Positions 1 to 64,000 of a stretch of 64,000 bases of DNA are shown here, in pieces; position 1 is the first letter of the stretch, and every line of letters starts with the position of its first letter. Both the position numbers and the translations under genes were made by a program. The notes under the pieces are model-generated. The model did no database searches and was not told where the DNA came from. It saw only the letters and a program-made list of their open reading frames with translations. The stretch comes from Mameliella sp. MMSF_3455 (GTDB taxonomy: Bacteria; Pseudomonadota; Alphaproteobacteria; Rhodobacterales; Rhodobacteraceae). The stretch spans positions 62,001 to 126,000 of the forward strand of contig NZ_JASHJL010000005.1 in assembly GCF_030733205.1 (NCBI RefSeq). The letters are read 5' to 3'.

Positions 1-1430
1 GGGCGCTTGAACTCGGCCTCTTCCTCCTCGGACCAGGTACCGCCCGACCGTTCGATGGCGTCGCGTTTCACGGTGGCCAGCACACCCGCCGCCTGGGCGC
101 CGCCCATGACCGAGATCCGGCTATTGGGCCATGTCCAGAGGAACCGAGGCTGGTAGGCGCGGCCCGCCATGCCGTAGTTGCCCGCCCCGAAACTGCCGCC
201 GACCAACACCGTCACCTTGGGCACGGACGTGGTGGCCACCGCCGTCACCATCTTGGCGCCGTGGCGCGCGATGCCCTCGTTCTCGTACTTGCGACCCACC
301 ATGAAACCGGTGATGTTTTGCAGGAAAACCAAAGGGATCCGCCGTTGCGAGCATAGCTCGACGAAATGCGCGCCCTTGGACGCGCTTTCCGAGAAGAGCA
401 CGCCGTTGTTGGCGATGATCCCGACATCCATGCCCTCGAGCTTGGCGAAGCCGCAGACCAGCGTCTCGCCGAAGCGGGGCTTGAACTCGTCGAAGTAGGA
501 GCCATCCACGATCCGCGCGATGACCTCGCGAATGTCGTAGGGCGTGCGCAGGTCCGCGGGCACCACGCCCAGCAGCTCGTCCGGGTCATAGGCGGGCGCC
601 TCGCCCTGCAAGGCCGGCGCCAGGATGCCGCCGCCAAGCGATCCCACCGCCCGACGCGCAAGGGCCAGTGCGTGGGCGTCGTCCTCGGCCAGGTAGTCGG
701 CCACACCAGACAGGCGCGTGTGCACGTCGCCGCCGCCAAGGTCTTCGGCTGTCACCACCTCGCCCGTCGCCGCCTTGACCAATGGCGGCCCGGCCAGAAA
801 GATCGTGCCCTGTTCCTTGACGATGATCGAGACATCCGACATCGCGGGCACATAGGCCCCGCCCGCCGTACAACTGCCCATGACCACGGCGATCTGGGCG
901 ATGCCCTTGGCTGACATCCGCGCCTGGTTGTAGAAAATCCGCCCGAAATGGTCGCGGTCGGGGAACACCTCGTCCTGGTTGGGCAGGTTGGCGCCGCCGC
1001 TGTCCACAAGGTAGACGCAGGGCAGTTCGTTTTCCTCGGCGATCTCCTGCGCGCGCAGGTGTTTCTTGACGGTCATCGGGTAGTAGGTGCCGCCCTTCAC
1101 GGTGGCATCGTTGCAGATCACCATGACTTGCCGCCCCTGAACCAGACCGATGCCCGCAATCACCCCCGCACAGGGCGCCGCGCCGCCGTACATGCCATGC
1201 GCCGCCGTCGTTCCGACCTCGAGGAAGGGCGATCCGGGATCGAGAAGGTTGGCCACCCTCTCGCGCGGCAGCATCTTGCCCCGGCTCAAATGCCGGTCGC
1301 GCGCCTTTTCCCCGCCGCCGGACATGGCCAGCGCGGCAGCCTCCTGGATCTGGTCGAGCGCTTCGAGATGGGCCGCGCGGTTGGCTTCAAAGGCCTCTCC
1401 CGCCGTCAGCACCTGCGATTGCAGTTTCAT
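1..1430 (-). CDS. mccB: 3-methylcrotonyl-CoA carboxylase, carboxyltransferase (beta) subunit, partial
   Basis: Carboxyltransferase subunit that, with a biotinylated alpha subunit, carboxylates 3-methylcrotonyl-CoA in cytosolic leucine breakdown. About 476 of the family's roughly 535 residues are visible; the C-terminus runs off the left edge. The ATG at 1430 opens [20 protein letters not shown]. Seen: [20 protein letters not shown] near residue 108, [11 protein letters not shown] near 145 and [15 protein letters not shown] near 185, all typical of acyl-CoA carboxylase beta chains. It is the last visible gene of a minus-strand run that begins with ivd, whose enzyme acts one step earlier in the same pathway, so methylcrotonyl-CoA is preferred over propionyl- or geranyl-CoA as substrate. 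The biotin subunit gene is expected just outside the window. Confidence 0.93.
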
Positions 1431-1446
1431 GTCCCTGTCCCCTTGT

Positions 1447-2994
1447 TCAATCCTGCACGGTCTCGGCCGCCGCGCGCGCTTTCAGGTCCTTGCGGATCAC
1501 CTTGCCCGTCACCGTCATCGGCAAGGCATCCAGAAAATCGATTTCCCTTGGATAGGAATAGCTTGCAAGCCGTTCCTTCACCCATTCCTGCAAGGTCCCG
1601 GCGTCGACCTCTGCGCCCGGTTTGCGGACCACATAGGCCTTGACGATCTCTGTTCGCAGCGGGTCGGGCTTGCCCACGACGCCCACAGTGGCGACAGCGG
1701 GATGGGTGAGCAGGCAGTCCTCGATTTCCGCCGGACCGATGCGGTAGCCGGCAGAGGTGATGACGTCATCCTCGCGGCCCACGAAACGGATAAAGCCCTC
1801 TTCCAACGTGCCCCGATCGCCCGTCACCAGCCAATCCCCGCGGAATTTCTCCTCCGTGGCCTCGGGCCGGTTCCAGTATTCCAGCATCATCGAGGCGCAG
1901 CCGCGCCGCACGGCGATATCGCCTTCGCCATCCACCGGCGCACCGTCCTCGGAGATCACGGCAATGTCAAAGCCCGGCACCGCCCGCCCCAAAGCGCCCG
2001 GCCTCGGATCGAAAAGCGCCGCACAGGACGAGGCCACCATGTTGCATTCGGTCTGGCCGTAGAATTCGTTGATCGTGACACCCAGCGCCGCGCGCCCCCA
2101 GGCCAGCATCTCGGGCCCCAGCGGCTCGCCGCCACTGGCAACAGAGCGCAGCCCGGTGATCCGGGCGTCGGACGCCTTCAGGATGCGCAGGGCCGTTGGC
2201 GGAAAAAATACATTCCGAACAGCATGTTCCGAGATGATCCTTGTGCATTCATCGACGTCGAACCGCCGCATTCGCGCCGCGGCCACCGGCACCCCCAGCG
2301 CCAGTCCCGGCATCAGCACGTCAAACAAACCGCCGATCCAGGCCCAGTCGGCGGGCGTCCAAAGGACATCCACCGGCTGGCCCAGGAAGTCATGGCTCAT
2401 CTCCACTCCCGGCAGGTGCCCGGTCAGGACATGGTGCCCGTGCAGCGCGCCCTTGGGCGTGCCCGTCGTGCCCGAGGTGTAGATCAACACGGCGGGGGTC
2501 TCTGGCCCGCTGTCAAACGCCGGGCCTCCGGCCCCCTCGGACGGCAGATCCTCCTCGCGCACCACAGCGAGGTCGAAAGGTGCCAGCATTCCGGCGCCCT
2601 CCGCATCCGTGACCACCACGCGCGCACCGCTGTCCGACAGGCGCGACCGCAGCGCATCCTCTCGGAACAGCATGAAGAGCGGTACGGAAATCGCCCCCAT
2701 CCGCCAGCAGGCCAGGTGCGCGGCAGCGCATAGCGGCGACTGGCTGAGCAATACGCCCACCCGGTCGCCCGACCCCACGCCGCGTGCCAAGAGCGCCGCC
2801 TGCACCCGCCGCGACAGGGTCGCCAGCGCGCCGTAGCTCACCGCCGTGCCGCTGGAATGATCCAGGATGGCCACGCGATCCGGGTCTTGCCGCGCCCACG
2901 CATCGCAGGCCTGTTCGGCCATGTTCAGCCGCGCCGGAAGGTTCCAGCGAAAGCCCGCGCGCAGCGCATCATATGTGGGGGCAGAGGTCAGCAT
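1447..2994 (-). CDS. AMP-binding acyl-CoA synthetase
   Basis: 515-residue ATP-dependent acyl-CoA ligase of the ANL superfamily; it adenylates a carboxylic acid and transfers it to CoA. The P-loop [11 protein letters not shown] lies near residue 190, NEFYGQTE near 330 is the A5 motif, the TGDRG motif near 410 binds the ribose, and [14 protein letters not shown] near the C-terminus carries the catalytic lysine. The start at 2994 overlaps the stop of the upstream lprI-like gene by one base (TGATG). It sits inside the leucine/isovalerate operon, 16 bases before mccB, so a short or branched-chain acid such as isovalerate or acetoacetate is the likely substrate, by context only. Substrate cannot be read from the sequence. 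Confidence 0.9.
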
Positions 2995-3473
2995 CAGCCC
3001 GGCGTCACCATGCTTTCGATGTACCAGGTCTGTTCGGCGGTCTCGCGCAGCAGGCATTCGACACCGGCGGGCCCGGCGCCGGTTCCGCCGCCCCAGTGAC
3101 TGCGGGCATAGGCACATTTGGCGTCACGGTAGGTGATCCAAGCTCGTTGCATCTCGCGCAGGGCCTCCTCTTGCGAGGGGCCAAAGCCTGCGTTTTCGAT
3201 ATCGGCCTGTTTCGCGTAGCGGATCGCAAAGGCATAAGAGTCATTCAGGCGGGCGTCCCACCAGTCCAGTTCGCGCGCGTAGCAACCGCTGAGGACCATG
3301 GTGGCATATCCGTTGTCCTCGACGCAGGCCTCGGCTGCCAGCCCGATGCAACTGCGGAACTCCGCGCCCGATCCCAGGCAGCTTTCGGTTGCGCGCTGGG
3401 AAAAGACCAGGTCCTGCGCCGCGGCTGGCGTCGACAGACCGGCCGCAACAATGGCAAAGGCAATGAATTTCAT
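2994..3473 (-). CDS. LprI-like (lysozyme-inhibitor-type) secreted protein
   Basis: 159-residue predicted periplasmic protein. A signal peptide covers about residues 1-19, ending AAAQ. The mature part has several cysteines and the pattern WWDARLNDSY ... EALREMQRAWITYRDAKC, typical of the LprI/DUF1311 family; the Mycobacterium member inhibits lysozyme, but most bacterial members have no known role. Start ATG at 3473 overlaps the upstream gene's TGA (ATGA), and its own stop overlaps the acyl-CoA synthetase start, so the three genes are translationally coupled. Its place within a leucine catabolism operon is unusual and says nothing clear about its function. Confidence 0.8.
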   Translation of the reverse strand: MKFIAFAIVAAGLSTPAAAQDLVFSQRATESCLGSGAEFRSCIGLAAEACVEDNGYATMVLSGCYARELDWWDARLNDSYAFAIRYAKQADIENAGFGPSQEEALREMQRAWITYRDAKCAYARSHWGGGTGAGPAGVECLLRETAEQTWYIESMVTPG

Positions 3474-3775
3474 GTGCTTGGCTCCTTCATCCTGTCGCCC
3501 TCCGCCGGTTTGCCCGTGACCAGGCCGCCAAAACGGTTCACCCGGTAGACCCGCCGATCCTGACCCGTGCCGCAGCGTATGACCAGCCAGACCTCGGCCC
3601 CCGGAACCGCCGTGCAATCCGCCGCCCGTGCGCCGGTCTCGGCCATGTAGCGGGCGGCATAGCTCTCGATCGCCATGCTCTCCGTCAGGTTGGCCGCGAT
3701 CCAGCCGGCCCGAAAGGCCAGCACCGCGCCCAGCGTCACCAGAACCGCCAACGGCAGCCAGAGCAGCAGCCGCAT
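3470..3775 (-). CDS. small membrane-anchored hypothetical protein
   Basis: 101 residues. One hydrophobic segment at about residues 2-22 (MRLLLWLPLAVLVTLGAVLA) is followed by a polar domain with two cysteines (ADCTAVPG and VIRCGTG), suggesting an inner-membrane anchor with an exported domain held by a disulfide. I do not recognise a family. The ATG at 3775 is preferred because the hydrophobic segment starts there; a TTG at 3820 would add 15 residues. Its stop overlaps the start of the LprI-like gene (ATGA), and it follows ivd closely, so it is in the ivd operon. Confidence 0.65.
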   Translation of the reverse strand: MRLLLWLPLAVLVTLGAVLAFRAGWIAANLTESMAIESYAARYMAETGARAADCTAVPGAEVWLVIRCGTGQDRRVYRVNRFGGLVTGKPAEGDRMKEPST

Positions 3776-3824
3776 GTTCACCGGAACCGCCCCATCCTGT
3801 CGGACATGGGCGCGGCGCAACTCA

Positions 3825-4988
3825 TCAGGACATGGCCCCCATCAGCTCGCGCCCGACCAGCATCCGGCGGATTTCCGACGTGCCCGCGCCGATCTCCATC
3901 AGCTTGGCATCGCGGAAGATCCGCGCGACCGGCGCATCGTTCAGGAAGCCCGCGCCGCCCATCGCCTGCACCGCCTGATGCGCCTGCACCATCGCCTGCT
4001 CCGAGGCGTAGAGACAGCAGGCCGCCGCATCCTGCCGGGTGACCTCGCCTCGGTCGCAGGCCTTGGCGACCTCGTAGACATAGGCGCGGGCGGAATTCAT
4101 CGCCGTGTACATGTCGGCAATCTTGCCCTGCATCAGCTGAAAGTTCCCGATCGACTGGCCGAACTGCTTGCGCTCGACCATGTAGGGCATGATCTCGTCC
4201 ATGCAGGCGGCCATGATGCCCAGGCCGATGCCTGCCAGCACGACCCGTTCATAGTCCAGCCCGGACATCAGCACGCGCACACCCTTGCCCTCTTCGCCAA
4301 GGATGTTTTCGAACGGAACCTCGACATCCTCGAAGATCAGTTCGGCGGTGTTCGATCCGCGCATCCCCAGCTTGTCGAAATGCGGGCTGGTGGAAAATCC
4401 CTTCATCGACTTCTCGACGAGGAAAGCGGTGATACCCTTGGCCCCGGCGTCCGGGTCTGTCTTGGCGTAGACCACCAGCGTGTCGGCGTCGGGGCCGTTG
4501 GTGATCCAGTACTTGTTGCCATTCAGGACAAACCGGTCGTTCCGCTTTTCGGCACGCAGTTTCATGCTGACGACATCCGACCCGGCAGAAGGCTCTGACA
4601 TGGCCAGTGCGCCCACATGCTCGCCCGAGATCAGGCCCGGCAGGTATTTCCGGCGCTGTTCGTCCGTGCCGTTCAGCTTGATCTGGTTTACGCAGAGATT
4701 GGCATGGGCGCCGTAGGAGAGCGAGACGGAGGCCGAGGCGCGCGCCACTTCCTCGACCGCGACCGTATGAGCGAGATAGCCCATGCCTGCGCCACCGAAT
4801 TCCTCGGGCACGGTGATCCCCAGCAGGCCCAGGTCGCCCATCTCGCGCCACAGAGCGGCGGGAAACTCGTTGCTGCGGTCGACCTCGGCCGCCATGGGCT
4901 TGACCCGCTCCTGCGCCCACTTGTGCACCATCTCCTGCAGCGCAAGCACATCCTCGCCCAGGTCAAACTTCATTGTCGCCAGAAACAC
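3825..4988 (-). CDS. ivd: isovaleryl-CoA dehydrogenase
   Basis: 387-residue FAD enzyme that oxidises isovaleryl-CoA to 3-methylcrotonyl-CoA in leucine degradation, passing electrons to ETF. Seen: [11 protein letters not shown] near residue 135 and [10 protein letters not shown] near 160 (flavin and substrate contacts), [13 protein letters not shown] near 245 whose glutamate aligns with the catalytic base of IVD-type acyl-CoA dehydrogenases, and the C-terminal [16 protein letters not shown]. The GTG at 4988 is chosen because GGGAGGAG lies 5 bases upstream and the product then begins [13 protein letters not shown], like related proteins; ATG at 4973 is the alternative. First gene of the minus-strand operon, with a palindrome upstream at 5007-5024. 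Confidence 0.93.
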
Positions 4989-5006
4989 GCCCGCTCCTCC
5001 CAAAGT

Positions 5007-5024
5007 AATGAACGCTTGTTCATT
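5007..5024. promoter_or_regulatory. 18-bp palindromic operator candidate upstream of ivd
   Basis: AATGAAC-GCTT-GTTCATT has perfect 7-base arms around a 4-base centre. It lies 19 bases upstream of the ivd GTG and between divergent genes. The size and symmetry suit a TetR-type repressor dimer, a class known to control branched-chain and acyl-CoA catabolism; the regulator itself is not in the window. Confidence 0.5.
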
Positions 5025-5131
5025 TAACGCGAGCAAGCGAGTCGGGTCAATGGGCTTGGTTGCAACAACGGGGCCCGAAACTGCGTGCCCTTGCCGCTTG
5101 ACCGCCGCCGCGCGGCTGACCTAATGGCCGC

Positions 5132-6655
5132 ATGACCGCACCCACATCCCCGCACGCCCCGCTCTGGCTGATGATCCTTTTGCAGGCCACGGTCTCTGCC
5201 GCCAGCATGGTGGTCGAGATCGTCGCCGGGCGCATGATCGCGCCCTATGTCGGCATGAGCCTCTACACCTGGACCGCCATTATCGCCGTGGTCCTGGCCG
5301 GCCTGTCGGTCGGGCACTGGTGGGGTGGACGGATCGCAGTGCTGGAAACGGGCCGCGCCCTGCGCCGGGCGGCCTGGTGCATGGTGGCGGCGGCGCTGGC
5401 CACCGCTGGCGCCTCTCTGCTGCTGCGGGCCACGGCGGGGCCGGTGCTGGGCGCACTGACGCATCCCCTGGCGGCGATCACGGCGATTTCCTCACTGGCC
5501 TTCTTCCTGCCCTCGCTCTTTGCCGGAGTGCCCGCGCCCATCCTCAGCGTCGCGGCGATGCGCGGACGCCAGAAATCGGAACAGGCACTTGGGGCGATGT
5601 TCGCCGCCGGGGCCGTTGGCGCCATCGCGGGCACGCTTCTGGCCGGGTTCCTCTTCGTCGCCTGGCTCGGCTCGGTCGCCTCGCTGACGGTGATCGCGGC
5701 GGTCTACGCGGTCTCGGCCCTGGCCTGCCTAGCCCTTGCGGGCGCATCGCGCGGACAGTGGGTGACGGCGGGCGGCACCTTGGCGCTGGCCCTGCTGCTG
5801 ACGGTGTCGGCGCTGCGCCTGCCCGCCGTCTGCGACCGCGAAAGCAGCTATTTCTGCATCCGCACCGTGCAATTGTCCGAGAACGCCGAGGCGCCGGTGC
5901 GCCTGATGGTGCTGGATCACCTGGCCCACGGGATCAGCGCGCGCGAAGATCCGCGCGTGATGTTCACGGACCATACCGCCATGCTGGACGCCCTGCCCCG
6001 GATGCGCATAGGGGATCGCGACTTTACCTCGTTCCATATCGGCGGCGGCTCTTACTCCGTGCCGCGCGCCTGGGCGGATCGCGGTATTACCGGCATCACC
6101 GTGGCCGAGATCGACCCGGAGGTGACCGCGCGCGCCGTGGCGGATTTCTGGTTCGACCCAGACACCGTCACCGTCCTGCACCGTGACGCGCGCATCGCGC
6201 TGCGCGACAGCGCCGCGCCATTTGATGTCATCATCGGCGATGCCTTTACCGATATTGCCGTTCCCGAACACCTGGTCACGCGCGAGTTCTTTGAACTGGT
6301 CCGTGACCGACTTGCCCCGGAAGGCGTCTTTGCGATGAACCTGATCGACAGCACCGACCGGCTGGATGCGCTGGCCGCCATCGTGGAAACCCTGCGCGCG
6401 GTCTTTCCCAGCGTCGAGGTCTGGACCGAGGCACGCCCGCCTGAACCGGGAGAACGGCGGATCTTCGTCCTGCTGGCGGGCGCCCAGGACAGTCCGGTCT
6501 CAACCATCACCACCCGTGCCCCGCAAGAGATCCGCTTTGCCGCGCTGGGACCGGAGTTCATCGACAGCGTGCTGACGGCCAAGGAGCCGATGGTCCTGAC
6601 CGACGACCACGCGCCGGTCAGCCGGCTGATGGGGCTGGACCCGGTGATCGACTAG
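5132..6655 (+). CDS. fused membrane / spermidine-synthase-like protein
   Basis: 507 residues in two parts. Residues about 10-230 contain repeated hydrophobic helices (six or seven) of the type fused to polyamine synthases; residues about 280-490 form a Rossmann methyltransferase-like fold with IGGGSYSVP (cofactor loop), VAEIDPEV and VLHRDARIAL. The usual catalytic Asp region of spermidine synthases is replaced by IIGDAFTDIAVPEHL, so true aminopropyl transfer is doubtful. The role of such fused proteins is largely unknown. The start ATG at 5132 sits 144 bases from ivd, divergent. The 3' end overlaps the convergent aminotransferase gene by 38 bases. Confidence 0.8.
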   Translation: MTAPTSPHAPLWLMILLQATVSAASMVVEIVAGRMIAPYVGMSLYTWTAIIAVVLAGLSVGHWWGGRIAVLETGRALRRAAWCMVAAALATAGASLLLRATAGPVLGALTHPLAAITAISSLAFFLPSLFAGVPAPILSVAAMRGRQKSEQALGAMFAAGAVGAIAGTLLAGFLFVAWLGSVASLTVIAAVYAVSALACLALAGASRGQWVTAGGTLALALLLTVSALRLPAVCDRESSYFCIRTVQLSENAEAPVRLMVLDHLAHGISAREDPRVMFTDHTAMLDALPRMRIGDRDFTSFHIGGGSYSVPRAWADRGITGITVAEIDPEVTARAVADFWFDPDTVTVLHRDARIALRDSAAPFDVIIGDAFTDIAVPEHLVTREFFELVRDRLAPEGVFAMNLIDSTDRLDALAAIVETLRAVFPSVEVWTEARPPEPGERRIFVLLAGAQDSPVSTITTRAPQEIRFAALGPEFIDSVLTAKEPMVLTDDHAPVSRLMGLDPVID

Positions 6656-7859
6656 GCGGCCTTCCCCCCCGCGCCTGAAAGACCGCGCCGACCTCGGCCC
6701 GGATGATCCGGGCGATCAGCGCGCAATCGTCTAGGCTGAAGGTCAGCGGCAGGCGCATGTCCAGAAGGCCGCGCAGGATACGGTCGGTCTGTGGCATCGG
6801 CTCGGACGGGGCATAGCGCCAGCTGTCATAGCGCGAGGTGAACCCGCTGGGCTCGGCCCCGCCGAACCACTTGAGCTCCACGCCGCGCGCGGCACAGCGC
6901 GACAGAACGTCCTGCACCGCCTCGCCGCTCCAGCCCGGCAGCAGGAACTGGATCGAAGAGCCGACGTAACGCTCTTCCTGCGGCCGCCGCGGCAGGTGCA
7001 GGCCGGGCGTCCCGCGCAAGCCCTCCTCGACCACCGCATAACGGTCATTCCAGCGGTCCGCCTGGGCGTCCAGCGCCCGCAACTGGGGGCGCAGGATCGC
7101 CGCGCGCAGGTTGTCCATCCGCCCCGAGACATTGGGCGTCGTGTATTTCACCCGTTCAAAGACCTCCGGCCCCGGCGCCGCGAGGTGCCGTTCATACAGC
7201 ATGTAGGACCCCGACAGCATCACCGCGCGCGCCGCGATCTCCTCGTCATCAGTGACAAGCAGCCCGCCCTCGCCGGAATTCACATGCTTGTAGGTCTGCA
7301 TCGAAAAACAGCCGACGGCGCCATGACGCCCCGATGGGACACCGTTCCAAGCCGCGCCCATCGTATGGGCGCAATCCTCGATCACGGTGATCCCCGCCGC
7401 GTCGCAGATCGCCATCAGGCGGTCCATGTCGCACAGGTGCCCGCGCATGTGGCTCAGCATCAGGATCCGCGCGCGATCCGCCTTTGCCTCCAGGTCGCCC
7501 AGGTCGATCACCAGGTCCTCGGTCACGCCGACATAGACCGGCACGGCGCCCGCACCGGCAATCGCCCCCGGTACCGGCGCCAGCGTAAAGGCATTGGTCA
7601 GCACCGGCTCACCCGGTTGGACGCCCACCGCTCGCAAGGCGCAGCCAAGCGCATAGCCCCCCGAGGCCACCGCCAGGCAATAACGCGCCCCTGTCTGGGC
7701 GGCGAATTCCTGTTCCAGCAGCGCCGCCTCCGCGGTCTCTCCTGCAAGGGTGTTGTATCGGTGCAGCCGTCCGCCCCGCATGACCTCGACTGCGGCGGCG
7801 ATGGCCTCCTCGGGGATCGGCTCCTGCTGGGTGAATGTGCCGGTAAAACGCTCTGTCAT
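6618..7859 (-). CDS. DegT/DnrJ/EryC1/StrS-family PLP aminotransferase
   Basis: 413-residue fold-type I PLP enzyme of the sugar aminotransferase family. Seen: ASGGYALGCALRAVG near residue 64 (phosphate-binding turn), VIEDCAHTMGA near 158 with the PLP-contacting Asp, and FSMQTYKHVNSGEGG near 185 with the Schiff-base lysine. Members usually transaminate nucleotide-linked keto-sugars, but no sugar-nucleotide genes lie nearby, so the substrate is open. The Pro/Arg/Gly-rich last 20 residues are read from DNA that also encodes the end of the convergent gene at 5132-6655. DUF2798 lies 49 bases upstream on the same strand. Confidence 0.85.
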   Translation of the reverse strand: MTERFTGTFTQQEPIPEEAIAAAVEVMRGGRLHRYNTLAGETAEAALLEQEFAAQTGARYCLAVASGGYALGCALRAVGVQPGEPVLTNAFTLAPVPGAIAGAGAVPVYVGVTEDLVIDLGDLEAKADRARILMLSHMRGHLCDMDRLMAICDAAGITVIEDCAHTMGAAWNGVPSGRHGAVGCFSMQTYKHVNSGEGGLLVTDDEEIAARAVMLSGSYMLYERHLAAPGPEVFERVKYTTPNVSGRMDNLRAAILRPQLRALDAQADRWNDRYAVVEEGLRGTPGLHLPRRPQEERYVGSSIQFLLPGWSGEAVQDVLSRCAARGVELKWFGGAEPSGFTSRYDSWRYAPSEPMPQTDRILRGLLDMRLPLTFSLDDCALIARIIRAEVGAVFQARGGRPPSRSPGPAPSAG

Positions 7860-7908
7860 CCGTCTTTGATGCCGCCTTGACCGGGCGTGGTCAATTCCCC
7901 TCCGCGCA

Positions 7909-8148
7909 TCAGGCGGAGCGATCCTCTGTCACGGTCAGCCGTGCCACGAGACGACGCACCAGCGGTGCAATGACCAGGACGCCGGGAAAGGCCAGCAGCC
8001 AGCTGGACAGCCATGCCCCCATCCAGAGCGAGAGGATATCGGCGGTCAGACCCGCGTTCTTGAGTGTCGCGACCAGCGACACCAGCAGGGACATCAGCCC
8101 GGACAAGAGCAGGCTGAACAGCACATGGGCATATCTGGCGGGAATCAT
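7909..8148 (-). CDS. DUF2798 family small membrane protein
   Basis: 79 residues with two hydrophobic helices (about 7-30 and 40-65) separated by a short loop, the typical DUF2798 layout. The ATG at 8148 has AAAGGACG upstream and begins directly before the first helix; longer in-frame starts lack a ribosome site. Function is unknown. It is on the same strand as the downstream aminotransferase gene and could be cotranscribed. Confidence 0.75.
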   Translation of the reverse strand: MIPARYAHVLFSLLLSGLMSLLVSLVATLKNAGLTADILSLWMGAWLSSWLLAFPGVLVIAPLVRRLVARLTVTEDRSA

Positions 8149-8326
8149 CGGCCACGTCCTTTCACGGAATTGCGGCTTGTCGTTAGCATTCCCACAGCCA
8201 AAGGACACGCGCACCGGTTCAAATCGGACCTAACCCGGCGCACAAAGCCTTCGTTTCCGACACACCGGGGGCAATCCTGTCGCGATCCGCGCAGAATCCG
8301 TGCAGACGGGGTCAAAGACTTGAGGC

Positions 8327-9631
8327 ATGAGCGATGTCCTGAGCTTCATCCACACCCTGTACTGGGACGACTTGCCCCAAGGCGTTCAGGCCCAGGCGAA
8401 ACGGTGCCTGCGCGACCTGATCGGTGTCGCGGCGGGCGGGCTTGGCACAGACCTGTCGCGGATCATCCGCGACCACGCGGCCGAGGACATGCCGGGTACG
8501 ACACCGCTGCTTTTCGACAGCCGATCCGCCGCGCCGGCGGCGGCGGCGATGGCCGCGGGCATGACCATCGACAGCCTCGACGGGCACGACGGCTATAACC
8601 CGTCCAAGGGGCACATCGGTTGCCCCCTGCTGCCCGCGCTGCTGGTCTTTGGTCACCGGGCGCGGGTCTCGGGGCGGGACTTCCTTGCCGCGTTGGTCAT
8701 GGGATATGAATTCGGCGCCCGAGTGGCCGAGGCCCAGCACGCCACCTGCCCCGACTACCACACCTCGGGCAGCTGGGGCGCGGTGACGGCGGCAGCGGGG
8801 GGCGCGCGCCTTCTGGGGCTGTCCGCCGAAAAAACGTGGCAGGCGCTTGGGATCGCGGAATACCATGGACCGCGCAGCCAGATGATGCGCTGCATCGACT
8901 GGCCGACGATGGTCAAGGACGGCTCCGGCTGGGGCGCCATGTGCGGTGTCTCGGCGGTGCAGCTTGCGCAGCGCGGCTTTACCGGCGCCCCCGCGATCAC
9001 GGTCGAACAGGCGCCGCAGTTCTGGACCGGATTGGGCGAGGACTGGCGTATCCTGCGGCAGTATTTCAAACCCTACCCGGTCTGCCGCTGGGCGCAGGCA
9101 CCGGTCGAAGGCGTGCTGGCATTGCGGCGGGCGCATGGGTTGACCTCGGGCGAGGTCGACCGGATCGAGGTCGAGAGCTTTCACGAGGCGATCCGCCTTG
9201 CCACCGCCCGTCCCCGAACCACCGAAGAGGCGCAGTATTCGACCTCTTTCCCCTGTGCCGTGGCCATGGTGCGCGGAACCTTGGGTCCAGAAGATCTCGA
9301 CGGCGACAGCCTGCGCGACCCCGAGATCCTGCGCCTGTCCGAGGGGTTGATCATGTCCGAAGAGGCCCATGCCAACGCGGTCTTTCCTGGCACGCGACTG
9401 GCACGGGTGCGGCTGCGCCTGCGTGATGGACGCATACTACAAGGCGACTGGGTGCAACCGCGCTGGGATGCAGAGGCGCCGCCGACAGAGGCGGAACTGG
9501 CCGGAAAATACCGCGCCCTGGCGGACCCGATCCTGGGACCGGACCGCGCCCGGGCCATCGACAGGGCCATCGGCCAGCTTGAAACCAGGCCGCTGTCCGC
9601 GCTGACCGATCTGCTGTACCTCGCGCCCTGA
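8327..9631 (+). CDS. MmgE/PrpD family protein
   Basis: 434 residues, full length for the family that includes 2-methylcitrate dehydratase and cis-aconitate decarboxylase. Seen: the ADG/SLDGHDGYNPSKGHIGCPLLPA region near residue 80, GYEFGARVAE near 127, the KPYPVCRWAQAPVEG segment near 248 and YSTSFPCAVAMVRG near 305. Residues IGCP and KPYPxCR are conserved across the family. No methylcitrate genes are close, and many Rhodobacteraceae carry several such paralogs, so the substrate is not assigned. A TTGAGG ribosome site precedes the ATG. The 178 bases upstream show no clear promoter. Confidence 0.85.
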   Translation: MSDVLSFIHTLYWDDLPQGVQAQAKRCLRDLIGVAAGGLGTDLSRIIRDHAAEDMPGTTPLLFDSRSAAPAAAAMAAGMTIDSLDGHDGYNPSKGHIGCPLLPALLVFGHRARVSGRDFLAALVMGYEFGARVAEAQHATCPDYHTSGSWGAVTAAAGGARLLGLSAEKTWQALGIAEYHGPRSQMMRCIDWPTMVKDGSGWGAMCGVSAVQLAQRGFTGAPAITVEQAPQFWTGLGEDWRILRQYFKPYPVCRWAQAPVEGVLALRRAHGLTSGEVDRIEVESFHEAIRLATARPRTTEEAQYSTSFPCAVAMVRGTLGPEDLDGDSLRDPEILRLSEGLIMSEEAHANAVFPGTRLARVRLRLRDGRILQGDWVQPRWDAEAPPTEAELAGKYRALADPILGPDRARAIDRAIGQLETRPLSALTDLLYLAP

Positions 9632-9643
9632 CGGTCTGTCCGG

Positions 9644-10309
9644 TTATCCGATCAGCCGCCGCACAACGCCGGACAACTCCTCGAAATGGTCAATCACGCC
9701 TTCCGGGTTCAACGCCCTGACCGCCTGCCCCTCGGGCGCGAAGGTGACGAGGACCGAGGGCACGCCCGCCGCTGCGGCTGTCTTGCGGTCCGTGTCGCTG
9801 TCGCCGACCAAAAGGGACGCCTCACGCAGACCGCCGCAACCCTCGACAGCCGCCCAGTAGGGCGCCACGTCCGGCTTGCGTGTCGGTCCCGTGTCGGCCC
9901 CGATCAGCGAGCCGAATAGCCCGCGCACCCCCAACCGTTCCAGCAGAACCCGGGCCAGCGCCTCGGGCTTGTTTGTGCAGATGCCCACCGCGTAATCCGC
10001 GCGGCGCAGGGCCTCGACCGCCTCGACCGCACCGTCATACAGCCGCGTATGGGTGTCGATCGCCGCGCCGTAATAATCCAGCAAATGCGGATACCAGGCG
10101 TCCACCACGGCCTCGTCCATGCGGCCCGCACGCGTCAGCCCCTCGGTCAGCATCCGCCGACCACCGCGCAATGCCACGCCTGCATCGACGGCCGGATCAA
10201 GGCGCACCGCCTCTCCCATTCCCTCGAAACAGGCATTGGCGGCGGCGATCAGGTCGCCGCTGGTATCCGCCAAGGTACCGTCCAGATCAAAGATTACGCA
10301 TTTCTTCAT
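9644..10309 (-). CDS. gph: phosphoglycolate phosphatase (HAD family)
   Basis: 221-residue haloacid-dehalogenase phosphatase that hydrolyses 2-phosphoglycolate formed by Rubisco oxygenation or DNA repair. Motif I FDLDGTLADT starts near residue 8 with the nucleophilic Asp, motif II is CTNKPEAL near 110, and motif IV GDSDTD near 168 binds Mg. The helical cap lies between motifs I and II. It is divergent from glmU; the 111 bases between the two starts must hold promoters for both. Other HAD phosphatases of this subfamily act on sugar phosphates, so the substrate is likely rather than certain. Confidence 0.88.
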   Translation of the reverse strand: MKKCVIFDLDGTLADTSGDLIAAANACFEGMGEAVRLDPAVDAGVALRGGRRMLTEGLTRAGRMDEAVVDAWYPHLLDYYGAAIDTHTRLYDGAVEAVEALRRADYAVGICTNKPEALARVLLERLGVRGLFGSLIGADTGPTRKPDVAPYWAAVEGCGGLREASLLVGDSDTDRKTAAAAGVPSVLVTFAPEGQAVRALNPEGVIDHFEELSGVVRRLIG

Positions 10310-10420
10310 TTGCCGCCCCTGCTGTCACATGCCGCAACCTGCCGTGATCCACGCCACCTTGCGCCACTCGGACACTCCGATAAAACGGGCGCGAAAAAGA
10401 GGCAATTCCGGAGCAGCCTG

Positions 10421-11773
10421 ATGAGCACAGCCCTGATCGTACTTGCCGCAGGCAAGGGCACTCGCATGAACTCGGACCAGCCCAAGGTTCTGCACCGGAT
10501 CGCGGGGGCGCCGATGCTCTGGCACGCGCTGCGTGCTGGCGCCGCGCTGGAGCCCGAGCGGACGGTGGTCGTGGGCGGACATGGGTTCGAGGCGGTGGCC
10601 AAGGCCGCCCGCGACCATGACCCCGAACTTGCCGTGGTCGAACAGGCCGAACAACTGGGCACCGGCCACGCGGTCCGCATCGCGCTGCCCGAGCTGGACG
10701 GGTTCGAAGGCGACGTGGTGGTGCTCTACGGCGATACCCCCTTCATCTCGCCCGACACGCTGGAGGCGATGCGGGCGGCGCGCGCCACGCATGACGTCGT
10801 GGTGCTGGGGTTCGAAGCCGCGGACCCGGCGCGCTATGGGCGGCTGGTGATGGAGGGGGATGATCTGGTCAAGATCGTCGAATTCAAGGACGCCAACGAT
10901 GAAGAACGCGAGATAACCCTCTGCAATTCCGGCGTGATTGCGGCCGACGCCGGCCTGTTGGCCGAGATGCTGGCCAAGGTCGGCAACGACAATGCCAGCG
11001 GTGAATACTACCTGACGGATGTGCCGGGACTTGCCCGTGCACAGGGCAAGACCGCAACTGTCGTCCGCTGCCCCCAGGCAGAGACCCTGGGCGTGAATTC
11101 GCGCACCGACCTGGCCCATGCCGAGGCCGCCTTTCAGGCCGCCGCGCGGGCAGACCTGCTGGAACTTGGCGTGACCCTGCAGGCGCCAGAGACAGTGCAC
11201 CTGGCCTGGGACACCGCGATAGGCCGCGATGCCGAGATCGAGCCGAACGTGGTTTTTGGCCCCGGCGTCACGGTGGAATCCGGCGCCCGCATCCGCGCCT
11301 TTTCGCATCTCGAAGGTTGCCACGTCAGCCGTGGCGCCATCGTCGGGCCCTATGCGCGGCTGCGCCCGGGCGCCGAACTGGCCGAGGATGTGCACGTCGG
11401 CAATTTTGTCGAGATCAAGAACGCGGTCCTCCACGAGGGGGCCAAGGCCAACCACCTGACCTATATCGGCGACGCCGAAATCGGCGAAAAGACCAACATC
11501 GGCGCGGGCACGATCACCTGCAACTATGACGGCGTGTTCAAGCATCGTACCGTGATCGGCAAACACGCCTTCATCGGCTCGGACACGATGCTGGTCGCGC
11601 CGGTCAAGGTTGGCGATGGTGCCATGACAGGATCGGGATCGACCATCACCTCGGATGTGCCGGCGGGGGCGCTGGCGATCGCGCGTGGCAAGCAGGAGAA
11701 CAAGCCGGGACTGGCGGAGAAACTGATGAACATGCTGCGCGCGAAAAAGGCCAAGCAGAAGGCAAGCGCCTGA
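10421..11773 (+). CDS. glmU: bifunctional GlcNAc-1-P uridyltransferase / GlcN-1-P acetyltransferase
   Basis: 450-residue cytosolic enzyme that acetylates glucosamine-1-phosphate and then makes UDP-GlcNAc for peptidoglycan and LPS. The N-terminal pyrophosphorylase domain has LAAGKGTRM at residues 8-16 and YGDTPF near 103; the C-terminal left-handed beta-helix from about residue 250 carries NHLTYIGDAEIGEKTNIGAG near 345 for acetyl-CoA. The ATG at 10421 opens MSTALIVLAAGKG. glmS follows after 36 bases, so the pathway's first and last enzymes are made together. Confidence 0.96.
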   Translation: MSTALIVLAAGKGTRMNSDQPKVLHRIAGAPMLWHALRAGAALEPERTVVVGGHGFEAVAKAARDHDPELAVVEQAEQLGTGHAVRIALPELDGFEGDVVVLYGDTPFISPDTLEAMRAARATHDVVVLGFEAADPARYGRLVMEGDDLVKIVEFKDANDEEREITLCNSGVIAADAGLLAEMLAKVGNDNASGEYYLTDVPGLARAQGKTATVVRCPQAETLGVNSRTDLAHAEAAFQAAARADLLELGVTLQAPETVHLAWDTAIGRDAEIEPNVVFGPGVTVESGARIRAFSHLEGCHVSRGAIVGPYARLRPGAELAEDVHVGNFVEIKNAVLHEGAKANHLTYIGDAEIGEKTNIGAGTITCNYDGVFKHRTVIGKHAFIGSDTMLVAPVKVGDGAMTGSGSTITSDVPAGALAIARGKQENKPGLAEKLMNMLRAKKAKQKASA

Positions 11774-11809
11774 CCTGGCGAAATTTTTTGAGACGAGGGA
11801 TTTGAGGAC

Positions 11810-13627
11810 ATGTGTGGAATCGTAGGCATTCTAGGGACCCACGAAGTGGCCCCGCAACTGGTCGAGGCGCTGCGTCGGCTGGAATACCGCGGCTATGACA
11901 GCGCCGGCATCGCCACCGTGCACGACGGCCACCTGGACCGGCGCCGTGCAATGGGCAAGCTGGTCAACCTCTCGGACGCGCTGGTGCACAACCCGCTGGC
12001 GGGGAAATCGGGCATCGGGCACACCCGCTGGGCCACCCACGGCGAACCTTCGACCGACAATGCCCATCCGCACAAGTCCGGCCCCGTGGCCGTGGTTCAC
12101 AACGGAATCATAGAGAATTACAAAGAGTTACGGGACGAAGTTAAGTCTGCCGGACTGGTCCCCGCGACCGACACCGACACCGAGACCATCGCGCTTTTGA
12201 CCCACAGCCTGATGCAGACGGGCCTGGCGCCGGTCGATGCGGCGATGGCCTGCATCGACAAGCTGGAGGGCGCCTTTGCCCTGGCCTTTCTCTTTGACGG
12301 CGAAGAGGACCTGATGGTCGCGGCGCGCAAGGGATCGCCCCTGGCGATCGGGCATGGCGATGGGGAAATGTTCGTCGGCTCCGATGCCATCGCACTGGCC
12401 CCGCTGACGCCCCGTATCACCTACCTGGAAGAAGGCGACCGCGCGGTGCTGACCCGCGAAGGCGTCACAATCCGCGACGAGGCGGGCCGCTTGGTCAACC
12501 GCGAGATGCGCAAGGTCCAGATGGATGCCGCGCGCGTCGACAAGGCCGGGTACAAGCATTTCATGGCCAAGGAGATCGCGGAACAGCCGCAGGTCCTGTC
12601 GAATGCGCTGAACGCCTACCTGACCGACGAGGGCATCGCCCTGCCCGATCCGGGAATCGATTTTGCCGCGATCGACCGGTTGACGATGGTCGCCTGCGGC
12701 ACCGCCTATTACGCCTGCCTGACCGCGAAATACTGGTTCGAACAGCTTGCGGCCCTGCCGGTCGAGGTCGATATCGCCTCCGAGTTCCGGTACCGCGAGC
12801 CGCCCGTGCTGCCCGGTACAGCCGCGCTGTTCGTCAGCCAGTCGGGCGAGACGGCGGACACGCTGGCCGCCCTGCGCTATTGCGCGGACAAGGCCGACAA
12901 GATCTTTTCCGTGGTCAATGTGCCCAACAGCTCGATCGCGCGGGAAAGCGACCTGGCGCTGCCGATTCATGCCGGAGTGGAAATCGGCGTTGCCTCGACC
13001 AAGGCCTTTACCTGCCAGTTGAACGTCCTGCTCCTGCTGGCGCTCAAGGCGGCAGAGGCGCGCGGGCGGCTGACAGCCGAGGCGCGCGACGAGATCCTCA
13101 AGGGTCTGCGCGCCTTGCCGGGCACCTTCAACGCCGCATTGGACCGCGACGAGGTGATCGCGGGCGTGGCGCGCAAGCTGGCAGAGGCGCGGGACATCCT
13201 CTTTCTGGGGCGTGGCCTGATGTATCCCCTAGCGCTAGAAGGCGCACTCAAGCTTAAGGAAATCAGCTACATACATGCCGAAGCTTACGCATCGGGAGAG
13301 CTGAAACACGGTCCTATCGCACTGATCGACAAACATGTTCCGGTGGTGGTCATGGCCCCCAAGGATGCCCTTTTCGAAAAGACCGTGTCGAACATGCAGG
13401 AGGTCATGGCGCGTGGCGGCAAGGTCTGTCTCGTCACCGATGCAGAAGGCGCGGCGGCAGCGGGCCAGGACGTCTGGCGCGTGGTGCAGATGCCGACGGT
13501 GCCCGACTTGCTGGCACCCATTCTTTATGCCTTGCCCGCACAGCTATTGGCCTATCACACGGCCATCGCCAAGGGCACCGACGTCGACCAGCCGCGCAAC
13601 CTGGCGAAATCGGTGACGGTGGAGTGA
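11810..13627 (+). CDS. glmS: glutamine--fructose-6-phosphate aminotransferase (isomerizing)
   Basis: 605 residues, full length. It converts fructose-6-phosphate and glutamine to glucosamine-6-phosphate, the entry step to amino sugars. Cys2 of MCGIVGILG is the glutaminase nucleophile after Met removal; RWATHGEPS near residue 73 and the two SIS isomerase domains follow (SQSGETADTL near 345, and the C-terminal [13 protein letters not shown]). A GAGG site precedes the ATG. Its stop overlaps the GTG start of the AlkD-like gene. No glmS ribozyme signature was seen in the short upstream gap. Confidence 0.97.
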   Translation: MCGIVGILGTHEVAPQLVEALRRLEYRGYDSAGIATVHDGHLDRRRAMGKLVNLSDALVHNPLAGKSGIGHTRWATHGEPSTDNAHPHKSGPVAVVHNGIIENYKELRDEVKSAGLVPATDTDTETIALLTHSLMQTGLAPVDAAMACIDKLEGAFALAFLFDGEEDLMVAARKGSPLAIGHGDGEMFVGSDAIALAPLTPRITYLEEGDRAVLTREGVTIRDEAGRLVNREMRKVQMDAARVDKAGYKHFMAKEIAEQPQVLSNALNAYLTDEGIALPDPGIDFAAIDRLTMVACGTAYYACLTAKYWFEQLAALPVEVDIASEFRYREPPVLPGTAALFVSQSGETADTLAALRYCADKADKIFSVVNVPNSSIARESDLALPIHAGVEIGVASTKAFTCQLNVLLLLALKAAEARGRLTAEARDEILKGLRALPGTFNAALDRDEVIAGVARKLAEARDILFLGRGLMYPLALEGALKLKEISYIHAEAYASGELKHGPIALIDKHVPVVVMAPKDALFEKTVSNMQEVMARGGKVCLVTDAEGAAAAGQDVWRVVQMPTVPDLLAPILYALPAQLLAYHTAIAKGTDVDQPRNLAKSVTVE

Positions 13628-14301
13628 CACCCGAGCAGGCCCTCGACACCCTGCGCGCGCAGGGCGACGCGGAACGCGCCGAGGGATCGGCGCGCTATCA
13701 CAAGGTGGATCGTGTTTACCTGGGCGTACCCAACCCGGTGCTGAACGACCTGGCAAAGGACTGTCGGCAAGGCATGGATGTGCCGGGCCGCGTTGCGCTG
13801 GCCAAGGCGCTCTGGGCCAGCGACATCCACGAGGCGCGCATCCTGGCTGCCAAGCTGCTGACCCAGGCCCGCCTACGTCCCGACGAAGAGGCCTGGCGGC
13901 TGATCTGTTCCTGGGTGCCGACATTCGACGCCTGGGCGGTGGCCGATCATGCCTGCATGGCAGGCCAGCGGCGGATCATGGCGGATCTGTCCAGGCTGGA
14001 CGAGGTCGAAACCTGGACCACCAGCGATCACCTCTGGACAAAACGCGCGGCGCTGGTCATCACCCTGCCCCTTGCGCATCTGAATTTCCCCAAGCCCGAG
14101 CAGGCCGCGGCCCGGACGCGCGTGATGACCTGGGCGGCGGGCTATGTGCCTGACCAGCAGTGGTTCATCCAGAAGGCCGTGGCCTGGTGGATTCGCGAAT
14201 TGTCGAAACATGACGCCGAAGCCGCGCGCGATTTCCTCGACGCACATGGCGCGGCGATGAAACCCTTTGCGCGCAAGGAGGCGGGCAAATATCTGCCCTA
14301 G
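13624..14301 (+). CDS. AlkD-like DNA alkylation repair protein
   Basis: 225 residues of the HEAT-like-repeat DNA glycosylase family, which removes N3/N7-alkylated purines. Conserved segments: [21 protein letters not shown] near residue 25, [16 protein letters not shown] near 95 with acidic and tryptophan residues in the substrate cleft, LWTKRAALV near 135 whose Arg matches the AlkD cleft Arg, and [17 protein letters not shown] near 180. The GTG start overlaps the glmS TGA (GTGA), implying coupling. Its stop shares CTAG with the convergent lipoprotein gene. Confidence 0.82.
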
Positions 14302-14780
14302 CCGCCCGCAAAGACCTTGAGCGTCGGCAGATCGGTCAACGAGGCGCCGATCAGCCGCATGGCCGCCAGCGAGATCCGGCTGCCTCCCCCCTCGATCGGG
14401 CGCAGTTCCACTTGCGAGGATTTCCCGGTGGCCGGATTTTCCACCCGGCCCTGCCGCACCGATGTCACCAGCGGTGTTTCAAGCCAGAACCCGGTCGCCG
14501 CCGGATCGCCCAGGCTGGCCACGGTTTCCCCCAGCAGTGTCTCGCCCCCCGGCTTGGGCGCAGCAGCGGCCTTCTTGCGCTCATCGGCCGTTGTCGTGTC
14601 GAACTGTTCCGCGGTGCGCGCGCCCTCCGGTGGCCTGACCGCTGCTGCCCCCTCCGGCGAGGTCTGCGGCTGCGGCGCGGGCACCTCGGCCTGCGAGCGG
14701 TCCTGAAGGAAGGGCAGTTTGCCGCAGCCCGCGGGCGCCAAGGCGGCAAAGATCAACAGTGTCTTCAGGATACCGCGCAT
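14298..14780 (-). CDS. lipoprotein of unknown function
   Basis: 160 residues. The lipobox LAPAGC places the acylated cysteine at residue 19. A Pro/Ala-rich linker (about 25-75) leads to a small domain with [25 protein letters not shown] and [26 protein letters not shown] precedes the ATG at 14780. The C-terminal [10 protein letters not shown]...[10 protein letters not shown] is reminiscent of lipoproteins often found beside moaA in this family, sometimes annotated as a dehydratase without support. The gene is divergent from moaA and overlaps the AlkD-like gene by 4 bases at the stops. Function unknown. Confidence 0.75.
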
Positions 14781-14855
14781 TTGCGTCCCTCCCCGTTCAT
14801 GACATTTCCTTGGGCACTCTTGCCGAATTTCCGGCCGAGGACTAGTGTCGAGAAC

Positions 14856-15863
14856 ATGACACAAACGCTCATCGATCCGTTTCAGCGCCCGATCTCCTAT
14901 CTTCGGGTCTCCGTCACAGACCGCTGCGATTTCCGCTGCGTCTACTGCATGTCGGAGAACATGACCTTTCTGCCAAAGAAAGAACTGCTGACCCTCGAAG
15001 AGCTGGATCGCATGTGTTCGACCTTTGTGCGACTGGGCGTCGAGAAACTGCGCATCACCGGCGGGGAACCGCTGGTCCGCCGGGACATCATGACATTTTT
15101 CCGCCGCATGACGCGGCATCTCGCCTCCGGCGCGCTCAAAGAGCTGACGTTGACGACCAACGGCTCGCAACTGGAACGGTTTGCCGGGGATCTCTACGCG
15201 GCGGGCGTGCGGCGGGTGAATGTCTCGCTCGACACGCTGGACGAGAAGAAGTTTGCCGACGTCACCCGCTGGGGTCGCCTGCCGCAGGTCCTGCGCGGGC
15301 TGGATGCGGCGCAGGCGGCGGGCCTGCGGGTCAAGCTGAACGCGGTGGCTCTCAAGGGTTTCAACGAGGATGAACTGTTCTCGATGACCGAATGGTGCGC
15401 CGAACGTGACATGGACCTGACCTGGATCGAGGTCATGCCGATGGGCGACATCGGCAATGAGGACCGGCTGGACCAGTACTGGAAACTGACCGACCTGCGC
15501 GCGCGGCTAGCCGAGCAGTATACCGTGACGGATCTGCCCGAACGCACCGGCGGCCCCGCCCGCTATGTCCGACTGGAAGAGACCGGGCAGAAGATCGGGT
15601 TCATCACGCCGCTCACGCATAACTTCTGCGAAAGCTGCAACCGGGTGCGCCTGACCTGCACGGGCGAGCTGTTCATGTGCCTGGGCCAGGAAGACAACGC
15701 CGACCTGCGCGCGGCCCTGCGCAACCACCCCGACAGCGACGAACCGCTGGAAGAAGCGATCCGTGCGGCCATCGCGCTGAAACCCAAGGGGCATGACTTC
15801 GACTATTCCCGACAGGGTGTCGATGGGCGCGTGTCCCGGCACATGAGCCACACGGGCGGCTGA
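14856..15863 (+). CDS. moaA: GTP 3',8-cyclase (molybdenum cofactor biosynthesis)
   Basis: 335-residue radical-SAM enzyme for the first step of molybdopterin synthesis. The SAM-cluster cysteines are C24, C28 and C31 in [11 protein letters not shown]; the C-terminal cluster cysteines are in [18 protein letters not shown] near residue 258; the protein ends HTGG, matching the essential GG tail. [11 protein letters not shown] near 66 binds SAM. The ATG at 14856 gives the normal N-terminus. It stands alone: no other moa genes are in the window. Confidence 0.96.
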
Positions 15864-15910
15864 CGTCCGACCGATCCGGCGGAGCGGCTGCGCCGCACAG
15901 CGTGTTTGGA

Positions 15911-15962
15911 CGAGGGGCTCTGCCCCTCGCGCTCCCCGGAGGTATTTTCGGCCCAAAGAAAC
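15911..15962 (+). repeat. dispersed hairpin + GGTATTT repeat, copy A
   Basis: A perfect hairpin (CGAGGGG-CTCTG-CCCCTCG, 15911-15929) is followed by CGCTCCCCGGAGGTATTTTC and GGCCCAAAGAAAC. It is almost identical to the copy at 47161-47213 on the other strand. It lies just after moaA. Confidence 0.8.
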
Positions 15963-16134
15963 ACCCAAAAATCCAATGGGTCGTTCACGTCTGTTTAAGG
16001 TTAATGCGCCAGCCTGTCAGCGCGCTACAGGCTTGAGAGCCGATGACCGTGCCCGAAGAAGCGCCCGGCAGACACCGGCAATGCTTCACGCCCGTCTCGT
16101 GCTCGCCACGAGGCAGGTGTTCTGAAACCGCCCC

Positions 16135-16189
16135 ATGTTTCTTCTCTCTCCAAATACCTCCCGCCGGAGGCACGCGCCGCAGGCGCGAC
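16135..16189 (-). repeat. dispersed hairpin + GGTATTT repeat, copy B
   Basis: On the minus strand it reads CGCGCCTGCGGCGCG (hairpin) then CCTCCGGCGGGAGGTATTTGG and AGAGAGAAGAAAC. It directly follows the anmK stop. The core matches the other copies, while the hairpin sequence differs but keeps pairing. Confidence 0.75.
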
Positions 16190-17296
16190 TCATCGCAGGA
16201 CGTTTTCCGGCCGGCTGATCTGTCCGCCCCCCACGGGGGCCGCCACCCCCGTTGTTCCCGGCGCAGATGTCGGCAGGCCGCGGGCCACGCGCACCGCGAG
16301 ATAGGCAAAGGCCTGCGCCTCCAGCATGTCGCCATCCAGGCCCGCCTTTTCCACGGATTCCACCGGACAATCCAGTCCGGCCGCCAGCATCCGCATCATC
16401 ACCGGGTTCTTGCGCCCGCCCCCCGTGACCAGCACGCGGGCGGGCGGTTTTGGGCAGTGTTCCATGCCTTGCATGACCGCTGCCGCCGCCATCCCGGTCA
16501 TGGTTGCCGCCGCATCGGCATCCGACAATTCCCGCACGAGATCCAGCATCAGGGAAAAATCGTCCCGGTCCAGAGACTTGGGCGGCATCTTGCGGAAATA
16601 GCCTTCGTCCAGGAAAAGTTCCAGCGCGCCTTCCTCGACCCGCCCCTTGCGGGCAAGCCGCCCGTCGAGGTCGCAATCAAGGCCCAACCGTTCGGCGACA
16701 AGGTCGTTGATCGGTGCATTGGCGGGCCCCGTGTCAAACGCCAACAGCGCCCCTTCGGCCTCGGGCTTGTCAACGCGGGGATCGACCCAGGTCAGGTTGC
16801 CAACACCGCCGAGGTTGAGGAAACAAAGCGGTTCGCGCGCGCCGATGTGGCGCGCGCAGGCCCAGTGAAAGAAGGGCGCCAAAGGTGCGCCCTCCCCCCC
16901 CAGGGCCACATCGGCAGAGCGGAAGTCCCAGACCACCGGCTTTCCCAAGGCCTGCGCGAGCGCAGCACCATCGCCCAGCTGATGCGTGCCGCGGCCGCGC
17001 GGCTCATGCGCCAGGGTCTGGCCGTGAAACCCGACCATCTGCGCCCCCGGGAACTGCGACAGGAGTTCCACATGCGCGGATTGGATCACCCCCAGCGCAG
17101 GCTCCAGCCCCGCACCGGGCCAACGGCCCAGGGCGGACTTCAGCACCGCGCGCTCTTCTTCGGAATAGGCGCGGTATCCACTGGTGCCGAAATCGAAAAT
17201 ACGCACCCCATCGGTGTGCAGCATGGCCGCATCCACCCCGTCCAGCGAGGTCCCCGACATGGCGCCAAGCGCCCAGACGGCCCCATCCTTCAACAT
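16190..17296 (-). CDS. anmK: anhydro-N-acetylmuramic acid kinase
   Basis: 368-residue cytosolic kinase that opens and phosphorylates 1,6-anhydro-MurNAc during cell-wall recycling. The diagnostic [11 protein letters not shown] lies at residues 12-22, GFHGQTLAH near 88 and the second nucleotide loop [12 protein letters not shown] near 290. [14 protein letters not shown] near 185 is also typical. The C-terminal tail after VARGLPTS is variable. It is divergent from tyrS with 62 bases between starts. Confidence 0.94.
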
Positions 17297-17358
17297 GCTC
17301 TTTCCCTCGGCCCTGCCCGCGCTTATACCTGCGCCGCGCAGTATACAGAGGCACCCGC

Positions 17359-18612
17359 ATGACCTACCATCCCAAATCGGATTTCATGGCCGTCATGATG
17401 CAGCGCGGCTACCTGGCCGACTGCACCGACTACCAGGCGCTGGACGAGGCGCTGAGCAATGGGGTGGTGACCGCCTATATCGGCTATGACGCCACCGCGC
17501 AGTCGCTGCATGTCGGGCACCTGCTAAACATCATGATGCTGCGTTGGTTTCAGAAAACCGGGCACAAGCCGATCACGCTGATGGGCGGCGGCACCACCAA
17601 GGTGGGCGATCCCTCGTTCCGCGCCGATGAACGCCCGCTGCTGACGCCGGACCAGATCGACGCCAACATCGACGGCATGAAACAGGTCTTTGCCAAGTAC
17701 CTGGAGTATGGAGAGGCCGGGAACGGCGCTCTGATGCTGAACAACGCCGAATGGCTGGACGGGCTCAACTACCTTGAGTTCCTGCGCGACATCGGCCGGC
17801 ATTTCAGCGTCAACCGGATGCTGTCCTTCGAGTCGGTGAAATCGCGGCTGGACCGCGAACAGTCGCTGAGCTTCCTCGAGTTCAACTACATGATCCTGCA
17901 GGCCTACGACTTCCTCGAGTTGTACCGCCGCTATGGCTGCACCTTGCAGATGGGCGGCAGCGACCAGTGGGGCAATATCGTCAACGGCATCGACCTGACC
18001 CGCCGTGTGCTGGACGAAGAGATCTATGGCCTGACCTCGCCGCTGCTCACCACCAGCGACGGGCGCAAGATGGGCAAGAGCCAGGGCGGCGCCATCTGGC
18101 TGAACTCGGACATGCTGTCCCCCTATGAGTTCTGGCAGTTCTGGCGCAACACGACCGATGCCGACGTTGGCCGCTTCCTGAAGCTCTATACCGAGCTGCC
18201 GCTGGACGAATGCGAACGCCTGGGCGCGCTGGCCGGCTCCGAGATCAACGACGCCAAGATCGTTCTGGCCAATGCGGTGACCACCCTGTGTCACGGGGCC
18301 GAAGCGGCTGCGGCGGCCGAGGCCACGGCGCGCGAAGTCTTTGAAAAAGGCGGCGTCGGGGAGGATCTGCCGACGCTGGAACTGTCGGCGGCGGATCTGG
18401 GCGATGGCATTTCCATCGTGCAGCTGATCGTCAAGTCGGGTCTCGCGAAATCCGGCAAGGAGGCCAAGCGCCTGATCGCCGAGAACGGCGCGCGCATCGA
18501 CGACGCGCCGCTGACCGATGCCGGCATGATGCTGGACGCGGGCGCGCTTTCCTCTCCGGTCAAGCTGTCGGCGGGCAAGAAGCGGCACGCGCTGGTCAAG
18601 CTGGCGGAGTGA
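17359..18612 (+). CDS. tyrS: tyrosyl-tRNA synthetase
   Basis: 417 residues, class I aminoacyl-tRNA synthetase of the bacterial TyrRS type. The HIGH-like motif is HVGH at residues 51-54; the KMSKS-like loop is KMGKSQGG near 235; [11 protein letters not shown] near 197 binds tyrosine; the last 60 residues form an S4 RNA-binding domain. The ATG at 17359 opens MTYHPKSDF. The stop overlaps a possible GTG of the next reading frame, but that gene's better start is 105 bases further on. Confidence 0.96.
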
Positions 18613-18716
18613 GCCGCCGCTCCCGGCCCAATATCTCTTCGACGGTATTGATCCATGCCTCCGGTCACCGCAAGGTGGCCGGAGTAGATAGCTGTACTAA
18701 AAAGAGGTTTACTTTC

Positions 18717-19889
18717 ATGCGATTGCCTGCCGTTCTTGTCGCCCTTTGCATGGCCTGCTCCCACGCCGGTGCCGCCGTTCTGGAAACCGACGTGACCCCG
18801 GAGATGGCCGAGATGGGCTGTACCGCGCGCCTGACAGGCGTGATCGAAAACGGCGACCTGGAACGGATCAGGCCCTTTCTCGACCGTTCGCTTGTGGCCC
18901 ATATCGACAGCCCGTCGCCGGATCACCCGCTGATCTACCGCAATTTCGCCCCGGCGGTGGATTACGGGCCGATGGCCTTTTTCTCGCACCGCCTCTGCCT
19001 GGACAGCCCGGGCGGATCGCTGACCGAAGCTTTGCGGATCGTGGATTACATCCGCAAGGAAAGCGCGGACGGGAATGGCGGCCCCAGCGGCATCCAGACC
19101 GCCATCGCGCGCGGGGATCGGTGCGAAAGCGCCTGTGCCTATGTCTTTCTGGCCGGTCGATTCGTGCGGTTTTCTGGCACGGCGGCCTATGAGGGGCGGT
19201 CGAACCAGTTGCTTCATCCCCTGGGCCGGCTGGGTCTGCACGCGCCGTTCCTGCGGTTCGACTCGGACCGCTATAGCCGCGCGCAGGTGCAGGAGATCTG
19301 GAAGATCGGCATGGACGCGACCTCGCTGATTTCGCGGCAGATCGCCAACGGCAACATCTTCATGTCCAGCGACCTGTTTTCCGAAATGGTGACCTATCTG
19401 CCCTCCGAGATGCTGATCCTGGACACCGTGGGCCAGGCGGTCCGCTGGGGGATCGAGGTCGAACCCAATTCGCTGACCTACGGCGAATACCCTTTCTCAC
19501 GCGGGGATTTCGAAAGCGCGATCTGCATGAACGCGGCCGAGATCGCGCCAAGCTATGTCGATCTTGTCCCATTGCAGGACCGTCCCGCCCTGCAACGCGA
19601 CGGCGACGTCATCCGGTCTAGCGGCGCCTTCAGCGATTCTTTGTCCGGGCGCCGCTATGAATGCGAATTTCCGGCCAACGCATGGGAAGAGTTCCAGGCC
19701 GGCCTGAGCTATTTCGAATACTACGGAATCTCGGTGCGGCAGGGATTGTCCTGCTCCGCGCCGACGGTCAAGCTGACTGTGTCGGGAGAGTGCTACGATT
19801 GCACCATAGAGGTCGACCTGCCCTGTATCGGGATCTATCCCAATGCCGCGCCGATCAACGCCATCCACATGGACCCGCCGCAGCCCTGA
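18717..19889 (+). CDS. predicted periplasmic ClpP/SppA-like protein
   Basis: 390 residues with a signal peptide (about 1-18, ending AGA). The central domain has LCLDSPGGSLTEALRIVDYI near residue 95 and GDRCESACAYVFLAGR near 138, the oxyanion-loop and Ser-nucleophile pattern of ClpP/crotonase-fold secreted proteins. The Ser within ESAC is the likely nucleophile. A second, cysteine-rich region near the C-terminus (CSAPTVKLTVSGECYDCTIE) is not recognised. AGAGG precedes the ATG at 18717, which is preferred over a GTG at 18609 because it starts the signal peptide. Substrate unknown. Confidence 0.75.
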   Translation: MRLPAVLVALCMACSHAGAAVLETDVTPEMAEMGCTARLTGVIENGDLERIRPFLDRSLVAHIDSPSPDHPLIYRNFAPAVDYGPMAFFSHRLCLDSPGGSLTEALRIVDYIRKESADGNGGPSGIQTAIARGDRCESACAYVFLAGRFVRFSGTAAYEGRSNQLLHPLGRLGLHAPFLRFDSDRYSRAQVQEIWKIGMDATSLISRQIANGNIFMSSDLFSEMVTYLPSEMLILDTVGQAVRWGIEVEPNSLTYGEYPFSRGDFESAICMNAAEIAPSYVDLVPLQDRPALQRDGDVIRSSGAFSDSLSGRRYECEFPANAWEEFQAGLSYFEYYGISVRQGLSCSAPTVKLTVSGECYDCTIEVDLPCIGIYPNAAPINAIHMDPPQP

Positions 19890-19892
19890 GGA

Positions 19893-20042
19893 TCAGAGCA
19901 GCGCCTGAACCACGGCCAGGGCCACAAAGGGAAGTGACAGCGCCACCGCCAGCAAGAGCGCGGCACCCGCTGTCGGGCGCGGGCGGGCCATGTCACGGGC
20001 GGGTATGCGGGGCGGATCTTGACGCAGGCGTTCGGTCATCAT
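19893..20042 (-). CDS. small single-pass membrane protein, hypothetical
   Basis: 49 residues: a basic N-terminus with DPPRIPARDMARPRP, then one hydrophobic helix (about 27-48). Short length, one helix and no recognisable family. Its start lies 47 bases from the divergent GNAT gene. No strong ribosome site is visible (ATGATG at 20042). It may be real given that it fills the gap, but it is supported only by the open frame and the transmembrane segment. Confidence 0.4.
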   Translation of the reverse strand: MMTERLRQDPPRIPARDMARPRPTAGAALLLAVALSLPFVALAVVQALL

Positions 20043-20089
20043 GAGCGGAGTTAACAGCATGGAAACTTTCCATGTCGTTAATGAGGCCC

Positions 20090-20965
20090 ATGTCCCTGCT
20101 CTTGCCCCTGCCCCAGTCACAGGAATTCGCGCGCGCCTGCGCCGCGCTTGGCCAGCCTTTGCGCCGCTGCCGCAACGACAGCGGGGTGGTCTGGCAGGTG
20201 CAGTCGCGCCGGTTCGGCCCGCTTGGGCGGCTTGACCTCGTGTCACGCGGGCCGGTCGCGGCAAAACCGGGCGCGTTGGACACCTGGCTGCAAGATTGGG
20301 CGCGCTGGCACGACGGGCGGCCAGTGGTGCTGAATGCCGATGGACTGAGCGCAGCTGCGCTGCGCGCCGCCGGATTCTGGCCTCTGGTGACGCCCGCAAC
20401 GCTGGCGCTGCTGCCACTTGGCTGCGAGGCCGGGATGCGATCCGCCCTCGCACAGAAATGGCGCAACCGGCTGAACCGGGCGGAACGCTCCGGGCTCACG
20501 CTGCGTGTGACGGACCTTGCCCCCGATCACTGGATCCTGACAGCCGAGGCCGCGCAGGCGCGCGCCAGAGGCTATCGGGGTCTGCCACCGGCATTCAGCG
20601 CAGCCTTTGCCCGAGCCACCCCCGGCGCTGCACAGGTGTTCGAGGCGCTGGACAAGGGTGTGCCCGTCGCGGGCGCCGTGATGCTGAGGCACGGGCGCAT
20701 GGCCACCTGGCAGATCGGCGTGACCACGCCCGAGGGACGCAGGAGCCACGCGATGAACCTGCTGCTCTGGCGCGCCATGCGGGCGCTTGCCGAGCGCGGG
20801 CATGACTGTCTCGATCTCGGCATTCTGAACATGCAGGACGCCCCCGGGGTCACCCATTTCAAGCTGGGCACCGGCGCGCGGGTTCATCGCCTGGGCGGGA
20901 CATGGCTACACCTTGGCGCGCTGGCGCCGCTGGCGCGACGCCTGCCCCTGCGGATGGCGGCGTAG
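20090..20965 (+). CDS. GNAT-type acetyltransferase
   Basis: About 291 residues. The second half resembles the BioF2-like/FemAB branch of the GNAT fold: LAQKWRNRLNRAERSGL near residue 118, PVAGAVMLRHGRMATWQIGV near 192 and a closing HFKLGTGARVHRLGG near 255. Such proteins transfer acyl or aminoacyl groups, often to cell-wall or lipid substrates; no target is evident. Three in-frame ATGs lie at 20072, 20081 and 20090; the last is used because TGAGG precedes it, but the first is possible. It converges on the DUF3179 gene with 7 bases between stops. Confidence 0.75.
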   Translation: MSLLLPLPQSQEFARACAALGQPLRRCRNDSGVVWQVQSRRFGPLGRLDLVSRGPVAAKPGALDTWLQDWARWHDGRPVVLNADGLSAAALRAAGFWPLVTPATLALLPLGCEAGMRSALAQKWRNRLNRAERSGLTLRVTDLAPDHWILTAEAAQARARGYRGLPPAFSAAFARATPGAAQVFEALDKGVPVAGAVMLRHGRMATWQIGVTTPEGRRSHAMNLLLWRAMRALAERGHDCLDLGILNMQDAPGVTHFKLGTGARVHRLGGTWLHLGALAPLARRLPLRMAA

Positions 20966-20972
20966 CCCCGCC

Positions 20973-21941
20973 CTATTCGCCCAGCATCCACTGCCCCTCG
21001 GGCCAGAAGGCATAAAAGGCAAAGGCGAACATCACGTCGTGCGGCAGGTCGGCACCGCCCGCGTCCCGCACCCGGACCGAGCCCACGTCGCGCCCCGCCG
21101 CAATCCGGCCCGCGTCCAGCGCCGAGGCCTGACCGGCACGCCAGGTGATGACCACCCCCGCCTCGCGCACCTCGCCTGCCTCGGCAAGCCGGTCCATCGG
21201 CCAGGCCCGGTCGCCCACGCGCACCACCCGCATCAACGGCGGGATGTCATGCGGCGGCATCTCTCCGGAATAGAGGAAGGGCCGTTTTGACGAGTCGTAG
21301 TTGCGATAGGGGTTCTGACCGTAGGGCCGGTTCCAGGCGGGTTCCGTCATGACAACCCCCTCCGCGTTGCGGTCACGGAACTGGGCAAAGCTTTCCATCC
21401 AGCTGGGCAGCGTGTCCAGTTCGACCCCGGTGAGGTCACCCACGATGCCGGTGCCGATGGCCTGCTGCCACCAGCTTTGGGTTTCGCGGTCATACATGAC
21501 CATGTCCGAGTTGCGCAGCTTGCCCGAGACACCGAAGGTCAGCACCCTGTCTCCCACGCGCCGGTCGAATGTCAGCGCAGAGTTGCACAAGGGGCAGAAG
21601 GTGACGGCCACCGGCACCTCTCCGATGACGTCGTTCACGATCTCATGCCAGGTGAGATAGCGGATGGGATAGGCGCGCGGGCGCTCTCCCTCGATCACGA
21701 CGGTGATGACCGGCTCGCTCCCTGGAATGCGGCTTTCCTGATCGACCGGGATGAATTGCGGATCGGAGAGCGCCGGGATGCCATCCTTGGGCGGACCGCC
21801 CGACATGATCTCGGCCCAGTTGGCGATGGTGGTCTTTTCGAAATCCGTGTCCGGCCATTCGTGGCGCCAGAAAGACGGATCCGCGGAAACGGCAGTGGCT
21901 GCAACCGTCAAAAGGAAAGCAAGTCTGGGCAAAAGGCGCAT
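20973..21941 (-). CDS. DUF3179 domain secreted protein
   Basis: 322 residues with a signal peptide (about 1-20, ending VSA). The DUF3179 core shows ARAYPIRYLTWHEIVNDVIG near residue 90, VTFCPLCNSALTFDR near 115 with a CxxC pair, and SWWQQAIGTGIVGDLTG near 160. The function of the family is unknown; the CxxC suggests metal binding or a disulfide. GGAGGAG sits 5 bases before the ATG at 21941, which rules out the longer frame. Confidence 0.85.
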   Translation of the reverse strand: MRLLPRLAFLLTVAATAVSADPSFWRHEWPDTDFEKTTIANWAEIMSGGPPKDGIPALSDPQFIPVDQESRIPGSEPVITVVIEGERPRAYPIRYLTWHEIVNDVIGEVPVAVTFCPLCNSALTFDRRVGDRVLTFGVSGKLRNSDMVMYDRETQSWWQQAIGTGIVGDLTGVELDTLPSWMESFAQFRDRNAEGVVMTEPAWNRPYGQNPYRNYDSSKRPFLYSGEMPPHDIPPLMRVVRVGDRAWPMDRLAEAGEVREAGVVITWRAGQASALDAGRIAAGRDVGSVRVRDAGGADLPHDVMFAFAFYAFWPEGQWMLGE

Positions 21942-22033
21942 TGGATCTCCTCCGGGCTTGCTCCGAAGGATGCCGTGAAACGTGGCCTCTGCCCAGTGGG
22001 CCGCACGCGCTTTTGAAAGCGCGTGCGTTCGGG

Positions 22034-22738
22034 TCACTCCTGCGTGACGGTGACCTTGACCATGCGGTCCGGCTCTCCGGTCACGGCGCCGTTGGCGCGA
22101 CGGTCGCCGCGCTTGATCGCGTCGACGACGTCCATGCCCTCTGTCACCTTGCCGACGATCGTGTACTGACCATCGAGGAAGGGACCGGGCGCGAACATTA
22201 TGAAGAACTGCGAGTTGGCGCTGTCGGGGTCCTGCGACCGCGCCATGCCGACGACACCGCGTTCGAAGGACATGTCGGAGAATTCAGCCTCGAGATCCGG
22301 CAGGGTCGAGCCCCCCATGCCGGCGCGGCGCATGTCGAAATCCTCGGCGCCGGTACGGCCGAACTGCACGTCCCCGGTCTGGGCCATGAAGCCGTCGATC
22401 ACCCGGTGGAAGACCACGCCGTCATAGGCGCCGGCCTTGGCCAGCGCGACGATCTGGGCGGTGTGACCGGGGGCCACGTCCTCGAAGAGGTCGATGGTGA
22501 TCGTGCCTTCTGCCTCACCCGCCACCCGGATCTGAAGCCCCATGTCCGCGCCTTCCGGCAAGGGTTCGAGAACCGGCTCGGCAGCGGGCGCAGGCACGAC
22601 GGTGGCGCCGTCCTCGGCAGGTGCGGCAGGATCGGGGGCGGCATCCACCGCCCCAGCCCCGCCGCGCAGCACGGAATAGCAGCCCATGCCGACCAGCAGC
22701 ACGGCGACCGCGAGAATTCCGCCCTTAACCCGCGACAT
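22034..22738 (-). CDS. peptidylprolyl isomerase (cyclophilin), membrane-anchored
   Basis: 234 residues. An N-terminal hydrophobic anchor (about 5-20, with a non-canonical Cys at 20) and an Ala/Pro/Glu-rich linker precede a cyclophilin domain from about residue 68. Active-site features: VVFHRVIDGFMAQTGD near 108, MARSQDPDSANSQFFI near 163 and FLDGQYTIVGKV near 187. It probably folds proteins on the periplasmic face. Its start lies inside the 3' end of the upstream cyclophilin gene (14-base overlap), so the two are coupled paralogs: one cytoplasmic, one exported. Confidence 0.88.
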   Translation of the reverse strand: MSRVKGGILAVAVLLVGMGCYSVLRGGAGAVDAAPDPAAPAEDGATVVPAPAAEPVLEPLPEGADMGLQIRVAGEAEGTITIDLFEDVAPGHTAQIVALAKAGAYDGVVFHRVIDGFMAQTGDVQFGRTGAEDFDMRRAGMGGSTLPDLEAEFSDMSFERGVVGMARSQDPDSANSQFFIMFAPGPFLDGQYTIVGKVTEGMDVVDAIKRGDRRANGAVTGEPDRMVKVTVTQE

Positions 22739-23237
22739 CTGCGGCCACCTTCACCGAGATCATGCGGTCGGGATTCGCGGGCGGTTCGCCCCGCGTGATC
22801 GCATCGACATGTTCCATGCCCTCGATCACGCGGCCATACACCGTGTATTGGCCGTTCAGGAAATGGTTGTCCTTGAAGTTGATGAAGAACTGCGAGTTTG
22901 CGCTGTTGGGGTTCTGCGAGCGCGCGGCGCCAAGGGTGCCACGGTCATGCGGCAGCTTGGAGAACTCGGCCTTGAGATCCGGCAGGTCGGACCCGCCGGT
23001 GCCCGCGCGGCGCAGGTTGAAATCCTTTTCCATGTTGCCATGCGCCACGTCGCCGGTCTGGGCCATGAAGCCCTCGATCACGCGGTGAAAGCAGACATTG
23101 TCATAGGCGCCCGAACGCGCCAGTTCCTTCATGCGCGCGGCATGATCCGGTGCCACGTCGGGCAGCAGCTCGATGGTGACGGTGCCGTCCTTGAGTTCCA
23201 TCAGGATGGTGTTTTCCGGGTCCTTGATATCGGCCAT
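22725..23237 (-). CDS. peptidylprolyl isomerase (cyclophilin), cytoplasmic
   Basis: 170 residues of a PpiB-type cyclophilin that speeds cis-trans proline isomerisation. Seen: VCFHRVIEGFMAQTGD near residue 48 (catalytic Arg and Phe), AARSQNPNSANSQFFI near 103 and LNGQYTVYGRVIEGME near 128. No signal peptide. GGAGAAAG precedes the ATG at 23237; the longer open frame to 23321 has no such site. It is divergent from pgk. Confidence 0.92.
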   Translation of the reverse strand: MADIKDPENTILMELKDGTVTIELLPDVAPDHAARMKELARSGAYDNVCFHRVIEGFMAQTGDVAHGNMEKDFNLRRAGTGGSDLPDLKAEFSKLPHDRGTLGAARSQNPNSANSQFFINFKDNHFLNGQYTVYGRVIEGMEHVDAITRGEPPANPDRMISVKVAADVAG

Positions 23238-23303
23238 TGGGCTTTCTCCGTTTCTCATTTGCGACGAGAGGTAGCCTGTGACGCGGCCAAAGCCAAGACG
23301 GCG

Positions 23304-23331
23304 TTGACCTGCACGGCACATCGGGTCTAGT
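23304..23331 (+). promoter_or_regulatory. possible sigma70-type promoter of pgk
   Basis: TTGACC (23304-23309) and TCTAGT (23326-23331) are separated by 16 bases and lie about 32 bases before the pgk ATG. The -35 is good, the -10 poor, so this is tentative. Confidence 0.3.
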
Positions 23332-23362
23332 GGGCCGGGGAATTGCGACCGGAGAGTGAGAG

Positions 23363-24553
23363 ATGGGCTGGAACACCCTTGACGACATGGACCTTGAGGG
23401 AAAGCGCGTGTTGACCCGGGTCGACATCAACGTGCCGATGGAAGACGGGGAAGTGACCGACGCTACACGGATCGAACGGATCGCGGCAACGGTGCAGACC
23501 ATCCTGGACAAGGGTGGCAAGCCGGTGCTGCTGGCGCATTTCGGCCGGCCAAAGGGCGAACGGCGCGACGACATGAGCCTGCAACCGCTGATCCCGACGA
23601 TGGAGGCGGTGCTGGGCGTCGAGGTTGTCTTTGCAAGCGACTGCGTCGGCCCGGCGGCGGCTGCGGTGATCGACGAGCTGGGCGAGAACCAGGTCGCCCT
23701 GCTGGAAAACACCCGTTTCCACGCGGGCGAGGAAAAGAACGACCCGGAACTGGTGGCCGGGATGGCCGCGCTTGGGGATGTCTATTGTTCCGACGCCTTT
23801 TCGGCGGCGCACCGGGCGCACGCGTCGACCACGGGGCTGGCACATGCCCTGCCCGCCTGCGCCGGTCGCCTGATGCAAGCCGAGCTGGAAGCCCTTGAGG
23901 GTGCGCTTGGCAAACCCGCGCGCCCCGTTCTGGCGGTGGTCGGCGGGGCCAAGGTCTCGACCAAGCTGGACCTCTTGGGCAACCTGGTCGAGAAGGTCGA
24001 CATGCTGGTGATCGGTGGAGGCATGGCCAACACGTTTCTGGCCGCCAAGGGTATCGACGTGGGCAAGTCGCTGGCCGAACATGAAATGACCGGCACCGCG
24101 AAAGAGATCATGACCAAGGCCGAGAAGGCCGGCTGCAAGATCCTGCTGCCCACGGATGTCGTCGTTGCGCGCGAGTTCAAGGAAGGCGCCGAGAACGAGA
24201 CCGTTCCGGCGGATGCCTGCCCGGCGGACGCGATGATCCTGGACGCCGGACCGGAATCCGTGGCCGCCGTGATCGCCGCGATCGACGAGGCGCAGACACT
24301 GATCTGGAACGGCCCGCTGGGCGCCTTCGAGATCGCGCCTTTCGATGCGGCCACCAACGCCGCGGCGAAACACGCTGCGGACCGCAGCGAACTGGGCAAA
24401 CTGGTGTCCGTCGCGGGGGGCGGCGACACGGTCGCCGCACTGAACAAGGCCGGTGCGGCCTCCGGGTTCAGCTATATCTCGACCGCCGGGGGCGCCTTCC
24501 TGGAGTGGATGGAAGGCAAGACCCTGCCCGGCGTCGCTGCGCTGGAAGCCTGA
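23363..24553 (+). CDS. pgk: phosphoglycerate kinase
   Basis: 396-residue monomeric glycolytic/gluconeogenic kinase. [11 protein letters not shown] near residue 18, HFGRPKGER near 60, [12 protein letters not shown] near 193, [13 protein letters not shown] near 219 and the C-terminal [15 protein letters not shown] near 352 cover both domains and the hinge. GGAGAGTGAGAG precedes the ATG. It stands alone, without gap or fba genes here. Confidence 0.96.
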
Positions 24554-24564
24554 TCCCCCTTCGA

Positions 24565-24589
24565 GCCCGGCGGCCTACCGCTGCCGGGC
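24565..24589. terminator. hairpin between convergent pgk and hydrolase genes
   Basis: GCCCGGC and GCCGGGC form a 7-bp stem with an 11-base loop. It overlaps the end of the minus-strand hydrolase gene and lacks a U-tract on either strand, so terminator function is uncertain. Confidence 0.3.
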
Positions 24590-25597
24590 CAGTTCCCGTT
24601 CCATCCTGTACAGCACCTTGATCGCCTCGGGCGCGGTCAGGGCCGTGATGTGCTTGCGCCGGTCGCCGCCCCGGAAATCGCTGAGATCGACGATCCGGAT
24701 CGGCAGGCCCGCCAAACGCGTCTTGTCCTGAATCGACCCCAATCGCCAGGGTTTGCCCGTCAGCCAAGCCGACACGCTGAGCGCCGAGTCCATCTTGGAG
24801 ATCAGCACGAGGAAGGGTTCGGGGAAAGGCTCGATCTTCAGCGCCTGCTGGACGAACACATCCTCGTCGATGTCCGGGCTGATCAGCGCCACGCCGCGCA
24901 AAGCCTTGAGCGATGCCTCGTCCCCGGCGATGGCCGCCTGACGCAGTGCCTCCATCGTCAATTGCGCACCCATCGAATGCGCGACCAGGGTCACGCGCCA
25001 GCCCTCGCTGGCGAGGTCCCGTAACACCTGGGCCAGCCCGTCGCGCGAGAACATCACGCTGTCACGGTCGTAGACATAGCCGCGCACGCGCCCCGCAGAG
25101 GCCCAGGAATACAGGACAATCGGGATCTTGGCGTCGAAGTCATGCGCCACCTGTGCAACCCGGTAGACGGCCTCGGCGTTGCGCACGTTGAACCCGTGCA
25201 CGAACAGCACGACGTCCTTGCGCCCCGGTTGCGAGGCAAAGGTCAACCCGTCGAGAAACTCGCGCTTGCCCGGATAGGGCGCGCCGTCGCGGGTGACGAA
25301 ATGGCGGGCCGGATCGGGCTTGGCCGAACCGGGCCATTCGATCTCTCCCTCCTCGTGGTTGGGCGGGATCGAGATGTCGGCCCACCCATAGCGCAATTCC
25401 CGAGAGCGGGCCGCACCGAACGCCTGGCGGACCAGCTCCAGGTCACCCTCGGGGGCGAGGTTGCGGTTGGTGGCAACAAAGACACGCCGCAGGTCGATGG
25501 CCCCTGCCACGGCGCGCGGCACATGGTCGATCTCTCCCCGAGGGGCGCAGGCGGCAACGAGACCTGCCAGGAGAACGATGAATAAGCCTTTCGTCAT
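24575..25597 (-). CDS. alpha/beta-hydrolase (DUF900-type) lipoprotein
   Basis: 340 residues with lipobox LVAAC (Cys17). The alpha/beta-hydrolase domain has KDVVLFVHGFNVRNAEAVYR near residue 128 and VTLVAHSMGAQLTMEALRQ near 205, with Ser of AHSMG as nucleophile; ALISPDIDEDVF near 240 carries a conserved acid. The membrane lipoprotein anchor points to an envelope esterase or lipase-like role; the natural substrate is unknown. It is closely related to the gene at 25686-26693, in tandem on the same strand, and is presumably a duplicate. Confidence 0.82.
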   Translation of the reverse strand: MTKGLFIVLLAGLVAACAPRGEIDHVPRAVAGAIDLRRVFVATNRNLAPEGDLELVRQAFGAARSRELRYGWADISIPPNHEEGEIEWPGSAKPDPARHFVTRDGAPYPGKREFLDGLTFASQPGRKDVVLFVHGFNVRNAEAVYRVAQVAHDFDAKIPIVLYSWASAGRVRGYVYDRDSVMFSRDGLAQVLRDLASEGWRVTLVAHSMGAQLTMEALRQAAIAGDEASLKALRGVALISPDIDEDVFVQQALKIEPFPEPFLVLISKMDSALSVSAWLTGKPWRLGSIQDKTRLAGLPIRIVDLSDFRGGDRRKHITALTAPEAIKVLYRMERELARQR

Positions 25598-25685
25598 GCG
25601 ACAAAAATTTAACTGGACCGCGATTCGTTTCCAGCCCTTTGTTGCGTCAGCGCGCCAATATCAGTGCAGCGATGCATCGCCGCCC

Positions 25686-26693
25686 CTATGGCGCGGCCAG
25701 GTCGCGCAGCAGGCGGATCGCCTCGGGCGCAGTGAAGGCGGTGGAATGTCCCGCCCTGTCGCCGCCCGGAATGCTGCTGAGGTCGATGATCTCGACCGGC
25801 AGTTGCGCCAGCCTCGAGGGATCCTCGATCGAGCCCAGCCGCGACGGCGTGCCAGTCAAGAGGGCTGCAAGGCCCAGGGCCCGATCGCGGCGAGAGACGA
25901 CAATCATGAAGGGTTCGGGGAACGGCTCGATCCGGCGCGACTGCCGCAGAAAGACATCCTCGTCGATATCGGGGCTGATCAGCGCCACGCCCATGATGCT
26001 GGTCAGCGCCCTGCCCTTGCCGGAAATCGAAATCTGCCGCAGCGTTTCCATCACCAGCTGGCTGCCCATCGAATGGGCTATGATTAGCACCCGGCGCTTG
26101 TCACGCGACAGGCCCAGCAACAGCGATTCCAGGTCGTCACGCGCAAAGATCACGCTGTCGCGGTCATAGACATAGCCGCGCGGATCACCCGCCGACGGCC
26201 AGGAGAAACTGATGACCGGGTCGTCTGTCCGGTAGTCATGCGCGATCTGCGCCAGGCGATAGACCGCCTCGGCGTTGTTCACGTTGAACCCGTGTACGAA
26301 CAGCACCACGTCCGGACGCCCGCCCGGGCGGGGAAGATCACGCAAAAAGGCCAGTTGGCTGGCGTATCGTTCGCCGGACAGGGCCACGAAATGCTGCGCC
26401 GGGTCCGGGCGGTCGTTGCCCGGCCATTCGATCCGTCCTGGCTGGTGAACGGGCGGGATCGAGATGTCGATACGGCCATAACTCACCACCGGGTCGCGGC
26501 TCTCGCCGAAGGCCTGGTGCAACGCCTCTTCCGGTGACCCTTGTTCGAGGTGGCGGTTGCTGGCGATAAAGACCCGCTGCACCGCCGCGTCATAGGCTTC
26601 GGGCTTTATGCCCTGGACAAGGGAAACCATGCCGCGCGGACCGCAAGCGGCGACGGAAAGACAGATCGTCAGGACAAAAAACACGCGAGTCAT
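25686..26693 (-). CDS. alpha/beta-hydrolase (DUF900-type) lipoprotein, paralog
   Basis: 335 residues with lipobox SVAAC (Cys16). The same domain order as its neighbour: DVVLFVHGFNVNNAEAVYRL near residue 125, VLIIAHSMGSQLVMETLRQ near 200 (nucleophile Ser) and ALISPDIDEDVFLRQ near 240. Long stretches are shared with the gene at 24575-25597, so this is a tandem duplication that has diverged. ATG at 26693 is chosen because it begins the signal peptide; a TTG 18 bases upstream is possible. Confidence 0.8.
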   Translation of the reverse strand: MTRVFFVLTICLSVAACGPRGMVSLVQGIKPEAYDAAVQRVFIASNRHLEQGSPEEALHQAFGESRDPVVSYGRIDISIPPVHQPGRIEWPGNDRPDPAQHFVALSGERYASQLAFLRDLPRPGGRPDVVLFVHGFNVNNAEAVYRLAQIAHDYRTDDPVISFSWPSAGDPRGYVYDRDSVIFARDDLESLLLGLSRDKRRVLIIAHSMGSQLVMETLRQISISGKGRALTSIMGVALISPDIDEDVFLRQSRRIEPFPEPFMIVVSRRDRALGLAALLTGTPSRLGSIEDPSRLAQLPVEIIDLSSIPGGDRAGHSTAFTAPEAIRLLRDLAAP

Positions 26694-26734
26694 GGCCGCA
26701 CAATCGGGCAAACCGCATGCAAGGTCGAGACCTC

Positions 26735-27670
26735 TCAGCCCTCGGGAATGACAACACCTGCGTGATCGACGCGAATGACCTCGCGCAGCACATCGGCCAA
26801 CCGTTCCAGACTGGCCACACGCCCCGAACTTCGCCGCCAGACCAGACCGACGGACCGGGTGAACCGCCCCTTGCGGAAGGGACGCACCGCCACGTCGCCG
26901 CGCGGCGCGCTGATTTCCGAACGGACATAAAGCGCGGGCAAAAAGCTGAGGCCCATGTTCATCGCCACCATCTGGCGCAGGGCATCGAGGCTGGTCCCCT
27001 CGTAGTCGGCGCTGAGATGCGCGCCCAGGTCACGGCAAAGCGTGGCGATCTGATCATGCAGGGCGAATGCGGGTGACAGGGACAGCACGTCCTGACCGGC
27101 CAGGTCGGTATCGCGCACCTCATCCGCCGCGGCCAGCGGGTGATCATGGGCCATCGCCACCACCAATGGCTCGCGGAACAGCCGGGTCACGGTGACGTCC
27201 CGGGCCTGAACCGGCAGTTGCGTCAGGATCGCGTCGTGCAGCCCGGCGACCAGGTCCTCTGTCAGGTCGCGCGGCGCGCCGTCCCGCAAGATCAGCTTGG
27301 CGTCCGGGTCGGCGGCATGCAGGCGACGGACCAGCCCCGGCAGAAGGTAGGGGCCGATGGTGGGCGTCGAGCCCAGCCGCAACTGCGCCGCCCTGCCCGT
27401 TCCCAGCATCTGCGCGGTGTCCACCAGCGCCTCGACCTCTTCGGCGATGCGGGCGGCACGGGCGCGCACCTCGCGGCCCTCTGGGGTCAGGGCGACACCG
27501 CGGCGGCGACGTTCCACAAGGCGCAGGCCAAGCCGCTTTTCCAGTTCCGCGATCTGCAGGCTGAGCGAGGGTTGGCTGATGCCTGCGCGCGTGGCGGCAC
27601 GGCCATACTGTCCGGCCTCGGCCAACAGTAGAAAGTAGCGCAATTGGCGCAGGCTGGGGGTCTCGGGCAC
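26735..27670 (-). CDS. OxyR-like LysR-family regulator lacking the peroxidatic cysteine
   Basis: 311 residues: winged helix at about 1-60 (AGISQPSLSLQIAELEKRLG) and a periplasmic-binding-like effector domain. The C-terminal part matches OxyR closely (TSLDALRQMVAMNMGLSFLP near residue 226). In E. coli OxyR, Cys199 lies 9 residues before Cys208; here the first position is Ala203 in FALHDQ while the second, Cys212 in TLCRDLG, is kept. It is therefore unlikely to sense peroxide by the standard disulfide. The GTG at 27670 is chosen because AGGAGG lies 6 bases upstream. It is divergent from a YdcH-type gene. Confidence 0.85.
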   Translation of the reverse strand: MPETPSLRQLRYFLLLAEAGQYGRAATRAGISQPSLSLQIAELEKRLGLRLVERRRRGVALTPEGREVRARAARIAEEVEALVDTAQMLGTGRAAQLRLGSTPTIGPYLLPGLVRRLHAADPDAKLILRDGAPRDLTEDLVAGLHDAILTQLPVQARDVTVTRLFREPLVVAMAHDHPLAAADEVRDTDLAGQDVLSLSPAFALHDQIATLCRDLGAHLSADYEGTSLDALRQMVAMNMGLSFLPALYVRSEISAPRGDVAVRPFRKGRFTRSVGLVWRRSSGRVASLERLADVLREVIRVDHAGVVIPEG

Positions 27671-27697
27671 GATGGGCCTCCTCTTTTCTGACAAATA

Positions 27698-27738
27698 GGA
27701 AAAACCAATGAAAAATCATCATAGCATTGGGTTTTATC
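27698..27738. promoter_or_regulatory. AT-rich imperfect inverted repeat in the LysR/YdcH divergent region
   Basis: AAAACCAATG (27701-27710) faces CATTGGGTTTT (27725-27735), arms equal except for one extra G. The surrounding 50 bases are much richer in A/T than the genes. LysR regulators usually bind such sites between themselves and a divergent gene, so this may be its operator. Confidence 0.35.
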
Positions 27739-27789
27739 CCGATTTTGCGCCCCCATCTCGGTACCGTAACACCAGAGGAGGACCGCAAG

Positions 27790-28029
27790 ATGAAGACAGC
27801 GAAAACCGGCACCACGTCGCTGGAGGCCCGCGTTCAGGCGCTCCGCAGCCGCCACGCCGCGCTGGAACAGGACATCGAGGCCGAACAGCGCCGCCCCCTG
27901 CCCAGCATGAGCCGCCTGCGCGCCCTGAAATCGCGAAAGCTGATGCTGAAGGACGAGATGACCTATTACAGCGGCTTGCTACAGACGCTGTCGTCAATGC
28001 ATCGGGACAATCCCCAGGGGGCCGCATGA
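27790..28029 (+). CDS. YdcH/DUF465 family small protein
   Basis: 79 residues forming a helical hairpin: SLEARVQALRSRHAALEQDIEAEQ, a PxPS turn, then RLRALKSRKLMLKDEMTYY, the pattern of DUF465. Function is unknown. AGAGGAGG lies 8 bases before the ATG at 27790. Its stop overlaps the start of a 47-residue gene (ATGA), implying coupling. Confidence 0.8.
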   Translation: MKTAKTGTTSLEARVQALRSRHAALEQDIEAEQRRPLPSMSRLRALKSRKLMLKDEMTYYSGLLQTLSSMHRDNPQGAA

Positions 28030-28169
28030 CCCCCTTCGGTCCGCTGGACTTCCTGCGCGCGGCCCAGCTCCTGCGCAGCGGCGACCCGGACGATTTCGCC
28101 GAGGCGGTTCCGGGCGGCGCCCCGCCCCCGCGCCCGCCCGCCCCGAAAACCGAGTCGCCCAGGCGCTGA
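28026..28169 (+). CDS. 47-residue hypothetical protein
   Basis: MTPFGPLDFLRAAQLLRSGD then DFAEAVPGG and a Pro-rich basic tail ending ESPRR. The ATG overlaps the stop of the DUF465 gene (ATGA), the usual sign of translational coupling, and the frame has the third-position GC bias of its neighbours. No family recognised; too short to be sure. Confidence 0.5.
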   Translation: MTPFGPLDFLRAAQLLRSGDPDDFAEAVPGGAPPPRPPAPKTESPRR

Positions 28170-28183
28170 GTGCATGAATGCAA

Positions 28184-28206
28184 CGCTGCAAGGACTTTTT
28201 GCAGCG
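28184..28206 (+). other. hairpin after the small DUF465 gene pair
   Basis: CGCTGCAA and TTGCAGCG form a perfect 8-bp stem with a 7-base loop. It lies 14 bases past the stop of the 47-residue gene. No trailing T-run follows, so it is an RNA-end or processing candidate rather than a clear intrinsic terminator. Confidence 0.45.
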
Positions 28207-28221
28207 CGCCGCGAATCAGGC

Positions 28222-28250
28222 GCCGCGCGGGATTCCCTTTCCCGCGCGGC
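28222..28250 (+). other. perfect 11-bp GC hairpin upstream of ftsB
   Basis: GCCGCGCGGGA and TCCCGCGCGGC pair perfectly around TTCCCTT. It lies 54 bases before the ftsB ATG and 15 bases after the preceding hairpin. No T-run follows on either strand. Confidence 0.5.
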
Positions 28251-28304
28251 TGTGCCACTCTCCCCTCATGCGCCCCCAAAGAGGCGCGTGTTTGAGGCAG
28301 ACAC

Positions 28305-28607
28305 ATGACATCCCGTCGATCGCGCCCTTCGCTGGGGGCACTCGTCTTTTTCACCGTGACGCTGAGCCTTTCGGCCTATTTCACCTTTGCCGCCGTGCAA
28401 GGGGATTCCGGCCTGTTCCGCCGCGCGGAAATCGCCGTCGAGGGCGACAAGCTGGCCCGCGAGTTGGCCGAGCTGAACGCCGAGGTGGCGCGGATGGAAA
28501 ATCTCACCCGCCGCTTGTCTGACGACTTCCTGGATCTCGACTTGCTGGACCAGCAGGCCCGCGACGTGCTGGGCCTGATCCGCAGCGACGAGATTGTTGT
28601 GCACTGA
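28305..28607 (+). CDS. ftsB: septum formation initiator FtsB/DivIC family protein
   Basis: 100-residue single-pass membrane protein of the division machinery that bridges FtsQ and FtsL. A transmembrane helix at about residues 10-30 is followed by a coiled coil (AEIAVEGDKLARELAELNAE, then VARMENLTRRL) and the typical LDLDLLDQQARDVLGLIRSDE end. The family call is by topology and the C-terminal pattern. Its position just before the pyruvate dehydrogenase operon is common in alphaproteobacteria. Confidence 0.85.
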   Translation: MTSRRSRPSLGALVFFTVTLSLSAYFTFAAVQGDSGLFRRAEIAVEGDKLARELAELNAEVARMENLTRRLSDDFLDLDLLDQQARDVLGLIRSDEIVVH

Positions 28608-28704
28608 CACCCACTTGCCTTTGCCCTTGCTCCGCCCGGCCCGCATGGCCGGACGGGTATAGGCTTTACGCCGTGCCACACCCCGCCTATCCTCGCCCAA
28701 AGTA

Positions 28705-28718
28705 GTTCAGCGCTGAAC
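28705..28718. promoter_or_regulatory. 14-bp perfect palindrome upstream of pdhA
   Basis: GTTCAGC-GCTGAAC is perfectly symmetric, 20 bases upstream of the pdhA ATG and just before its GGGGAGGAG ribosome site. It is a candidate operator for the pdh operon; no regulator is assigned. Confidence 0.4.
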
Positions 28719-28738
28719 GAGTCCTGGGGAGGAGTGTC

Positions 28739-29740
28739 ATGGCAGCCCGAAAGACAACGGCGAAACCCAATGTCTCGCCCGAGGAGCTGACGCAGTATTA
28801 CCGCGACATGCTGCTGATCCGCCGGTTCGAGGAAAAGGCCGGCCAGCTGTACGGCATGGGGCTGATCGGCGGTTTCTGCCACCTCTACATCGGGCAGGAG
28901 GCCGTGGTGGTCGGGCTGGAGGCAGCCGCCGAAGAGGGCGACAAGCGCATCACCTCCTACCGCGATCACGGCCATATGCTAGCCTGCGGGATGGATCCGA
29001 ACGGCGTGATGGCGGAACTTACCGGACGCGAGGGCGGCTATTCCAAGGGCAAGGGCGGCTCGATGCACATGTTCAGCCGCGAAAAGCACTTTTACGGCGG
29101 CCACGGTATCGTCGGCGCGCAGGTGCCCCTGGGCGCGGGTCTCGCCTTTGCCGACAAGTACAAGGGCAACGGCCGCGTAACATTCACCTATTTCGGGGAT
29201 GGCGCCGCCAACCAGGGCCAGGTCTACGAGACCTTCAACATGGCCGCGCTCTGGGAGCTGCCGGTGGTCTTCGTCATCGAGAACAACCAGTACGCGATGG
29301 GCACGGCGATGAAGCGGTCCACCTCGACCCCGGACATCTATCACCGTGGCAACGCCTTCGGCATCCCCGGAGAGATGGTCGACGGCATGGATGTGCTGGC
29401 GGTCAAGGCGGCGGGCGAGAAGGCGGTCAAACACTGTCGCGCGGGCAAGGGCCCCTACATTCTCGAAATCAAGACCTACCGCTATCGCGGCCATTCGATG
29501 TCGGACCCCGCCAAGTACCGCACCCGCGAAGAAGTGTCGAAAATGCGCGAGGAGCGCGATCCCATCGACCACGTCCGCGAAATGCTGGTTCAGGGTGGTC
29601 ATGCCTCCGAGGAGGATCTCAAGGCCATCGACAAGGAGATCAAGGCGGTGGTCAATGCATCGGCCGAGTTCGCCCGCGAAAGCCCGGAACCGGCGCTCGA
29701 CGAGCTCTGGACCGATATCTACGCGGAGGCCGCCGACTGA
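28739..29740 (+). CDS. pdhA: pyruvate dehydrogenase E1 component, alpha subunit
   Basis: 333 residues. With PdhB it decarboxylates pyruvate using thiamine diphosphate and passes the acetyl group to E2. The ThDP motif runs GDGAANQGQVYETFNMA near residue 158 to ENNQYAMGT near 182; YRDHGHMLACG near 74 and YRYRGHSMSDPAKYR near 248 (phosphorylation-loop region) are typical. A strong GGGGAGGAG precedes the ATG. Its stop overlaps the next start (TGATG). Confidence 0.95.
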   Translation: MAARKTTAKPNVSPEELTQYYRDMLLIRRFEEKAGQLYGMGLIGGFCHLYIGQEAVVVGLEAAAEEGDKRITSYRDHGHMLACGMDPNGVMAELTGREGGYSKGKGGSMHMFSREKHFYGGHGIVGAQVPLGAGLAFADKYKGNGRVTFTYFGDGAANQGQVYETFNMAALWELPVVFVIENNQYAMGTAMKRSTSTPDIYHRGNAFGIPGEMVDGMDVLAVKAAGEKAVKHCRAGKGPYILEIKTYRYRGHSMSDPAKYRTREEVSKMREERDPIDHVREMLVQGGHASEEDLKAIDKEIKAVVNASAEFARESPEPALDELWTDIYAEAAD

Positions 29741-30123
29741 TGCCGCATTTCGAGATCCATGTCAGCGATCCACCGCGCGCACGCGCCTTCTATGCCGGGC
29801 TATTCGGCTGGTCCTTTGACCCCATGCCGGGTGGCGAAGAGATGGACTATCACCTGGTGACCGGCGCCAACCTTGGCGCCGACCTCACCGGGGGCATGAT
29901 GCGCCGCATGGGGCCGGTCCCTGCCCCGCACGGCCCGATCCGCGGCTGTACGCTGACCTTCGAGGTGGCGGATTGCGACACCCTCTATGACTGGGCACTG
30001 AACAACGGCGGCGCCGAGGCCTTGCCGCCGACAGACTATCCCGGCATCGGGCGCGCCGCCTATGTCGAAGATGGCGAAGGCAATATCGTGGGCTTCATCG
30101 CGCCCGCAACGGGGAGAGAGTGA
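29740..30123 (+). CDS. VOC (glyoxalase/bleomycin-resistance) family protein
   Basis: 127 residues with one or two beta-alpha-beta-beta-beta units: [20 protein letters not shown] at the N-terminus and [17 protein letters not shown] at the end. It starts in the pdhA stop (TGATG) and ends 4 bases before pdhB. VOC proteins act as metal-dependent lyases, dioxygenases or binding proteins. The context suggests a link to pyruvate or methylglyoxal-like metabolism, but this is inference. Confidence 0.8.
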
Positions 30124-30127
30124 CCAC

Positions 30128-31501
30128 ATGCCAACCGAAATTCTCATGCCCGCCCTGTCCCCCACGATGGAAGAAGGCACCCTTGCCAAGTGGCTGGTCA
30201 AGGAAGGCGACACCGTCACCGCCGGCGACGTGATCGCCGAGATCGAGACCGACAAGGCCACGATGGAATTCGAGGCCGTGGACGAAGGTGTCATGGGCAA
30301 GATACTTGTCACCGAGGGCACGCAGAACGTCGCGGTGAACACGCCTATCGCCGTGCTGGTCGAAGAGGGCGAAGAGGTCCCGGACCTGGCCCGGGATCAG
30401 GCCCTGGCGGCCCAACCGGCGGAACCTGCGGCCCAGCCCGCCGCGGCGGCGCCGGAACCTGCCGCCCCGGCCAAGGTCGAGGCCGCCCGCCCCGAGCCCG
30501 ACTGGCCCGACGGCACCAAGACGAAGAAACAGACCGTCCGCGAGGCCCTGCGCGACGCGATGGCCGAGGAAATGCGCCGTGACGGCGATGTCTTCCTGAT
30601 GGGTGAGGAGGTTGCCGAGTACCAAGGGGCCTACAAGATCAGCCAGGGCCTGCTGGACGAATTCGGCTCCAAGCGCGTGATCGACACGCCGATCACGGAA
30701 CACGGCTTTACCGGCATCGGTGTCGGCGCCGCCTTTGGCGGCTTGCGGCCCATCGTCGAGTTCATGACCTTCAACTTCGCGATGCAGGCGATGGACCAGA
30801 TCATCAACTCGGCGGCCAAGACGCTCTACATGTCCGGTGGGCAGATGGGCTGTCCCATCGTTTTTCGCGGCCCCAGCGGCGCCGCCGCCCGTGTCGGCGC
30901 CCAGCACAGCCAGGATTACGCCGCCTGGTATGCCCATATTCCCGGTCTCAAGGTCGCGATGCCCTACAGCGCCTCGGACGCCAAGGGCCTCTTGAAAAGC
31001 GCGATACGGGACCCGAACCCCGTGATCTTCCTCGAAAACGAGATCCTTTATGGCCGCAGTTTCGACGTGCCGATGCTGGAGGATTTCACCGTTCCGCTGG
31101 GCAAGGCCCGGATCTGGCGCGAAGGGTCTGACGTGACGATTGTCAGTTTCGGCATCGGCATGACCTACGCGCTGGAAGCGGCCGAGAAGCTCGCCGAAGA
31201 AGGCATCGAGGCCGAAGTCATCGACCTGCGCTGCCTGCGTCCTATCGACACGGCCACGGTGATCGCGAGCGTGCAGAAAACCAACCGCTGCGTGACCGTC
31301 GAGGAAGGCTGGCCGGTGGCGTCGATCGGCAATTACATCTCGGCAACGCTGATGCAGCAGGCATTCGACTGGCTCGACGCACCGGTGATCAATGTCACCG
31401 GCAAGGACGTGCCCATGCCTTATGCGGCCAATCTTGAACGCCACGCGCTGGTCACCACGCCCGAGGTGATCGAGGCCGCGAAACAGGTTTGCTACCGGTG
31501 A
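30128..31501 (+). CDS. pdhB: pyruvate dehydrogenase E1 beta subunit with N-terminal lipoyl domain
   Basis: 457 residues, about 130 longer than plain E1-beta. Residues 1-78 are a lipoyl domain with the modified lysine in [17 protein letters not shown] (Lys43); an Ala/Pro linker follows to about 130; the rest is the E1-beta transketolase domain with [15 protein letters not shown] near 158 and the C-terminal [11 protein letters not shown]. The lipoyl part is almost the same as that of pdhC. The ATG at 30128 opens [14 protein letters not shown]. Such lipoylated E1-beta is known in several alphaproteobacteria. Confidence 0.95.
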
Positions 31502-31755
31502 CCGGCCGCGTCGAGGTCCGGGGCCGCGACGTCGCGCGCGAGGCATACCGCATCGAGACCGATGCCGGCGCTGCCTTCGTGCCCGAATGCCTGATGGCCA
31601 GCGCACTGCGCCCCGGCGCGCGGCCTTCGCACCAGGACGCCTACGAATGGATCGCCGCCCATCGCGCGGCTCTGGCCCGCGCGGTCGACCGGCTGGCGCG
31701 CGGCGACACCCCGCGCCCGCCCTATGATATCCTGACGCTGATCGAGGCTCGCTGA
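31498..31755 (+). CDS. small hypothetical protein within the pdh operon
   Basis: 85 residues: [20 protein letters not shown], a short beta-rich start, then helical [19 protein letters not shown] and a closing [14 protein letters not shown] at 31498 overlaps the pdhB stop (GTGA). No family is recognised with certainty; the position between pdhB and pdhC and the coupling suggest a role with the complex. Downstream, a repeat core lies at 31761-31786. Confidence 0.6.
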
Positions 31756-31760
31756 GATGC

Positions 31761-31786
31761 GGCTTCTTCTTGGCAAAAATACCCAC
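31761..31786 (-). repeat. dispersed GTATTT repeat, short copy F
   Basis: On the minus strand GTGGGTATTTTTGCCAAGAAGAAGCC matches the core of the repeat family, without the hairpin part. It lies between the small gene and pdhC. Confidence 0.55.
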
Positions 31787-31824
31787 GTCCAGCGACTGTC
31801 ACAGCGCTGAGAGGAGGATCAAAG

Positions 31825-33135
31825 ATGCCCACGGAAATCCTCATGCCCGCCCTGTCGCCCACGATGGAGGAAGGCACGCTGGCCAAATGGTTGGTCAAGG
31901 AAGGCGACGAGGTCCGCTCCGGCGACGTGATCGCCGAGATCGAAACCGACAAGGCCACGATGGAATTCGAAGCGGTGGACGAAGGGGTGATCGGCAAGAT
32001 CCTCGTGGTTGAAGGCAGTGAGGCGGTGAAGGTCAACACGCCCATCGCCGTGCTGCTGGAAGAGGGCGAAAGCGCCGAGGATATCCCCGACGCCCCACCG
32101 GCCACGGCGCCAAAGGCGCAGGCCGGCGCGGCTGCCGAGGCGGCCCCCGCCGGGGGCCCCGAGAAAGCCGCCCCTCCACCGCCGCAGGCAGCGGACGGCA
32201 CACGCATATTCGCCTCGCCGCTGGCGCGCCGGATCGCCGATCAAAAGGGCCTGGACCTTGCGCAGATCACGGGCAGCGGCCCGCGCGGGCGCATCGTCAA
32301 GGCCGATGTCGAGGCGGCAGCGGCCTCCCCTGCCCCGGTCGCCAAATCGGACAGGTCTCCGGCGCGGCAAGCCCCCGCGGCGCCTGCGGCACCCGCCACC
32401 ACCGGTGCAAGCGCCGATGCCGTGCTCAAGACCTACGCCGACCGCCCGCACCAGGAAATCCCGCTCGACGGCATGCGCCGCACCATTGCAGCTCGCCTGA
32501 CCGAAGCGAAACAGACCATTCCGCATTTCTACCTGCGCCGGGACATTCGCCTCGATGCGCTCATGGCCTTCCGCAAGGAGCTGAACGACCAGCTTGCCGG
32601 TCGCGGGATCAAGCTCTCGGTCAATGACTTCATCATCAAGGCATGCGCCAACGCGCTGCAACAGGTGCCGGCCGCCAACGCCGTCTGGGCCGGGGACCGC
32701 ATCCTGCAACTCGCGCCTTCCGACGTGGCCGTCGCCGTGGCCATCGAGGGCGGTCTCTTTACCCCGGTGTTGCGCGATGCCCACCAGAAAAACCTCTCGA
32801 CCCTCTCCGCAGAAATGAAAGACCTCGCCGCCCGGGCGAGGGACCGAAAACTTGCCCCGCAAGAATACCAAGGAGGCAGCTTTGCCATTTCCAACCTCGG
32901 CATGATGGGGGTCGAGAATTTCGACGCGGTCATCAACCCGCCGCACGGCGCCATCCTGGCCGTCGGTGCCGGTGTGAAGAAACCCGTTGTCGGAGAGAAT
33001 AATCAGATAGAGGCCGCCACGGTCATGTCCGTGACACTGTCGGTGGATCACCGCGTGATCGACGGTGCGCTCGGCGCCGAGCTGCTACAAGCGATCGTCG
33101 ACGGACTGGAAAACCCGCTCGCGCTGCTGGCCTGA
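31825..33135 (+). CDS. pdhC: pyruvate dehydrogenase E2, dihydrolipoamide acetyltransferase
   Basis: 436 residues, the core of the complex. Residues 1-80 are a lipoyl domain ([17 protein letters not shown], Lys43), a peripheral-subunit-binding domain near 130-165 (FASPLARRIADQKGLDLAQI), a Pro/Ala linker, and the catalytic domain from about 205 with HRVIDGALGAELLQA (catalytic His and Asp) near the end. GAGAGGAGG lies 8 bases before the ATG. Only one lipoyl domain on E2 plus one on E1-beta are present; the E3 gene is not in the window. Confidence 0.96.
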   Translation: MPTEILMPALSPTMEEGTLAKWLVKEGDEVRSGDVIAEIETDKATMEFEAVDEGVIGKILVVEGSEAVKVNTPIAVLLEEGESAEDIPDAPPATAPKAQAGAAAEAAPAGGPEKAAPPPPQAADGTRIFASPLARRIADQKGLDLAQITGSGPRGRIVKADVEAAAASPAPVAKSDRSPARQAPAAPAAPATTGASADAVLKTYADRPHQEIPLDGMRRTIAARLTEAKQTIPHFYLRRDIRLDALMAFRKELNDQLAGRGIKLSVNDFIIKACANALQQVPAANAVWAGDRILQLAPSDVAVAVAIEGGLFTPVLRDAHQKNLSTLSAEMKDLAARARDRKLAPQEYQGGSFAISNLGMMGVENFDAVINPPHGAILAVGAGVKKPVVGENNQIEAATVMSVTLSVDHRVIDGALGAELLQAIVDGLENPLALLA

Positions 33136-33170
33136 TAACCTCGGCGGCGACGGGACAAAGCCATTGTTCC

Positions 33171-33209
33171 AAAATCAAAAGCGGCGCGTTTCCAATTGGA
33201 CGCGCCGCT
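33171..33209 (-). terminator. intrinsic terminator of cysE
   Basis: A perfect 10-bp stem AGCGGCGCGT / ACGCGCCGCT (33180-33189, 33200-33209) with a 10-base loop is followed on the minus strand by TTTTGATTTT. It lies 26 bases past the cysE stop and also between convergent pdhC and cysE. Confidence 0.75.
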
Positions 33210-33234
33210 CGTTCCTATCGGGTGTTCGGACGTT

Positions 33235-34041
33235 TCAGCTGCCCCGCAGCAACTGGTCCATGCTGATCGAGGGCTGATCGCATCCCGCCTCGCCCACGAC
33301 CTTGGCAGGCACACCCGCCACGGTCGAGCAGCGTGGAACTTCTTTGAGGACCACCGAACCGGCCGCAATCCGAGAGCAGTCGCCCACCCGGATATTGCCC
33401 AGAACCTTGGCTCCCGCGCCGATCAGGACTCCATCGCCGATCTTGGGATGGCGGTCCTCTTCTTCCTTGCCGGTGCCGCCAAGCGTCACCGAATGCAGCA
33501 TCGAGACGTTGTCACCCACCACAGCCGTCTCACCGATAACGATGGAATGGGCATGGTCGATCATGATCCCCTTGCCAATACGCGCGGCGGGGTGAATATC
33601 GATACCAAAGACTTCAGAGCTGCGCATCTGGAAGAAATAGGCCAGGTCACGACGTCCCTCGGTCCAGAGCCAATGGGCCACGCGATAGGCTTGCACGGCC
33701 TGGAACCCCTTGAAGAAGAGCAGCGGCTGCAGGAAACGATGGCAGGCCGGGTCACGTTCGTACGTCGCCGCGATGTCCGCCCGTGCGGACAGCGCCAGCT
33801 CCGGCGCCTCGCCATAGGCCTCGTCGCAGATCTCCCGCAGGATCTGTTCGGACATCTCGGGGTTGGCGAGCTTCAAGGAAATCCGGTAGCTCAGGGCCCT
33901 GTCCAGCGTCGGATGGTGCAGGATCGAGTAATGCACGAGGCCGCCCAGCAACGGTTCGTCGATGACCGCCTGCTCGGCCTCGGTTCGAATTCTGGCCCAG
34001 ACCGGGTCCAGCTCGGCCAAATGTGCGCGCGTTTCAGCCAT
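33235..34041 (-). CDS. cysE: serine O-acetyltransferase
   Basis: 268 residues. It acetylates serine with acetyl-CoA as the first step of cysteine synthesis. The helical N-terminal domain is followed by a left-handed beta-helix with GIDIHPAARIGKGIMIDHAHSI near residue 145 (catalytic His-Asp region), TLGGTGKEEEDRHPKIGDGV near 180 and NIRVGDCSRIAAGSVVLKEV near 208. A C-terminal CDQPSISMDQLL tail ends in a form usual for cysteine-inhibited enzymes. Divergent from the DksA-like gene. Confidence 0.95.
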   Translation of the reverse strand: MAETRAHLAELDPVWARIRTEAEQAVIDEPLLGGLVHYSILHHPTLDRALSYRISLKLANPEMSEQILREICDEAYGEAPELALSARADIAATYERDPACHRFLQPLLFFKGFQAVQAYRVAHWLWTEGRRDLAYFFQMRSSEVFGIDIHPAARIGKGIMIDHAHSIVIGETAVVGDNVSMLHSVTLGGTGKEEEDRHPKIGDGVLIGAGAKVLGNIRVGDCSRIAAGSVVLKEVPRCSTVAGVPAKVVGEAGCDQPSISMDQLLRGS

Positions 34042-34194
34042 GCCTGTCCTCCTTTGACGCCGTGACCTTATCAGATAGGCTCGCCTGATCGAAACGCAAT
34101 TCCGTGATAAGGGAAATCTTCGATATGGATGAGTCTAAGGCACGCCGTTTCCGGACCCTGATCCAAGACAGGCTGCTGGCTCTCGACAAAGAAG

Positions 34195-34455
34195 ATGCCC
34201 TCGGCCGCGACGGTGGAACTGGATCAGCAGGCCGTCGGTCGTCTGTCGCGGCAGGATGCACTATTGAACCAGTCGATGGCCAAGGCATCACAGGCACGTC
34301 GCGACGCCCAGCGCCGCGCGTTGGAAGCGGCATTGGCGCGCCTCGAAGAAGAAGACTTCGGCTACTGCGAAGATTGCGGCGAAGAGATCGCCATCAAGCG
34401 CCTCGAACTGGATCCGACCGCGATGCGCTGTATCGCCTGCGCATCTGGCCGATAA
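34195..34455 (+). CDS. DksA/TraR-family zinc-finger protein, probably frameshifted
   Basis: 86 residues visible in this frame. The C4 zinc finger is C58-x2-C61-x17-C79-x2-C82 (YCEDCGEE ... RCIACA). Upstream, in another frame, the ATG at 34125 has an AAGGGA site and encodes [20 protein letters not shown], which looks like the missing N-terminal helix; one base removed near 34186-34215 would join it to [19 protein letters not shown]. So the gene is either frameshifted (mutation or read error) or starts late at 34195. Known relatives bind RNA polymerase and adjust the stringent response. The 3' end overlaps a minus-strand gene. Confidence 0.7.
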
Positions 34456-34727
34456 AAAACGCACAAGGCTTCAAGCATCTTCACCTGGCAATCCAGAAAG
34501 TCCGGATCGTCGAAGCTGGATTCCCGCCCCATGTCGTGGCCCTGCGCTGCCCCCATCAGCGTCCCGTTGCCCCAGCGTCCATGCGCTCGCCCCGTTCGTC
34601 GGCAATGCAGCTCGGCAGCACAGGCTTCGTCTATCAACCGGCGGGCTAGGTCTGAACGCATTGCGGACGACACAGGCAACAAGGCCCGTGCCGCCGCTGT
34701 CAGATCCCCGGGTAGTACCGGTTTCAC
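34362..34727 (-). CDS. small conserved protein at the end of the GTA cluster (DUF7742-like)
   Basis: 121 residues. [52 protein letters not shown] and [19 protein letters not shown] follow a pattern I recall directly after GTA gene g15 in Rhodobacteraceae; function unknown. GTG at 34727 overlaps the g15 stop. The last 30 residues are read through the antisense of the DksA-like gene; the natural end may be earlier, but no stop is present before 34362. Confidence 0.6.
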
Positions 34728-37700
34728 ACCGTCACCTGCAGTTCCGCAAAAGGGCCGGCGCCATACCGTTCCGAGACCTGAGCCACGCTCAACGTGATGT
34801 TGCCGCCCGCGCCGTCGCCGGCCATGTCTGAAACAGTGTAGACCCATTGCGGGGTATGTACGGTCACGTCCCGAAGCACAGCCGCGCCTTGGCGCACCTG
34901 CACCTGGTAGGCTTCGCTGTCCTCGCCCAATGGCACCTCTGCGCGGTCCCATCCGTCTCCGTCGATCCGTGTGCGCCGAATCCAGCGGACGGACAAGTCG
35001 CCGTTCGCTTGTTCCGCTTGCAGATGCGCAGGCCTGTAGGGTCGCAGGCCGTTTCCTTCGAAAACATGCACCCGATGTTCGTACGACGCATGATCATAGG
35101 TCTGACTTGCCGGCCCGATCCGATAATGCCGCTCCAGCCCCCTGTGCCGGGATTTGAGCGCGATCTGTGACGACGAGCCATCCAGCAGAACAACCCATGA
35201 ACCGGCGGGCCAGTTGGGCGGCATCAAACCGTCGCTCCCCACCTGGCCGCGCAGACGGTGAGAAAGGCGCCAGCGCCCCTCTGAGATCATTTCGGCATCC
35301 CGGAACTGGAAAAGTTCCCAGTTTCCCGGCGTCCCGTCGCCGATGGCCATCAGATTGCTTCCCGCGAGGAGAGCTGCGTCGCTGATCGATTGCAGGCTTC
35401 CACTGGCCAACCGCACTTCGACCGGCGCTCCGTTATCGATCACCCCTGGTCGAGCCACGGGCAGGTCAGTTTCGGTCAGACCGACAATCGACCGTGCGGC
35501 CGCGATACCGTTCAAAGCATAGTCCGCGTCCTGGGCGGCGTCATAGATCGCCACGGAACCCGGCCAGGGTGTTGCGGTCAGCGCCAAATGGGGTGCGTGC
35601 GGCACTTCATCGCCGCTGATCAATGGCAGGTCGAGGAACACCGGCGTCACTGGCACGGCCGGCGTAAAGGGTCGGACCTGCGCCGCCTCTTCAATCATAT
35701 CCGAAGGCAGCATCACATCCGGTTCGATCCGGACCGCATCGACGATCTGGTGCTCCATGATGTCGACCTTGTCGATCCGCGCCAGGGTTGGCCCACTTTG
35801 AGAAGGCAGTCGGACAATATCACCAGCGCCAAGCGAAAGTTGTGACGGGGGCAAGGCAAACCGCAAGGTATCCCGAGCGACCCTCGCCTCTGCAAGCCAG
35901 CGTTCTGCCGTCTGCCGTCCTTCACCGCGGGTCAGCGCCAGCGGCATGTCGGTTTCCGAAACCGCATGCGTCGCCTCATCAGGCAACACCGCCTCTTCTG
36001 ACGCAACCTGATGATCCGCATCTGCCAGGACAAATTGCACACGCACACGCCCGGCCATTTCGGCCTCGCTTGCCCGAGTTTCCATCAGGTCGCCTTCGAT
36101 CTCGTCACTGACGGCCAAGACTTCACGCGAAATCTCCACCGGCCCCAACCCCCGGCGCATCCGAAAAACAAGCGTGCCGTCCCGTTCTATGGCATCGAAC
36201 CCGTAAGCCAACATCAACGGCTGCAGTGCTCGCCTCGCATCACTGACATTGGGCACGACGTATCCCCGCACGATGCCGTCCAGATCCCTCGTATCCACAT
36301 CCGTCAAACCGACCCGGGAACAGATCTCTCTTACGACAGAGGCAAGGCTTCGAGTGGATAGTCGCCCGTTCAACCAGTGCCCCCGGCGATAGTTCGGCCC
36401 GTCCGACCAAAGTTCCTCTTCCGCCGGAAACCAGGGATAAGGCCGTGCATCCCAGGCCCAGACGAAACAGCGCTCGAGATCCAGCATCTGCCCACCATAG
36501 ACGGACGACACAGGGTTGTTTCCGGCGTCACCCCAATAGCCCAGCTGAGCCTTGAGATATTGTTGCTGGATCGTCTCATCCCTGTTTCCGTTTGAAAAAT
36601 GCGGAAGGTTCGATTCCGAGGATTTCGGATCCAGAAACTTGTTGGGCTGGTTCGTCCCCTTGTCGATCGCGGCACATCCCAGTTCCGTGAACCAGATCGG
36701 TTTGGATTCCGGCTGCCAACCGGTCGCCGTGGATTGCCTTACGCCGCCAATTCGCTCGTGGTGGGTATTGCTCCACCAGTTGCGAAGGTCCTTGTGGCGC
36801 CAGACCCAAGGTTCGCCATGCGCTCCGTCGCTGATTGGTGTGCGCACTTGCGCGTCCCGGTCAGCCTCGGACACATATACCCAATCATACCCTTCCCCGC
36901 CTTCGATATTGGCGCGCAGGTAGTCGGGGTTGTAGATACTCCCCCAACCCGCGTCCGCGTGCTCTTCTCCATCACGCCAGTCAGAGAGCGGCATGTAATT
37001 GTCGATACCGACGAAATCTATTTCGGGATCTGACCAGAGCGGGTCCAAGTGAAAGTACAGGTCGCCAGAACCGTCATTCGGCTGATACCCGAAATACTCT
37101 GTCCAATCCGCTGCGTAACCGATCATGACCGAAGACCCCAGCAAGGCGCGACACTCAGCCGCGAGTTCCTTCAGTGCGGCTACCGCAGCAAATCCTGAGG
37201 CGCCGCGAATCTGGGTCAAACCGCGCATCTCGGAACCAATGCAGAAGGCCTCCACCCCCCCGGCCGCCGCACAAAGCGCCGCCTGGTGCAGGATAAAACG
37301 CCGATAACCCCATTCCTGCGGGCCGGAGTATCCAACCGTACCGTCCGTCACCGAGAAGTCATTTGCAGAAGCCGTGCCAAAGAAGGCCGCGACCTCCGCA
37401 TCGGCCGTTGCAGTCCCGTCCGGAGAGCCAGATTGTCCGGGCGCAGTGCTCAGCGTGATCCTCCCGCGCCAAGGCAACGCGGACTGTTCCACTGCCCCGG
37501 TCCAGGGATCGGGCAATCCATTTCCGGGCATCTGGTCCATCAGGATAAAGGGGTAATACATGACCCCAAGGCCTGCGGCCTGCATCTCATGGATCGCCTG
37601 GATTACGGAATCATCGGTTGGCGTACCTCCGTAGACCGGGCGCCCGTCTCTTTGAGCCACGATCTCTGCGGAACTCCGATCAACCCCGGCGACCGACCAG

Positions 37701-38659
37701 GGCATCGACTTTGCCTCATATTCTGACTGCTCGACCTTGGGGCGGATAGTGCAACTGCCACAGCGCAAATCATTCCCGAACCAGCTCACGATGAGCGAGG
37801 CTGCGCCGCAATTCGGCGCCTCTTCGCGGAGTTGTTTCAGCGATGTGACAAAATCCGGCGCTTCGGAGGGCGAATTGACATTGGCGACGGCCTTGCCGTT
37901 CGCACCGATACCAAACGGGTTGTCCAACGCGCTTGCGGCGTGCCGCATATAGACTGGATCGGTGGCGAGGGCGTATTCACCGGTCCCCGGGATCATGGCG
38001 ACACCCCGAACAAGATCGGGAATTTCGCCCGACGAGGAATCCGGGCGCGTCACCTCGAAACTGAACTGCGGGACGCGGTTGCCAAAGCGGTCCAGTGGCA
38101 GGTCCTCGATGACCACATAGGCCGTACCGCGATAGGCGGGGGCCTGCCCCGCGCCTTCGACCGCCTCGATCTTGGGATCGGGCAGCTGATCCTGCGTCCC
38201 CGCGTAGACCCGCATGTTCAGGTCATCCACGGCAATCTCGGCTCCATCCGTCCAGACCCGGCCGACAGATGCGATCTGACCTTCGCAGAGCGCCAGGGCC
38301 AGGCTGACGGAGTAGCTGTGTTCCCGGATCCTGGGCTGAGGTGCTGCCCCCTTGCCAGATCCACCCGTTTCGCGGACGCTCTCTTGGAACTCGGTCGCCC
38401 AGATTACGTGGCCGCCAATGCGCATACGCCCATAGACCTGCGCAATCGGCGCCCCTTCTCCGGCCCCGGTCAGCCGAAACCGGTCGATCTTGCCGGTGTC
38501 CACCGCCTCTGACCCCGCCCCAAGCAGTCGCTGGTCCAGAGAGCGGCCGATGGAGGCCCCTATGAACCGGCCAACCGCCGTCATCGACATGCCCAGGACA
38601 GAGCCGCCGACGGAACTGCCAATTGCCGCACCTGCGGCGGAAAGAAGGATCGTCGCCAT
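34724..38659 (-). CDS. GTA g15: large tail hub/fibre protein with a TIM-barrel domain
   Basis: 1311 residues, the largest GTA protein, at the tail tip. A glycine/alanine-rich N-terminus (MATILLSAAGAAIGSSVGGS) is followed by phage tail-hub-like repeats; about residues 430-760 form a glycosidase-like TIM barrel with CIGSEMRGLTQ near 473 and PIWFTELGCAAID near 650, whose Glu residues fit acid/base and nucleophile. The rest is the GTA-specific C-terminal region. Start ATG at 38659 overlaps the g14 stop (TGATG). In R. capsulatus the homolog is central to host attachment and wall digestion. Confidence 0.92.
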   Translation of the reverse strand: MATILLSAAGAAIGSSVGGSVLGMSMTAVGRFIGASIGRSLDQRLLGAGSEAVDTGKIDRFRLTGAGEGAPIAQVYGRMRIGGHVIWATEFQESVRETGGSGKGAAPQPRIREHSYSVSLALALCEGQIASVGRVWTDGAEIAVDDLNMRVYAGTQDQLPDPKIEAVEGAGQAPAYRGTAYVVIEDLPLDRFGNRVPQFSFEVTRPDSSSGEIPDLVRGVAMIPGTGEYALATDPVYMRHAASALDNPFGIGANGKAVANVNSPSEAPDFVTSLKQLREEAPNCGAASLIVSWFGNDLRCGSCTIRPKVEQSEYEAKSMPWSVAGVDRSSAEIVAQRDGRPVYGGTPTDDSVIQAIHEMQAAGLGVMYYPFILMDQMPGNGLPDPWTGAVEQSALPWRGRITLSTAPGQSGSPDGTATADAEVAAFFGTASANDFSVTDGTVGYSGPQEWGYRRFILHQAALCAAAGGVEAFCIGSEMRGLTQIRGASGFAAVAALKELAAECRALLGSSVMIGYAADWTEYFGYQPNDGSGDLYFHLDPLWSDPEIDFVGIDNYMPLSDWRDGEEHADAGWGSIYNPDYLRANIEGGEGYDWVYVSEADRDAQVRTPISDGAHGEPWVWRHKDLRNWWSNTHHERIGGVRQSTATGWQPESKPIWFTELGCAAIDKGTNQPNKFLDPKSSESNLPHFSNGNRDETIQQQYLKAQLGYWGDAGNNPVSSVYGGQMLDLERCFVWAWDARPYPWFPAEEELWSDGPNYRRGHWLNGRLSTRSLASVVREICSRVGLTDVDTRDLDGIVRGYVVPNVSDARRALQPLMLAYGFDAIERDGTLVFRMRRGLGPVEISREVLAVSDEIEGDLMETRASEAEMAGRVRVQFVLADADHQVASEEAVLPDEATHAVSETDMPLALTRGEGRQTAERWLAEARVARDTLRFALPPSQLSLGAGDIVRLPSQSGPTLARIDKVDIMEHQIVDAVRIEPDVMLPSDMIEEAAQVRPFTPAVPVTPVFLDLPLISGDEVPHAPHLALTATPWPGSVAIYDAAQDADYALNGIAAARSIVGLTETDLPVARPGVIDNGAPVEVRLASGSLQSISDAALLAGSNLMAIGDGTPGNWELFQFRDAEMISEGRWRLSHRLRGQVGSDGLMPPNWPAGSWVVLLDGSSSQIALKSRHRGLERHYRIGPASQTYDHASYEHRVHVFEGNGLRPYRPAHLQAEQANGDLSVRWIRRTRIDGDGWDRAEVPLGEDSEAYQVQVRQGAAVLRDVTVHTPQWVYTVSDMAGDGAGGNITLSVAQVSERYGAGPFAELQVTV

Positions 38660-39093
38660 CACTCTATCTCCAAAGGAAGGGCGAAGCGGGCCACGACCCG
38701 CCGTGCCCAAGGCACGCTAAAGGCGCTCTCGACTACGCCATGTCCGCTGTACGCATGGATGAAGCTTGCCCCCGGCCCTACCCGCGCCTGAAGGCCAAGA
38801 TGTTTGGCCACCGCCCCGTCCCGCATCCGGAACAGAAGTACATCTCCCTCGGCCACATCTTCCGGATCTTTTTCCGTCATATGCCGACGACCGGCCCGCC
38901 AAAGATGTTCCTCACCTTGGGGCTCGGACCAGTCCCTACTATAGGCGGGCACCATCGCGGGTTCTTCGCCGATCACCTCGCGCCAGACCCCACGCAACAA
39001 GCCCAGACAATCACACCCCGCACCTTTGCACGAGGCCTGGTGGACATAGGGCGTGCCGATCCAGCCTCGGGCCGCCATCACAATCCGGTTCAT
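38659..39093 (-). CDS. GTA g14: NlpC/P60 cell-wall peptidase
   Basis: 144 residues. CDCLGLLRGVWRE near residue 28 carries the catalytic Cys, HLGLQARVG near 95 the His region. This tail peptidase probably cuts the peptidoglycan of the recipient. The ATG overlaps the g13 stop (ATGA). Confidence 0.92.
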   Translation of the reverse strand: MNRIVMAARGWIGTPYVHQASCKGAGCDCLGLLRGVWREVIGEEPAMVPAYSRDWSEPQGEEHLWRAGRRHMTEKDPEDVAEGDVLLFRMRDGAVAKHLGLQARVGPGASFIHAYSGHGVVESAFSVPWARRVVARFALPLEIE

Positions 39094-39974
39094 CTGCGGC
39101 TCCCGCCGTCCAGTCGTTTCGCATGGCTTGGATGAACCGTGATCCAGTCCTCCTCGGGCAAATCGGGGAACCCCCTGTAGTTCAGGTGGTTGCCGAACTT
39201 CAGGCGGCAGGTCTCAAAGCGCCGGTCACATCCCGCAGTCAGGCGCACCTGGTCGCCGGTCTGCGGCACTGCCCGCATCAGCTCCCAAAGCTCGATCGCC
39301 CGCTTACCATCCTTGCGCACATGGTCCCGCTTGATTGCACCGACCAACCCGTGGGCGTCACCGGTCAGGACTTCCAGCTTGCCGCGTTGGAACCATCCGG
39401 CGGAAAAGCCGGACAGACCGCCCGCCAAGAAGACTTGGTTCTGCTCTACGTCGAGCAGCGAGCCTGTATAGACATACCCACTTGACGACAGGTCAAAACC
39501 ACACTCCGCATCTCCCAACACTGCCGAGCATGGCTTTTGATACACCCGTCCCACCGGACGGTTTAGCATCTCTGTCAGCCCACGAAGTTCGGCATGAAAC
39601 GCTCCATCGCCACGCCGCAATTCACCAATCGCTCCGCGAAAGATGATCCGACGCGCCGAAACATCCGCCCAATTCACCAACCAAGCAACAACTTCGGCTC
39701 CATCGAAGCGGCCTGCGGCGATATCCGTTTCACTGATGGCACTGGCGCTCAAGGCGCCCATCGCCTCGGAATTGTCCACCGACAGGCCGGTTGACTGGCT
39801 AAGCGCCCTTGCCGACATACCGCTGTCGGCCTTGAAAACCAGCCCATCGAAAGCCAAGTCCAGATCGTGGTCAGTGAACCCCATGCGCAGGCCATCCTTG
39901 CGCGTCACGGCCCAGGCACGAGCGACGGTCGTCAAGCCACCGGACAGGTGGGCATTCAATTCCTCTGCGCCCAT
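39090..39974 (-). CDS. GTA g13: tail hub protein (DUF2163 type)
   Basis: 294 residues: N-terminal DUF2163 domain (LNAHLSGGLTTVARAWAVTR) and a C-terminal region with cysteines in KPCSAVLGDAECGFDL and CDRRFETCRLKFGN. The cysteine positions are typical and may bind an iron-sulfur cluster or metal, as reported for GTA hub proteins. Start ATG 39974 meets the g12 stop with overlap. Confidence 0.9.
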   Translation of the reverse strand: MGAEELNAHLSGGLTTVARAWAVTRKDGLRMGFTDHDLDLAFDGLVFKADSGMSARALSQSTGLSVDNSEAMGALSASAISETDIAAGRFDGAEVVAWLVNWADVSARRIIFRGAIGELRRGDGAFHAELRGLTEMLNRPVGRVYQKPCSAVLGDAECGFDLSSSGYVYTGSLLDVEQNQVFLAGGLSGFSAGWFQRGKLEVLTGDAHGLVGAIKRDHVRKDGKRAIELWELMRAVPQTGDQVRLTAGCDRRFETCRLKFGNHLNYRGFPDLPEEDWITVHPSHAKRLDGGSRR

Positions 39975-40606
39975 CAGACTCTTACCTCCACCACTGGAAT
40001 GTCGGGAATCTGACCTGCATTGATGGCGCCGGCACTGACATGAATGCGGTCAGTGTCGAACCTTACCGGCACGTCAAAGACGAAACCTGCACGAACCTCC
40101 TGCCCGACCCCGGGCGCGCTTTGCAGCGTCACGATGCCCGTTTCGGTCTCGACGACAAACCCCGCCCCTTCGGTCAAAGGGATACCGTCGACCTCGACCA
40201 GAACAGACCCGGCAACGGGCTTGGCCACGGGCCGGACATAACTTGCGCCACCTGACGCATATGTCTTGGACAACTGAAACCCGTTGCGTGCACCATCACC
40301 GGTTCCAATCAACTGGTCTGACGAGCTTGGAACAGCGGATGGCGCGCAGGATTTGAAGTCCGCCCAGTCTTTCCAGCGAAACCCGTACAACTGCCCCTGC
40401 CGCGCCTCGAAAAAGGCGATCAGTTCAGCCAGATCATCAAGTGACCTCAGGCCAAGGCCCGCATCATATCGCCTGCGGGAATGTGCCCAGGGTGTGTTGC
40501 GCTCTTCAAATCCAGACGTCAGAGTCACGATATCCGTGCGCCGCTCTGGCCCCCCGACCGAACCAAAGCTCAAATCGGTCGGGAATCTCACCTCGTGAAA
40601 GCTCAT
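39974..40606 (-). CDS. GTA g12: distal tail protein (DUF2460 type)
   Basis: 210 residues, beginning MSFHEVRFPTDLSFGSVGGP; typical DUF2460 pattern with a YGFRWKDWADFKSC stretch near residue 82. It joins the tail tube to the baseplate. GAGGAGG lies 5 bases before the ATG at 40606. Confidence 0.9.
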   Translation of the reverse strand: MSFHEVRFPTDLSFGSVGGPERRTDIVTLTSGFEERNTPWAHSRRRYDAGLGLRSLDDLAELIAFFEARQGQLYGFRWKDWADFKSCAPSAVPSSSDQLIGTGDGARNGFQLSKTYASGGASYVRPVAKPVAGSVLVEVDGIPLTEGAGFVVETETGIVTLQSAPGVGQEVRAGFVFDVPVRFDTDRIHVSAGAINAGQIPDIPVVEVRV

Positions 40607-40616
40607 GGCATCCTCC

Positions 40617-41267
40617 TCAGCGGTTGCGCGCGCCATGGCTCAGCACCTGCCCCATGCGGGCGGCGATCTGACTCTGGCTGCGCTGGAAGCCCGCCACGTC
40701 CGGCGTGGAGATATTCATGACCACCGTCACCGGTCCCTGCCCACCGCCCTCGGCGCGCACGCCAAGCTTGCCATCGGCGCCTCTGGTCAGCGGCATGATC
40801 GCCTCTGGACCAGCCTCGCCCATCAGTCCGGTGCCGCCGCGCATCGGGAAATAGGTCGGGCTTGCCACAATTCCGCCATTGGCAAAGGGCATCACCCGAC
40901 CTTGAGAGAATCCTGCTCCGTCGGCAAAGGGCGAAGCGCTGCCAAAGATGCCCGACACGGCAGAGGACAAAATCCCACCAACGTGGCTGGCGACTGGCGT
41001 CACGGCCGCCTTCCAAGCCGCGTCGATCATGGACTGCGCGACCGTGCGGAGCGCATCAGAAAGCTTCATGCCATCCAGAACGACCCCGTCGATGGCCCTG
41101 GCCACCCCCCGGCTCAACGTCGACTCCAGCTTGGCTGCACCGCGTCCGGTGGCTGAAAAGGTCTCGTGAATGCGTTTCAATTCGGCATCAAATTGCGCCG
41201 CCATCCCGATCGCACCCCCCAAGGAAGCCTCCAGCGCCTCGACCTGGTCGTCAAGATCATCGATCAT
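40617..41267 (-). CDS. GTA g11: tail tape measure protein
   Basis: 216 residues. The short length fits the very short GTA tail. An N-terminal helical section (LDDQVEALEASLGGAIGMAA) leads to a Gly/Ala/Phe-rich middle with IFGSASPFADGAGFSQG and a helical end. In GTA it sets tail length and enters the host envelope. ATG overlaps the g10.1 stop (ATGA). Confidence 0.88.
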   Translation of the reverse strand: MIDDLDDQVEALEASLGGAIGMAAQFDAELKRIHETFSATGRGAAKLESTLSRGVARAIDGVVLDGMKLSDALRTVAQSMIDAAWKAAVTPVASHVGGILSSAVSGIFGSASPFADGAGFSQGRVMPFANGGIVASPTYFPMRGGTGLMGEAGPEAIMPLTRGADGKLGVRAEGGGQGPVTVVMNISTPDVAGFQRSQSQIAARMGQVLSHGARNR

Positions 41268-41464
41268 GTCCCGTCACCTCGCATATCGTCAGGAAAGGCC
41301 GACATCAGTTCGGTCAACCTTTCGCGTCCCATTGGTTTCGCGCCGTCTCCCTCGCCCAGCATCAGGTGCAGCTCGGCGGGCGTCAGCGCCCAGAACTCCC
41401 AGGGTTTGAGGCCAAGACCCCGCATCCCCGCGCGCATGAGGGCCGGCCAGTCAAACCCCGCCAT
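41264..41464 (-). CDS. GTA g10.1: tail assembly chaperone
   Basis: 66 residues; MAGFDWPALMRAGMRGLGLKPWEFWALTPAE is the usual GTA tail-chaperone start. ATG at 41464 is used; a GTG three bases upstream is also open. The stop overlaps g11 and the start overlaps the end of g10. Confidence 0.85.
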   Translation of the reverse strand: MAGFDWPALMRAGMRGLGLKPWEFWALTPAELHLMLGEGDGAKPMGRERLTELMSAFPDDMRGDGT

Positions 41465-41783
41465 CACCGGACTCCGGTATCATGAAGGCCCGTGCCAACA
41501 GCTCGGCCGCCGCGCGGGCCGCAGCCATTGGACCACCTTCGATTTCTGCGGACAGAAGATCGCCGGCCTGCCCTTTCCAGCCCCCGCCGCGCAGCCCCGC
41601 CACGATGAGCGTCAACACGTCACGCGTGCTGAATTCTCCGGTCTCGAAACGCTGCACCAGGTCGACGAGCGATCCGGTAGACAGTCCGGCTTCAAGTTCT
41701 GCCAACGCCCCAAGCGTCAACCGCATCAGGTGGCTCTGGCCTTCGATGACCAGCACCACGTCCCCCCGCCACGGATTGCCCAT
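41451..41783 (-). CDS. GTA g10: tail assembly chaperone
   Basis: 110 residues, matching the GTA-gp10 family: MGNPWRGDVVLVIEGQSHLM, then LTLGALAELEAGL and a helical C-terminus. It probably coats the tape measure during tail assembly with g10.1. Only 3 bases separate its start from the g9 stop. Confidence 0.88.
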   Translation of the reverse strand: MGNPWRGDVVLVIEGQSHLMRLTLGALAELEAGLSTGSLVDLVQRFETGEFSTRDVLTLIVAGLRGGGWKGQAGDLLSAEIEGGPMAAARAAAELLARAFMIPESGDGGV

Positions 41784-41786
41784 GAC

Positions 41787-42194
41787 TTACACCGCCGTGA
41801 AACTGAGCGCGCCCGCCGAGGCCAGCGCTAACTCGTAGGTCGCCTCACCGTCATGTGCGCCGGCATATTCGATCGACGTCACCTGAAAAGGTCCCTCGAC
41901 CGTACCGAAATCCGGGATAATGACCTGAAAGGCCGGGGTGACGCCGTCAAAGAAGATCTGGCGGGCGCGTTCGTCCGTGGCCCCGTCCTTGAACACGCCC
42001 GAGCCGCTCAAGCTTGCCGATTTGACACCGGCACCTGCCAGCAGTTCCCGCCATCCACCGCTGCTTTCCAGCGTGGTCACATCGACCTGCTCGGCGTTAA
42101 AGCTGATACGCGTTGCGCGCAGCCCCGCCAGGGTTTCGAACGTGCCGCTGACGTCGACCTTGATCAGCAGGTCTTTTCCGTTCTGTACCGCCAT
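41787..42194 (-). CDS. GTA g9: major tail tube protein
   Basis: 135 residues, phage TP901-1-type major tail fold: MAVQNGKDLLIKVDVSGTFE, RISFNAEQVDVTTLESSGGW and a FDGVTPAFQVIIPDFGTVEG stretch. AGGAGTG lies before the ATG at 42194, which excludes the longer frame. Confidence 0.92.
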   Translation of the reverse strand: MAVQNGKDLLIKVDVSGTFETLAGLRATRISFNAEQVDVTTLESSGGWRELLAGAGVKSASLSGSGVFKDGATDERARQIFFDGVTPAFQVIIPDFGTVEGPFQVTSIEYAGAHDGEATYELALASAGALSFTAV

Positions 42195-42240
42195 TGTTTC
42201 ACTCCTGCGAAAAGATTTCATTCTTCATCGGGACGCGCAT

Positions 42241-42657
42241 TCATTGCGCACCGTCGTCCTCGACCCGCGCGCGAAAGGTCAGGTCGATGCACCGCAATCC
42301 GCGGCTCTCGCGCTTGGCCTTCGCTCTCTCGAACCACAGGCCGACCAAGTGTCCTCGGGTCAGCGCCAGATCAGCACCGTGCAGCGCATCGCTGACCGCC
42401 GCCGCCGCGTCCTTGGCGGTTTGAAAACCCGACTTCGATGTCACCACCGACACGACGAACCTGTGCCAGGCTCCCGCCCCGCTCTTGTCGCCAGCGTCCT
42501 TCGCCGTCTCCGGTCCCAGCGCGACATAGATCGGCGGCAAGGTACCCGTGGGAAGCGCGTCGTAGATGTCGCCCCCCACCAGCGCACCCAACACCGCGTC
42601 ACCCTGAAGGCGGGCAAAGACAGAGGCCTGCAAGGCGCTCGCTACCGCGTAACTCAT
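42241..42657 (-). CDS. GTA g8: tail terminator protein (DUF3168 type)
   Basis: 138 residues of the DUF3168 family: SYAVASALQASVFARLQGDA, DIYDALPTGTLPPIYVALG and a beta-rich end. It caps the tail next to the head. ATG overlaps the g7 stop (ATGA). Confidence 0.9.
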   Translation of the reverse strand: MSYAVASALQASVFARLQGDAVLGALVGGDIYDALPTGTLPPIYVALGPETAKDAGDKSGAGAWHRFVVSVVTSKSGFQTAKDAAAAVSDALHGADLALTRGHLVGLWFERAKAKRESRGLRCIDLTFRARVEDDGAQ

Positions 42658-42989
42658 GCCGAAAGCTCCTCTTGGCATTCGCAGATCAGGTAGAGTCCCG
42701 AGGGTTCCTGCTCGGTCACGGATTCGATCCGGAACAGCCGCGTCCCCATGCGAAATCTTTGCCCCGGCCCAGGGCGGTTGGAGTGTCCCTGCGGCGCCCC
42801 GCGCACCGTGATCCGAAACCCCCCGATTGAAATCTCGCCGGTCTCTCCCCGGGCGAGCCGCCCGGTCCGCGGCTTGACCTCGGCCCAGAGCGTGCCCAGC
42901 GCCGACCAGGTTTCCTCGAACCCTCCGGCCCCGTCGCCAACGCGCTGAGGCGCCTCCAGCACCAACCGCCTGTTCACCCGGAGGCTCAT
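42654..42989 (-). CDS. GTA g7: head-tail stopper/closure protein
   Basis: 111 residues, SPP1 gp16-like: MSLRVNRRLVLEAPQRVGDG, RTGRLARGETGEISI and the beta-barrel end. It closes the portal after packaging. ATG at 42989 overlaps the g6 stop (ATGA). Confidence 0.88.
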   Translation of the reverse strand: MSLRVNRRLVLEAPQRVGDGAGGFEETWSALGTLWAEVKPRTGRLARGETGEISIGGFRITVRGAPQGHSNRPGPGQRFRMGTRLFRIESVTEQEPSGLYLICECQEELSA

Positions 42990-43579
42990 GCGCCCAACCC
43001 CATGCGCACCGGACGGTAGCGGGCGATCAGGCTGGTCACACCAAACGGCATGCATCCCTGGCTCAGCGCGGTGTCGCTACGGTACTCGTAGTAGTGCGCC
43101 GCCAGCATCAGGACCGCCTGTCTCAGGTCCGCCGGTACCGCATTGAAAGCCGCACCGTATCCAGCGTCGAAACGGATCTCCACCGATCCCCCCGTCGGAA
43201 CACCCGGAAGACGTGTTCCAGTAGGCCGAAGCTTCGGGTCAAAGAGATCCTTCTGCAGCCGGTAACTGCCGGGGTCGATGGTTGTTGCCGCGCCGTAGGC
43301 ATCGACAACAGTCACCTCCGTAACCGCCTGAACCGGCCCCACGGGCAGCCGCTGTCCTTCGCAAGAGCTCCAGCGATCGAGCGTCATCAGAAAGCCCCTG
43401 GAGATCAGCGCCTTGCTCGTCCGTCCTTCGATCGCGGCCAGCGCCGCGCGCAGGAATGAGATCAGAACCGGATCCTGCAGATCGCTCTCGGTAAAACCGC
43501 TGCCCAGCAGCAGGTGGTCCCTCAAGGCATCGATCGGAAGCGCCGCCTCCGGCACCTGGGTTTCTTCCACCAACATCAT
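42986..43579 (-). CDS. GTA g6: head-tail adaptor
   Basis: 197 residues, HK97 gp6-like connector: DALRDHLLLGSGFTESDLQD near residue 18, FDAGYGAAFNAVPADLRQAV near 138, helical and beta regions as in the family. Start ATG 43579 overlaps a small frame's stop at 43576. It bridges portal and tail. Confidence 0.9.
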   Translation of the reverse strand: MMLVEETQVPEAALPIDALRDHLLLGSGFTESDLQDPVLISFLRAALAAIEGRTSKALISRGFLMTLDRWSSCEGQRLPVGPVQAVTEVTVVDAYGAATTIDPGSYRLQKDLFDPKLRPTGTRLPGVPTGGSVEIRFDAGYGAAFNAVPADLRQAVLMLAAHYYEYRSDTALSQGCMPFGVTSLIARYRPVRMGLGA

Positions 43580-43674
43580 GTTTCTTCTCCGAAATCCTCG
43601 ACCATCCCTAGTCCGCCAGGCGGTTGGGCGCGCGCCGCCCAGGCTGCACGGGCGGAGGGGTAGCTGGACAACAT
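43576..43674 (-). CDS. possible 32-residue ORF between GTA capsid and g6
   Basis: MLSSYPSARAAWAARAQPPG then GLGMVEDFGEET. The stop overlaps the g6 start (ATGA), as for true neighbours in this cluster, but no ribosome site is visible before the ATG and the frame is short. It fills most of the only gap between g5 and g6. Confidence 0.3.
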   Translation of the reverse strand: MLSSYPSARAAWAARAQPPGGLGMVEDFGEET

Positions 43675-43698
43675 GAACAGGCGCGCGCCCCAGAGAGA

Positions 43699-43714
43699 CG
43701 GGCCCGGGGGCCCG
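43699..43714 (-). terminator. GC hairpin after the GTA capsid gene
   Basis: CGGGCCC / GGGCCCG, 7-base arms, 22 bases past the capsid stop and followed by TCTCTCTG on the minus strand. It could trim or partly stop transcription after the most abundant product. Confidence 0.35.
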
Positions 43715-43735
43715 CCTCCCATCTCATGGCCAGGC

Positions 43736-44917
43736 TCAGCTGACGGCGACGCGCAGCAGCTTGATGGCAGCGAAATCGCTCACGTCGCCGCCCACGCGCT
43801 TGGTGGCATAGAACAGGACATGCGGCTTGGCGCTGAAGGGATCGCGCAGCACGCGCAGGTCCGGCCGTTCGGCGACGGTATACCCGGCACCGAAATCACC
43901 AAAGGCGATGGGGCAGGCATCCGCCTCGACGTCTGGCATGTCTTCGACGATCAGCACCGGGTATCCCAGCAGACGCGCGGGTTCACCGGCAGCCAGACCA
44001 TCGTTCCACAGGTGACGGCCATCATTGTCCTTGAGCTTGCGGATCGCCGCTGCAGTCTTCGAATTCATCACGAAGCTCGCATTGGCGCGATAGCGCGAGT
44101 CCAGCGCATAGGTGACGTCGATCAGCACATCGCCGTTGCCTAGATCGCTTGCCGACCCCGATGCCTTGTACCCCAGGCTGCCCCAGGTCCAACTGTCATT
44201 CTCGACGGTCGGATGAGTCAGAAAGCCGGTCGGCTTGTCGATACCGTCGCCGTTGACAAAGGCCGCCGCCTCGGCGCGCACGAACTTGTCCGCGATCCGC
44301 GCCGCCAGCCAGCTCTCGACGTCGAAGGCACTGTCATCCAGCAGGCGCTGCGAAACCTTGGGCATCGCGTTCAACTCGTAGAGCGGGATCGAGATCCGTT
44401 CGACCGTGGGCGTCCCGGTCTCGGCGGTCGACGAGGTCTCGTTGGCCCAACCGGCGCCGGTGTCGTTCTGGTCGATCAGCACGTCAAAGGACGAGGCCTC
44501 GACATTCACCACGCTGGAAATCGCACGGATCGAGACCTTGGAGTCCAGCTTGGACTTGATGGTCTGCGCGGTCTCGGGATCCACCAGGAACCCGCCGTCC
44601 GAGTTGATCGCGGTGGACATGGCCTTGCCTTCCAGCTCAAGGCCGCGCAGGGCATCATCGTCGCCGGTACGCAGATAGGCGTCGAACGCCTTCAGGTGGG
44701 GGGCCTCGACCTCGGTACGGGTCGAAAGCGCCGGACGGTTCGCTTTCGCGGTCTTGTGATCCAGCATGGTCAGTCGCTCTTCCTGTTTCTGAAGCTTCTC
44801 TTCAAGGTCGGCCTGCAGGGCCTTGTAGTCCCCGATCAGTCCCGCCATCGCGGCACTCACCCGGGCGACCGGAGACAGATCTTCCCCGGTCCGAGACTTG
44901 GTCTCGGTGTCGCTCAT
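43736..44917 (-). CDS. GTA g5: major capsid protein (HK97 fold)
   Basis: 393 residues. An N-terminal helical scaffold segment (about 15-105, coiled coil ALQADLEEKLQKQEERL) is expected to be removed by the g4 protease; the HK97 fold follows from about 110 with INSDGGFLVDPETAQTIKSK and WANETSSTAETGTPTVERIS. Start ATG at 44917 with AGGGAACGAAGG upstream; the ATG 15 bases earlier is less likely. Confidence 0.95.
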   Translation of the reverse strand: MSDTETKSRTGEDLSPVARVSAAMAGLIGDYKALQADLEEKLQKQEERLTMLDHKTAKANRPALSTRTEVEAPHLKAFDAYLRTGDDDALRGLELEGKAMSTAINSDGGFLVDPETAQTIKSKLDSKVSIRAISSVVNVEASSFDVLIDQNDTGAGWANETSSTAETGTPTVERISIPLYELNAMPKVSQRLLDDSAFDVESWLAARIADKFVRAEAAAFVNGDGIDKPTGFLTHPTVENDSWTWGSLGYKASGSASDLGNGDVLIDVTYALDSRYRANASFVMNSKTAAAIRKLKDNDGRHLWNDGLAAGEPARLLGYPVLIVEDMPDVEADACPIAFGDFGAGYTVAERPDLRVLRDPFSAKPHVLFYATKRVGGDVSDFAAIKLLRVAVS

Positions 44918-44944
44918 CCTTCGTTCCCTCATGAGTGGCGCGCG

Positions 44945-45484
44945 TCAGCCGCCCGCCAGGTTGCGGCGCATGCCCTCTAGGGCCTCCGCCAGATCGCGCA
45001 GGGCGATGTCGTCGGGACTTTCCCCCTTGGACGCCACCCGCGCACTGGGCAGCATCGGAAAGGTCACCAGCGACACTTCCCAAAGCTCCAGTTCCGTCAG
45101 GACCCGATGGCCCTTGTCGTTCTTCGTGGCTTTCAGCGTGCGATAGCCGATAGACAACCCGTCGATGGCCCCCGCCTCGATCAGCGCCGCCGCCTCGCGG
45201 CCCCGTTCAACACTGTCGAGCAGGCGCCCCTTGACGTAGAGACCGCGTTCGTCCTCGCGGACCTCCTGCCAGATCCCGATGGGCTGCGCCGGGTCGTGCT
45301 GCCACAGCATCTTGACCGCGCGGCCTTCGCCGGCCAGCCGTTTCAGCGACCTTGCATATGCACCCCGGGCCACCACGTCGCCGCCTTGGTCGCAGGCACC
45401 AAACAACGAGGCATAGCCCTCGATGTCGCGTCCCTCGACCGTCACATCCGCATCGAAGCGGCAAAATTTATGCTCAAGTTCCAT
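44945..45484 (-). CDS. GTA g4: prohead protease
   Basis: 179 residues, HK97 gp4-type serine protease: YASLFGACDQGGDVVARGAY near residue 24, MLWQHDPAQPIG near 60 (catalytic His) and GAIDGLSIGYRTLKA near 108 (catalytic Ser). It processes the capsid N-terminus during assembly. Confidence 0.92.
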   Translation of the reverse strand: MELEHKFCRFDADVTVEGRDIEGYASLFGACDQGGDVVARGAYARSLKRLAGEGRAVKMLWQHDPAQPIGIWQEVREDERGLYVKGRLLDSVERGREAAALIEAGAIDGLSIGYRTLKATKNDKGHRVLTELELWEVSLVTFPMLPSARVASKGESPDDIALRDLAEALEGMRRNLAGG

Positions 45485-45518
45485 CTCGATCCCTCTGCTA
45501 GGAGCGCAGCCCGTCTCC

Positions 45519-45749
45519 TCAGGGCGCCGCGCTCAGAAACCCCTGGAAGAGATCCGCAAGGATCACCCCGGCCACCCCGTAAACCGTCAGCCACAGCCGC
45601 CGCTCCAATCGCTCGATCAGGGCTTCCAACCGTTCGAAACGGTCCGTCAGCGCATCGAACTGCAGCTTGCTGACCCGTTCATGCGCCTCCAGGCGCAGTC
45701 CCGGCGCACAGGCAAACGCCTCGTGTCGCGAACGCAGATCAGTCACTGG
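45519..45749 (-). CDS. GTA g3.5: small membrane protein
   Basis: 76 residues. A helical middle (ALTDRFERLEALIERLERRL) and one transmembrane segment (LTVYGVAGVILADLF). GTG at 45749 has GAGGAGG upstream and overlaps the portal gene's end. A gene at this position is found in RcGTA between portal and protease; its role is unknown. Confidence 0.78.
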   Translation of the reverse strand, partial: PVTDLRSRHEAFACAPGLRLEAHERVSKLQFDALTDRFERLEALIERLERRLWLTVYGVAGVILADLFQGFLSAAP

Positions 45750-46938
45750 TGTCCTCCTCGGCCTCGGCGGGCAGGCCCAGCATCCGGCGTTTCTCGGCAC
45801 GGGTCAGGAAATCGGCCTGCGCCACGCGGTTCCATTGCGCATCGCGCTCTGTGGCCAGCGCCGGCACCTGGTCCATGTCGGGGGCCAGCACGACGTCCTC
45901 GCCGCTCCACGACGAGAGCCAGCGCCCGACACTCGCCGCCACCTTTGTTGCCAGCGGCAAAACCGTCTGCCGATAGAAGGCCCGGTGCGCCTCGGCGTAG
46001 TTGGCATAGGTCGCTTCTCCGGGGATCCCCAGCATCATCGGCGGCACACCGAAGGCCACGGCGATCTCTCGCGCCGCCGATTCCTTGGTTTTCTGGAACT
46101 CCATGTCCGAGGGCGAAAAGCCCATCGGCTTCCAGTCCAGCCCGCCTTCCAGCAGCATCGGCCGCCCGGCATTCCGCGCCCCCTGGTGGTGCATCTCCAT
46201 CTCGGACTGCAGGCGCTCGAACTGCTCCGGGCTCAGGTGTCCCTGCCCGTCCGCCCCCGTCCAGACGATCGCGCCAGAGGGCCGCGCCGCATTGTCCAGC
46301 AGCCCCTTCGACCAGCGCGAGGCCGCGTTGTGCACGTCCACGGCCTGCGCCGCCGCCTGCAGGGGCGACAATCCATAGTGATCGTCCTGCGGGTGAAAGG
46401 CCTTCACATGGCAGATCGGCGACACCGGACCCGTCACCCCAAATCGATGCTTGCGGCCGCCCACGGCGTATTCATAAGCCACCGGCCAGCCATCCGCGCC
46501 GGGCACCACGCTCATCCGGTCACTGCGCAAGACGTGCAACTCGAAGGGCAACCCGCTTTCACCCGCGACCGCCTCCACGTAACCGTCCCCCGACAGCAGC
46601 AGCTGGCCATACAATGCCTCGAACAGTTCGGCCCGCCCCTGGGCCGGGTTGGGCGCCGCCACCAGCTTGAGGATCGGGTGCTCGGCATAGCGCGTCGCAT
46701 TGTCCTGCAGAACCAGAGGCAGCGCCGCCGCCGCCTCGGCGATCAGCTTGACCGCGCGGAACCCCACCGGGTTGCCGGCAAAGGCCTGCTTGGTCAGCGA
46801 CACGGTATCGCGCGGGCTCCAGGCCACGCGGCCCCCGTTGAGATGCGCCACCAGGCGCCCGGTCGCCGAAGCCTTGACCTGTGGCGCGCCCTGCACCTCG
46901 TCGGCCTGTCCGCCCCGCCGCAGAAAATCGAATACCAT
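45739..46938 (-). CDS. GTA g3: portal protein
   Basis: 399 residues of the HK97 portal family: VAWSPRDTVSLTKQAFAGNP near residue 38, WSKGLLDNAARPSGAIVWTG near 208 and AREIAVAFGVPPMMLGIPGE near 290. It forms the dodecameric ring through which DNA is packed. AAAAGGAG precedes the ATG. The 335 bases upstream separate it from g2. Confidence 0.94.
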   Translation of the reverse strand: MVFDFLRRGGQADEVQGAPQVKASATGRLVAHLNGGRVAWSPRDTVSLTKQAFAGNPVGFRAVKLIAEAAAALPLVLQDNATRYAEHPILKLVAAPNPAQGRAELFEALYGQLLLSGDGYVEAVAGESGLPFELHVLRSDRMSVVPGADGWPVAYEYAVGGRKHRFGVTGPVSPICHVKAFHPQDDHYGLSPLQAAAQAVDVHNAASRWSKGLLDNAARPSGAIVWTGADGQGHLSPEQFERLQSEMEMHHQGARNAGRPMLLEGGLDWKPMGFSPSDMEFQKTKESAAREIAVAFGVPPMMLGIPGEATYANYAEAHRAFYRQTVLPLATKVAASVGRWLSSWSGEDVVLAPDMDQVPALATERDAQWNRVAQADFLTRAEKRRMLGLPAEAEEDTSD

Positions 46939-47273
46939 GCCAAGTCACTCCTTTTCCCAAGGCGGCGCGCCCGACGGCCCGCACCCGTCCCGTCCGCGCG
47001 AACCGCTGATCCGCGCGCTGCCGGTCTGTTCCGTCTTCTGATCTGGCCCGGAGGCTGCCCACCTCCGCGTCTCTTGAGGCAATCTAGAAAAACCGCCTTA
47101 AAGCCGCGTCACACCACCGTCCGGCCTAAGCGCAACACCGCAACATCAGCGCCGAACCCCATGTTTCTTTGGGCCGTAAATACCTCCGGAGAGCGCGAGG
47201 GGCTGGCCCCTCGCCCCACGCGCCCCCAAGGCCGCATGCCCCCGGACCGGCGCGCTTCTCTCCGCCGTTACCG
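46939..47273. other. 335-base gap inside the GTA cluster between g2 and g3
   Basis: No supported gene. It contains a dispersed repeat at 47161-47213, an AT-rich patch at about 47081-47102, and the g3 ribosome site. Neighbouring GTA genes elsewhere overlap or nearly touch, so this gap is unusual and could hold an internal promoter or processing site. Confidence 0.6.
47161..47213 (-). repeat. dispersed hairpin + GGTATTT repeat, copy C (inside the GTA cluster)
   Basis: Read on the minus strand: CGAGGGGCCAGCCCCTCG hairpin, then CGCTCTCCGGAGGTATTTAC and GGCCCAAAGAAAC. It differs from copy A only in the hairpin loop and two other bases. Confidence 0.8.
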
Positions 47274-48650
47274 TCACAACACCCGCAGCTGCGGAGCGCG
47301 CTTCACCGGACGGGCGCCCAGCATCAGCTCGCTCAGCGCCCAGACCAGCGCATCCACCCGGTCCGGGCTGCCCGACCCGTGATAGCCATTGGGTGTCATC
47401 AGGCACATCTGCGCTTCCAGCTCTGCCAGCCCGACGGAATGCTTGATCCGCCCCTGTTCATAGAGCGCCGCCACCGGCTCGGCCCGCAGCGATTTTCCCT
47501 GCGAGGCATGCACCGACTTGTAGGCGACATAGGGATCGACCTGCCGCAAGGTGGCTTCAACCATGGCGCCGCCCTGGTTGACCTCGGCCACCACCCGGTC
47601 GGCCTGCCAACGCGCCGCCACCTCGATGACGGCTGTCGCCCAGCCGACCGGCGACAGCCCCTGGACAGAGGCATCTTCCAGCACATAGGCCCGCCGCTCG
47701 CGCGGGTCTTCGCTGTCGACCAGTCCCGCCACGACGATTCCGCAGGCATCTGCCCGCGCCCCGGCGCCTGCCGGCGGATCTACGGCAACCACGACCCGGT
47801 CCATGTCGGGCAACCGCCCGGCGCGCGCACCGTCCAGCATCTCCCGTGTCCACAAGGCCCCGTCCACCTGGTCCAGCAACACGCCGTCCAGTTCCTGCAG
47901 GCCAAGCGACTGGCCCTCATAGCGTGCCCGCACCTCGTCGAGGAAGGTCTCGGCCAGATGCGCCTGATTGGCTTCGGTCCGCGCATGGGTCGATACGGTC
48001 GAAGGCAAGTCCAGCAATTCCTTCAGCACACCCACGTTGCGCGGCGTCGTCGTCACGCAGACCCTTGGCGTCTCCCCCAACCGCAGCCCGAACTGCAACA
48101 TGTCCCAGACATCCTGCGCCTTTTTCCACTTGGCGAATTCATCCGCCCAGGCGCCATCGAACTGCGGCCCGCGCAGCGCCTCCGGGTCCTGTGCCGAAAA
48201 CACCATCGCTTCGGCTCCGTTGGGCCAGACCAGCGTCCGCCTCGTCGAGATGTATTTCGGTTTCCGGTCAGGCGGTGTGCAGTTCATGATCCCGCTATCG
48301 CCGTAGATCATCACCTCGCGCGCCTGGTCATAGGTCTCGCCGATCAGCGCGATGCGCCGGCAATGCCCCTTGTCCAGCGGCTTGGCACCCTCGACCTGAG
48401 CCCTGACCCATTCCGACCCGGCGCGGGTCTTGCCCGCGCCGCGCCCGCCCAGGATCACCCAGGTGCGCCAGTCGCCCTCGGGCGGCAACTGGTGGGCATG
48501 GGCCCAGAACTCGAAAAGGTAGGGGAGCGCCATGCGCTCCCCCTCGGACATTTCATTCAGGAACCTGTCCTTCAGAACAGCAGGCCCGGAGGCTATCCAG
48601 GCGGCACCCGACCGCAAGTCGGGCTGCCTCGAGGTCGAGTCCGTAGACAT
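47274..48650 (-). CDS. GTA g2: large terminase (DNA packaging ATPase/nuclease)
   Basis: 458 residues. Walker A GGRGAGKT near residue 68 and a Walker B-like WADEFAKWK near 158 for ATP-driven packaging; the nuclease domain contains VVVAVDPPAGAG near 275 and a C-terminal DRVDALVWALSEL with acidic residues. The ATG at 48650 has AGGGAATC upstream and lies inside the end of g1. It packs about one head of random host DNA in known GTAs. Confidence 0.95.
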   Translation of the reverse strand: MSTDSTSRQPDLRSGAAWIASGPAVLKDRFLNEMSEGERMALPYLFEFWAHAHQLPPEGDWRTWVILGGRGAGKTRAGSEWVRAQVEGAKPLDKGHCRRIALIGETYDQAREVMIYGDSGIMNCTPPDRKPKYISTRRTLVWPNGAEAMVFSAQDPEALRGPQFDGAWADEFAKWKKAQDVWDMLQFGLRLGETPRVCVTTTPRNVGVLKELLDLPSTVSTHARTEANQAHLAETFLDEVRARYEGQSLGLQELDGVLLDQVDGALWTREMLDGARAGRLPDMDRVVVAVDPPAGAGARADACGIVVAGLVDSEDPRERRAYVLEDASVQGLSPVGWATAVIEVAARWQADRVVAEVNQGGAMVEATLRQVDPYVAYKSVHASQGKSLRAEPVAALYEQGRIKHSVGLAELEAQMCLMTPNGYHGSGSPDRVDALVWALSELMLGARPVKRAPQLRVL

Positions 48651-48927
48651 CGCTGATTCCCTCTTCCTTTCGGATGATCTCTTCAAGTTCCAACTCCGTT
48701 TCCCGGGCTGCACGCAGCCAGTACCTCAATTCGCCCAGGGCGCTGCTCGCCTCGGACTTCTTCGCCACATCCCCTCTTTTCGCCCTGTCCTGCAGTTCGC
48801 CTATCTGGTCGACGAGTTCCGCAATCGTGGCCGTTGCCCGGTCACGCTGCCTGCGCAGACGCTCACACCGCTCGCTGGCGATGATGACGATGCGCGGTTC
48901 TTCTTGTTTCTGCTCTGCACTGCTCAT
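48553..48927 (-). CDS. GTA g1: small-terminase-like protein
   Basis: 124 residues, mostly helical with a coiled coil (RATATIAELVDQIGELQDRA, then RETELELEEIIRKEEG). The ATG at 48927 has AAAGG upstream; a GTG 9 bases earlier is less likely. Overlaps g2 by 98 bases. In R. capsulatus g1 acts as a small terminase that does not select specific DNA. Confidence 0.85.
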   Translation of the reverse strand: MSSAEQKQEEPRIVIIASERCERLRRQRDRATATIAELVDQIGELQDRAKRGDVAKKSEASSALGELRYWLRAARETELELEEIIRKEEGISDVYGLDLEAARLAVGCRLDSLRACCSEGQVPE

Positions 48928-48978
48928 GCTCGACACCTTTTTTGCCTGTAGGTTGCCCCTCCTGGGTGGCAGGGCACG

Positions 48979-49011
48979 AAAAACGGCCCCAAGGGGTTCC
49001 CCCGGGGGCCG
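48979..49011 (-). terminator. intrinsic terminator/attenuator candidate in the GTA leader
   Basis: On the minus strand CGGCCCC (49011-49005) pairs with GGGGCCG (48990-48984), with an inner GGGG/CCCC, and is followed at once by TTTTT (48983-48979). It lies 52 bases before the g1 ATG and after the promoter candidate at 49041-49069. No minus-strand gene lies upstream, so it must act on GTA leader RNA. Confidence 0.55.
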
Positions 49012-49040
49012 CCTGCCGTACCTCGTCCAGCATGTCTGAA

Positions 49041-49069
49041 ACCATACGTTCGACCGCGCGCTGGGTCAA
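49041..49069 (-). promoter_or_regulatory. sigma70-like promoter candidate of the GTA cluster
   Basis: TTGACC (49069-49064) and TATGGT (49046-49041) with a 17-base spacer. Transcription would begin near 49034, giving a leader of about 107 bases that includes the hairpin at 48984-49011. Confidence 0.45.
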
Positions 49070-49110
49070 TCGGGGGCGCGGACGCAAGCATCTGATTTCA
49101 TTTACATTTA

Positions 49111-49126
49111 TGAACCCATGATTAAC
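49111..49126. promoter_or_regulatory. CtrA-like site TGAA-N7-TTAAC
   Basis: TGAA CCCATGA TTAAC differs from the CtrA consensus TTAA-N7-TTAAC by one base. It sits 42 bases upstream of the GTA -35 candidate and 66 before the aminotransferase ATG. CtrA is an established regulator of GTA in Rhodobacteraceae, though direct binding here is inference. Confidence 0.4.
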
Positions 49127-49192
49127 GCGTGGAGAAGCGACTTGCCGCGCCATGACAGCTCTGGCAAGACATTTCCAAGAAAGGACAACACC

Positions 49193-50383
49193 ATGGCCCA
49201 GCTCTCTTCCCGTATCACCACGCTCAACGAAGGCGGCTCCGACGGGTGGGAGGTGTTCTACCGTGCCCGCGCGCTCGTCGCCGCGGGCGAGCCCGTGACC
49301 GAACTGACGATCGGCGAACATGACATCGGCACCGATCCCGCGATCCTTCAGGCGATTCATGACGCCGCCCTTGGCGGTCACACGGGCTATGCGATGGTCC
49401 CCGGCGTCTCTGCCCTGCGCGAGGCCGTGGCCAGCCGCATCACCCAACGCACCGGCGTGCCAACCACGCCCGACAACGTGCTCATCACCCCCGGCGGGCA
49501 GGCGGCGCTCTTTGCGGCGCACATGGCCGTGCTGACCCCCGGCGATGCCGCGCTCTACATCGACCCCTATTACGCCACATACCCCGGCACGATCCGCGCC
49601 GCCTCGGGCCGCGCGGTGCCCGTCGCCACGCGGGCCGCCGACGCATTCCTCCCGCGCGGCGACGCCATCCAGACCGCCGCCCGCGAGACCGGCGCCAAGA
49701 GCCTGCTGGTCAACACGCCCAACAACCCCACCGGCATGGTCTATCCCCGCGACACGCTCCAAGAGATCGCGCAAGCCTGCACGGACAACGATCTCTGGCT
49801 GATCTCGGACGAGGTCTATGACACCCAGGTCTGGCAAGGCCAGCACATCAGTCCGCGCAGCCTTCCGGGCATGGTGGACCGCACGCTGATTGTCGGCTCC
49901 ATGTCGAAAAGCCACGCCATGACCGGGTCCCGCGCCGGCTGGATCGTCGGCCCGACAGAGGCCATCGACCGGTTGATCGACCTGGCCACCGCAACCACCT
50001 ACGGCGTGCCCGGCTACATCCAGGACGGCGCGCTCTTTGCACTGGAACAGGGCGCCGGGCTCGAGGAACAGATCGCAGAACCCTTCCGCCGCCGCCGCGA
50101 CCTCGCACTGACGGTGATCGAGGGGCAGTCCACGATCAAGGCCATCCCTGCGCAGGGCGCCATGTACCTCATGCTCGACATCCGCGCGACAGGTCTCTCG
50201 GGCCGCGATTTCGCCGAGGCCCTGCTGGACGATCACCGCATCGCCGTCATGCCGGGGGAAAACTTTGGCAAATCCGCCGCCGGGCATATCCGCGTGGCGC
50301 TGACCGTCGCGGACGACCGGCTAGTAGAGGCGTTGCAGACCCTCTGCGCCTTTGCCGAAACCCAGGCCCGCGCCCATGCCTGA
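49193..50383 (+). CDS. class I/II PLP aminotransferase
   Basis: 396 residues of the aspartate-aminotransferase fold. Seen: TPGGQAALFAAHMAV near residue 102, NTPNNPTGMVYP near 173, LISDEVYDTQVW near 204 (PLP-contacting Asp and Tyr), SMSKSHAMTGSRAGW near 236 with the Schiff-base Lys, and the C-terminal Arg region GHIRVALTVADDRL near 363. The ATG at 49193 follows AAAGGAC. It likely converts an amino acid to its keto acid; substrate not clear. Divergent from the GTA cluster. Confidence 0.87.
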   Translation: MAQLSSRITTLNEGGSDGWEVFYRARALVAAGEPVTELTIGEHDIGTDPAILQAIHDAALGGHTGYAMVPGVSALREAVASRITQRTGVPTTPDNVLITPGGQAALFAAHMAVLTPGDAALYIDPYYATYPGTIRAASGRAVPVATRAADAFLPRGDAIQTAARETGAKSLLVNTPNNPTGMVYPRDTLQEIAQACTDNDLWLISDEVYDTQVWQGQHISPRSLPGMVDRTLIVGSMSKSHAMTGSRAGWIVGPTEAIDRLIDLATATTYGVPGYIQDGALFALEQGAGLEEQIAEPFRRRRDLALTVIEGQSTIKAIPAQGAMYLMLDIRATGLSGRDFAEALLDDHRIAVMPGENFGKSAAGHIRVALTVADDRLVEALQTLCAFAETQARAHA

Positions 50384-50509
50384 CCCTGGCAGGAAAAGGC
50401 TCTGCTCGGGCGCTCCTGTCGTTTCGGCCAATGTCCGCAACGCCGGATCGGCCCACCCGAGGGACTTTGTCGCCGCCCTGCCCGTCGCCACAGCCAATCT
50501 GATGCCGAG

Positions 50510-50842
50510 ATGAGCGGCACGCCGATCAGTACCATCCGCAACCTGGGGCCGGCCTTCGAAAAGGCTTGCACGGCCGCGGGCATCCCCGACGCCGAAACGC
50601 TGCGCGCTCTCGGCGCGCATGAGGCCTATCGCAAGCTGCTTGTTTCCGGCGAACGTCCTCATTTCATCGGCTACTACGTCCTGCACATGGCCCTTCAGGG
50701 TCGCCCCTGGAACGACTGCAAGGGCGCGGAAAAGGACGCCCTGCGCGCCCAGTTCGACGCGCTCAAGGCACAGACCACCACCGCCCCCCGGACCGCGTTC
50801 GATCGCATCCTGGACGAGATCGGCGTGATCGAACGCCGCTGA
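50510..50842 (+). CDS. TfoX/Sxy C-terminal-domain protein
   Basis: 110 residues containing only the TfoX C-terminal helix-hairpin-helix-like domain: ISTIRNLGPAFEKACTAAGI then AETLRALGAHEAYRKLL and GRPWNDCKGAEKDALRA. The full Sxy/TfoX protein activates competence genes; this shortened form lacks the N-terminal domain, so competence control cannot be assumed. It lies near the GTA cluster, a DNA-exchange system, but no functional link is shown. Confidence 0.78.
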   Translation: MSGTPISTIRNLGPAFEKACTAAGIPDAETLRALGAHEAYRKLLVSGERPHFIGYYVLHMALQGRPWNDCKGAEKDALRAQFDALKAQTTTAPRTAFDRILDEIGVIERR

Positions 50843-50868
50843 CCTACCAGACCAGCATCAGACAAACG

Positions 50869-50902
50869 AAAAATGCCGCCCCCGGTGTCCCGGAGGCGGC
50901 AT
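50869..50902 (-). terminator. intrinsic terminator of ndk
   Basis: ATGCCGCC / GGCGGCAT stem with an inner CCGG, followed on the minus strand by TTTTTCG. It lies 24 bases after the ndk stop; it is also close to the convergent TfoX-C gene. Confidence 0.7.
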
Positions 50903-50925
50903 CAATTTCAGAACTCGACGACGGC

Positions 50926-51348
50926 TTAGCCGACCAGTTCGAGACCCGAGAAGAAGAAGGAGATCTCTTCCTTGGCGGTTTCCGGCGCGTCGGAACCGTG
51001 GACCGAGTTCTCACCCACGGATTCCGCGAACTCGGCGCGGATGGTGCCCGGTGCGGCATCGGCGGGGTTGGTCGCGCCCATGACTTCGCGGTTCTTCAGG
51101 ATCGCGCCTTCGCCTTCCAGCACCTGCACGACGACCGGCTCGGAGGCCATGAATTCGCACAGTTCATCGTAGAAGGGACGCTCGGCGTGCACCGCGTAGA
51201 ACTGGCCGGCCTGCGCCTTGGTCAGCTGGATGCGCTTCTGCGCGATGATGCGCAGGCCCGCATCTTCGAACTTGGCGTTGATCTTGCCGGTCAGGTTGCG
51301 CTTGGTGGCGTCGGGTTTGATGATCGAAAGGGTGCGTTCGGTGGCCAT
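50926..51348 (-). CDS. ndk: nucleoside-diphosphate kinase
   Basis: 140 residues. It moves a phosphate between nucleoside di- and triphosphates through phospho-His117 in [11 protein letters not shown]-terminal [19 protein letters not shown] with Lys11, and [17 protein letters not shown] near 91, complete the nucleotide site. The ATG at 51348 gives the usual length. Confidence 0.97.
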
Positions 51349-51530
51349 GTCTGTCTTCCTCGCGTTTCGGGGCCGGTTCGCCCGGCCGAATTCTGCGCTG
51401 GCGCGTAGCACGCCCCCCTCGGCTTGAAAAGCCCTGACATGGATCTGCGGCCAAGGCGGACGGCGGGCTTGCGGATCGCTCGCCACGACGGGCTCTGGCC
51501 CCTCCCCGCGGCCTCTGCTACAGCCCCGCC

Positions 51531-53381
51531 ATGCTCAGGATCGACTCCATCGCCTATTCCGTCGAGGGCCGCCCGCTCTTCGAAGACGCCTCCGCCACCA
51601 TCCCCGAGGGCCACAAGGTCGGCCTCGTCGGTCCCAACGGTGCGGGCAAGACAACGCTCTTTCGCCTGATCCGGGGCGAACTGACGCTGGACAACGGCGA
51701 AATCTCATTGCCTTCGCGCGCCCGCATCGGCGGCGTCAGCCAAGAGGTCCCGTCTTCCGAAACCTCGCTGATCGACACGGTGCTGGAGGCCGATACCGAA
51801 CGCGCCGCCCTGATGGCCGAGGCGGAAACCGCCACCGACGCGCACCGTATCGCCGAGGTCCAGACCCGGCTGGCCGACATCGACGCATGGAGCGCCGAGG
51901 CCCGCGCCTCGACCATCCTGCGCGGACTGGGCTTTGACGACGCGCAGCAGAAACAGCCCTGCTCGGCCTTTTCGGGCGGCTGGCGGATGCGCGTGGCCTT
52001 GGCGGGCGTTCTTTTCGCCCAGCCCGACCTGCTGCTCCTCGACGAACCGACCAACTATCTCGATCTCGAGGGCGCGCTGTGGCTCGAATCCTACCTCGCG
52101 CGATACCCGCACACGGTGATCGTGATTTCCCACGACCGCGGTCTGCTGAACCGCGCAGTGGGGAGCATCCTGCACCTTGAGGACCGCAAGCTGACCTACT
52201 ACGGCACGCCCTACGACGGCTTCGCCAAGCTGCGTACCGAAAAGCGCGCCCAGGCCGCGGCGATGGCGAAAAAGCAGGACCAGCGCCGCGCCCACCTGCA
52301 AAGCTTTGTCGACCGCTTCCGCGCCAAGGCCTCGAAGGCGAAACAGGCCCAGTCCCGTCTCAAGATGATCGAGCGTATGGACATGATCACCGCGCCCGAG
52401 GACGCCGCCAAGCGCGTCTTCACCTTTGCCCAACCCGATGAGCTTTCGCCCCCGATCATCAACATCGAGAGCGGCGTGACCGGCTACGACGGCAAGCCGG
52501 TGCTCAGCCGCCTGAACCTGCGCATCGACCAGGACGACCGGATCGCGCTCCTGGGCAAGAACGGCCAGGGCAAATCGACCCTGTCGAAACTCCTGTCTGA
52601 CCGACTGCCCCTGATGGACGGCCGGATGAGTCGCTCGTCCAAGCTGCGCATCGGCTATTTCGCCCAGCATCAGGTGGATGAACTGCATCTGGACGAAACG
52701 CCGATCCAGCATTTGCAACGGGAACGCCCGGGCACGCCACCTGCCAAGCTGCGCGCGCAGCTGGCCAGCTTCGGCCTGATGGCCGCACAGGCGGAAACAG
52801 AGGTCGGGCGGCTTTCGGGTGGACAAAAGGCCCGCCTGTCACTGCTGCTGGCCACGCTCGACGCGCCGCATCTGCTGATCCTCGACGAACCGACCAACCA
52901 CCTCGACATCGAAAGCCGCGAGGCGCTGGTCGAGGCGCTGACCGCCTACTCCGGCGCGGTGATCCTGGTCAGCCACGACATGCATCTCTTGTCGATGGTG
53001 GCCGACCGGCTGTGGCTGGTGGGCGATGGCACGGTCAAACCCTACGAGGACGATCTCGACGCCTATCGCGCCATGCTCTTGTCGCGCGATGCGCCGCCGA
53101 AACCGGCCAAGCCCGTCGAAAAGCCAAAGCGCCCCTCGCGCGACCAGATCCTCGACCTGCGCGCCGAGGTGCGCAAATGCGAGGACCGGGTCGGCAAGCT
53201 TGAGGAAATGCGCGAGAAGCTTGCGAAAAAGCTGGCCGATCCCGCGCTCTACGAGGACAGCCGCCTGGGTGAGCTTGAGACCTGGAACAAGAAATACGCC
53301 GAGGTCATGGATGGGCTGCACAAGGCCGAGGGGCTCTGGGAAAAGGCGGTCGAAAAGCTGGACACGGCGGAAAGCGCCTAG
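51531..53381 (+). CDS. ABC-F family ATPase (ribosome-associated type)
   Basis: 616 residues, two ATP-binding domains on one chain and no membrane segments. First Walker [10 protein letters not shown] near residue 35, signature [15 protein letters not shown] near 147, Walker [13 protein letters not shown] near 166; second Walker [10 protein letters not shown] near 344, signature [12 protein letters not shown] near 427 and [12 protein letters not shown] near 447. The interdomain linker (about 240-300) and a charged C-terminal coiled coil from about 555 are typical of Uup/YheS-type proteins that act on the ribosome. Confidence 0.93.
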
Positions 53382-53450
53382 TCCGGCATCCTGGCCCGGG
53401 CGCCGCCGCAAAGCTGGACAAGCGCCCCGCAAGCGACTAGCCCGAACCTC

Positions 53451-54071
53451 ATGGACACCGCCTTTCTCATCAGCGCCTTTGTCACGGTCTTCGTGATCAT
53501 CGACCCGATCGGGCTGACGCCGATGTTCATCGCGCTGACGCAGGGCACGGATGCGCGGCACCGGCGCGCGGTGGCCTATCGGGCCTGCATCATCGCCTTT
53601 GGCCTGCTGACGCTTTTTGCCTTCTTCGGAGAGGCAGTGCTGGGCTTCATCGGGATCTCCATGCCCGCCTTCCGCATCGCGGGCGGCATCCTGCTGTTCA
53701 TCACCGCGCTGGACATGCTGTTCGAACGCCGCACCAAGCGGCGCGAGGACAAGGCCGACGAGGAAGACTTCCCCGACCCTTCGGTCTTCCCCCTCGCCAT
53801 TCCGCTGATCGCCGGACCGGGGGCCATTGCCTCGATGATCCTGCTGGCGGGCGCGGCAGAGGATGCGCTGGCGATGGCCGGTGTGCTGGGTGTCATGGCC
53901 GCGGTTCTGCTGCTGGTGCTGCTGCTGTTCCTGACCGCCGGCGTGATCGAGCGTGCGCTTGGCCGCATCGGGATCAACGTGGTCACCCGCCTCCTGGGGA
54001 TGCTGCTGGCCGCGCTGTCCGTGCAATTCGTGCTGGACGGGTTGCGCAATTTCGGGCTCGCCCCGGTCTGA
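53451..54071 (+). CDS. MarC family integral membrane protein
   Basis: 206 residues with six hydrophobic segments: MDTAFLISAFVTVFVIIDPI, GLTPMFIALTQGTD, then further helices with AGGILLFITALDMLF and PLIAGPGAIASMILLAG near 120. The PxxxP/GPG pattern identifies MarC/YhgN. The function is not known; the link to antibiotic resistance was withdrawn. ATG at 53451. Confidence 0.9.
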   Translation: MDTAFLISAFVTVFVIIDPIGLTPMFIALTQGTDARHRRAVAYRACIIAFGLLTLFAFFGEAVLGFIGISMPAFRIAGGILLFITALDMLFERRTKRREDKADEEDFPDPSVFPLAIPLIAGPGAIASMILLAGAAEDALAMAGVLGVMAAVLLLVLLLFLTAGVIERALGRIGINVVTRLLGMLLAALSVQFVLDGLRNFGLAPV

Positions 54072-54129
54072 CCCTGTACCTCGGGCGCGGAATGCCTATC
54101 TTTTCAGATAGACCAACCGGAGGCCAGCC

Positions 54130-54711
54130 ATGACGGGCGACCAGATCGGAAATCTCATCTACCTCGTCTTGCTGGGCAGCGTGATCGCGGGCTGGTTTTT
54201 TGTGCAGAACCGGAGCACCCTGAACAAGTCGTTGCAATACTTGGCCGCCTGGGCGCTGATCTTTGTCGGCTTTGTCGCGATCTATGGCCTCTGGCAGGAC
54301 ATTCGCCAGACCGTACAGCCGCAACAGATGGTCACCGCCAGCGAGGGGCGGATCGAACTGCCCCGCGCGCCCGACGGGCATTATTACGTCAACCTCCAAG
54401 TCAACGGCGCTCCGGTGCGCTTTGTCGTCGATACCGGCGCCACCTCGATGGTGCTGACGCGCGACGCGGCCCGGCGCGCGGGTATCGACGACCAGAATCT
54501 GCATTTCCTGACCGAGGCCATGACCGCAAACGGCGTGGTCCGCACCGCGCGCGTGACACTGGACGAGGTTTCCATCGGCCCCTTCACCGACACGCGTGTG
54601 CCTGCCTATGTGAACGGCGGCGAAATGCAGAACTCGCTCTTGGGGATGAGCTATCTCGACCGGTTCGCCAGCCTGCAGATCACCGGCGGCAAGCTGGTCC
54701 TGCAGAGATAG
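54130..54711 (+). CDS. retropepsin-like membrane aspartic protease
   Basis: 193 residues. Two N-terminal transmembrane segments (about 7-24 and 38-58) precede one aspartic protease domain with VRFVVDTGATSMVLTRD near residue 98 (catalytic Asp in DTGA) and NSLLGMSYLDRF near 165. Such single-domain enzymes act as dimers; the periplasmic location is inferred from topology. Convergent with holC, 7 bases apart. Confidence 0.86.
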   Translation: MTGDQIGNLIYLVLLGSVIAGWFFVQNRSTLNKSLQYLAAWALIFVGFVAIYGLWQDIRQTVQPQQMVTASEGRIELPRAPDGHYYVNLQVNGAPVRFVVDTGATSMVLTRDAARRAGIDDQNLHFLTEAMTANGVVRTARVTLDEVSIGPFTDTRVPAYVNGGEMQNSLLGMSYLDRFASLQITGGKLVLQR

Positions 54712-54718
54712 GCAGAGA

Positions 54719-55177
54719 TCAACTCTCGGCCTTCTTCTCCCAGCGGCCCGATTCCTCGGACCAGTATTGCGCCTTGCAGCCCGCGCCCGTCAGGCCGCGC
54801 CACTGATCACGGGCGCGTTGCAGCGCGGCCCCGTCGTGGCCATCGAACAGGACACAGACCCTGTCCAGGGCAGAGACCTCCTCAGGCGTCACCTCGGCGC
54901 CGTCGATGCACATCAGGCACCCCGGGTCATTTGGCGACTTCGCCTCCAGCGTCAAAAGCACCGGCTGGTCCGCGTCATGCGGGCCACCCGCAAGCCCATG
55001 CGGCAGGAACCCCTCTTCCGGCCCAAGCCAGAGTTTCTGGTCCAGCCAGTCCATCCGCTGCGCCTGCGTGCCGCGTACCGAAACACGCCAGCCGCGCGCC
55101 AGGGATTTCTCCAGCAGGTCCGGCAGAACCGCCTCCAGCGGGCGGCGGGTCAGGTGATAGAAATACGCCTCTCCCAT
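54719..55177 (-). CDS. holC: DNA polymerase III, chi subunit
   Basis: 152 residues. MGEAYFYHLTRRPLEAVLPD with LLEKSLARGWRV, WLGPEEGFLPHGLAGG and VLLTLEA are the holC pattern. Chi links the clamp loader to single-strand-binding protein. The ATG at 55177 is chosen because it begins the conserved pattern; the longer frame lacks support. Confidence 0.88.
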   Translation of the reverse strand: MGEAYFYHLTRRPLEAVLPDLLEKSLARGWRVSVRGTQAQRMDWLDQKLWLGPEEGFLPHGLAGGPHDADQPVLLTLEAKSPNDPGCLMCIDGAEVTPEEVSALDRVCVLFDGHDGAALQRARDQWRGLTGAGCKAQYWSEESGRWEKKAES

Positions 55178-55238
55178 GCGGGTGCTCCGGGTTGCCGACC
55201 GGGGGATGGGGGAACTGCCCCCTCTGCCCAAGGCAGAC

Positions 55239-55269
55239 TCCCCCGAGATATGTGCCAAACAAAGGAAAC
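55239..55269 (+). repeat. dispersed GTATTT repeat, diverged copy D
   Basis: CTCCCCCGAGATATGTGCCA then AACAAAGGAAAC keeps the repeat layout (GAG-TAT-GCCAAA-AAAC) with several changes. It sits between pepA and holC, next to the pepA terminator. Confidence 0.4.
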
Positions 55270-55299
55270 CGCGCGCCCGTCCCAGTGGACCGGCGCGCG
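55258..55299 (-). terminator. intrinsic terminator of pepA
   Basis: Stem CGCGCGCC / GGCGCGCG (55299-55292 with 55277-55270) plus inner GTCC/GGAC, followed on the minus strand by TTTCCTTTGTTT. It starts 7 bases past the pepA stop. Confidence 0.65.
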
Positions 55300-55305
55300 C
55301 CCTTG

Positions 55306-56769
55306 TCAGCTCTCGAAACGGTCGCGCACCAGGCGATCCAGCGCCATCACGCCCCAGCCGGTCGCCCCCTTGGGCGACAGTTCTGTGTCCTTGCTGACCT
55401 GCGCCACGCCCGCGATGTCAAGGTGGATCCAGGGGGTGCCCTCCTGGACGAAGCGCTGCAGGAACTGTGCCGCGGTGATCGCGCCCGCCGGGCGGCCACC
55501 GACGTTCTTGATGTCGGCCTTCTGGCTTTTCAGCTGATCGTCATAGGCCTGCCCCAACGGCAGGCGCCAGGCACCCTCGCCCTCGGCCCCGGCCGCCTTC
55601 AGGAAATCCGCCGCCAGACCGTCGTCGTTGGAAAAGACGCCCGCGTTCTCATGACCCAGAGCGACGATGCAGGCCCCGGTCAGCGTGGCCAGGTCGATCA
55701 TTGCAGCCGGTTTCTCGGTTTCCTGCGCGTGCCACATCACGTCGGCCAGCACCAGACGGCCTTCGGCATCCGTATTGATGACCTCGATGGTGTCGCCCTT
55801 CATCGAGGTGACGATGTCGCCGGGCCGCTGTGCGCGGTCGGACGGCATGTTCTCGACCAGGCCGACCATGCCCACCACATGCGCCTTGGCCTTGCGCAGG
55901 GCCAAGGCCTTCATCACGCCCGAGACCGTGCCCGCGCCGCCCATGTCCATCGTCATGCTTTCCATGCCGGCGGCGGGCTTGAGGCTGATGCCGCCGGTGT
56001 CAAAGACCACGCCCTTGCCGATCAAGGCCAGCGGCGCGCCCTCGGCACCCTTCCAGCGCATGGTCACGACCTTGGACGGCATGGCAGATCCCATGCCCAC
56101 GCCCAGCAATGCGCCCATGCCCAGCTTTTCAAGCTGGTCTTCCTCCAGCACCTCGACCTCCAGCCCGATCTCGCGCAGTGCCTCGAGCCGGGCGGCGAAT
56201 TCGACCGTGGTCAGTACGTTGGCCGGTTCCGAGACAAGGTCACGGGTGAATGCAACACCCTCGGCCACGGCGCGGGCGGCAACGTGGGCGGCCTCGGCCT
56301 CGTCGGGGGCCTTGACCATCATCACCGCAGCGGCGGGCGCCTCGGCGGGATCGGACTTGCGCGCGGTGAAGTCATAGCCGCGCAGGGCCAGGCCCAGGGC
56401 GATTTCCTCGGGCAGGCGCGTCGCCTCGACCAGCGCGGTCAGTGCCGACTTGCCCGCTGCCCTGGCCATTGTGGCCCCGGCCTTGCGGGCCTCGGCCAAC
56501 GAGGGGCGGCGGGCCAGCTTGACGATCTCGACACCTTCGGCGGACAGACCCGCGGGCCAGGCCAGGCTCAGCGCCTCGCCGGCAGAGAGCTTGCCCCAGG
56601 CCTCGCTTTCGACCGCGCGCCCCAAGGCCCCCTTGGTCAGGCGGTTCAGACGCCGCGCGCCGGGGCTGAGCGTGCCCTCGGGCGTGACGAGGACGGCAAG
56701 GCGGCCCTCCGTCTGCTCGAGCCCGTCCAGGGCAACCTCGGCAAAGCTGATCGCGCGCAGATCGGTCAT
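55306..56769 (-). CDS. pepA: leucyl aminopeptidase (M17)
   Basis: 487 residues. A two-metal exopeptidase in the cytosol. The metal and active-site region includes GKGVVFDTGGISLKPAAGME near residue 250 (catalytic Lys, Asp), and NTDAEGRLVLADV near 333, the family signature. ITAAQFLQRFV near 432 marks the hexamer-forming C-terminus. GGAG lies before the ATG at 56769. It is divergent from the lptF operon. Confidence 0.96.
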   Translation of the reverse strand: MTDLRAISFAEVALDGLEQTEGRLAVLVTPEGTLSPGARRLNRLTKGALGRAVESEAWGKLSAGEALSLAWPAGLSAEGVEIVKLARRPSLAEARKAGATMARAAGKSALTALVEATRLPEEIALGLALRGYDFTARKSDPAEAPAAAVMMVKAPDEAEAAHVAARAVAEGVAFTRDLVSEPANVLTTVEFAARLEALREIGLEVEVLEEDQLEKLGMGALLGVGMGSAMPSKVVTMRWKGAEGAPLALIGKGVVFDTGGISLKPAAGMESMTMDMGGAGTVSGVMKALALRKAKAHVVGMVGLVENMPSDRAQRPGDIVTSMKGDTIEVINTDAEGRLVLADVMWHAQETEKPAAMIDLATLTGACIVALGHENAGVFSNDDGLAADFLKAAGAEGEGAWRLPLGQAYDDQLKSQKADIKNVGGRPAGAITAAQFLQRFVQEGTPWIHLDIAGVAQVSKDTELSPKGATGWGVMALDRLVRDRFES

Positions 56770-56904
56770 GGGTCATTTTCTCCTGAGCTGAGTTCCGCCC
56801 ACGAGAGGTAACGCCGCCCGCACCGGTTGACCAGAGCCACCTTTCCCAATTCCGCGGGATGGGGTAGCGTGCCGCCACTGGACAGGTCTGGGGGGACCAA
56901 GCCT

Positions 56905-58041
56905 TTGCAGAGATTCGACAGATACGTCCTGTCGCAACTGATGGTGGTGTTTGGCTTTTTCGCCCTAGTCCTTGTGGCTGTGTATTGGGTGAACAGGGCC
57001 GTTGCGGTCTTTGACCGCCTGGTTTCCGACGGCCATTCGGTGGGCGTGGTGATGGAATTCACCGCCCTGTCGCTGCCGGCGGTGATCGCCCAGGTTTTGC
57101 CGATGGCCAGTTTCGCGGGTGCGGTCTATGTCACCAACCGTCTGAGCTCCGACAGCGAGCTGACGGTTGTGCAGGCAACCGGTTACTCCCCCTGGCGGCT
57201 GGCGCGGCCGGTGCTGATCTTCGGGATCATCGTGGCGCTGATGATGTCGGTGCTGACGCATCTTCTGGTGCCGAAATCTCTGGAACAGCTGCGCATCCGC
57301 GAAAAGGCACTGTCGGGATCGGTCAGCGCCCAGCTCTTGCGCGACGGGGTCTTTCTGCACCCTGTGGACGGCGTGACCTTTTACATCCGCGACATCACCG
57401 AACAGGGCGAATTGCGCGACGTCGTCCTGTCCGACCGTCGCACGCCCGGGCGCGACGTGACCTATACCTCGGAACAAGCCTATCTCATCAACGACGACGA
57501 AGGGCCCAAGCTGGTGATGCTGTCCGGCATGGCGCAGACAATGGATCTCGAGGACCGCCGCCTCTCGACAACGAATTTCAATGACCTCGTTTATGACGTC
57601 TCGGAACTTGTCATCGCCGGACGACCGAACAGCCGGCGCCTGAACTACATGCCCACATGGGAGCTGATCACCCAACCCGTCGCCGCCGCAGAAGAGGCGC
57701 ACGACACGCCCGGCGAGGCGGTCGAGGAAGGCCACCTGCGGTTTCAGCTGGCCCTGCTGGTGATGGTGGCCCCCCTGATCGGCTACGCCGCATTGATGGT
57801 GGGCGGCTTCTCGCGTTTTGGCGTGACCTGGCAGATCGTCTTTGCCATCGGCCTCCTGGTGCTGGTCAAGCTGGTCGAGAGCCTGGTGACGGACCCGGTG
57901 CGCGCCGATCACACGATGTGGCCGCTGGTTTACCTGCCCAGTCTCATCGGGCTCGCCGTGGTCTGGGTCCTGCTCTGGCAGGCGTCGCGGACCTATCGGC
58001 CAAGGCGCAGGCGCCGGCCCGTGCAGGAGGCCACGGCATGA
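56905..58041 (+). CDS. lptF: LPS export permease LptF
   Basis: 378 residues. With LptG and the LptB ATPase it extracts LPS from the inner membrane. Membrane helices near residues 12-32, 48-70, 95-115 and three more at the C-terminus surround a periplasmic beta-jellyroll. The TTG at 56905 is chosen: GGGGGGA lies 9 bases upstream, and the product then opens MQRFDRYVLSQL as in relatives; the other frame start at 56827 is also TTG. The stop overlaps lptG (ATGA). Confidence 0.9.
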   Translation: MQRFDRYVLSQLMVVFGFFALVLVAVYWVNRAVAVFDRLVSDGHSVGVVMEFTALSLPAVIAQVLPMASFAGAVYVTNRLSSDSELTVVQATGYSPWRLARPVLIFGIIVALMMSVLTHLLVPKSLEQLRIREKALSGSVSAQLLRDGVFLHPVDGVTFYIRDITEQGELRDVVLSDRRTPGRDVTYTSEQAYLINDDEGPKLVMLSGMAQTMDLEDRRLSTTNFNDLVYDVSELVIAGRPNSRRLNYMPTWELITQPVAAAEEAHDTPGEAVEEGHLRFQLALLVMVAPLIGYAALMVGGFSRFGVTWQIVFAIGLLVLVKLVESLVTDPVRADHTMWPLVYLPSLIGLAVVWVLLWQASRTYRPRRRRRPVQEATA

Positions 58042-59132
58042 CGCTGCATTTCTACTTTGCCCGCCGCTATCTGTGGATGTTCCTGTCGGTCTTCGGGATC
58101 TTTGCCCTCTTCCAGGGCCTGCTGGACCTGATCGAGGAAATGCGCCGTTTCGACGACAGCGTCAGCTTTGGCCAGGTGGCACAGGTGACGCTGATGAAAC
58201 TGCCCAGCGGCATCTATGAAATCGTGCCTCTGGTGATGATCCTCTCGACCGTTGCGCTGTTCATAGGGCTTGCGCGCTCCTCGGAGCTGGTGGTTACCCG
58301 GGCAAGTGGACGGTCCGGCGTGACCGCCTTGATGGCGCCGGTTGTGATGGCCCTGCTGATCGGCGGGCTGGTGGTCGGGCTGCTGAACCCGATCGTTTCG
58401 GCCACCTCGAAACGCTATACGGAACTGCGCGAGACCTACGAAAGCGGCAGCGCCTCTGCCCTGTCCATAGGACCCGAGGGGCTGTGGCTGCGCCAGGGCG
58501 GCGACGAAGGCCAGGCCGTGATCCATGCCGCCCGCGCCAACGCAGAGGCGACCAGCCTGTTCGAGGTCTCGATCGTCGTCTATGCCCCGGGTGGCGGTCC
58601 GGCGACCCGGATCCTGGCCGATCGCGCGCACCTCTCGGATGGCTACTGGGTTCTGAACGATGCCAAGGCCTGGCCGCTGACCGCCGGCTTGAACCCCGAA
58701 TCCGGCGCCAAGCTGCACGACGAGTTGCGCCTGCCGTCGACACTGACGCAGGACAGCATCCGCGATCGGTTCGGCAAACCCTCTGCGGTGGCAATCTGGG
58801 ATCTGCCCACCTTTATCCAGGGCCTTGAATCCTCTGGGTTTTCGGCCCGCCGTTACATCGTCTGGATGCACATGGAACTGTCGCGCCCGCTGTTCCTGGT
58901 CGCGATGACCCTGATCGGCGCGGCCTTTACCATGCGGCCCACGCGCCTCGGACGGACGGGAATTGCGATCCTCTCGGCGGTCCTGCTTGGATTCGGTCTT
59001 TATTATGTGCGAAGTTTCGCCCAGATCATGGGGGAAAACGGTCAACTGGCACCACTTGTTGCTGCCTGGGTGCCACCGGTTGCATCCGTTCTCCTTGCAA
59101 TGGGGTTGGTCTTGCATATGGAGGACGGATGA
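58038..59132 (+). CDS. lptG: LPS export permease LptG
   Basis: 364 residues, partner of LptF with the same topology: MTLHFYFARRYLWMFLSVFG, a first helix pair, a periplasmic jellyroll (about 130-265) and three closing helices. ATG overlaps the lptF TGA, and the stop overlaps the lptD start (ATGA), so LPS-transport genes are coupled. Confidence 0.93.
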   Translation: MTLHFYFARRYLWMFLSVFGIFALFQGLLDLIEEMRRFDDSVSFGQVAQVTLMKLPSGIYEIVPLVMILSTVALFIGLARSSELVVTRASGRSGVTALMAPVVMALLIGGLVVGLLNPIVSATSKRYTELRETYESGSASALSIGPEGLWLRQGGDEGQAVIHAARANAEATSLFEVSIVVYAPGGGPATRILADRAHLSDGYWVLNDAKAWPLTAGLNPESGAKLHDELRLPSTLTQDSIRDRFGKPSAVAIWDLPTFIQGLESSGFSARRYIVWMHMELSRPLFLVAMTLIGAAFTMRPTRLGRTGIAILSAVLLGFGLYYVRSFAQIMGENGQLAPLVAAWVPPVASVLLAMGLVLHMEDG

Positions 59133-61300
59133 CACGCGCGCTGACATGCCTGGCCCGTCTCCTTGCGGCCGTTGCCTTTCTGAGCCTGCCCGCCTGGGCC
59201 CAGGACAGTGCCGAAGACACGGCCGACCCGGCGATGCTGGTGGCGGACGCGGTCTATGTCGAGGCCGACAATCGTCTTGTGGCCACCGGCAATGTCGAGG
59301 CCTTTCACGACGGGCTGCGGCTGACGGCAGAGCGCATCGTCTACGATCAGGCCAGCGACCAGCTCATGATCGACGGGCCGATCCGGATCATCGACGCCGA
59401 CGGCAATATCATCACCGCCACCTATGCCGAAATGGACCAGGGCTTTCGCAACGGCTTGCTGGCCGGGGCGCGCATGGTGCTGGACCAGCAGTTGCAACTG
59501 GCCTCCGTCGAGGCGCGCAGGGTCGACGGCCGTTTCACCCAGCTGAGCCGCGTCGCCGTCACCTCGTGCCAGGTCTGCGGCAGCAACCGCGTGCCGCTGT
59601 GGCAGATCCGCGCCTCGCGGGTGGTGCACGACCAGCTGGAACGGCAGATGTACTTTGACGACGCTCAGCTGCGCGTACTGGACGTGCCGGTGTTCTACTT
59701 TCCGAGGCTGCGCCTGCCCGACCCGACGCTGGAACGTGCCCGCGGCTTCCTGATCCCGACGATCCACAGCAGCACTTTGCTGGGGTTCGGCGTAAAGACC
59801 CCCTATTTCATCCCGATCGGGCGCCACCAGGATCTGACGCTGACGCCCTACCTGTCCTCCAAGACGCGGACGCTGGAATTCCGTTATCGGCGGGCCTATC
59901 GCAGCGGACGGCTGACGCTTCTAGGGGGGCTGACGTCGGACACGCTGATGGCTGACAGCCTCCGGGGATATCTCTTTGCCAGCGGCGATTTTGACCTTCC
60001 AAGAGATTACAAGCTGTCCTTCAACCTCAAGTCGATTTCGGACGAGTCCTATCTCTATGACTACGACATCAGCGACGCGGACAGGCTGGCCAGCGATGTT
60101 TCACTGGACCGGATCAAGGCCCACAGCATCATGACCGCGAGTGTTCTGAACTACCAGACGCTGCGCGACTTCGAGAGTAATTCGACCCAGCCGCGCTTTA
60201 TCGCCGACTACCGGTTGGAACGTCGTTTCTTTCCCGGTCTCGTCGGCGGAGAGCTGCGCCTGGCCGCGGAAACCCACGGCCACCTGCGCCAGTCCAAGAA
60301 CGATACCGACGGCCCCGATGACGATGACGAAATCGATGGCCGCGACGTGATGCGCATCAATGCCGAGATGAGCTGGCGCAACCGATGGACGTTGCCCGGC
60401 GGCATCCGCGCCGGCCTGTCGACGCATCTCTGGGTGGATCGCTACCTGACCGAGCAGGACGTGACCTCGGATGCCGTGGTCAGCCGGGCCATCCCCGGCG
60501 TCGCCGCGGAATTCCGCTATCCGTTGCAGCGCCAGGGCGCGGGCGGTGGGCGCACCCTCCTGGAACCCGTCCTGCAATTCGGCTGGGTTGGCGGCGAACG
60601 GCTGCGCAATCCCAACGACGAAAGCACCCGGGTCGAGTTCGACGAGGCCAACCTGCTGTCCCTGTCCCGCTATCCCGCCAGTGACCGGCGCGAACACGGT
60701 GCGACACTGGCCGCCGGGATGCGCTGGCTGCACCAGGCGCCGGACGGATGGTCCGCCGCTCTGACCTTTGGCAAGATCTGGCGAGAAACCGCCGATACGG
60801 ATTTCTCGCGTTCCTCCGGGCTGAGCGGCACGTCGTCCGATCTGCTGATCGCCGGGCGGTTTTCCAATCCCTTGGGGCTGACGCTCTCGGCGCGCGGTCT
60901 GCTGGACCATGACGGCGGCTTTTCCAAGGCCGAGGCACGCGCAGGTTGGTCGAACACCCGCATGGACCTGGGCGCCTCCTATCTTCTGCTGGTCACGGAT
61001 CCGGACGAGGACCGCGACCAGACACAGTCGGAATGGACCTTCGACGGCCGGTACCAGCTGAACCGGCACTGGGCGACCTCCAGCGAGGCCCGCTACGATC
61101 TGGCGGACCAGCGGGTTGACCGGGTCGGGCTTGGGCTGCAATACCGCAACGAATGCATTCAGGTGGACTTCCAGGTGACGCGGGACTACGCCTCTTCCTC
61201 CATTGTCGACCCGTCCACCGATTTCGATCTGACCATCGCGCTGACAGGGTTCGGCGCCGGCAACAGTGGCAAGGAGTACCGCCGCACATGTTCGTTCTGA
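59129..61300 (+). CDS. lptD: LPS assembly protein LptD (outer-membrane barrel)
   Basis: 723 residues. A signal peptide (1-24, ending AWAQ), an N-terminal LptA-like jellyroll (about 30-150, DAVYVEADNRLVATGNVEAF) and a large beta-barrel to the C-terminus. Cysteines at CQVCGS near 150 and near the end (CIQVDF, RTCSF) may form the inter-domain disulfides needed for assembly. Completes LptF-G-D for LPS delivery. Confidence 0.93.
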   Translation: MTRALTCLARLLAAVAFLSLPAWAQDSAEDTADPAMLVADAVYVEADNRLVATGNVEAFHDGLRLTAERIVYDQASDQLMIDGPIRIIDADGNIITATYAEMDQGFRNGLLAGARMVLDQQLQLASVEARRVDGRFTQLSRVAVTSCQVCGSNRVPLWQIRASRVVHDQLERQMYFDDAQLRVLDVPVFYFPRLRLPDPTLERARGFLIPTIHSSTLLGFGVKTPYFIPIGRHQDLTLTPYLSSKTRTLEFRYRRAYRSGRLTLLGGLTSDTLMADSLRGYLFASGDFDLPRDYKLSFNLKSISDESYLYDYDISDADRLASDVSLDRIKAHSIMTASVLNYQTLRDFESNSTQPRFIADYRLERRFFPGLVGGELRLAAETHGHLRQSKNDTDGPDDDDEIDGRDVMRINAEMSWRNRWTLPGGIRAGLSTHLWVDRYLTEQDVTSDAVVSRAIPGVAAEFRYPLQRQGAGGGRTLLEPVLQFGWVGGERLRNPNDESTRVEFDEANLLSLSRYPASDRREHGATLAAGMRWLHQAPDGWSAALTFGKIWRETADTDFSRSSGLSGTSSDLLIAGRFSNPLGLTLSARGLLDHDGGFSKAEARAGWSNTRMDLGASYLLLVTDPDEDRDQTQSEWTFDGRYQLNRHWATSSEARYDLADQRVDRVGLGLQYRNECIQVDFQVTRDYASSSIVDPSTDFDLTIALTGFGAGNSGKEYRRTCSF

Positions 61301-62508
61301 CCCGTCTGTTCGCACCGTTTCTTGCGTTGGCGATTGCCACGGCGCCGGCCCCGCTTGCCGCGCAAAACCTCTTTGCCCCGGCGATCCAGGTAAACGACAG
61401 CATCATCACCAATTACGAACTGCAGCAGCGCCGGCGCATGCTGCAGGTCCTGAGCGCCCCCGGCGACCTGACCCAGCTGGCGCGCGAGCAGCTTGTCGAC
61501 GACCGGCTGCGCCTGCAGGCGGCCAGCGACAACGGCATTCGTCCGACCGACCAGGAAGTCCTGGATGGGATGGCGGAATTCGCCCGCCGTGCCGACATGA
61601 GCCGCGAACAGTTCGTCGCCGCGCTGGCCGCCGAGGGTGTGGCCGAACAGACCTTCCGCGACTTCGTGCAAGCCGGCCTGAGCTGGCGTCAGCTGGTGCA
61701 GGCGCGGTTCGGTGCCCGTGCCACCGTATCAGAGGACGAGATCGACCGCGCCCTGTCGCAGCAAGGCACCGGCAGCACCGTGCGCGTGCTGCTGTCCGAG
61801 ATCATCATGCCGGTCCGCCCCGGCGAGGAAGACGTGGTGCGCGCCCGTGCCGAGCGGATTGCCCGGATCAAGAGCTTTGGCGCCTTTGCCGCCGAGGCGC
61901 GCCAGTATTCCGCCACCGCCACCCGCCAGGACGGTGGCCGCCTGCCCTGGCGTGACCTCTCCGACCTGCCGCCGCCGCTGCAACCGCTGCTGCTCGGCCT
62001 CGCCCCGGGCGAAGTGACCGACCCGATCCCGCTGGACGGCGCCATCGCGCTGTTCCAGATGCGTGACGTTCAGGAAACCGGCTATACCCCGTCCAAGGTC
62101 AGCGCCGTGGAATATGCCGCCTACTACATGCCCGGCGGGAGGTCAGCCGAGACGCTTGCCAAGGCGCGCGAGATCATTGGCCGGGTCGACCGCTGCGACG
62201 ATCTGTACGGTGTCGCCAAGGGCCAGCCGCCCGAGGTTCTGGAGCGCGGCACTTTGCCGGTCGAGGACTTGCCGACCGACATCGCACTCGAACTGTCCAA
62301 GCTGGATCCGGGCGAAGTGTCCACCGCGTTGACCCGTTCGGGCGGCCAGACGCTGGTCTTCCTGATGCTCTGCGGGCGCTCTGCCGAAATCCAGGAAGAC
62401 GTGGACCGCTCGCAGATCACGCTGGGCCTGCGCAACCAGCGACTGGCCAAGCTGGCCGACGGCTACCTGTCGCAGCTGCGCGCCGACGCCCTCATCGTCG
62501 AGAAATGA
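61288..62508 (+). CDS. surA: SurA-like periplasmic chaperone / peptidylprolyl isomerase
   Basis: 406 residues with a signal peptide (about 1-25, ending AAAQ or nearby). The N-terminal chaperone helices begin NLFAPAIQVNDSIITNYELQ; a parvulin-type domain lies near 170-260 with VLLSEIIMP and GGRLPWRDLSDLPPPLQPLL. It guides outer-membrane proteins such as LptD. AAGGAG lies before the ATG, which overlaps the lptD end by 13 bases. Confidence 0.9.
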   Translation: MFVLTRLFAPFLALAIATAPAPLAAQNLFAPAIQVNDSIITNYELQQRRRMLQVLSAPGDLTQLAREQLVDDRLRLQAASDNGIRPTDQEVLDGMAEFARRADMSREQFVAALAAEGVAEQTFRDFVQAGLSWRQLVQARFGARATVSEDEIDRALSQQGTGSTVRVLLSEIIMPVRPGEEDVVRARAERIARIKSFGAFAAEARQYSATATRQDGGRLPWRDLSDLPPPLQPLLLGLAPGEVTDPIPLDGAIALFQMRDVQETGYTPSKVSAVEYAAYYMPGGRSAETLAKAREIIGRVDRCDDLYGVAKGQPPEVLERGTLPVEDLPTDIALELSKLDPGEVSTALTRSGGQTLVFLMLCGRSAEIQEDVDRSQITLGLRNQRLAKLADGYLSQLRADALIVEK

Positions 62509-63461
62509 GCCGTCCCGTCGCGCTGAGCTGTGGCGAGCCGGCGGGCATTGGTCCGGAACTGGCCGAAGCGGCCTGGGAGGCCCTGGGCAGCGATCTTGCG
62601 TTTTTCTGGATCGGCGACCCTGCCCACCTGCCGGGAAAGGTGCCCCATGTGGTGTTGCAGGATCCCGCCGAAGCGGTGACACGCTGCGCCGAGGGCCTGC
62701 CGGTCTGGCCGATCGAGATGCCCGGCCCCCGGGTGCCGGGCACGCCGCAGGCCGCTCATGCCACCGGGGTGATCCGGTCCATCGAGGAAGGCGTGCAGCT
62801 GGTACAGTCCGGCGCGGCCTCTGCGCTTTGCACGCTGCCCATCCACAAGCAGGCCCTGGCAGAGGGCGCCGGATTTGCCTTTCCCGGCCATACAGAGTTC
62901 CTGGCCCATCTGGCGGGCGCCGACGAGGTGGTGATGATGCTGGCCTCTGACCGGCTGCGCGTGGTGCCGGTGACGATCCATATTGCCATCGCCAATGTAC
63001 CCTCTGCCCTGACGCCCGAACTGCTGGAACGCCGCATCCGCATCACTCACGAGTCCCTTGTCACGCAGTTCGGCATCGCCGCGCCGCGGCTGGCCGTGGC
63101 CGGTCTGAACCCCCACGCCGGCGAAGGCGGGCGCATGGGCAAGGAGGACGCCGGACTGATCGCCCCGGTGCTGGACCGGCTGCGCGCTGAGGGCATGGAC
63201 CTGCGCGGCCCGCTGCCCGGCGACACGATGTTCCACGACCGCGCCCGCGCGGGCTATGACGCCGCGATCTGCATGTACCACGACCAGGCGCTGATCCCGA
63301 TCAAGACACTGGATTTCGACGAGGGCGTGAATGTTACCCTGGGGCTGCCCTTCGTGCGCACCTCGCCGGATCATGGCACCGCCTTCGACATCGCGGGCAA
63401 GGGGCTGGCCAACCCGTCCTCGACGCTGGCGGCGCTGCGCATGGCGGCACGGCTGGCATGA
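62505..63461 (+). CDS. pdxA: 4-hydroxythreonine-4-phosphate dehydrogenase
   Basis: 318 residues. NAD-dependent enzyme of vitamin B6 synthesis. SCGEPAGIGPELAEAAW at residue 8 binds substrate, and metal-binding His residues are seen in FPGHTEFLAHLAG near 128, NPHAGEGG near 205 and MYHDQALIPIKTLDF near 258. GLPFVRTSPDHGTAFDIAG near 280 is typical. The ATG overlaps the surA stop (ATGA). pdxA before rsmA is a common bacterial order. Confidence 0.95.
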   Translation: MSRPVALSCGEPAGIGPELAEAAWEALGSDLAFFWIGDPAHLPGKVPHVVLQDPAEAVTRCAEGLPVWPIEMPGPRVPGTPQAAHATGVIRSIEEGVQLVQSGAASALCTLPIHKQALAEGAGFAFPGHTEFLAHLAGADEVVMMLASDRLRVVPVTIHIAIANVPSALTPELLERRIRITHESLVTQFGIAAPRLAVAGLNPHAGEGGRMGKEDAGLIAPVLDRLRAEGMDLRGPLPGDTMFHDRARAGYDAAICMYHDQALIPIKTLDFDEGVNVTLGLPFVRTSPDHGTAFDIAGKGLANPSSTLAALRMAARLA

Positions 63462-63463
63462 AG

Positions 63464-63520
63464 AGGGCTTTGCCCTAGGCCTATGGCCTTCACCCCCAGA
63501 GGTATTTGAACAAAGAAGAC
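63464..63520 (+). repeat. dispersed hairpin + GGTATTT repeat, copy E
   Basis: Two small hairpins (AGGGC-TTT-GCCCT, 63464-63476, and AGGCC-TAT-GGCCT, 63477-63489) then TCACCCCCAGAGGTATTTGA and ACAAAGAAGAC. It fills the pdxA-rsmA gap and ends three bases before the rsmA ATG, so its AGAGG might also serve as part of the ribosome site. Confidence 0.65.
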
Positions 63521-63523
63521 GCC

Positions 63524-64000
63524 ATGAGCCGCATCGACGACCTTCCCCCCTTGCGCGAGGTGATCGCGCAGCACCAGCTTTCGGCGCGCAAATCGCTGGG
63601 GCAGAACTTTCTGTTGGACCTGAACCTGACGGCGCGGATCGCCCGGGTTGCGGGCGACCTGAGCGAAACCGACGTTCTGGAGGTTGGCCCCGGCCCCGGC
63701 GGGTTGACCCGCGGGCTGCTGGCCGAGGGCGCGCGCAAGGTGCTGGCGGTGGAAAAGGACGCGCGCTGTCTGCCCGTTCTGGAAGAGATCGCCGCGGCCT
63801 ATCCCGACCGATTGGAGGTGATCGAGGGCGACGCGCTGGAGATCGACCCCGCAACGCATCTGGCCGCGCCCTACGCGATTTGCGCCAACCTGCCCTACAA
63901 CGTCGGTACGGAACTCCTGGTGCGCTGGCTGACCCCCCGTGACTGGCCGCCGGCCTGGAAATCGCTGACGCTGATGTTCCAGAAGGAAGTCGCCGAACGC
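63524..64000 (+). CDS. rsmA: 16S rRNA (adenine1518/1519-N6)-dimethyltransferase, partial
   Basis: 159 residues visible; the C-terminus is beyond the right edge. [20 protein letters not shown] near residue 26 and [14 protein letters not shown] near 54 bind SAM, and [18 protein letters not shown] near 122 contains the catalytic NLPY. The enzyme dimethylates two adenines in helix 45 of 16S rRNA late in ribosome assembly. The start codon follows the copy E repeat. Confidence 0.95.

Follow-up and report, generated by a model that had tools for sequence, protein, structure and literature searches.

The RcGTA-type gene cluster in the window (the whole stretch of 64,000 nucleotides that was analysed) is preceded by a leader in which a hairpin and a run of T residues closely follow a predicted transcription start, and comparison with other Rhodobacteraceae indicates that this element is very probably a conserved promoter-proximal terminator that terminates GTA transcripts. 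We observed the anatomy of this leader, its conservation, compensatory changes within its hairpin and the presence of a gafA gene; the conserved hairpin suggests that the known activator GafA may let RNA polymerase run past an early stop. Such a terminator, right behind the kind of promoter that GafA binds, would provide a substrate for the idea of GafA anti-termination.

The cluster lies on the minus strand, where open frames and Pfam matches identify g1, a large terminase (Terminase_6N/6C), a portal and an HK97-type capsid. The capsid is closely related to the R. capsulatus GTA capsid of known structure (6tb9, E 1e-167), the best-matching named terminases are those of Mameliella (95%) and, judged by its open frames, the cluster extends for about 14 kb from g1 on. 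The g1 start codon is either ATG 48927 or GTG 48936, and its product matched none of the Pfam or NCBIfam models at E 0.001. Before g1 come, in order, an IHF-consensus match, TTGACC, a 17-nt spacer, TATGGT, ATGCTGGACGA and the hairpin with its five T residues (table 1). The first-pass annotation had placed a TTGACC-N17-TATGGT promoter at 49069-49041 (TTGACC 49069-49064, TATGGT 49046-49041), and a simple promoter scan returned the same site; it had also placed a GC hairpin with TTTTT at 49011-48979 before g1, and we found the hairpin at 49012-48983 and the T-run at 48983-48979. It had stated further that no other minus-strand gene feeds into this point. The neighboring gene with a family match, an aminotransferase, is divergent; opposite to it, a 474-codon open minus-strand frame (48863-50287) crosses the GTA promoter and leader, but this frame has no Pfam match and is probably spurious, a by-product of the high G+C content. 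Farther upstream, a strong terminator-like site of 14 pairs (50872-50903, minus strand) lies just 3' of the nucleoside diphosphate kinase gene.

Table 1. Features of the GTA leader and its surroundings in the window
Feature	Coordinates	Strand	Basis
Large terminase of the RcGTA-type cluster	47274..48653	-	Family match
g1, small terminase position, first gene of the cluster	48553..48927	-	Identity from its place before the large terminase
Possible small second hairpin, UGCCCU/GGGGCA, over a Shine-Dalgarno-like stretch	48954..48976	-	Fold; possible counterpart elsewhere
Longer hairpin, GGUACGG/UCGUGCC, enclosing the terminator	48973..49022	-	Fold
T-run TTTTT of the predicted intrinsic terminator	48979..48983	-	T in at least 90% in three columns of 107 leaders
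Terminator hairpin, 8 + 4 pairs, dG -24.4 kcal/mol	48983..49012	-	Fold; covariation among relatives
Initial transcribed element ATGCTGGACGA, conserved	49023..49033	-	GCTGGA positions 65-98% conserved
-10 element TATGGT	49041..49046	-	Sequence, scan, position frequencies
Spacer core CGCGCGGTC, candidate GafA C-domain (GafZ-like) element	49052..49060	-	Position frequencies in relatives
-35 element TTGACC	49064..49069	-	Sequence, simple promoter scan
Divergent aminotransferase upstream of the GTA promoter (stretch scanned, approximate start)	49154..50383	+	Family match
Nucleoside diphosphate kinase gene	50926-51486	-	Pfam NDK

Taken as a single sequence, the features of the window do not go beyond chance, and they go well beyond it once relatives are compared. 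A simple scan of 6 kb gave one promoter-like site (0.6 expected) and two terminator-like sites (3.9 expected), and over 17 kb there was one promoter-like site against 2.7 expected and 14 terminator-like sites against 11.6; the fold of the window's leader had a z of -2.76, with 3 of 200 shuffles as good. Since the single sequence stood hardly above chance, leaders were gathered from the Rhodobacteraceae: 80 named loci and 140 loci taken one per genus which, with the window, made 221. Twenty of these, in which a 50-mer was exactly present in a kept leader, were removed to leave 201 distinct leaders, the window included. The 140 genus-level loci came from 175 matching genomes; those left out lay too near a contig end, had internal stops (two), scored low (three) or were unlisted. 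R. capsulatus was sought through its capsid sequence and by two genus searches, which returned at most 90% identity.

A two-block matrix of the promoter and start region outscored all reverse-strand controls in 165 of the 201 leaders. This matrix had been seeded on sites with TTGAC and the search was therefore repeated without those columns; TTGAC was nonetheless exact in 146 of 149 leaders, and for this reason we call the -35 sequence both near-consensus and conserved. Conservation extends to the spacer (CGnaCGgTC), the -10 element (GTA) and the start (A[AT]GCT[GA]GAaGA). From the -10 spacing and the conserved A, transcription is predicted to begin at A49033 (+/-1); the interval from the -10 element to this predicted start is 106-119 bp ahead of ATG 48927. 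Farther upstream, 28 nt before the -35 element, is AATCAGATGCTTG (49085..49097, minus strand), an exact match to the IHF consensus and a putative IHF site. An exact match to the consensus at most 80 nt upstream, on either strand, occurs in 8 of 57 nearer leaders (window included) and 14 of 106 genus-level leaders, compared with 0.3-0.4% of shuffles and none in the next 80 nt (0/57 and 0/106); most leaders have no exact match. IHF co-activates the GTA of Caulobacter (PMC11150451).

Terminators were counted in the 163 leaders with a motif score above 0, the other 38 of the 201 being left out. By the criterion of a hairpin with dG < -12 followed by a T-run within the first 90 nt of the leader, a strong terminator is present in 130 of the 163, whereas 31 of 489 dinucleotide shuffles pass, as do 10 of 163 windows taken immediately 5' of the promoter; at a looser cut of -8, 132 of 163 pass and the opposite strand gives 11 of 163. 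The distance from the anchor to the first T of the run is 43-62 nt. The terminator is found in 97 of 107 leaders when the window is taken with 106 other genera (96 of 106 without it); the share drops to 33 of 56 among the motif-bearing leaders from nearer named relatives. In Paracoccus denitrificans and P. versutus the promoter is present, together with a hairpin and T-run read by eye.

The hairpin appears to have been maintained as a structure. Across the 107 leaders the letters of the stem vary and their pairing is kept, with 85.7% of cells paired versus 76.5% in shuffles; double changes that keep a pair, sought by aligning the leaders of relatives as the first-pass annotation had advised, occupy 89 cells versus 28.8 in shuffles, none of 500 of which reached that number, and the covariation score is 0.287, slid partners reaching at most 0.174. 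Three T columns are among those that are nearly invariant. Because RNAalifold predicted no pairs on the raw, gappy 107-row alignment, the structure was named from column statistics and then counted, so that these covariation figures refer to a structure chosen from the same alignment columns on which it was scored. That the terminator is placed to act on the GTA transcript itself, as had been proposed, agrees with its conserved location downstream of the predicted start. Loss of the hairpin in close relatives had been named as evidence to the contrary, and here the picture is mixed: three Mameliella leaders (L002, L003, L005) keep the terminator, whereas it is weakened in Antarctobacter (L004, -8.0) and no T-run passes in Pelagimonas (L006-L008 and L023), where the promoter motif is kept and three of the four loci fold more strongly than shuffles.

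A regulator of fitting kind is encoded in the source genome, which has one GafA as judged by its architecture, a C-terminal DUF6456 domain with weak N-terminal helix-turn-helix matches below the Pfam cut-off. With the same Pfam model, DUF6456 was found in 178 of 198 genomes of the family and in a Caulobacter control genome, where the protein that carries it would be GafZ according to PMC9632790 and PMC11150451. In Caulobacter, anti-termination has been demonstrated for GafZ, whose homology is to the C-terminal half of GafA. Its putative element falls between -10 and -35; the protein moves along with polymerase and NusA/E/G and allows a fraction of the polymerase to read through terGTA and rrnB T1 (PMC11150451). 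R. capsulatus has the same kind of cluster and regulator as the window, and there GafA binding maps to 76-125 bp upstream of g1 (PMC6363796), while the C-terminal part of the protein binds, by EMSA, a fragment with the -35, -10 and start, and GafA is described as an activator working through RNA polymerase omega (PMC9638019). A possible unrecognised anti-termination activity of R. capsulatus GafA was raised in 2024 by the authors of the Caulobacter work (PMC11150451). The spacer core in the window matches the putative Caulobacter GafZ element in location and falls inside the R. capsulatus EMSA interval, and by this analogy the C-terminal domain of GafA may bind it.

We somewhat favor a GafA-dependent bypass of the promoter-proximal terminator as the best single explanation of this arrangement. 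RNA polymerase would initiate near 49033 from the near-consensus sigma-70 promoter and, if unmodified, would halt in vivo about 55 nt on, at the intrinsic terminator (48983-48979). The C-terminal DUF6456 domain of GafA would bind the conserved element between -35 and -10, and GafA, loaded onto the polymerase, would make it resistant to the leader terminator and to later ones and carry it past them; g1 and the rest of the ~14-kb cluster would then be transcribed. As far as its role can be inferred, the longer hairpin that encloses the terminator could form only after read-through. A near-consensus -35 element made the Caulobacter promoter independent of GafYZ and about sixfold weaker (PMC11150451). 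The Rhodobacteraceae promoter already has TTGAC, and a postinitiation step may therefore be needed to hold it off. A broader proposition, which we put forward tentatively and think possible though doubtful, is that the GTA switch in the Rhodobacteraceae operates at elongation and not at initiation: the promoter would fire in most cells to give an aborted leader of ~55 nt, GafA would be chiefly a processive anti-terminator, and the terminator would lie just after the start and not, as in Caulobacter, after the first gene.

By analogy, the leader is laid out like the promoter-loaded anti-termination control of the Q/AlpA/GafZ kind. Two marks of such control are an intrinsic terminator between the promoter and the first gene, predicted here in the window and in the same 130 of 163 leaders, and a regulator of a known anti-terminator family in the same genome, here GafA with its DUF6456. 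The lambda PR'-tR'-Q system shares with it a promoter-proximal terminator, an anti-terminator loaded at the promoter and an operon behind; lambda uses Q, whereas the GTA leader would use a GafZ-type regulator. The lambda leader is the longer of the two. Anti-termination in the GTA of Bartonella is reportedly the subject of a 2025 eLife paper.

A close parallel is the CcGTA of Caulobacter crescentus, with its related cluster, a homologous regulator and a putative element between -35 and -10; its operon has its own terminator, which is passed in part with GafZ in a complex with NusA, NusE and NusG (PMC11150451). The Caulobacter -35 is a degenerate AATCAT, as opposed to the TTGAC of the window type, and the CcGTA start codon lies at +251 with a repeat array after the first gene as terminator (PMC11150451), unlike the simple hairpin found ~55 nt after the predicted start in the window. 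GafA, moreover, is one protein, while Caulobacter has two, GafY and GafZ. In layout, AlpA and the alpBCDE operon of Pseudomonas aeruginosa come near: the AlpA element lies between -35 and -10, like the candidate in the window, and the alpB intrinsic terminator precedes the first gene, begins 54 nt after the start and, when removed, raised expression more than 28-fold (PMC7969949). The alpBCDE system is comparable, too, in its connection to ppGpp and in a lysis programme that only some of the cells use (PMC7969949). According to their respective authors, AlpA has no sequence homology to other anti-terminators (PMC7969949) and GafZ none to AlpA or Q (PMC11150451); the read-through with AlpA was measured, whereas that at the GTA leader is predicted. 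If the GafA-dependent bypass is real, GTA release would join AlpA-type self-lysis as a programme whose lethal operon an early terminator holds off.

In the open-access literature we found no report of anti-termination by a Rhodobacteraceae GafA and no description of a terminator in a Rhodobacteraceae GTA leader. Term searches of the main texts of PMC6363796 and PMC9638019 returned neither "terminator" nor "leader", and those two terms and "promoter region" are absent from PMC6854486; "terminator" occurs once in PMC9690577, in a reference, and anti-termination enters PMC11841831 only through Caulobacter work in its reference list.

The most serious alternative, which we nonetheless consider rather unlikely, is that the hairpin blocks read-through from an upstream operon into the GTA genes and that GTA transcripts tolerate it. 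An mltG-like frame, recognized by motif, is the co-directional upstream neighbor in 87 of the 163 leaders. The terminator is present in 78 of them, and a further one within 160 nt upstream of the -35 occurs in just 13 of the 87. Beside a divergent aminotransferase the terminator is rarer (12/20 vs 78/87; Fisher p 0.003, ignoring relatedness). Since it is commoner behind a co-directional mltG, it may also, or only, block read-through. However, an element that served purely as an insulator should precede the promoter; this terminator sits downstream of the predicted GTA start, and so it should act on GTA transcripts too. It is, moreover, kept in leaders whose neighbor is a divergent aminotransferase: the window, L002, L003, L005, L010, L014, L015, L017, L018, L034, L035 and L040. 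The hairpin could serve both as a read-through block and as GTA control. The remaining 56 of the 163 leaders have neither an mltG nor an aminotransferase motif upstream, and their split by longest open frame (terminator in 18/23 and 22/33) is unreliable and was not used.

It is improbable that the hairpin is mainly a 5' structure which protects the mRNA or tunes g1 translation, the T-run being incidental. Of the 33 leaders that lack a strong terminator, seven do keep a strong fold (L006, L007, L023, L028, L079, L112 and L152; z -3.4 to -5.7), as does L177, where the promoter motif is doubtful. Many leaders also have a second hairpin close to the ribosome site of g1 (83/130 vs 227/650 shuffles, a weak excess); just after the T-run it perhaps masks that site, and its possible counterpart in the window is no better than shuffles (z -0.17). 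Protection, however, would not need conserved T columns, and three such columns rank with the most conserved positions of the 107 leaders, which argues against this reading. In L107, L116, L117, L153, L196 and others the second hairpin takes the form CUCGUGC-loop-GCAUGAG and abuts a GAGAGG-like stretch before g1.

More improbable still is a regulatory small RNA, namely the terminated leader of ~55 nt itself. Promoter and terminator would indeed delimit a discrete short RNA whose 5' end, A[AT]GCT[GA]GAAGA, is strongly conserved; but conservation at the start site suits contact with DNA or polymerase equally, and the letters of the hairpin vary. Rfam gave no match for the leader, with no leader or riboswitch in the window at gathering scores and none up to E 1 in 48900-49200, and none of the 16 sRNAs in Table 1 of a Paracoccus denitrificans sRNA paper could be placed at the GTA leader (PMC5107571).

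The first-pass annotation had instead proposed ribosome-controlled attenuation, in which a leader frame from ATG 49033 decides between termination and read-through; this is scarcely credible, for neither the start codon nor the frame is conserved among relatives, and we rejected it. The anchor, which lies near the predicted 5' end, reads ATG in 83 of 153 strong leaders, but AAG (43), AGG (8) and ACG (8) replace it in 59, other codons being rarer; the 86 leader frames with a start codon stop within 15 codons (27), at 15-30 (18) or later (41), and the T-run falls equally in the three frames (44/44/40). In the window the frame is out of frame with g1 and part of the 474-codon antisense frame. What survives of the proposal is that conditional read-through is possible, the terminator being placed on the GTA transcript; as its agent, GafA-mediated anti-termination is proposed in place of the leader frame. 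The further suggestion that read-through could explain why few cells express GTA is a weaker link: the terminator would at most lower the leak and sharpen the threshold, and a published suggestion is quorum-sensing heterogeneity (PMC6363796).

The promoter-leader element looks particular to the Rhodobacteraceae in the sample examined, because both the motif and the excess of terminators were absent from 40 loci (of 47 with a related terminase, some of which may not be GTAs) of other alphaproteobacterial families: no promoter motif scored above 0, and terminators within 400 nt occurred in 8 of 40, near the shuffles (14/120). In the source genome a second GafA-type promoter was sought, and only the GTA promoter fits the pattern perfectly; two-mismatch hits numbered six, fewer than the 21 of a reversed-pattern control, and the one inspected (L225) had a promoter block score of 8.8 versus 33.1 for the GTA promoter, its frames suggesting no GTA gene by eye. 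Among the 38 family leaders lacking the motif, nine have a terminator in the interval -450 to -230 and one was too short to score. Some near relatives (L019-L022, L024, L025, L032, L041 and L042) have a related terminase and no GTA promoter motif above 0. One of these, L024, lies on a contig titled Enemella evansiae, which we take to be an actinobacterial name; this contig carries a terminase 70% identical to that of the window and is possibly mislabelled or from a mixed assembly.
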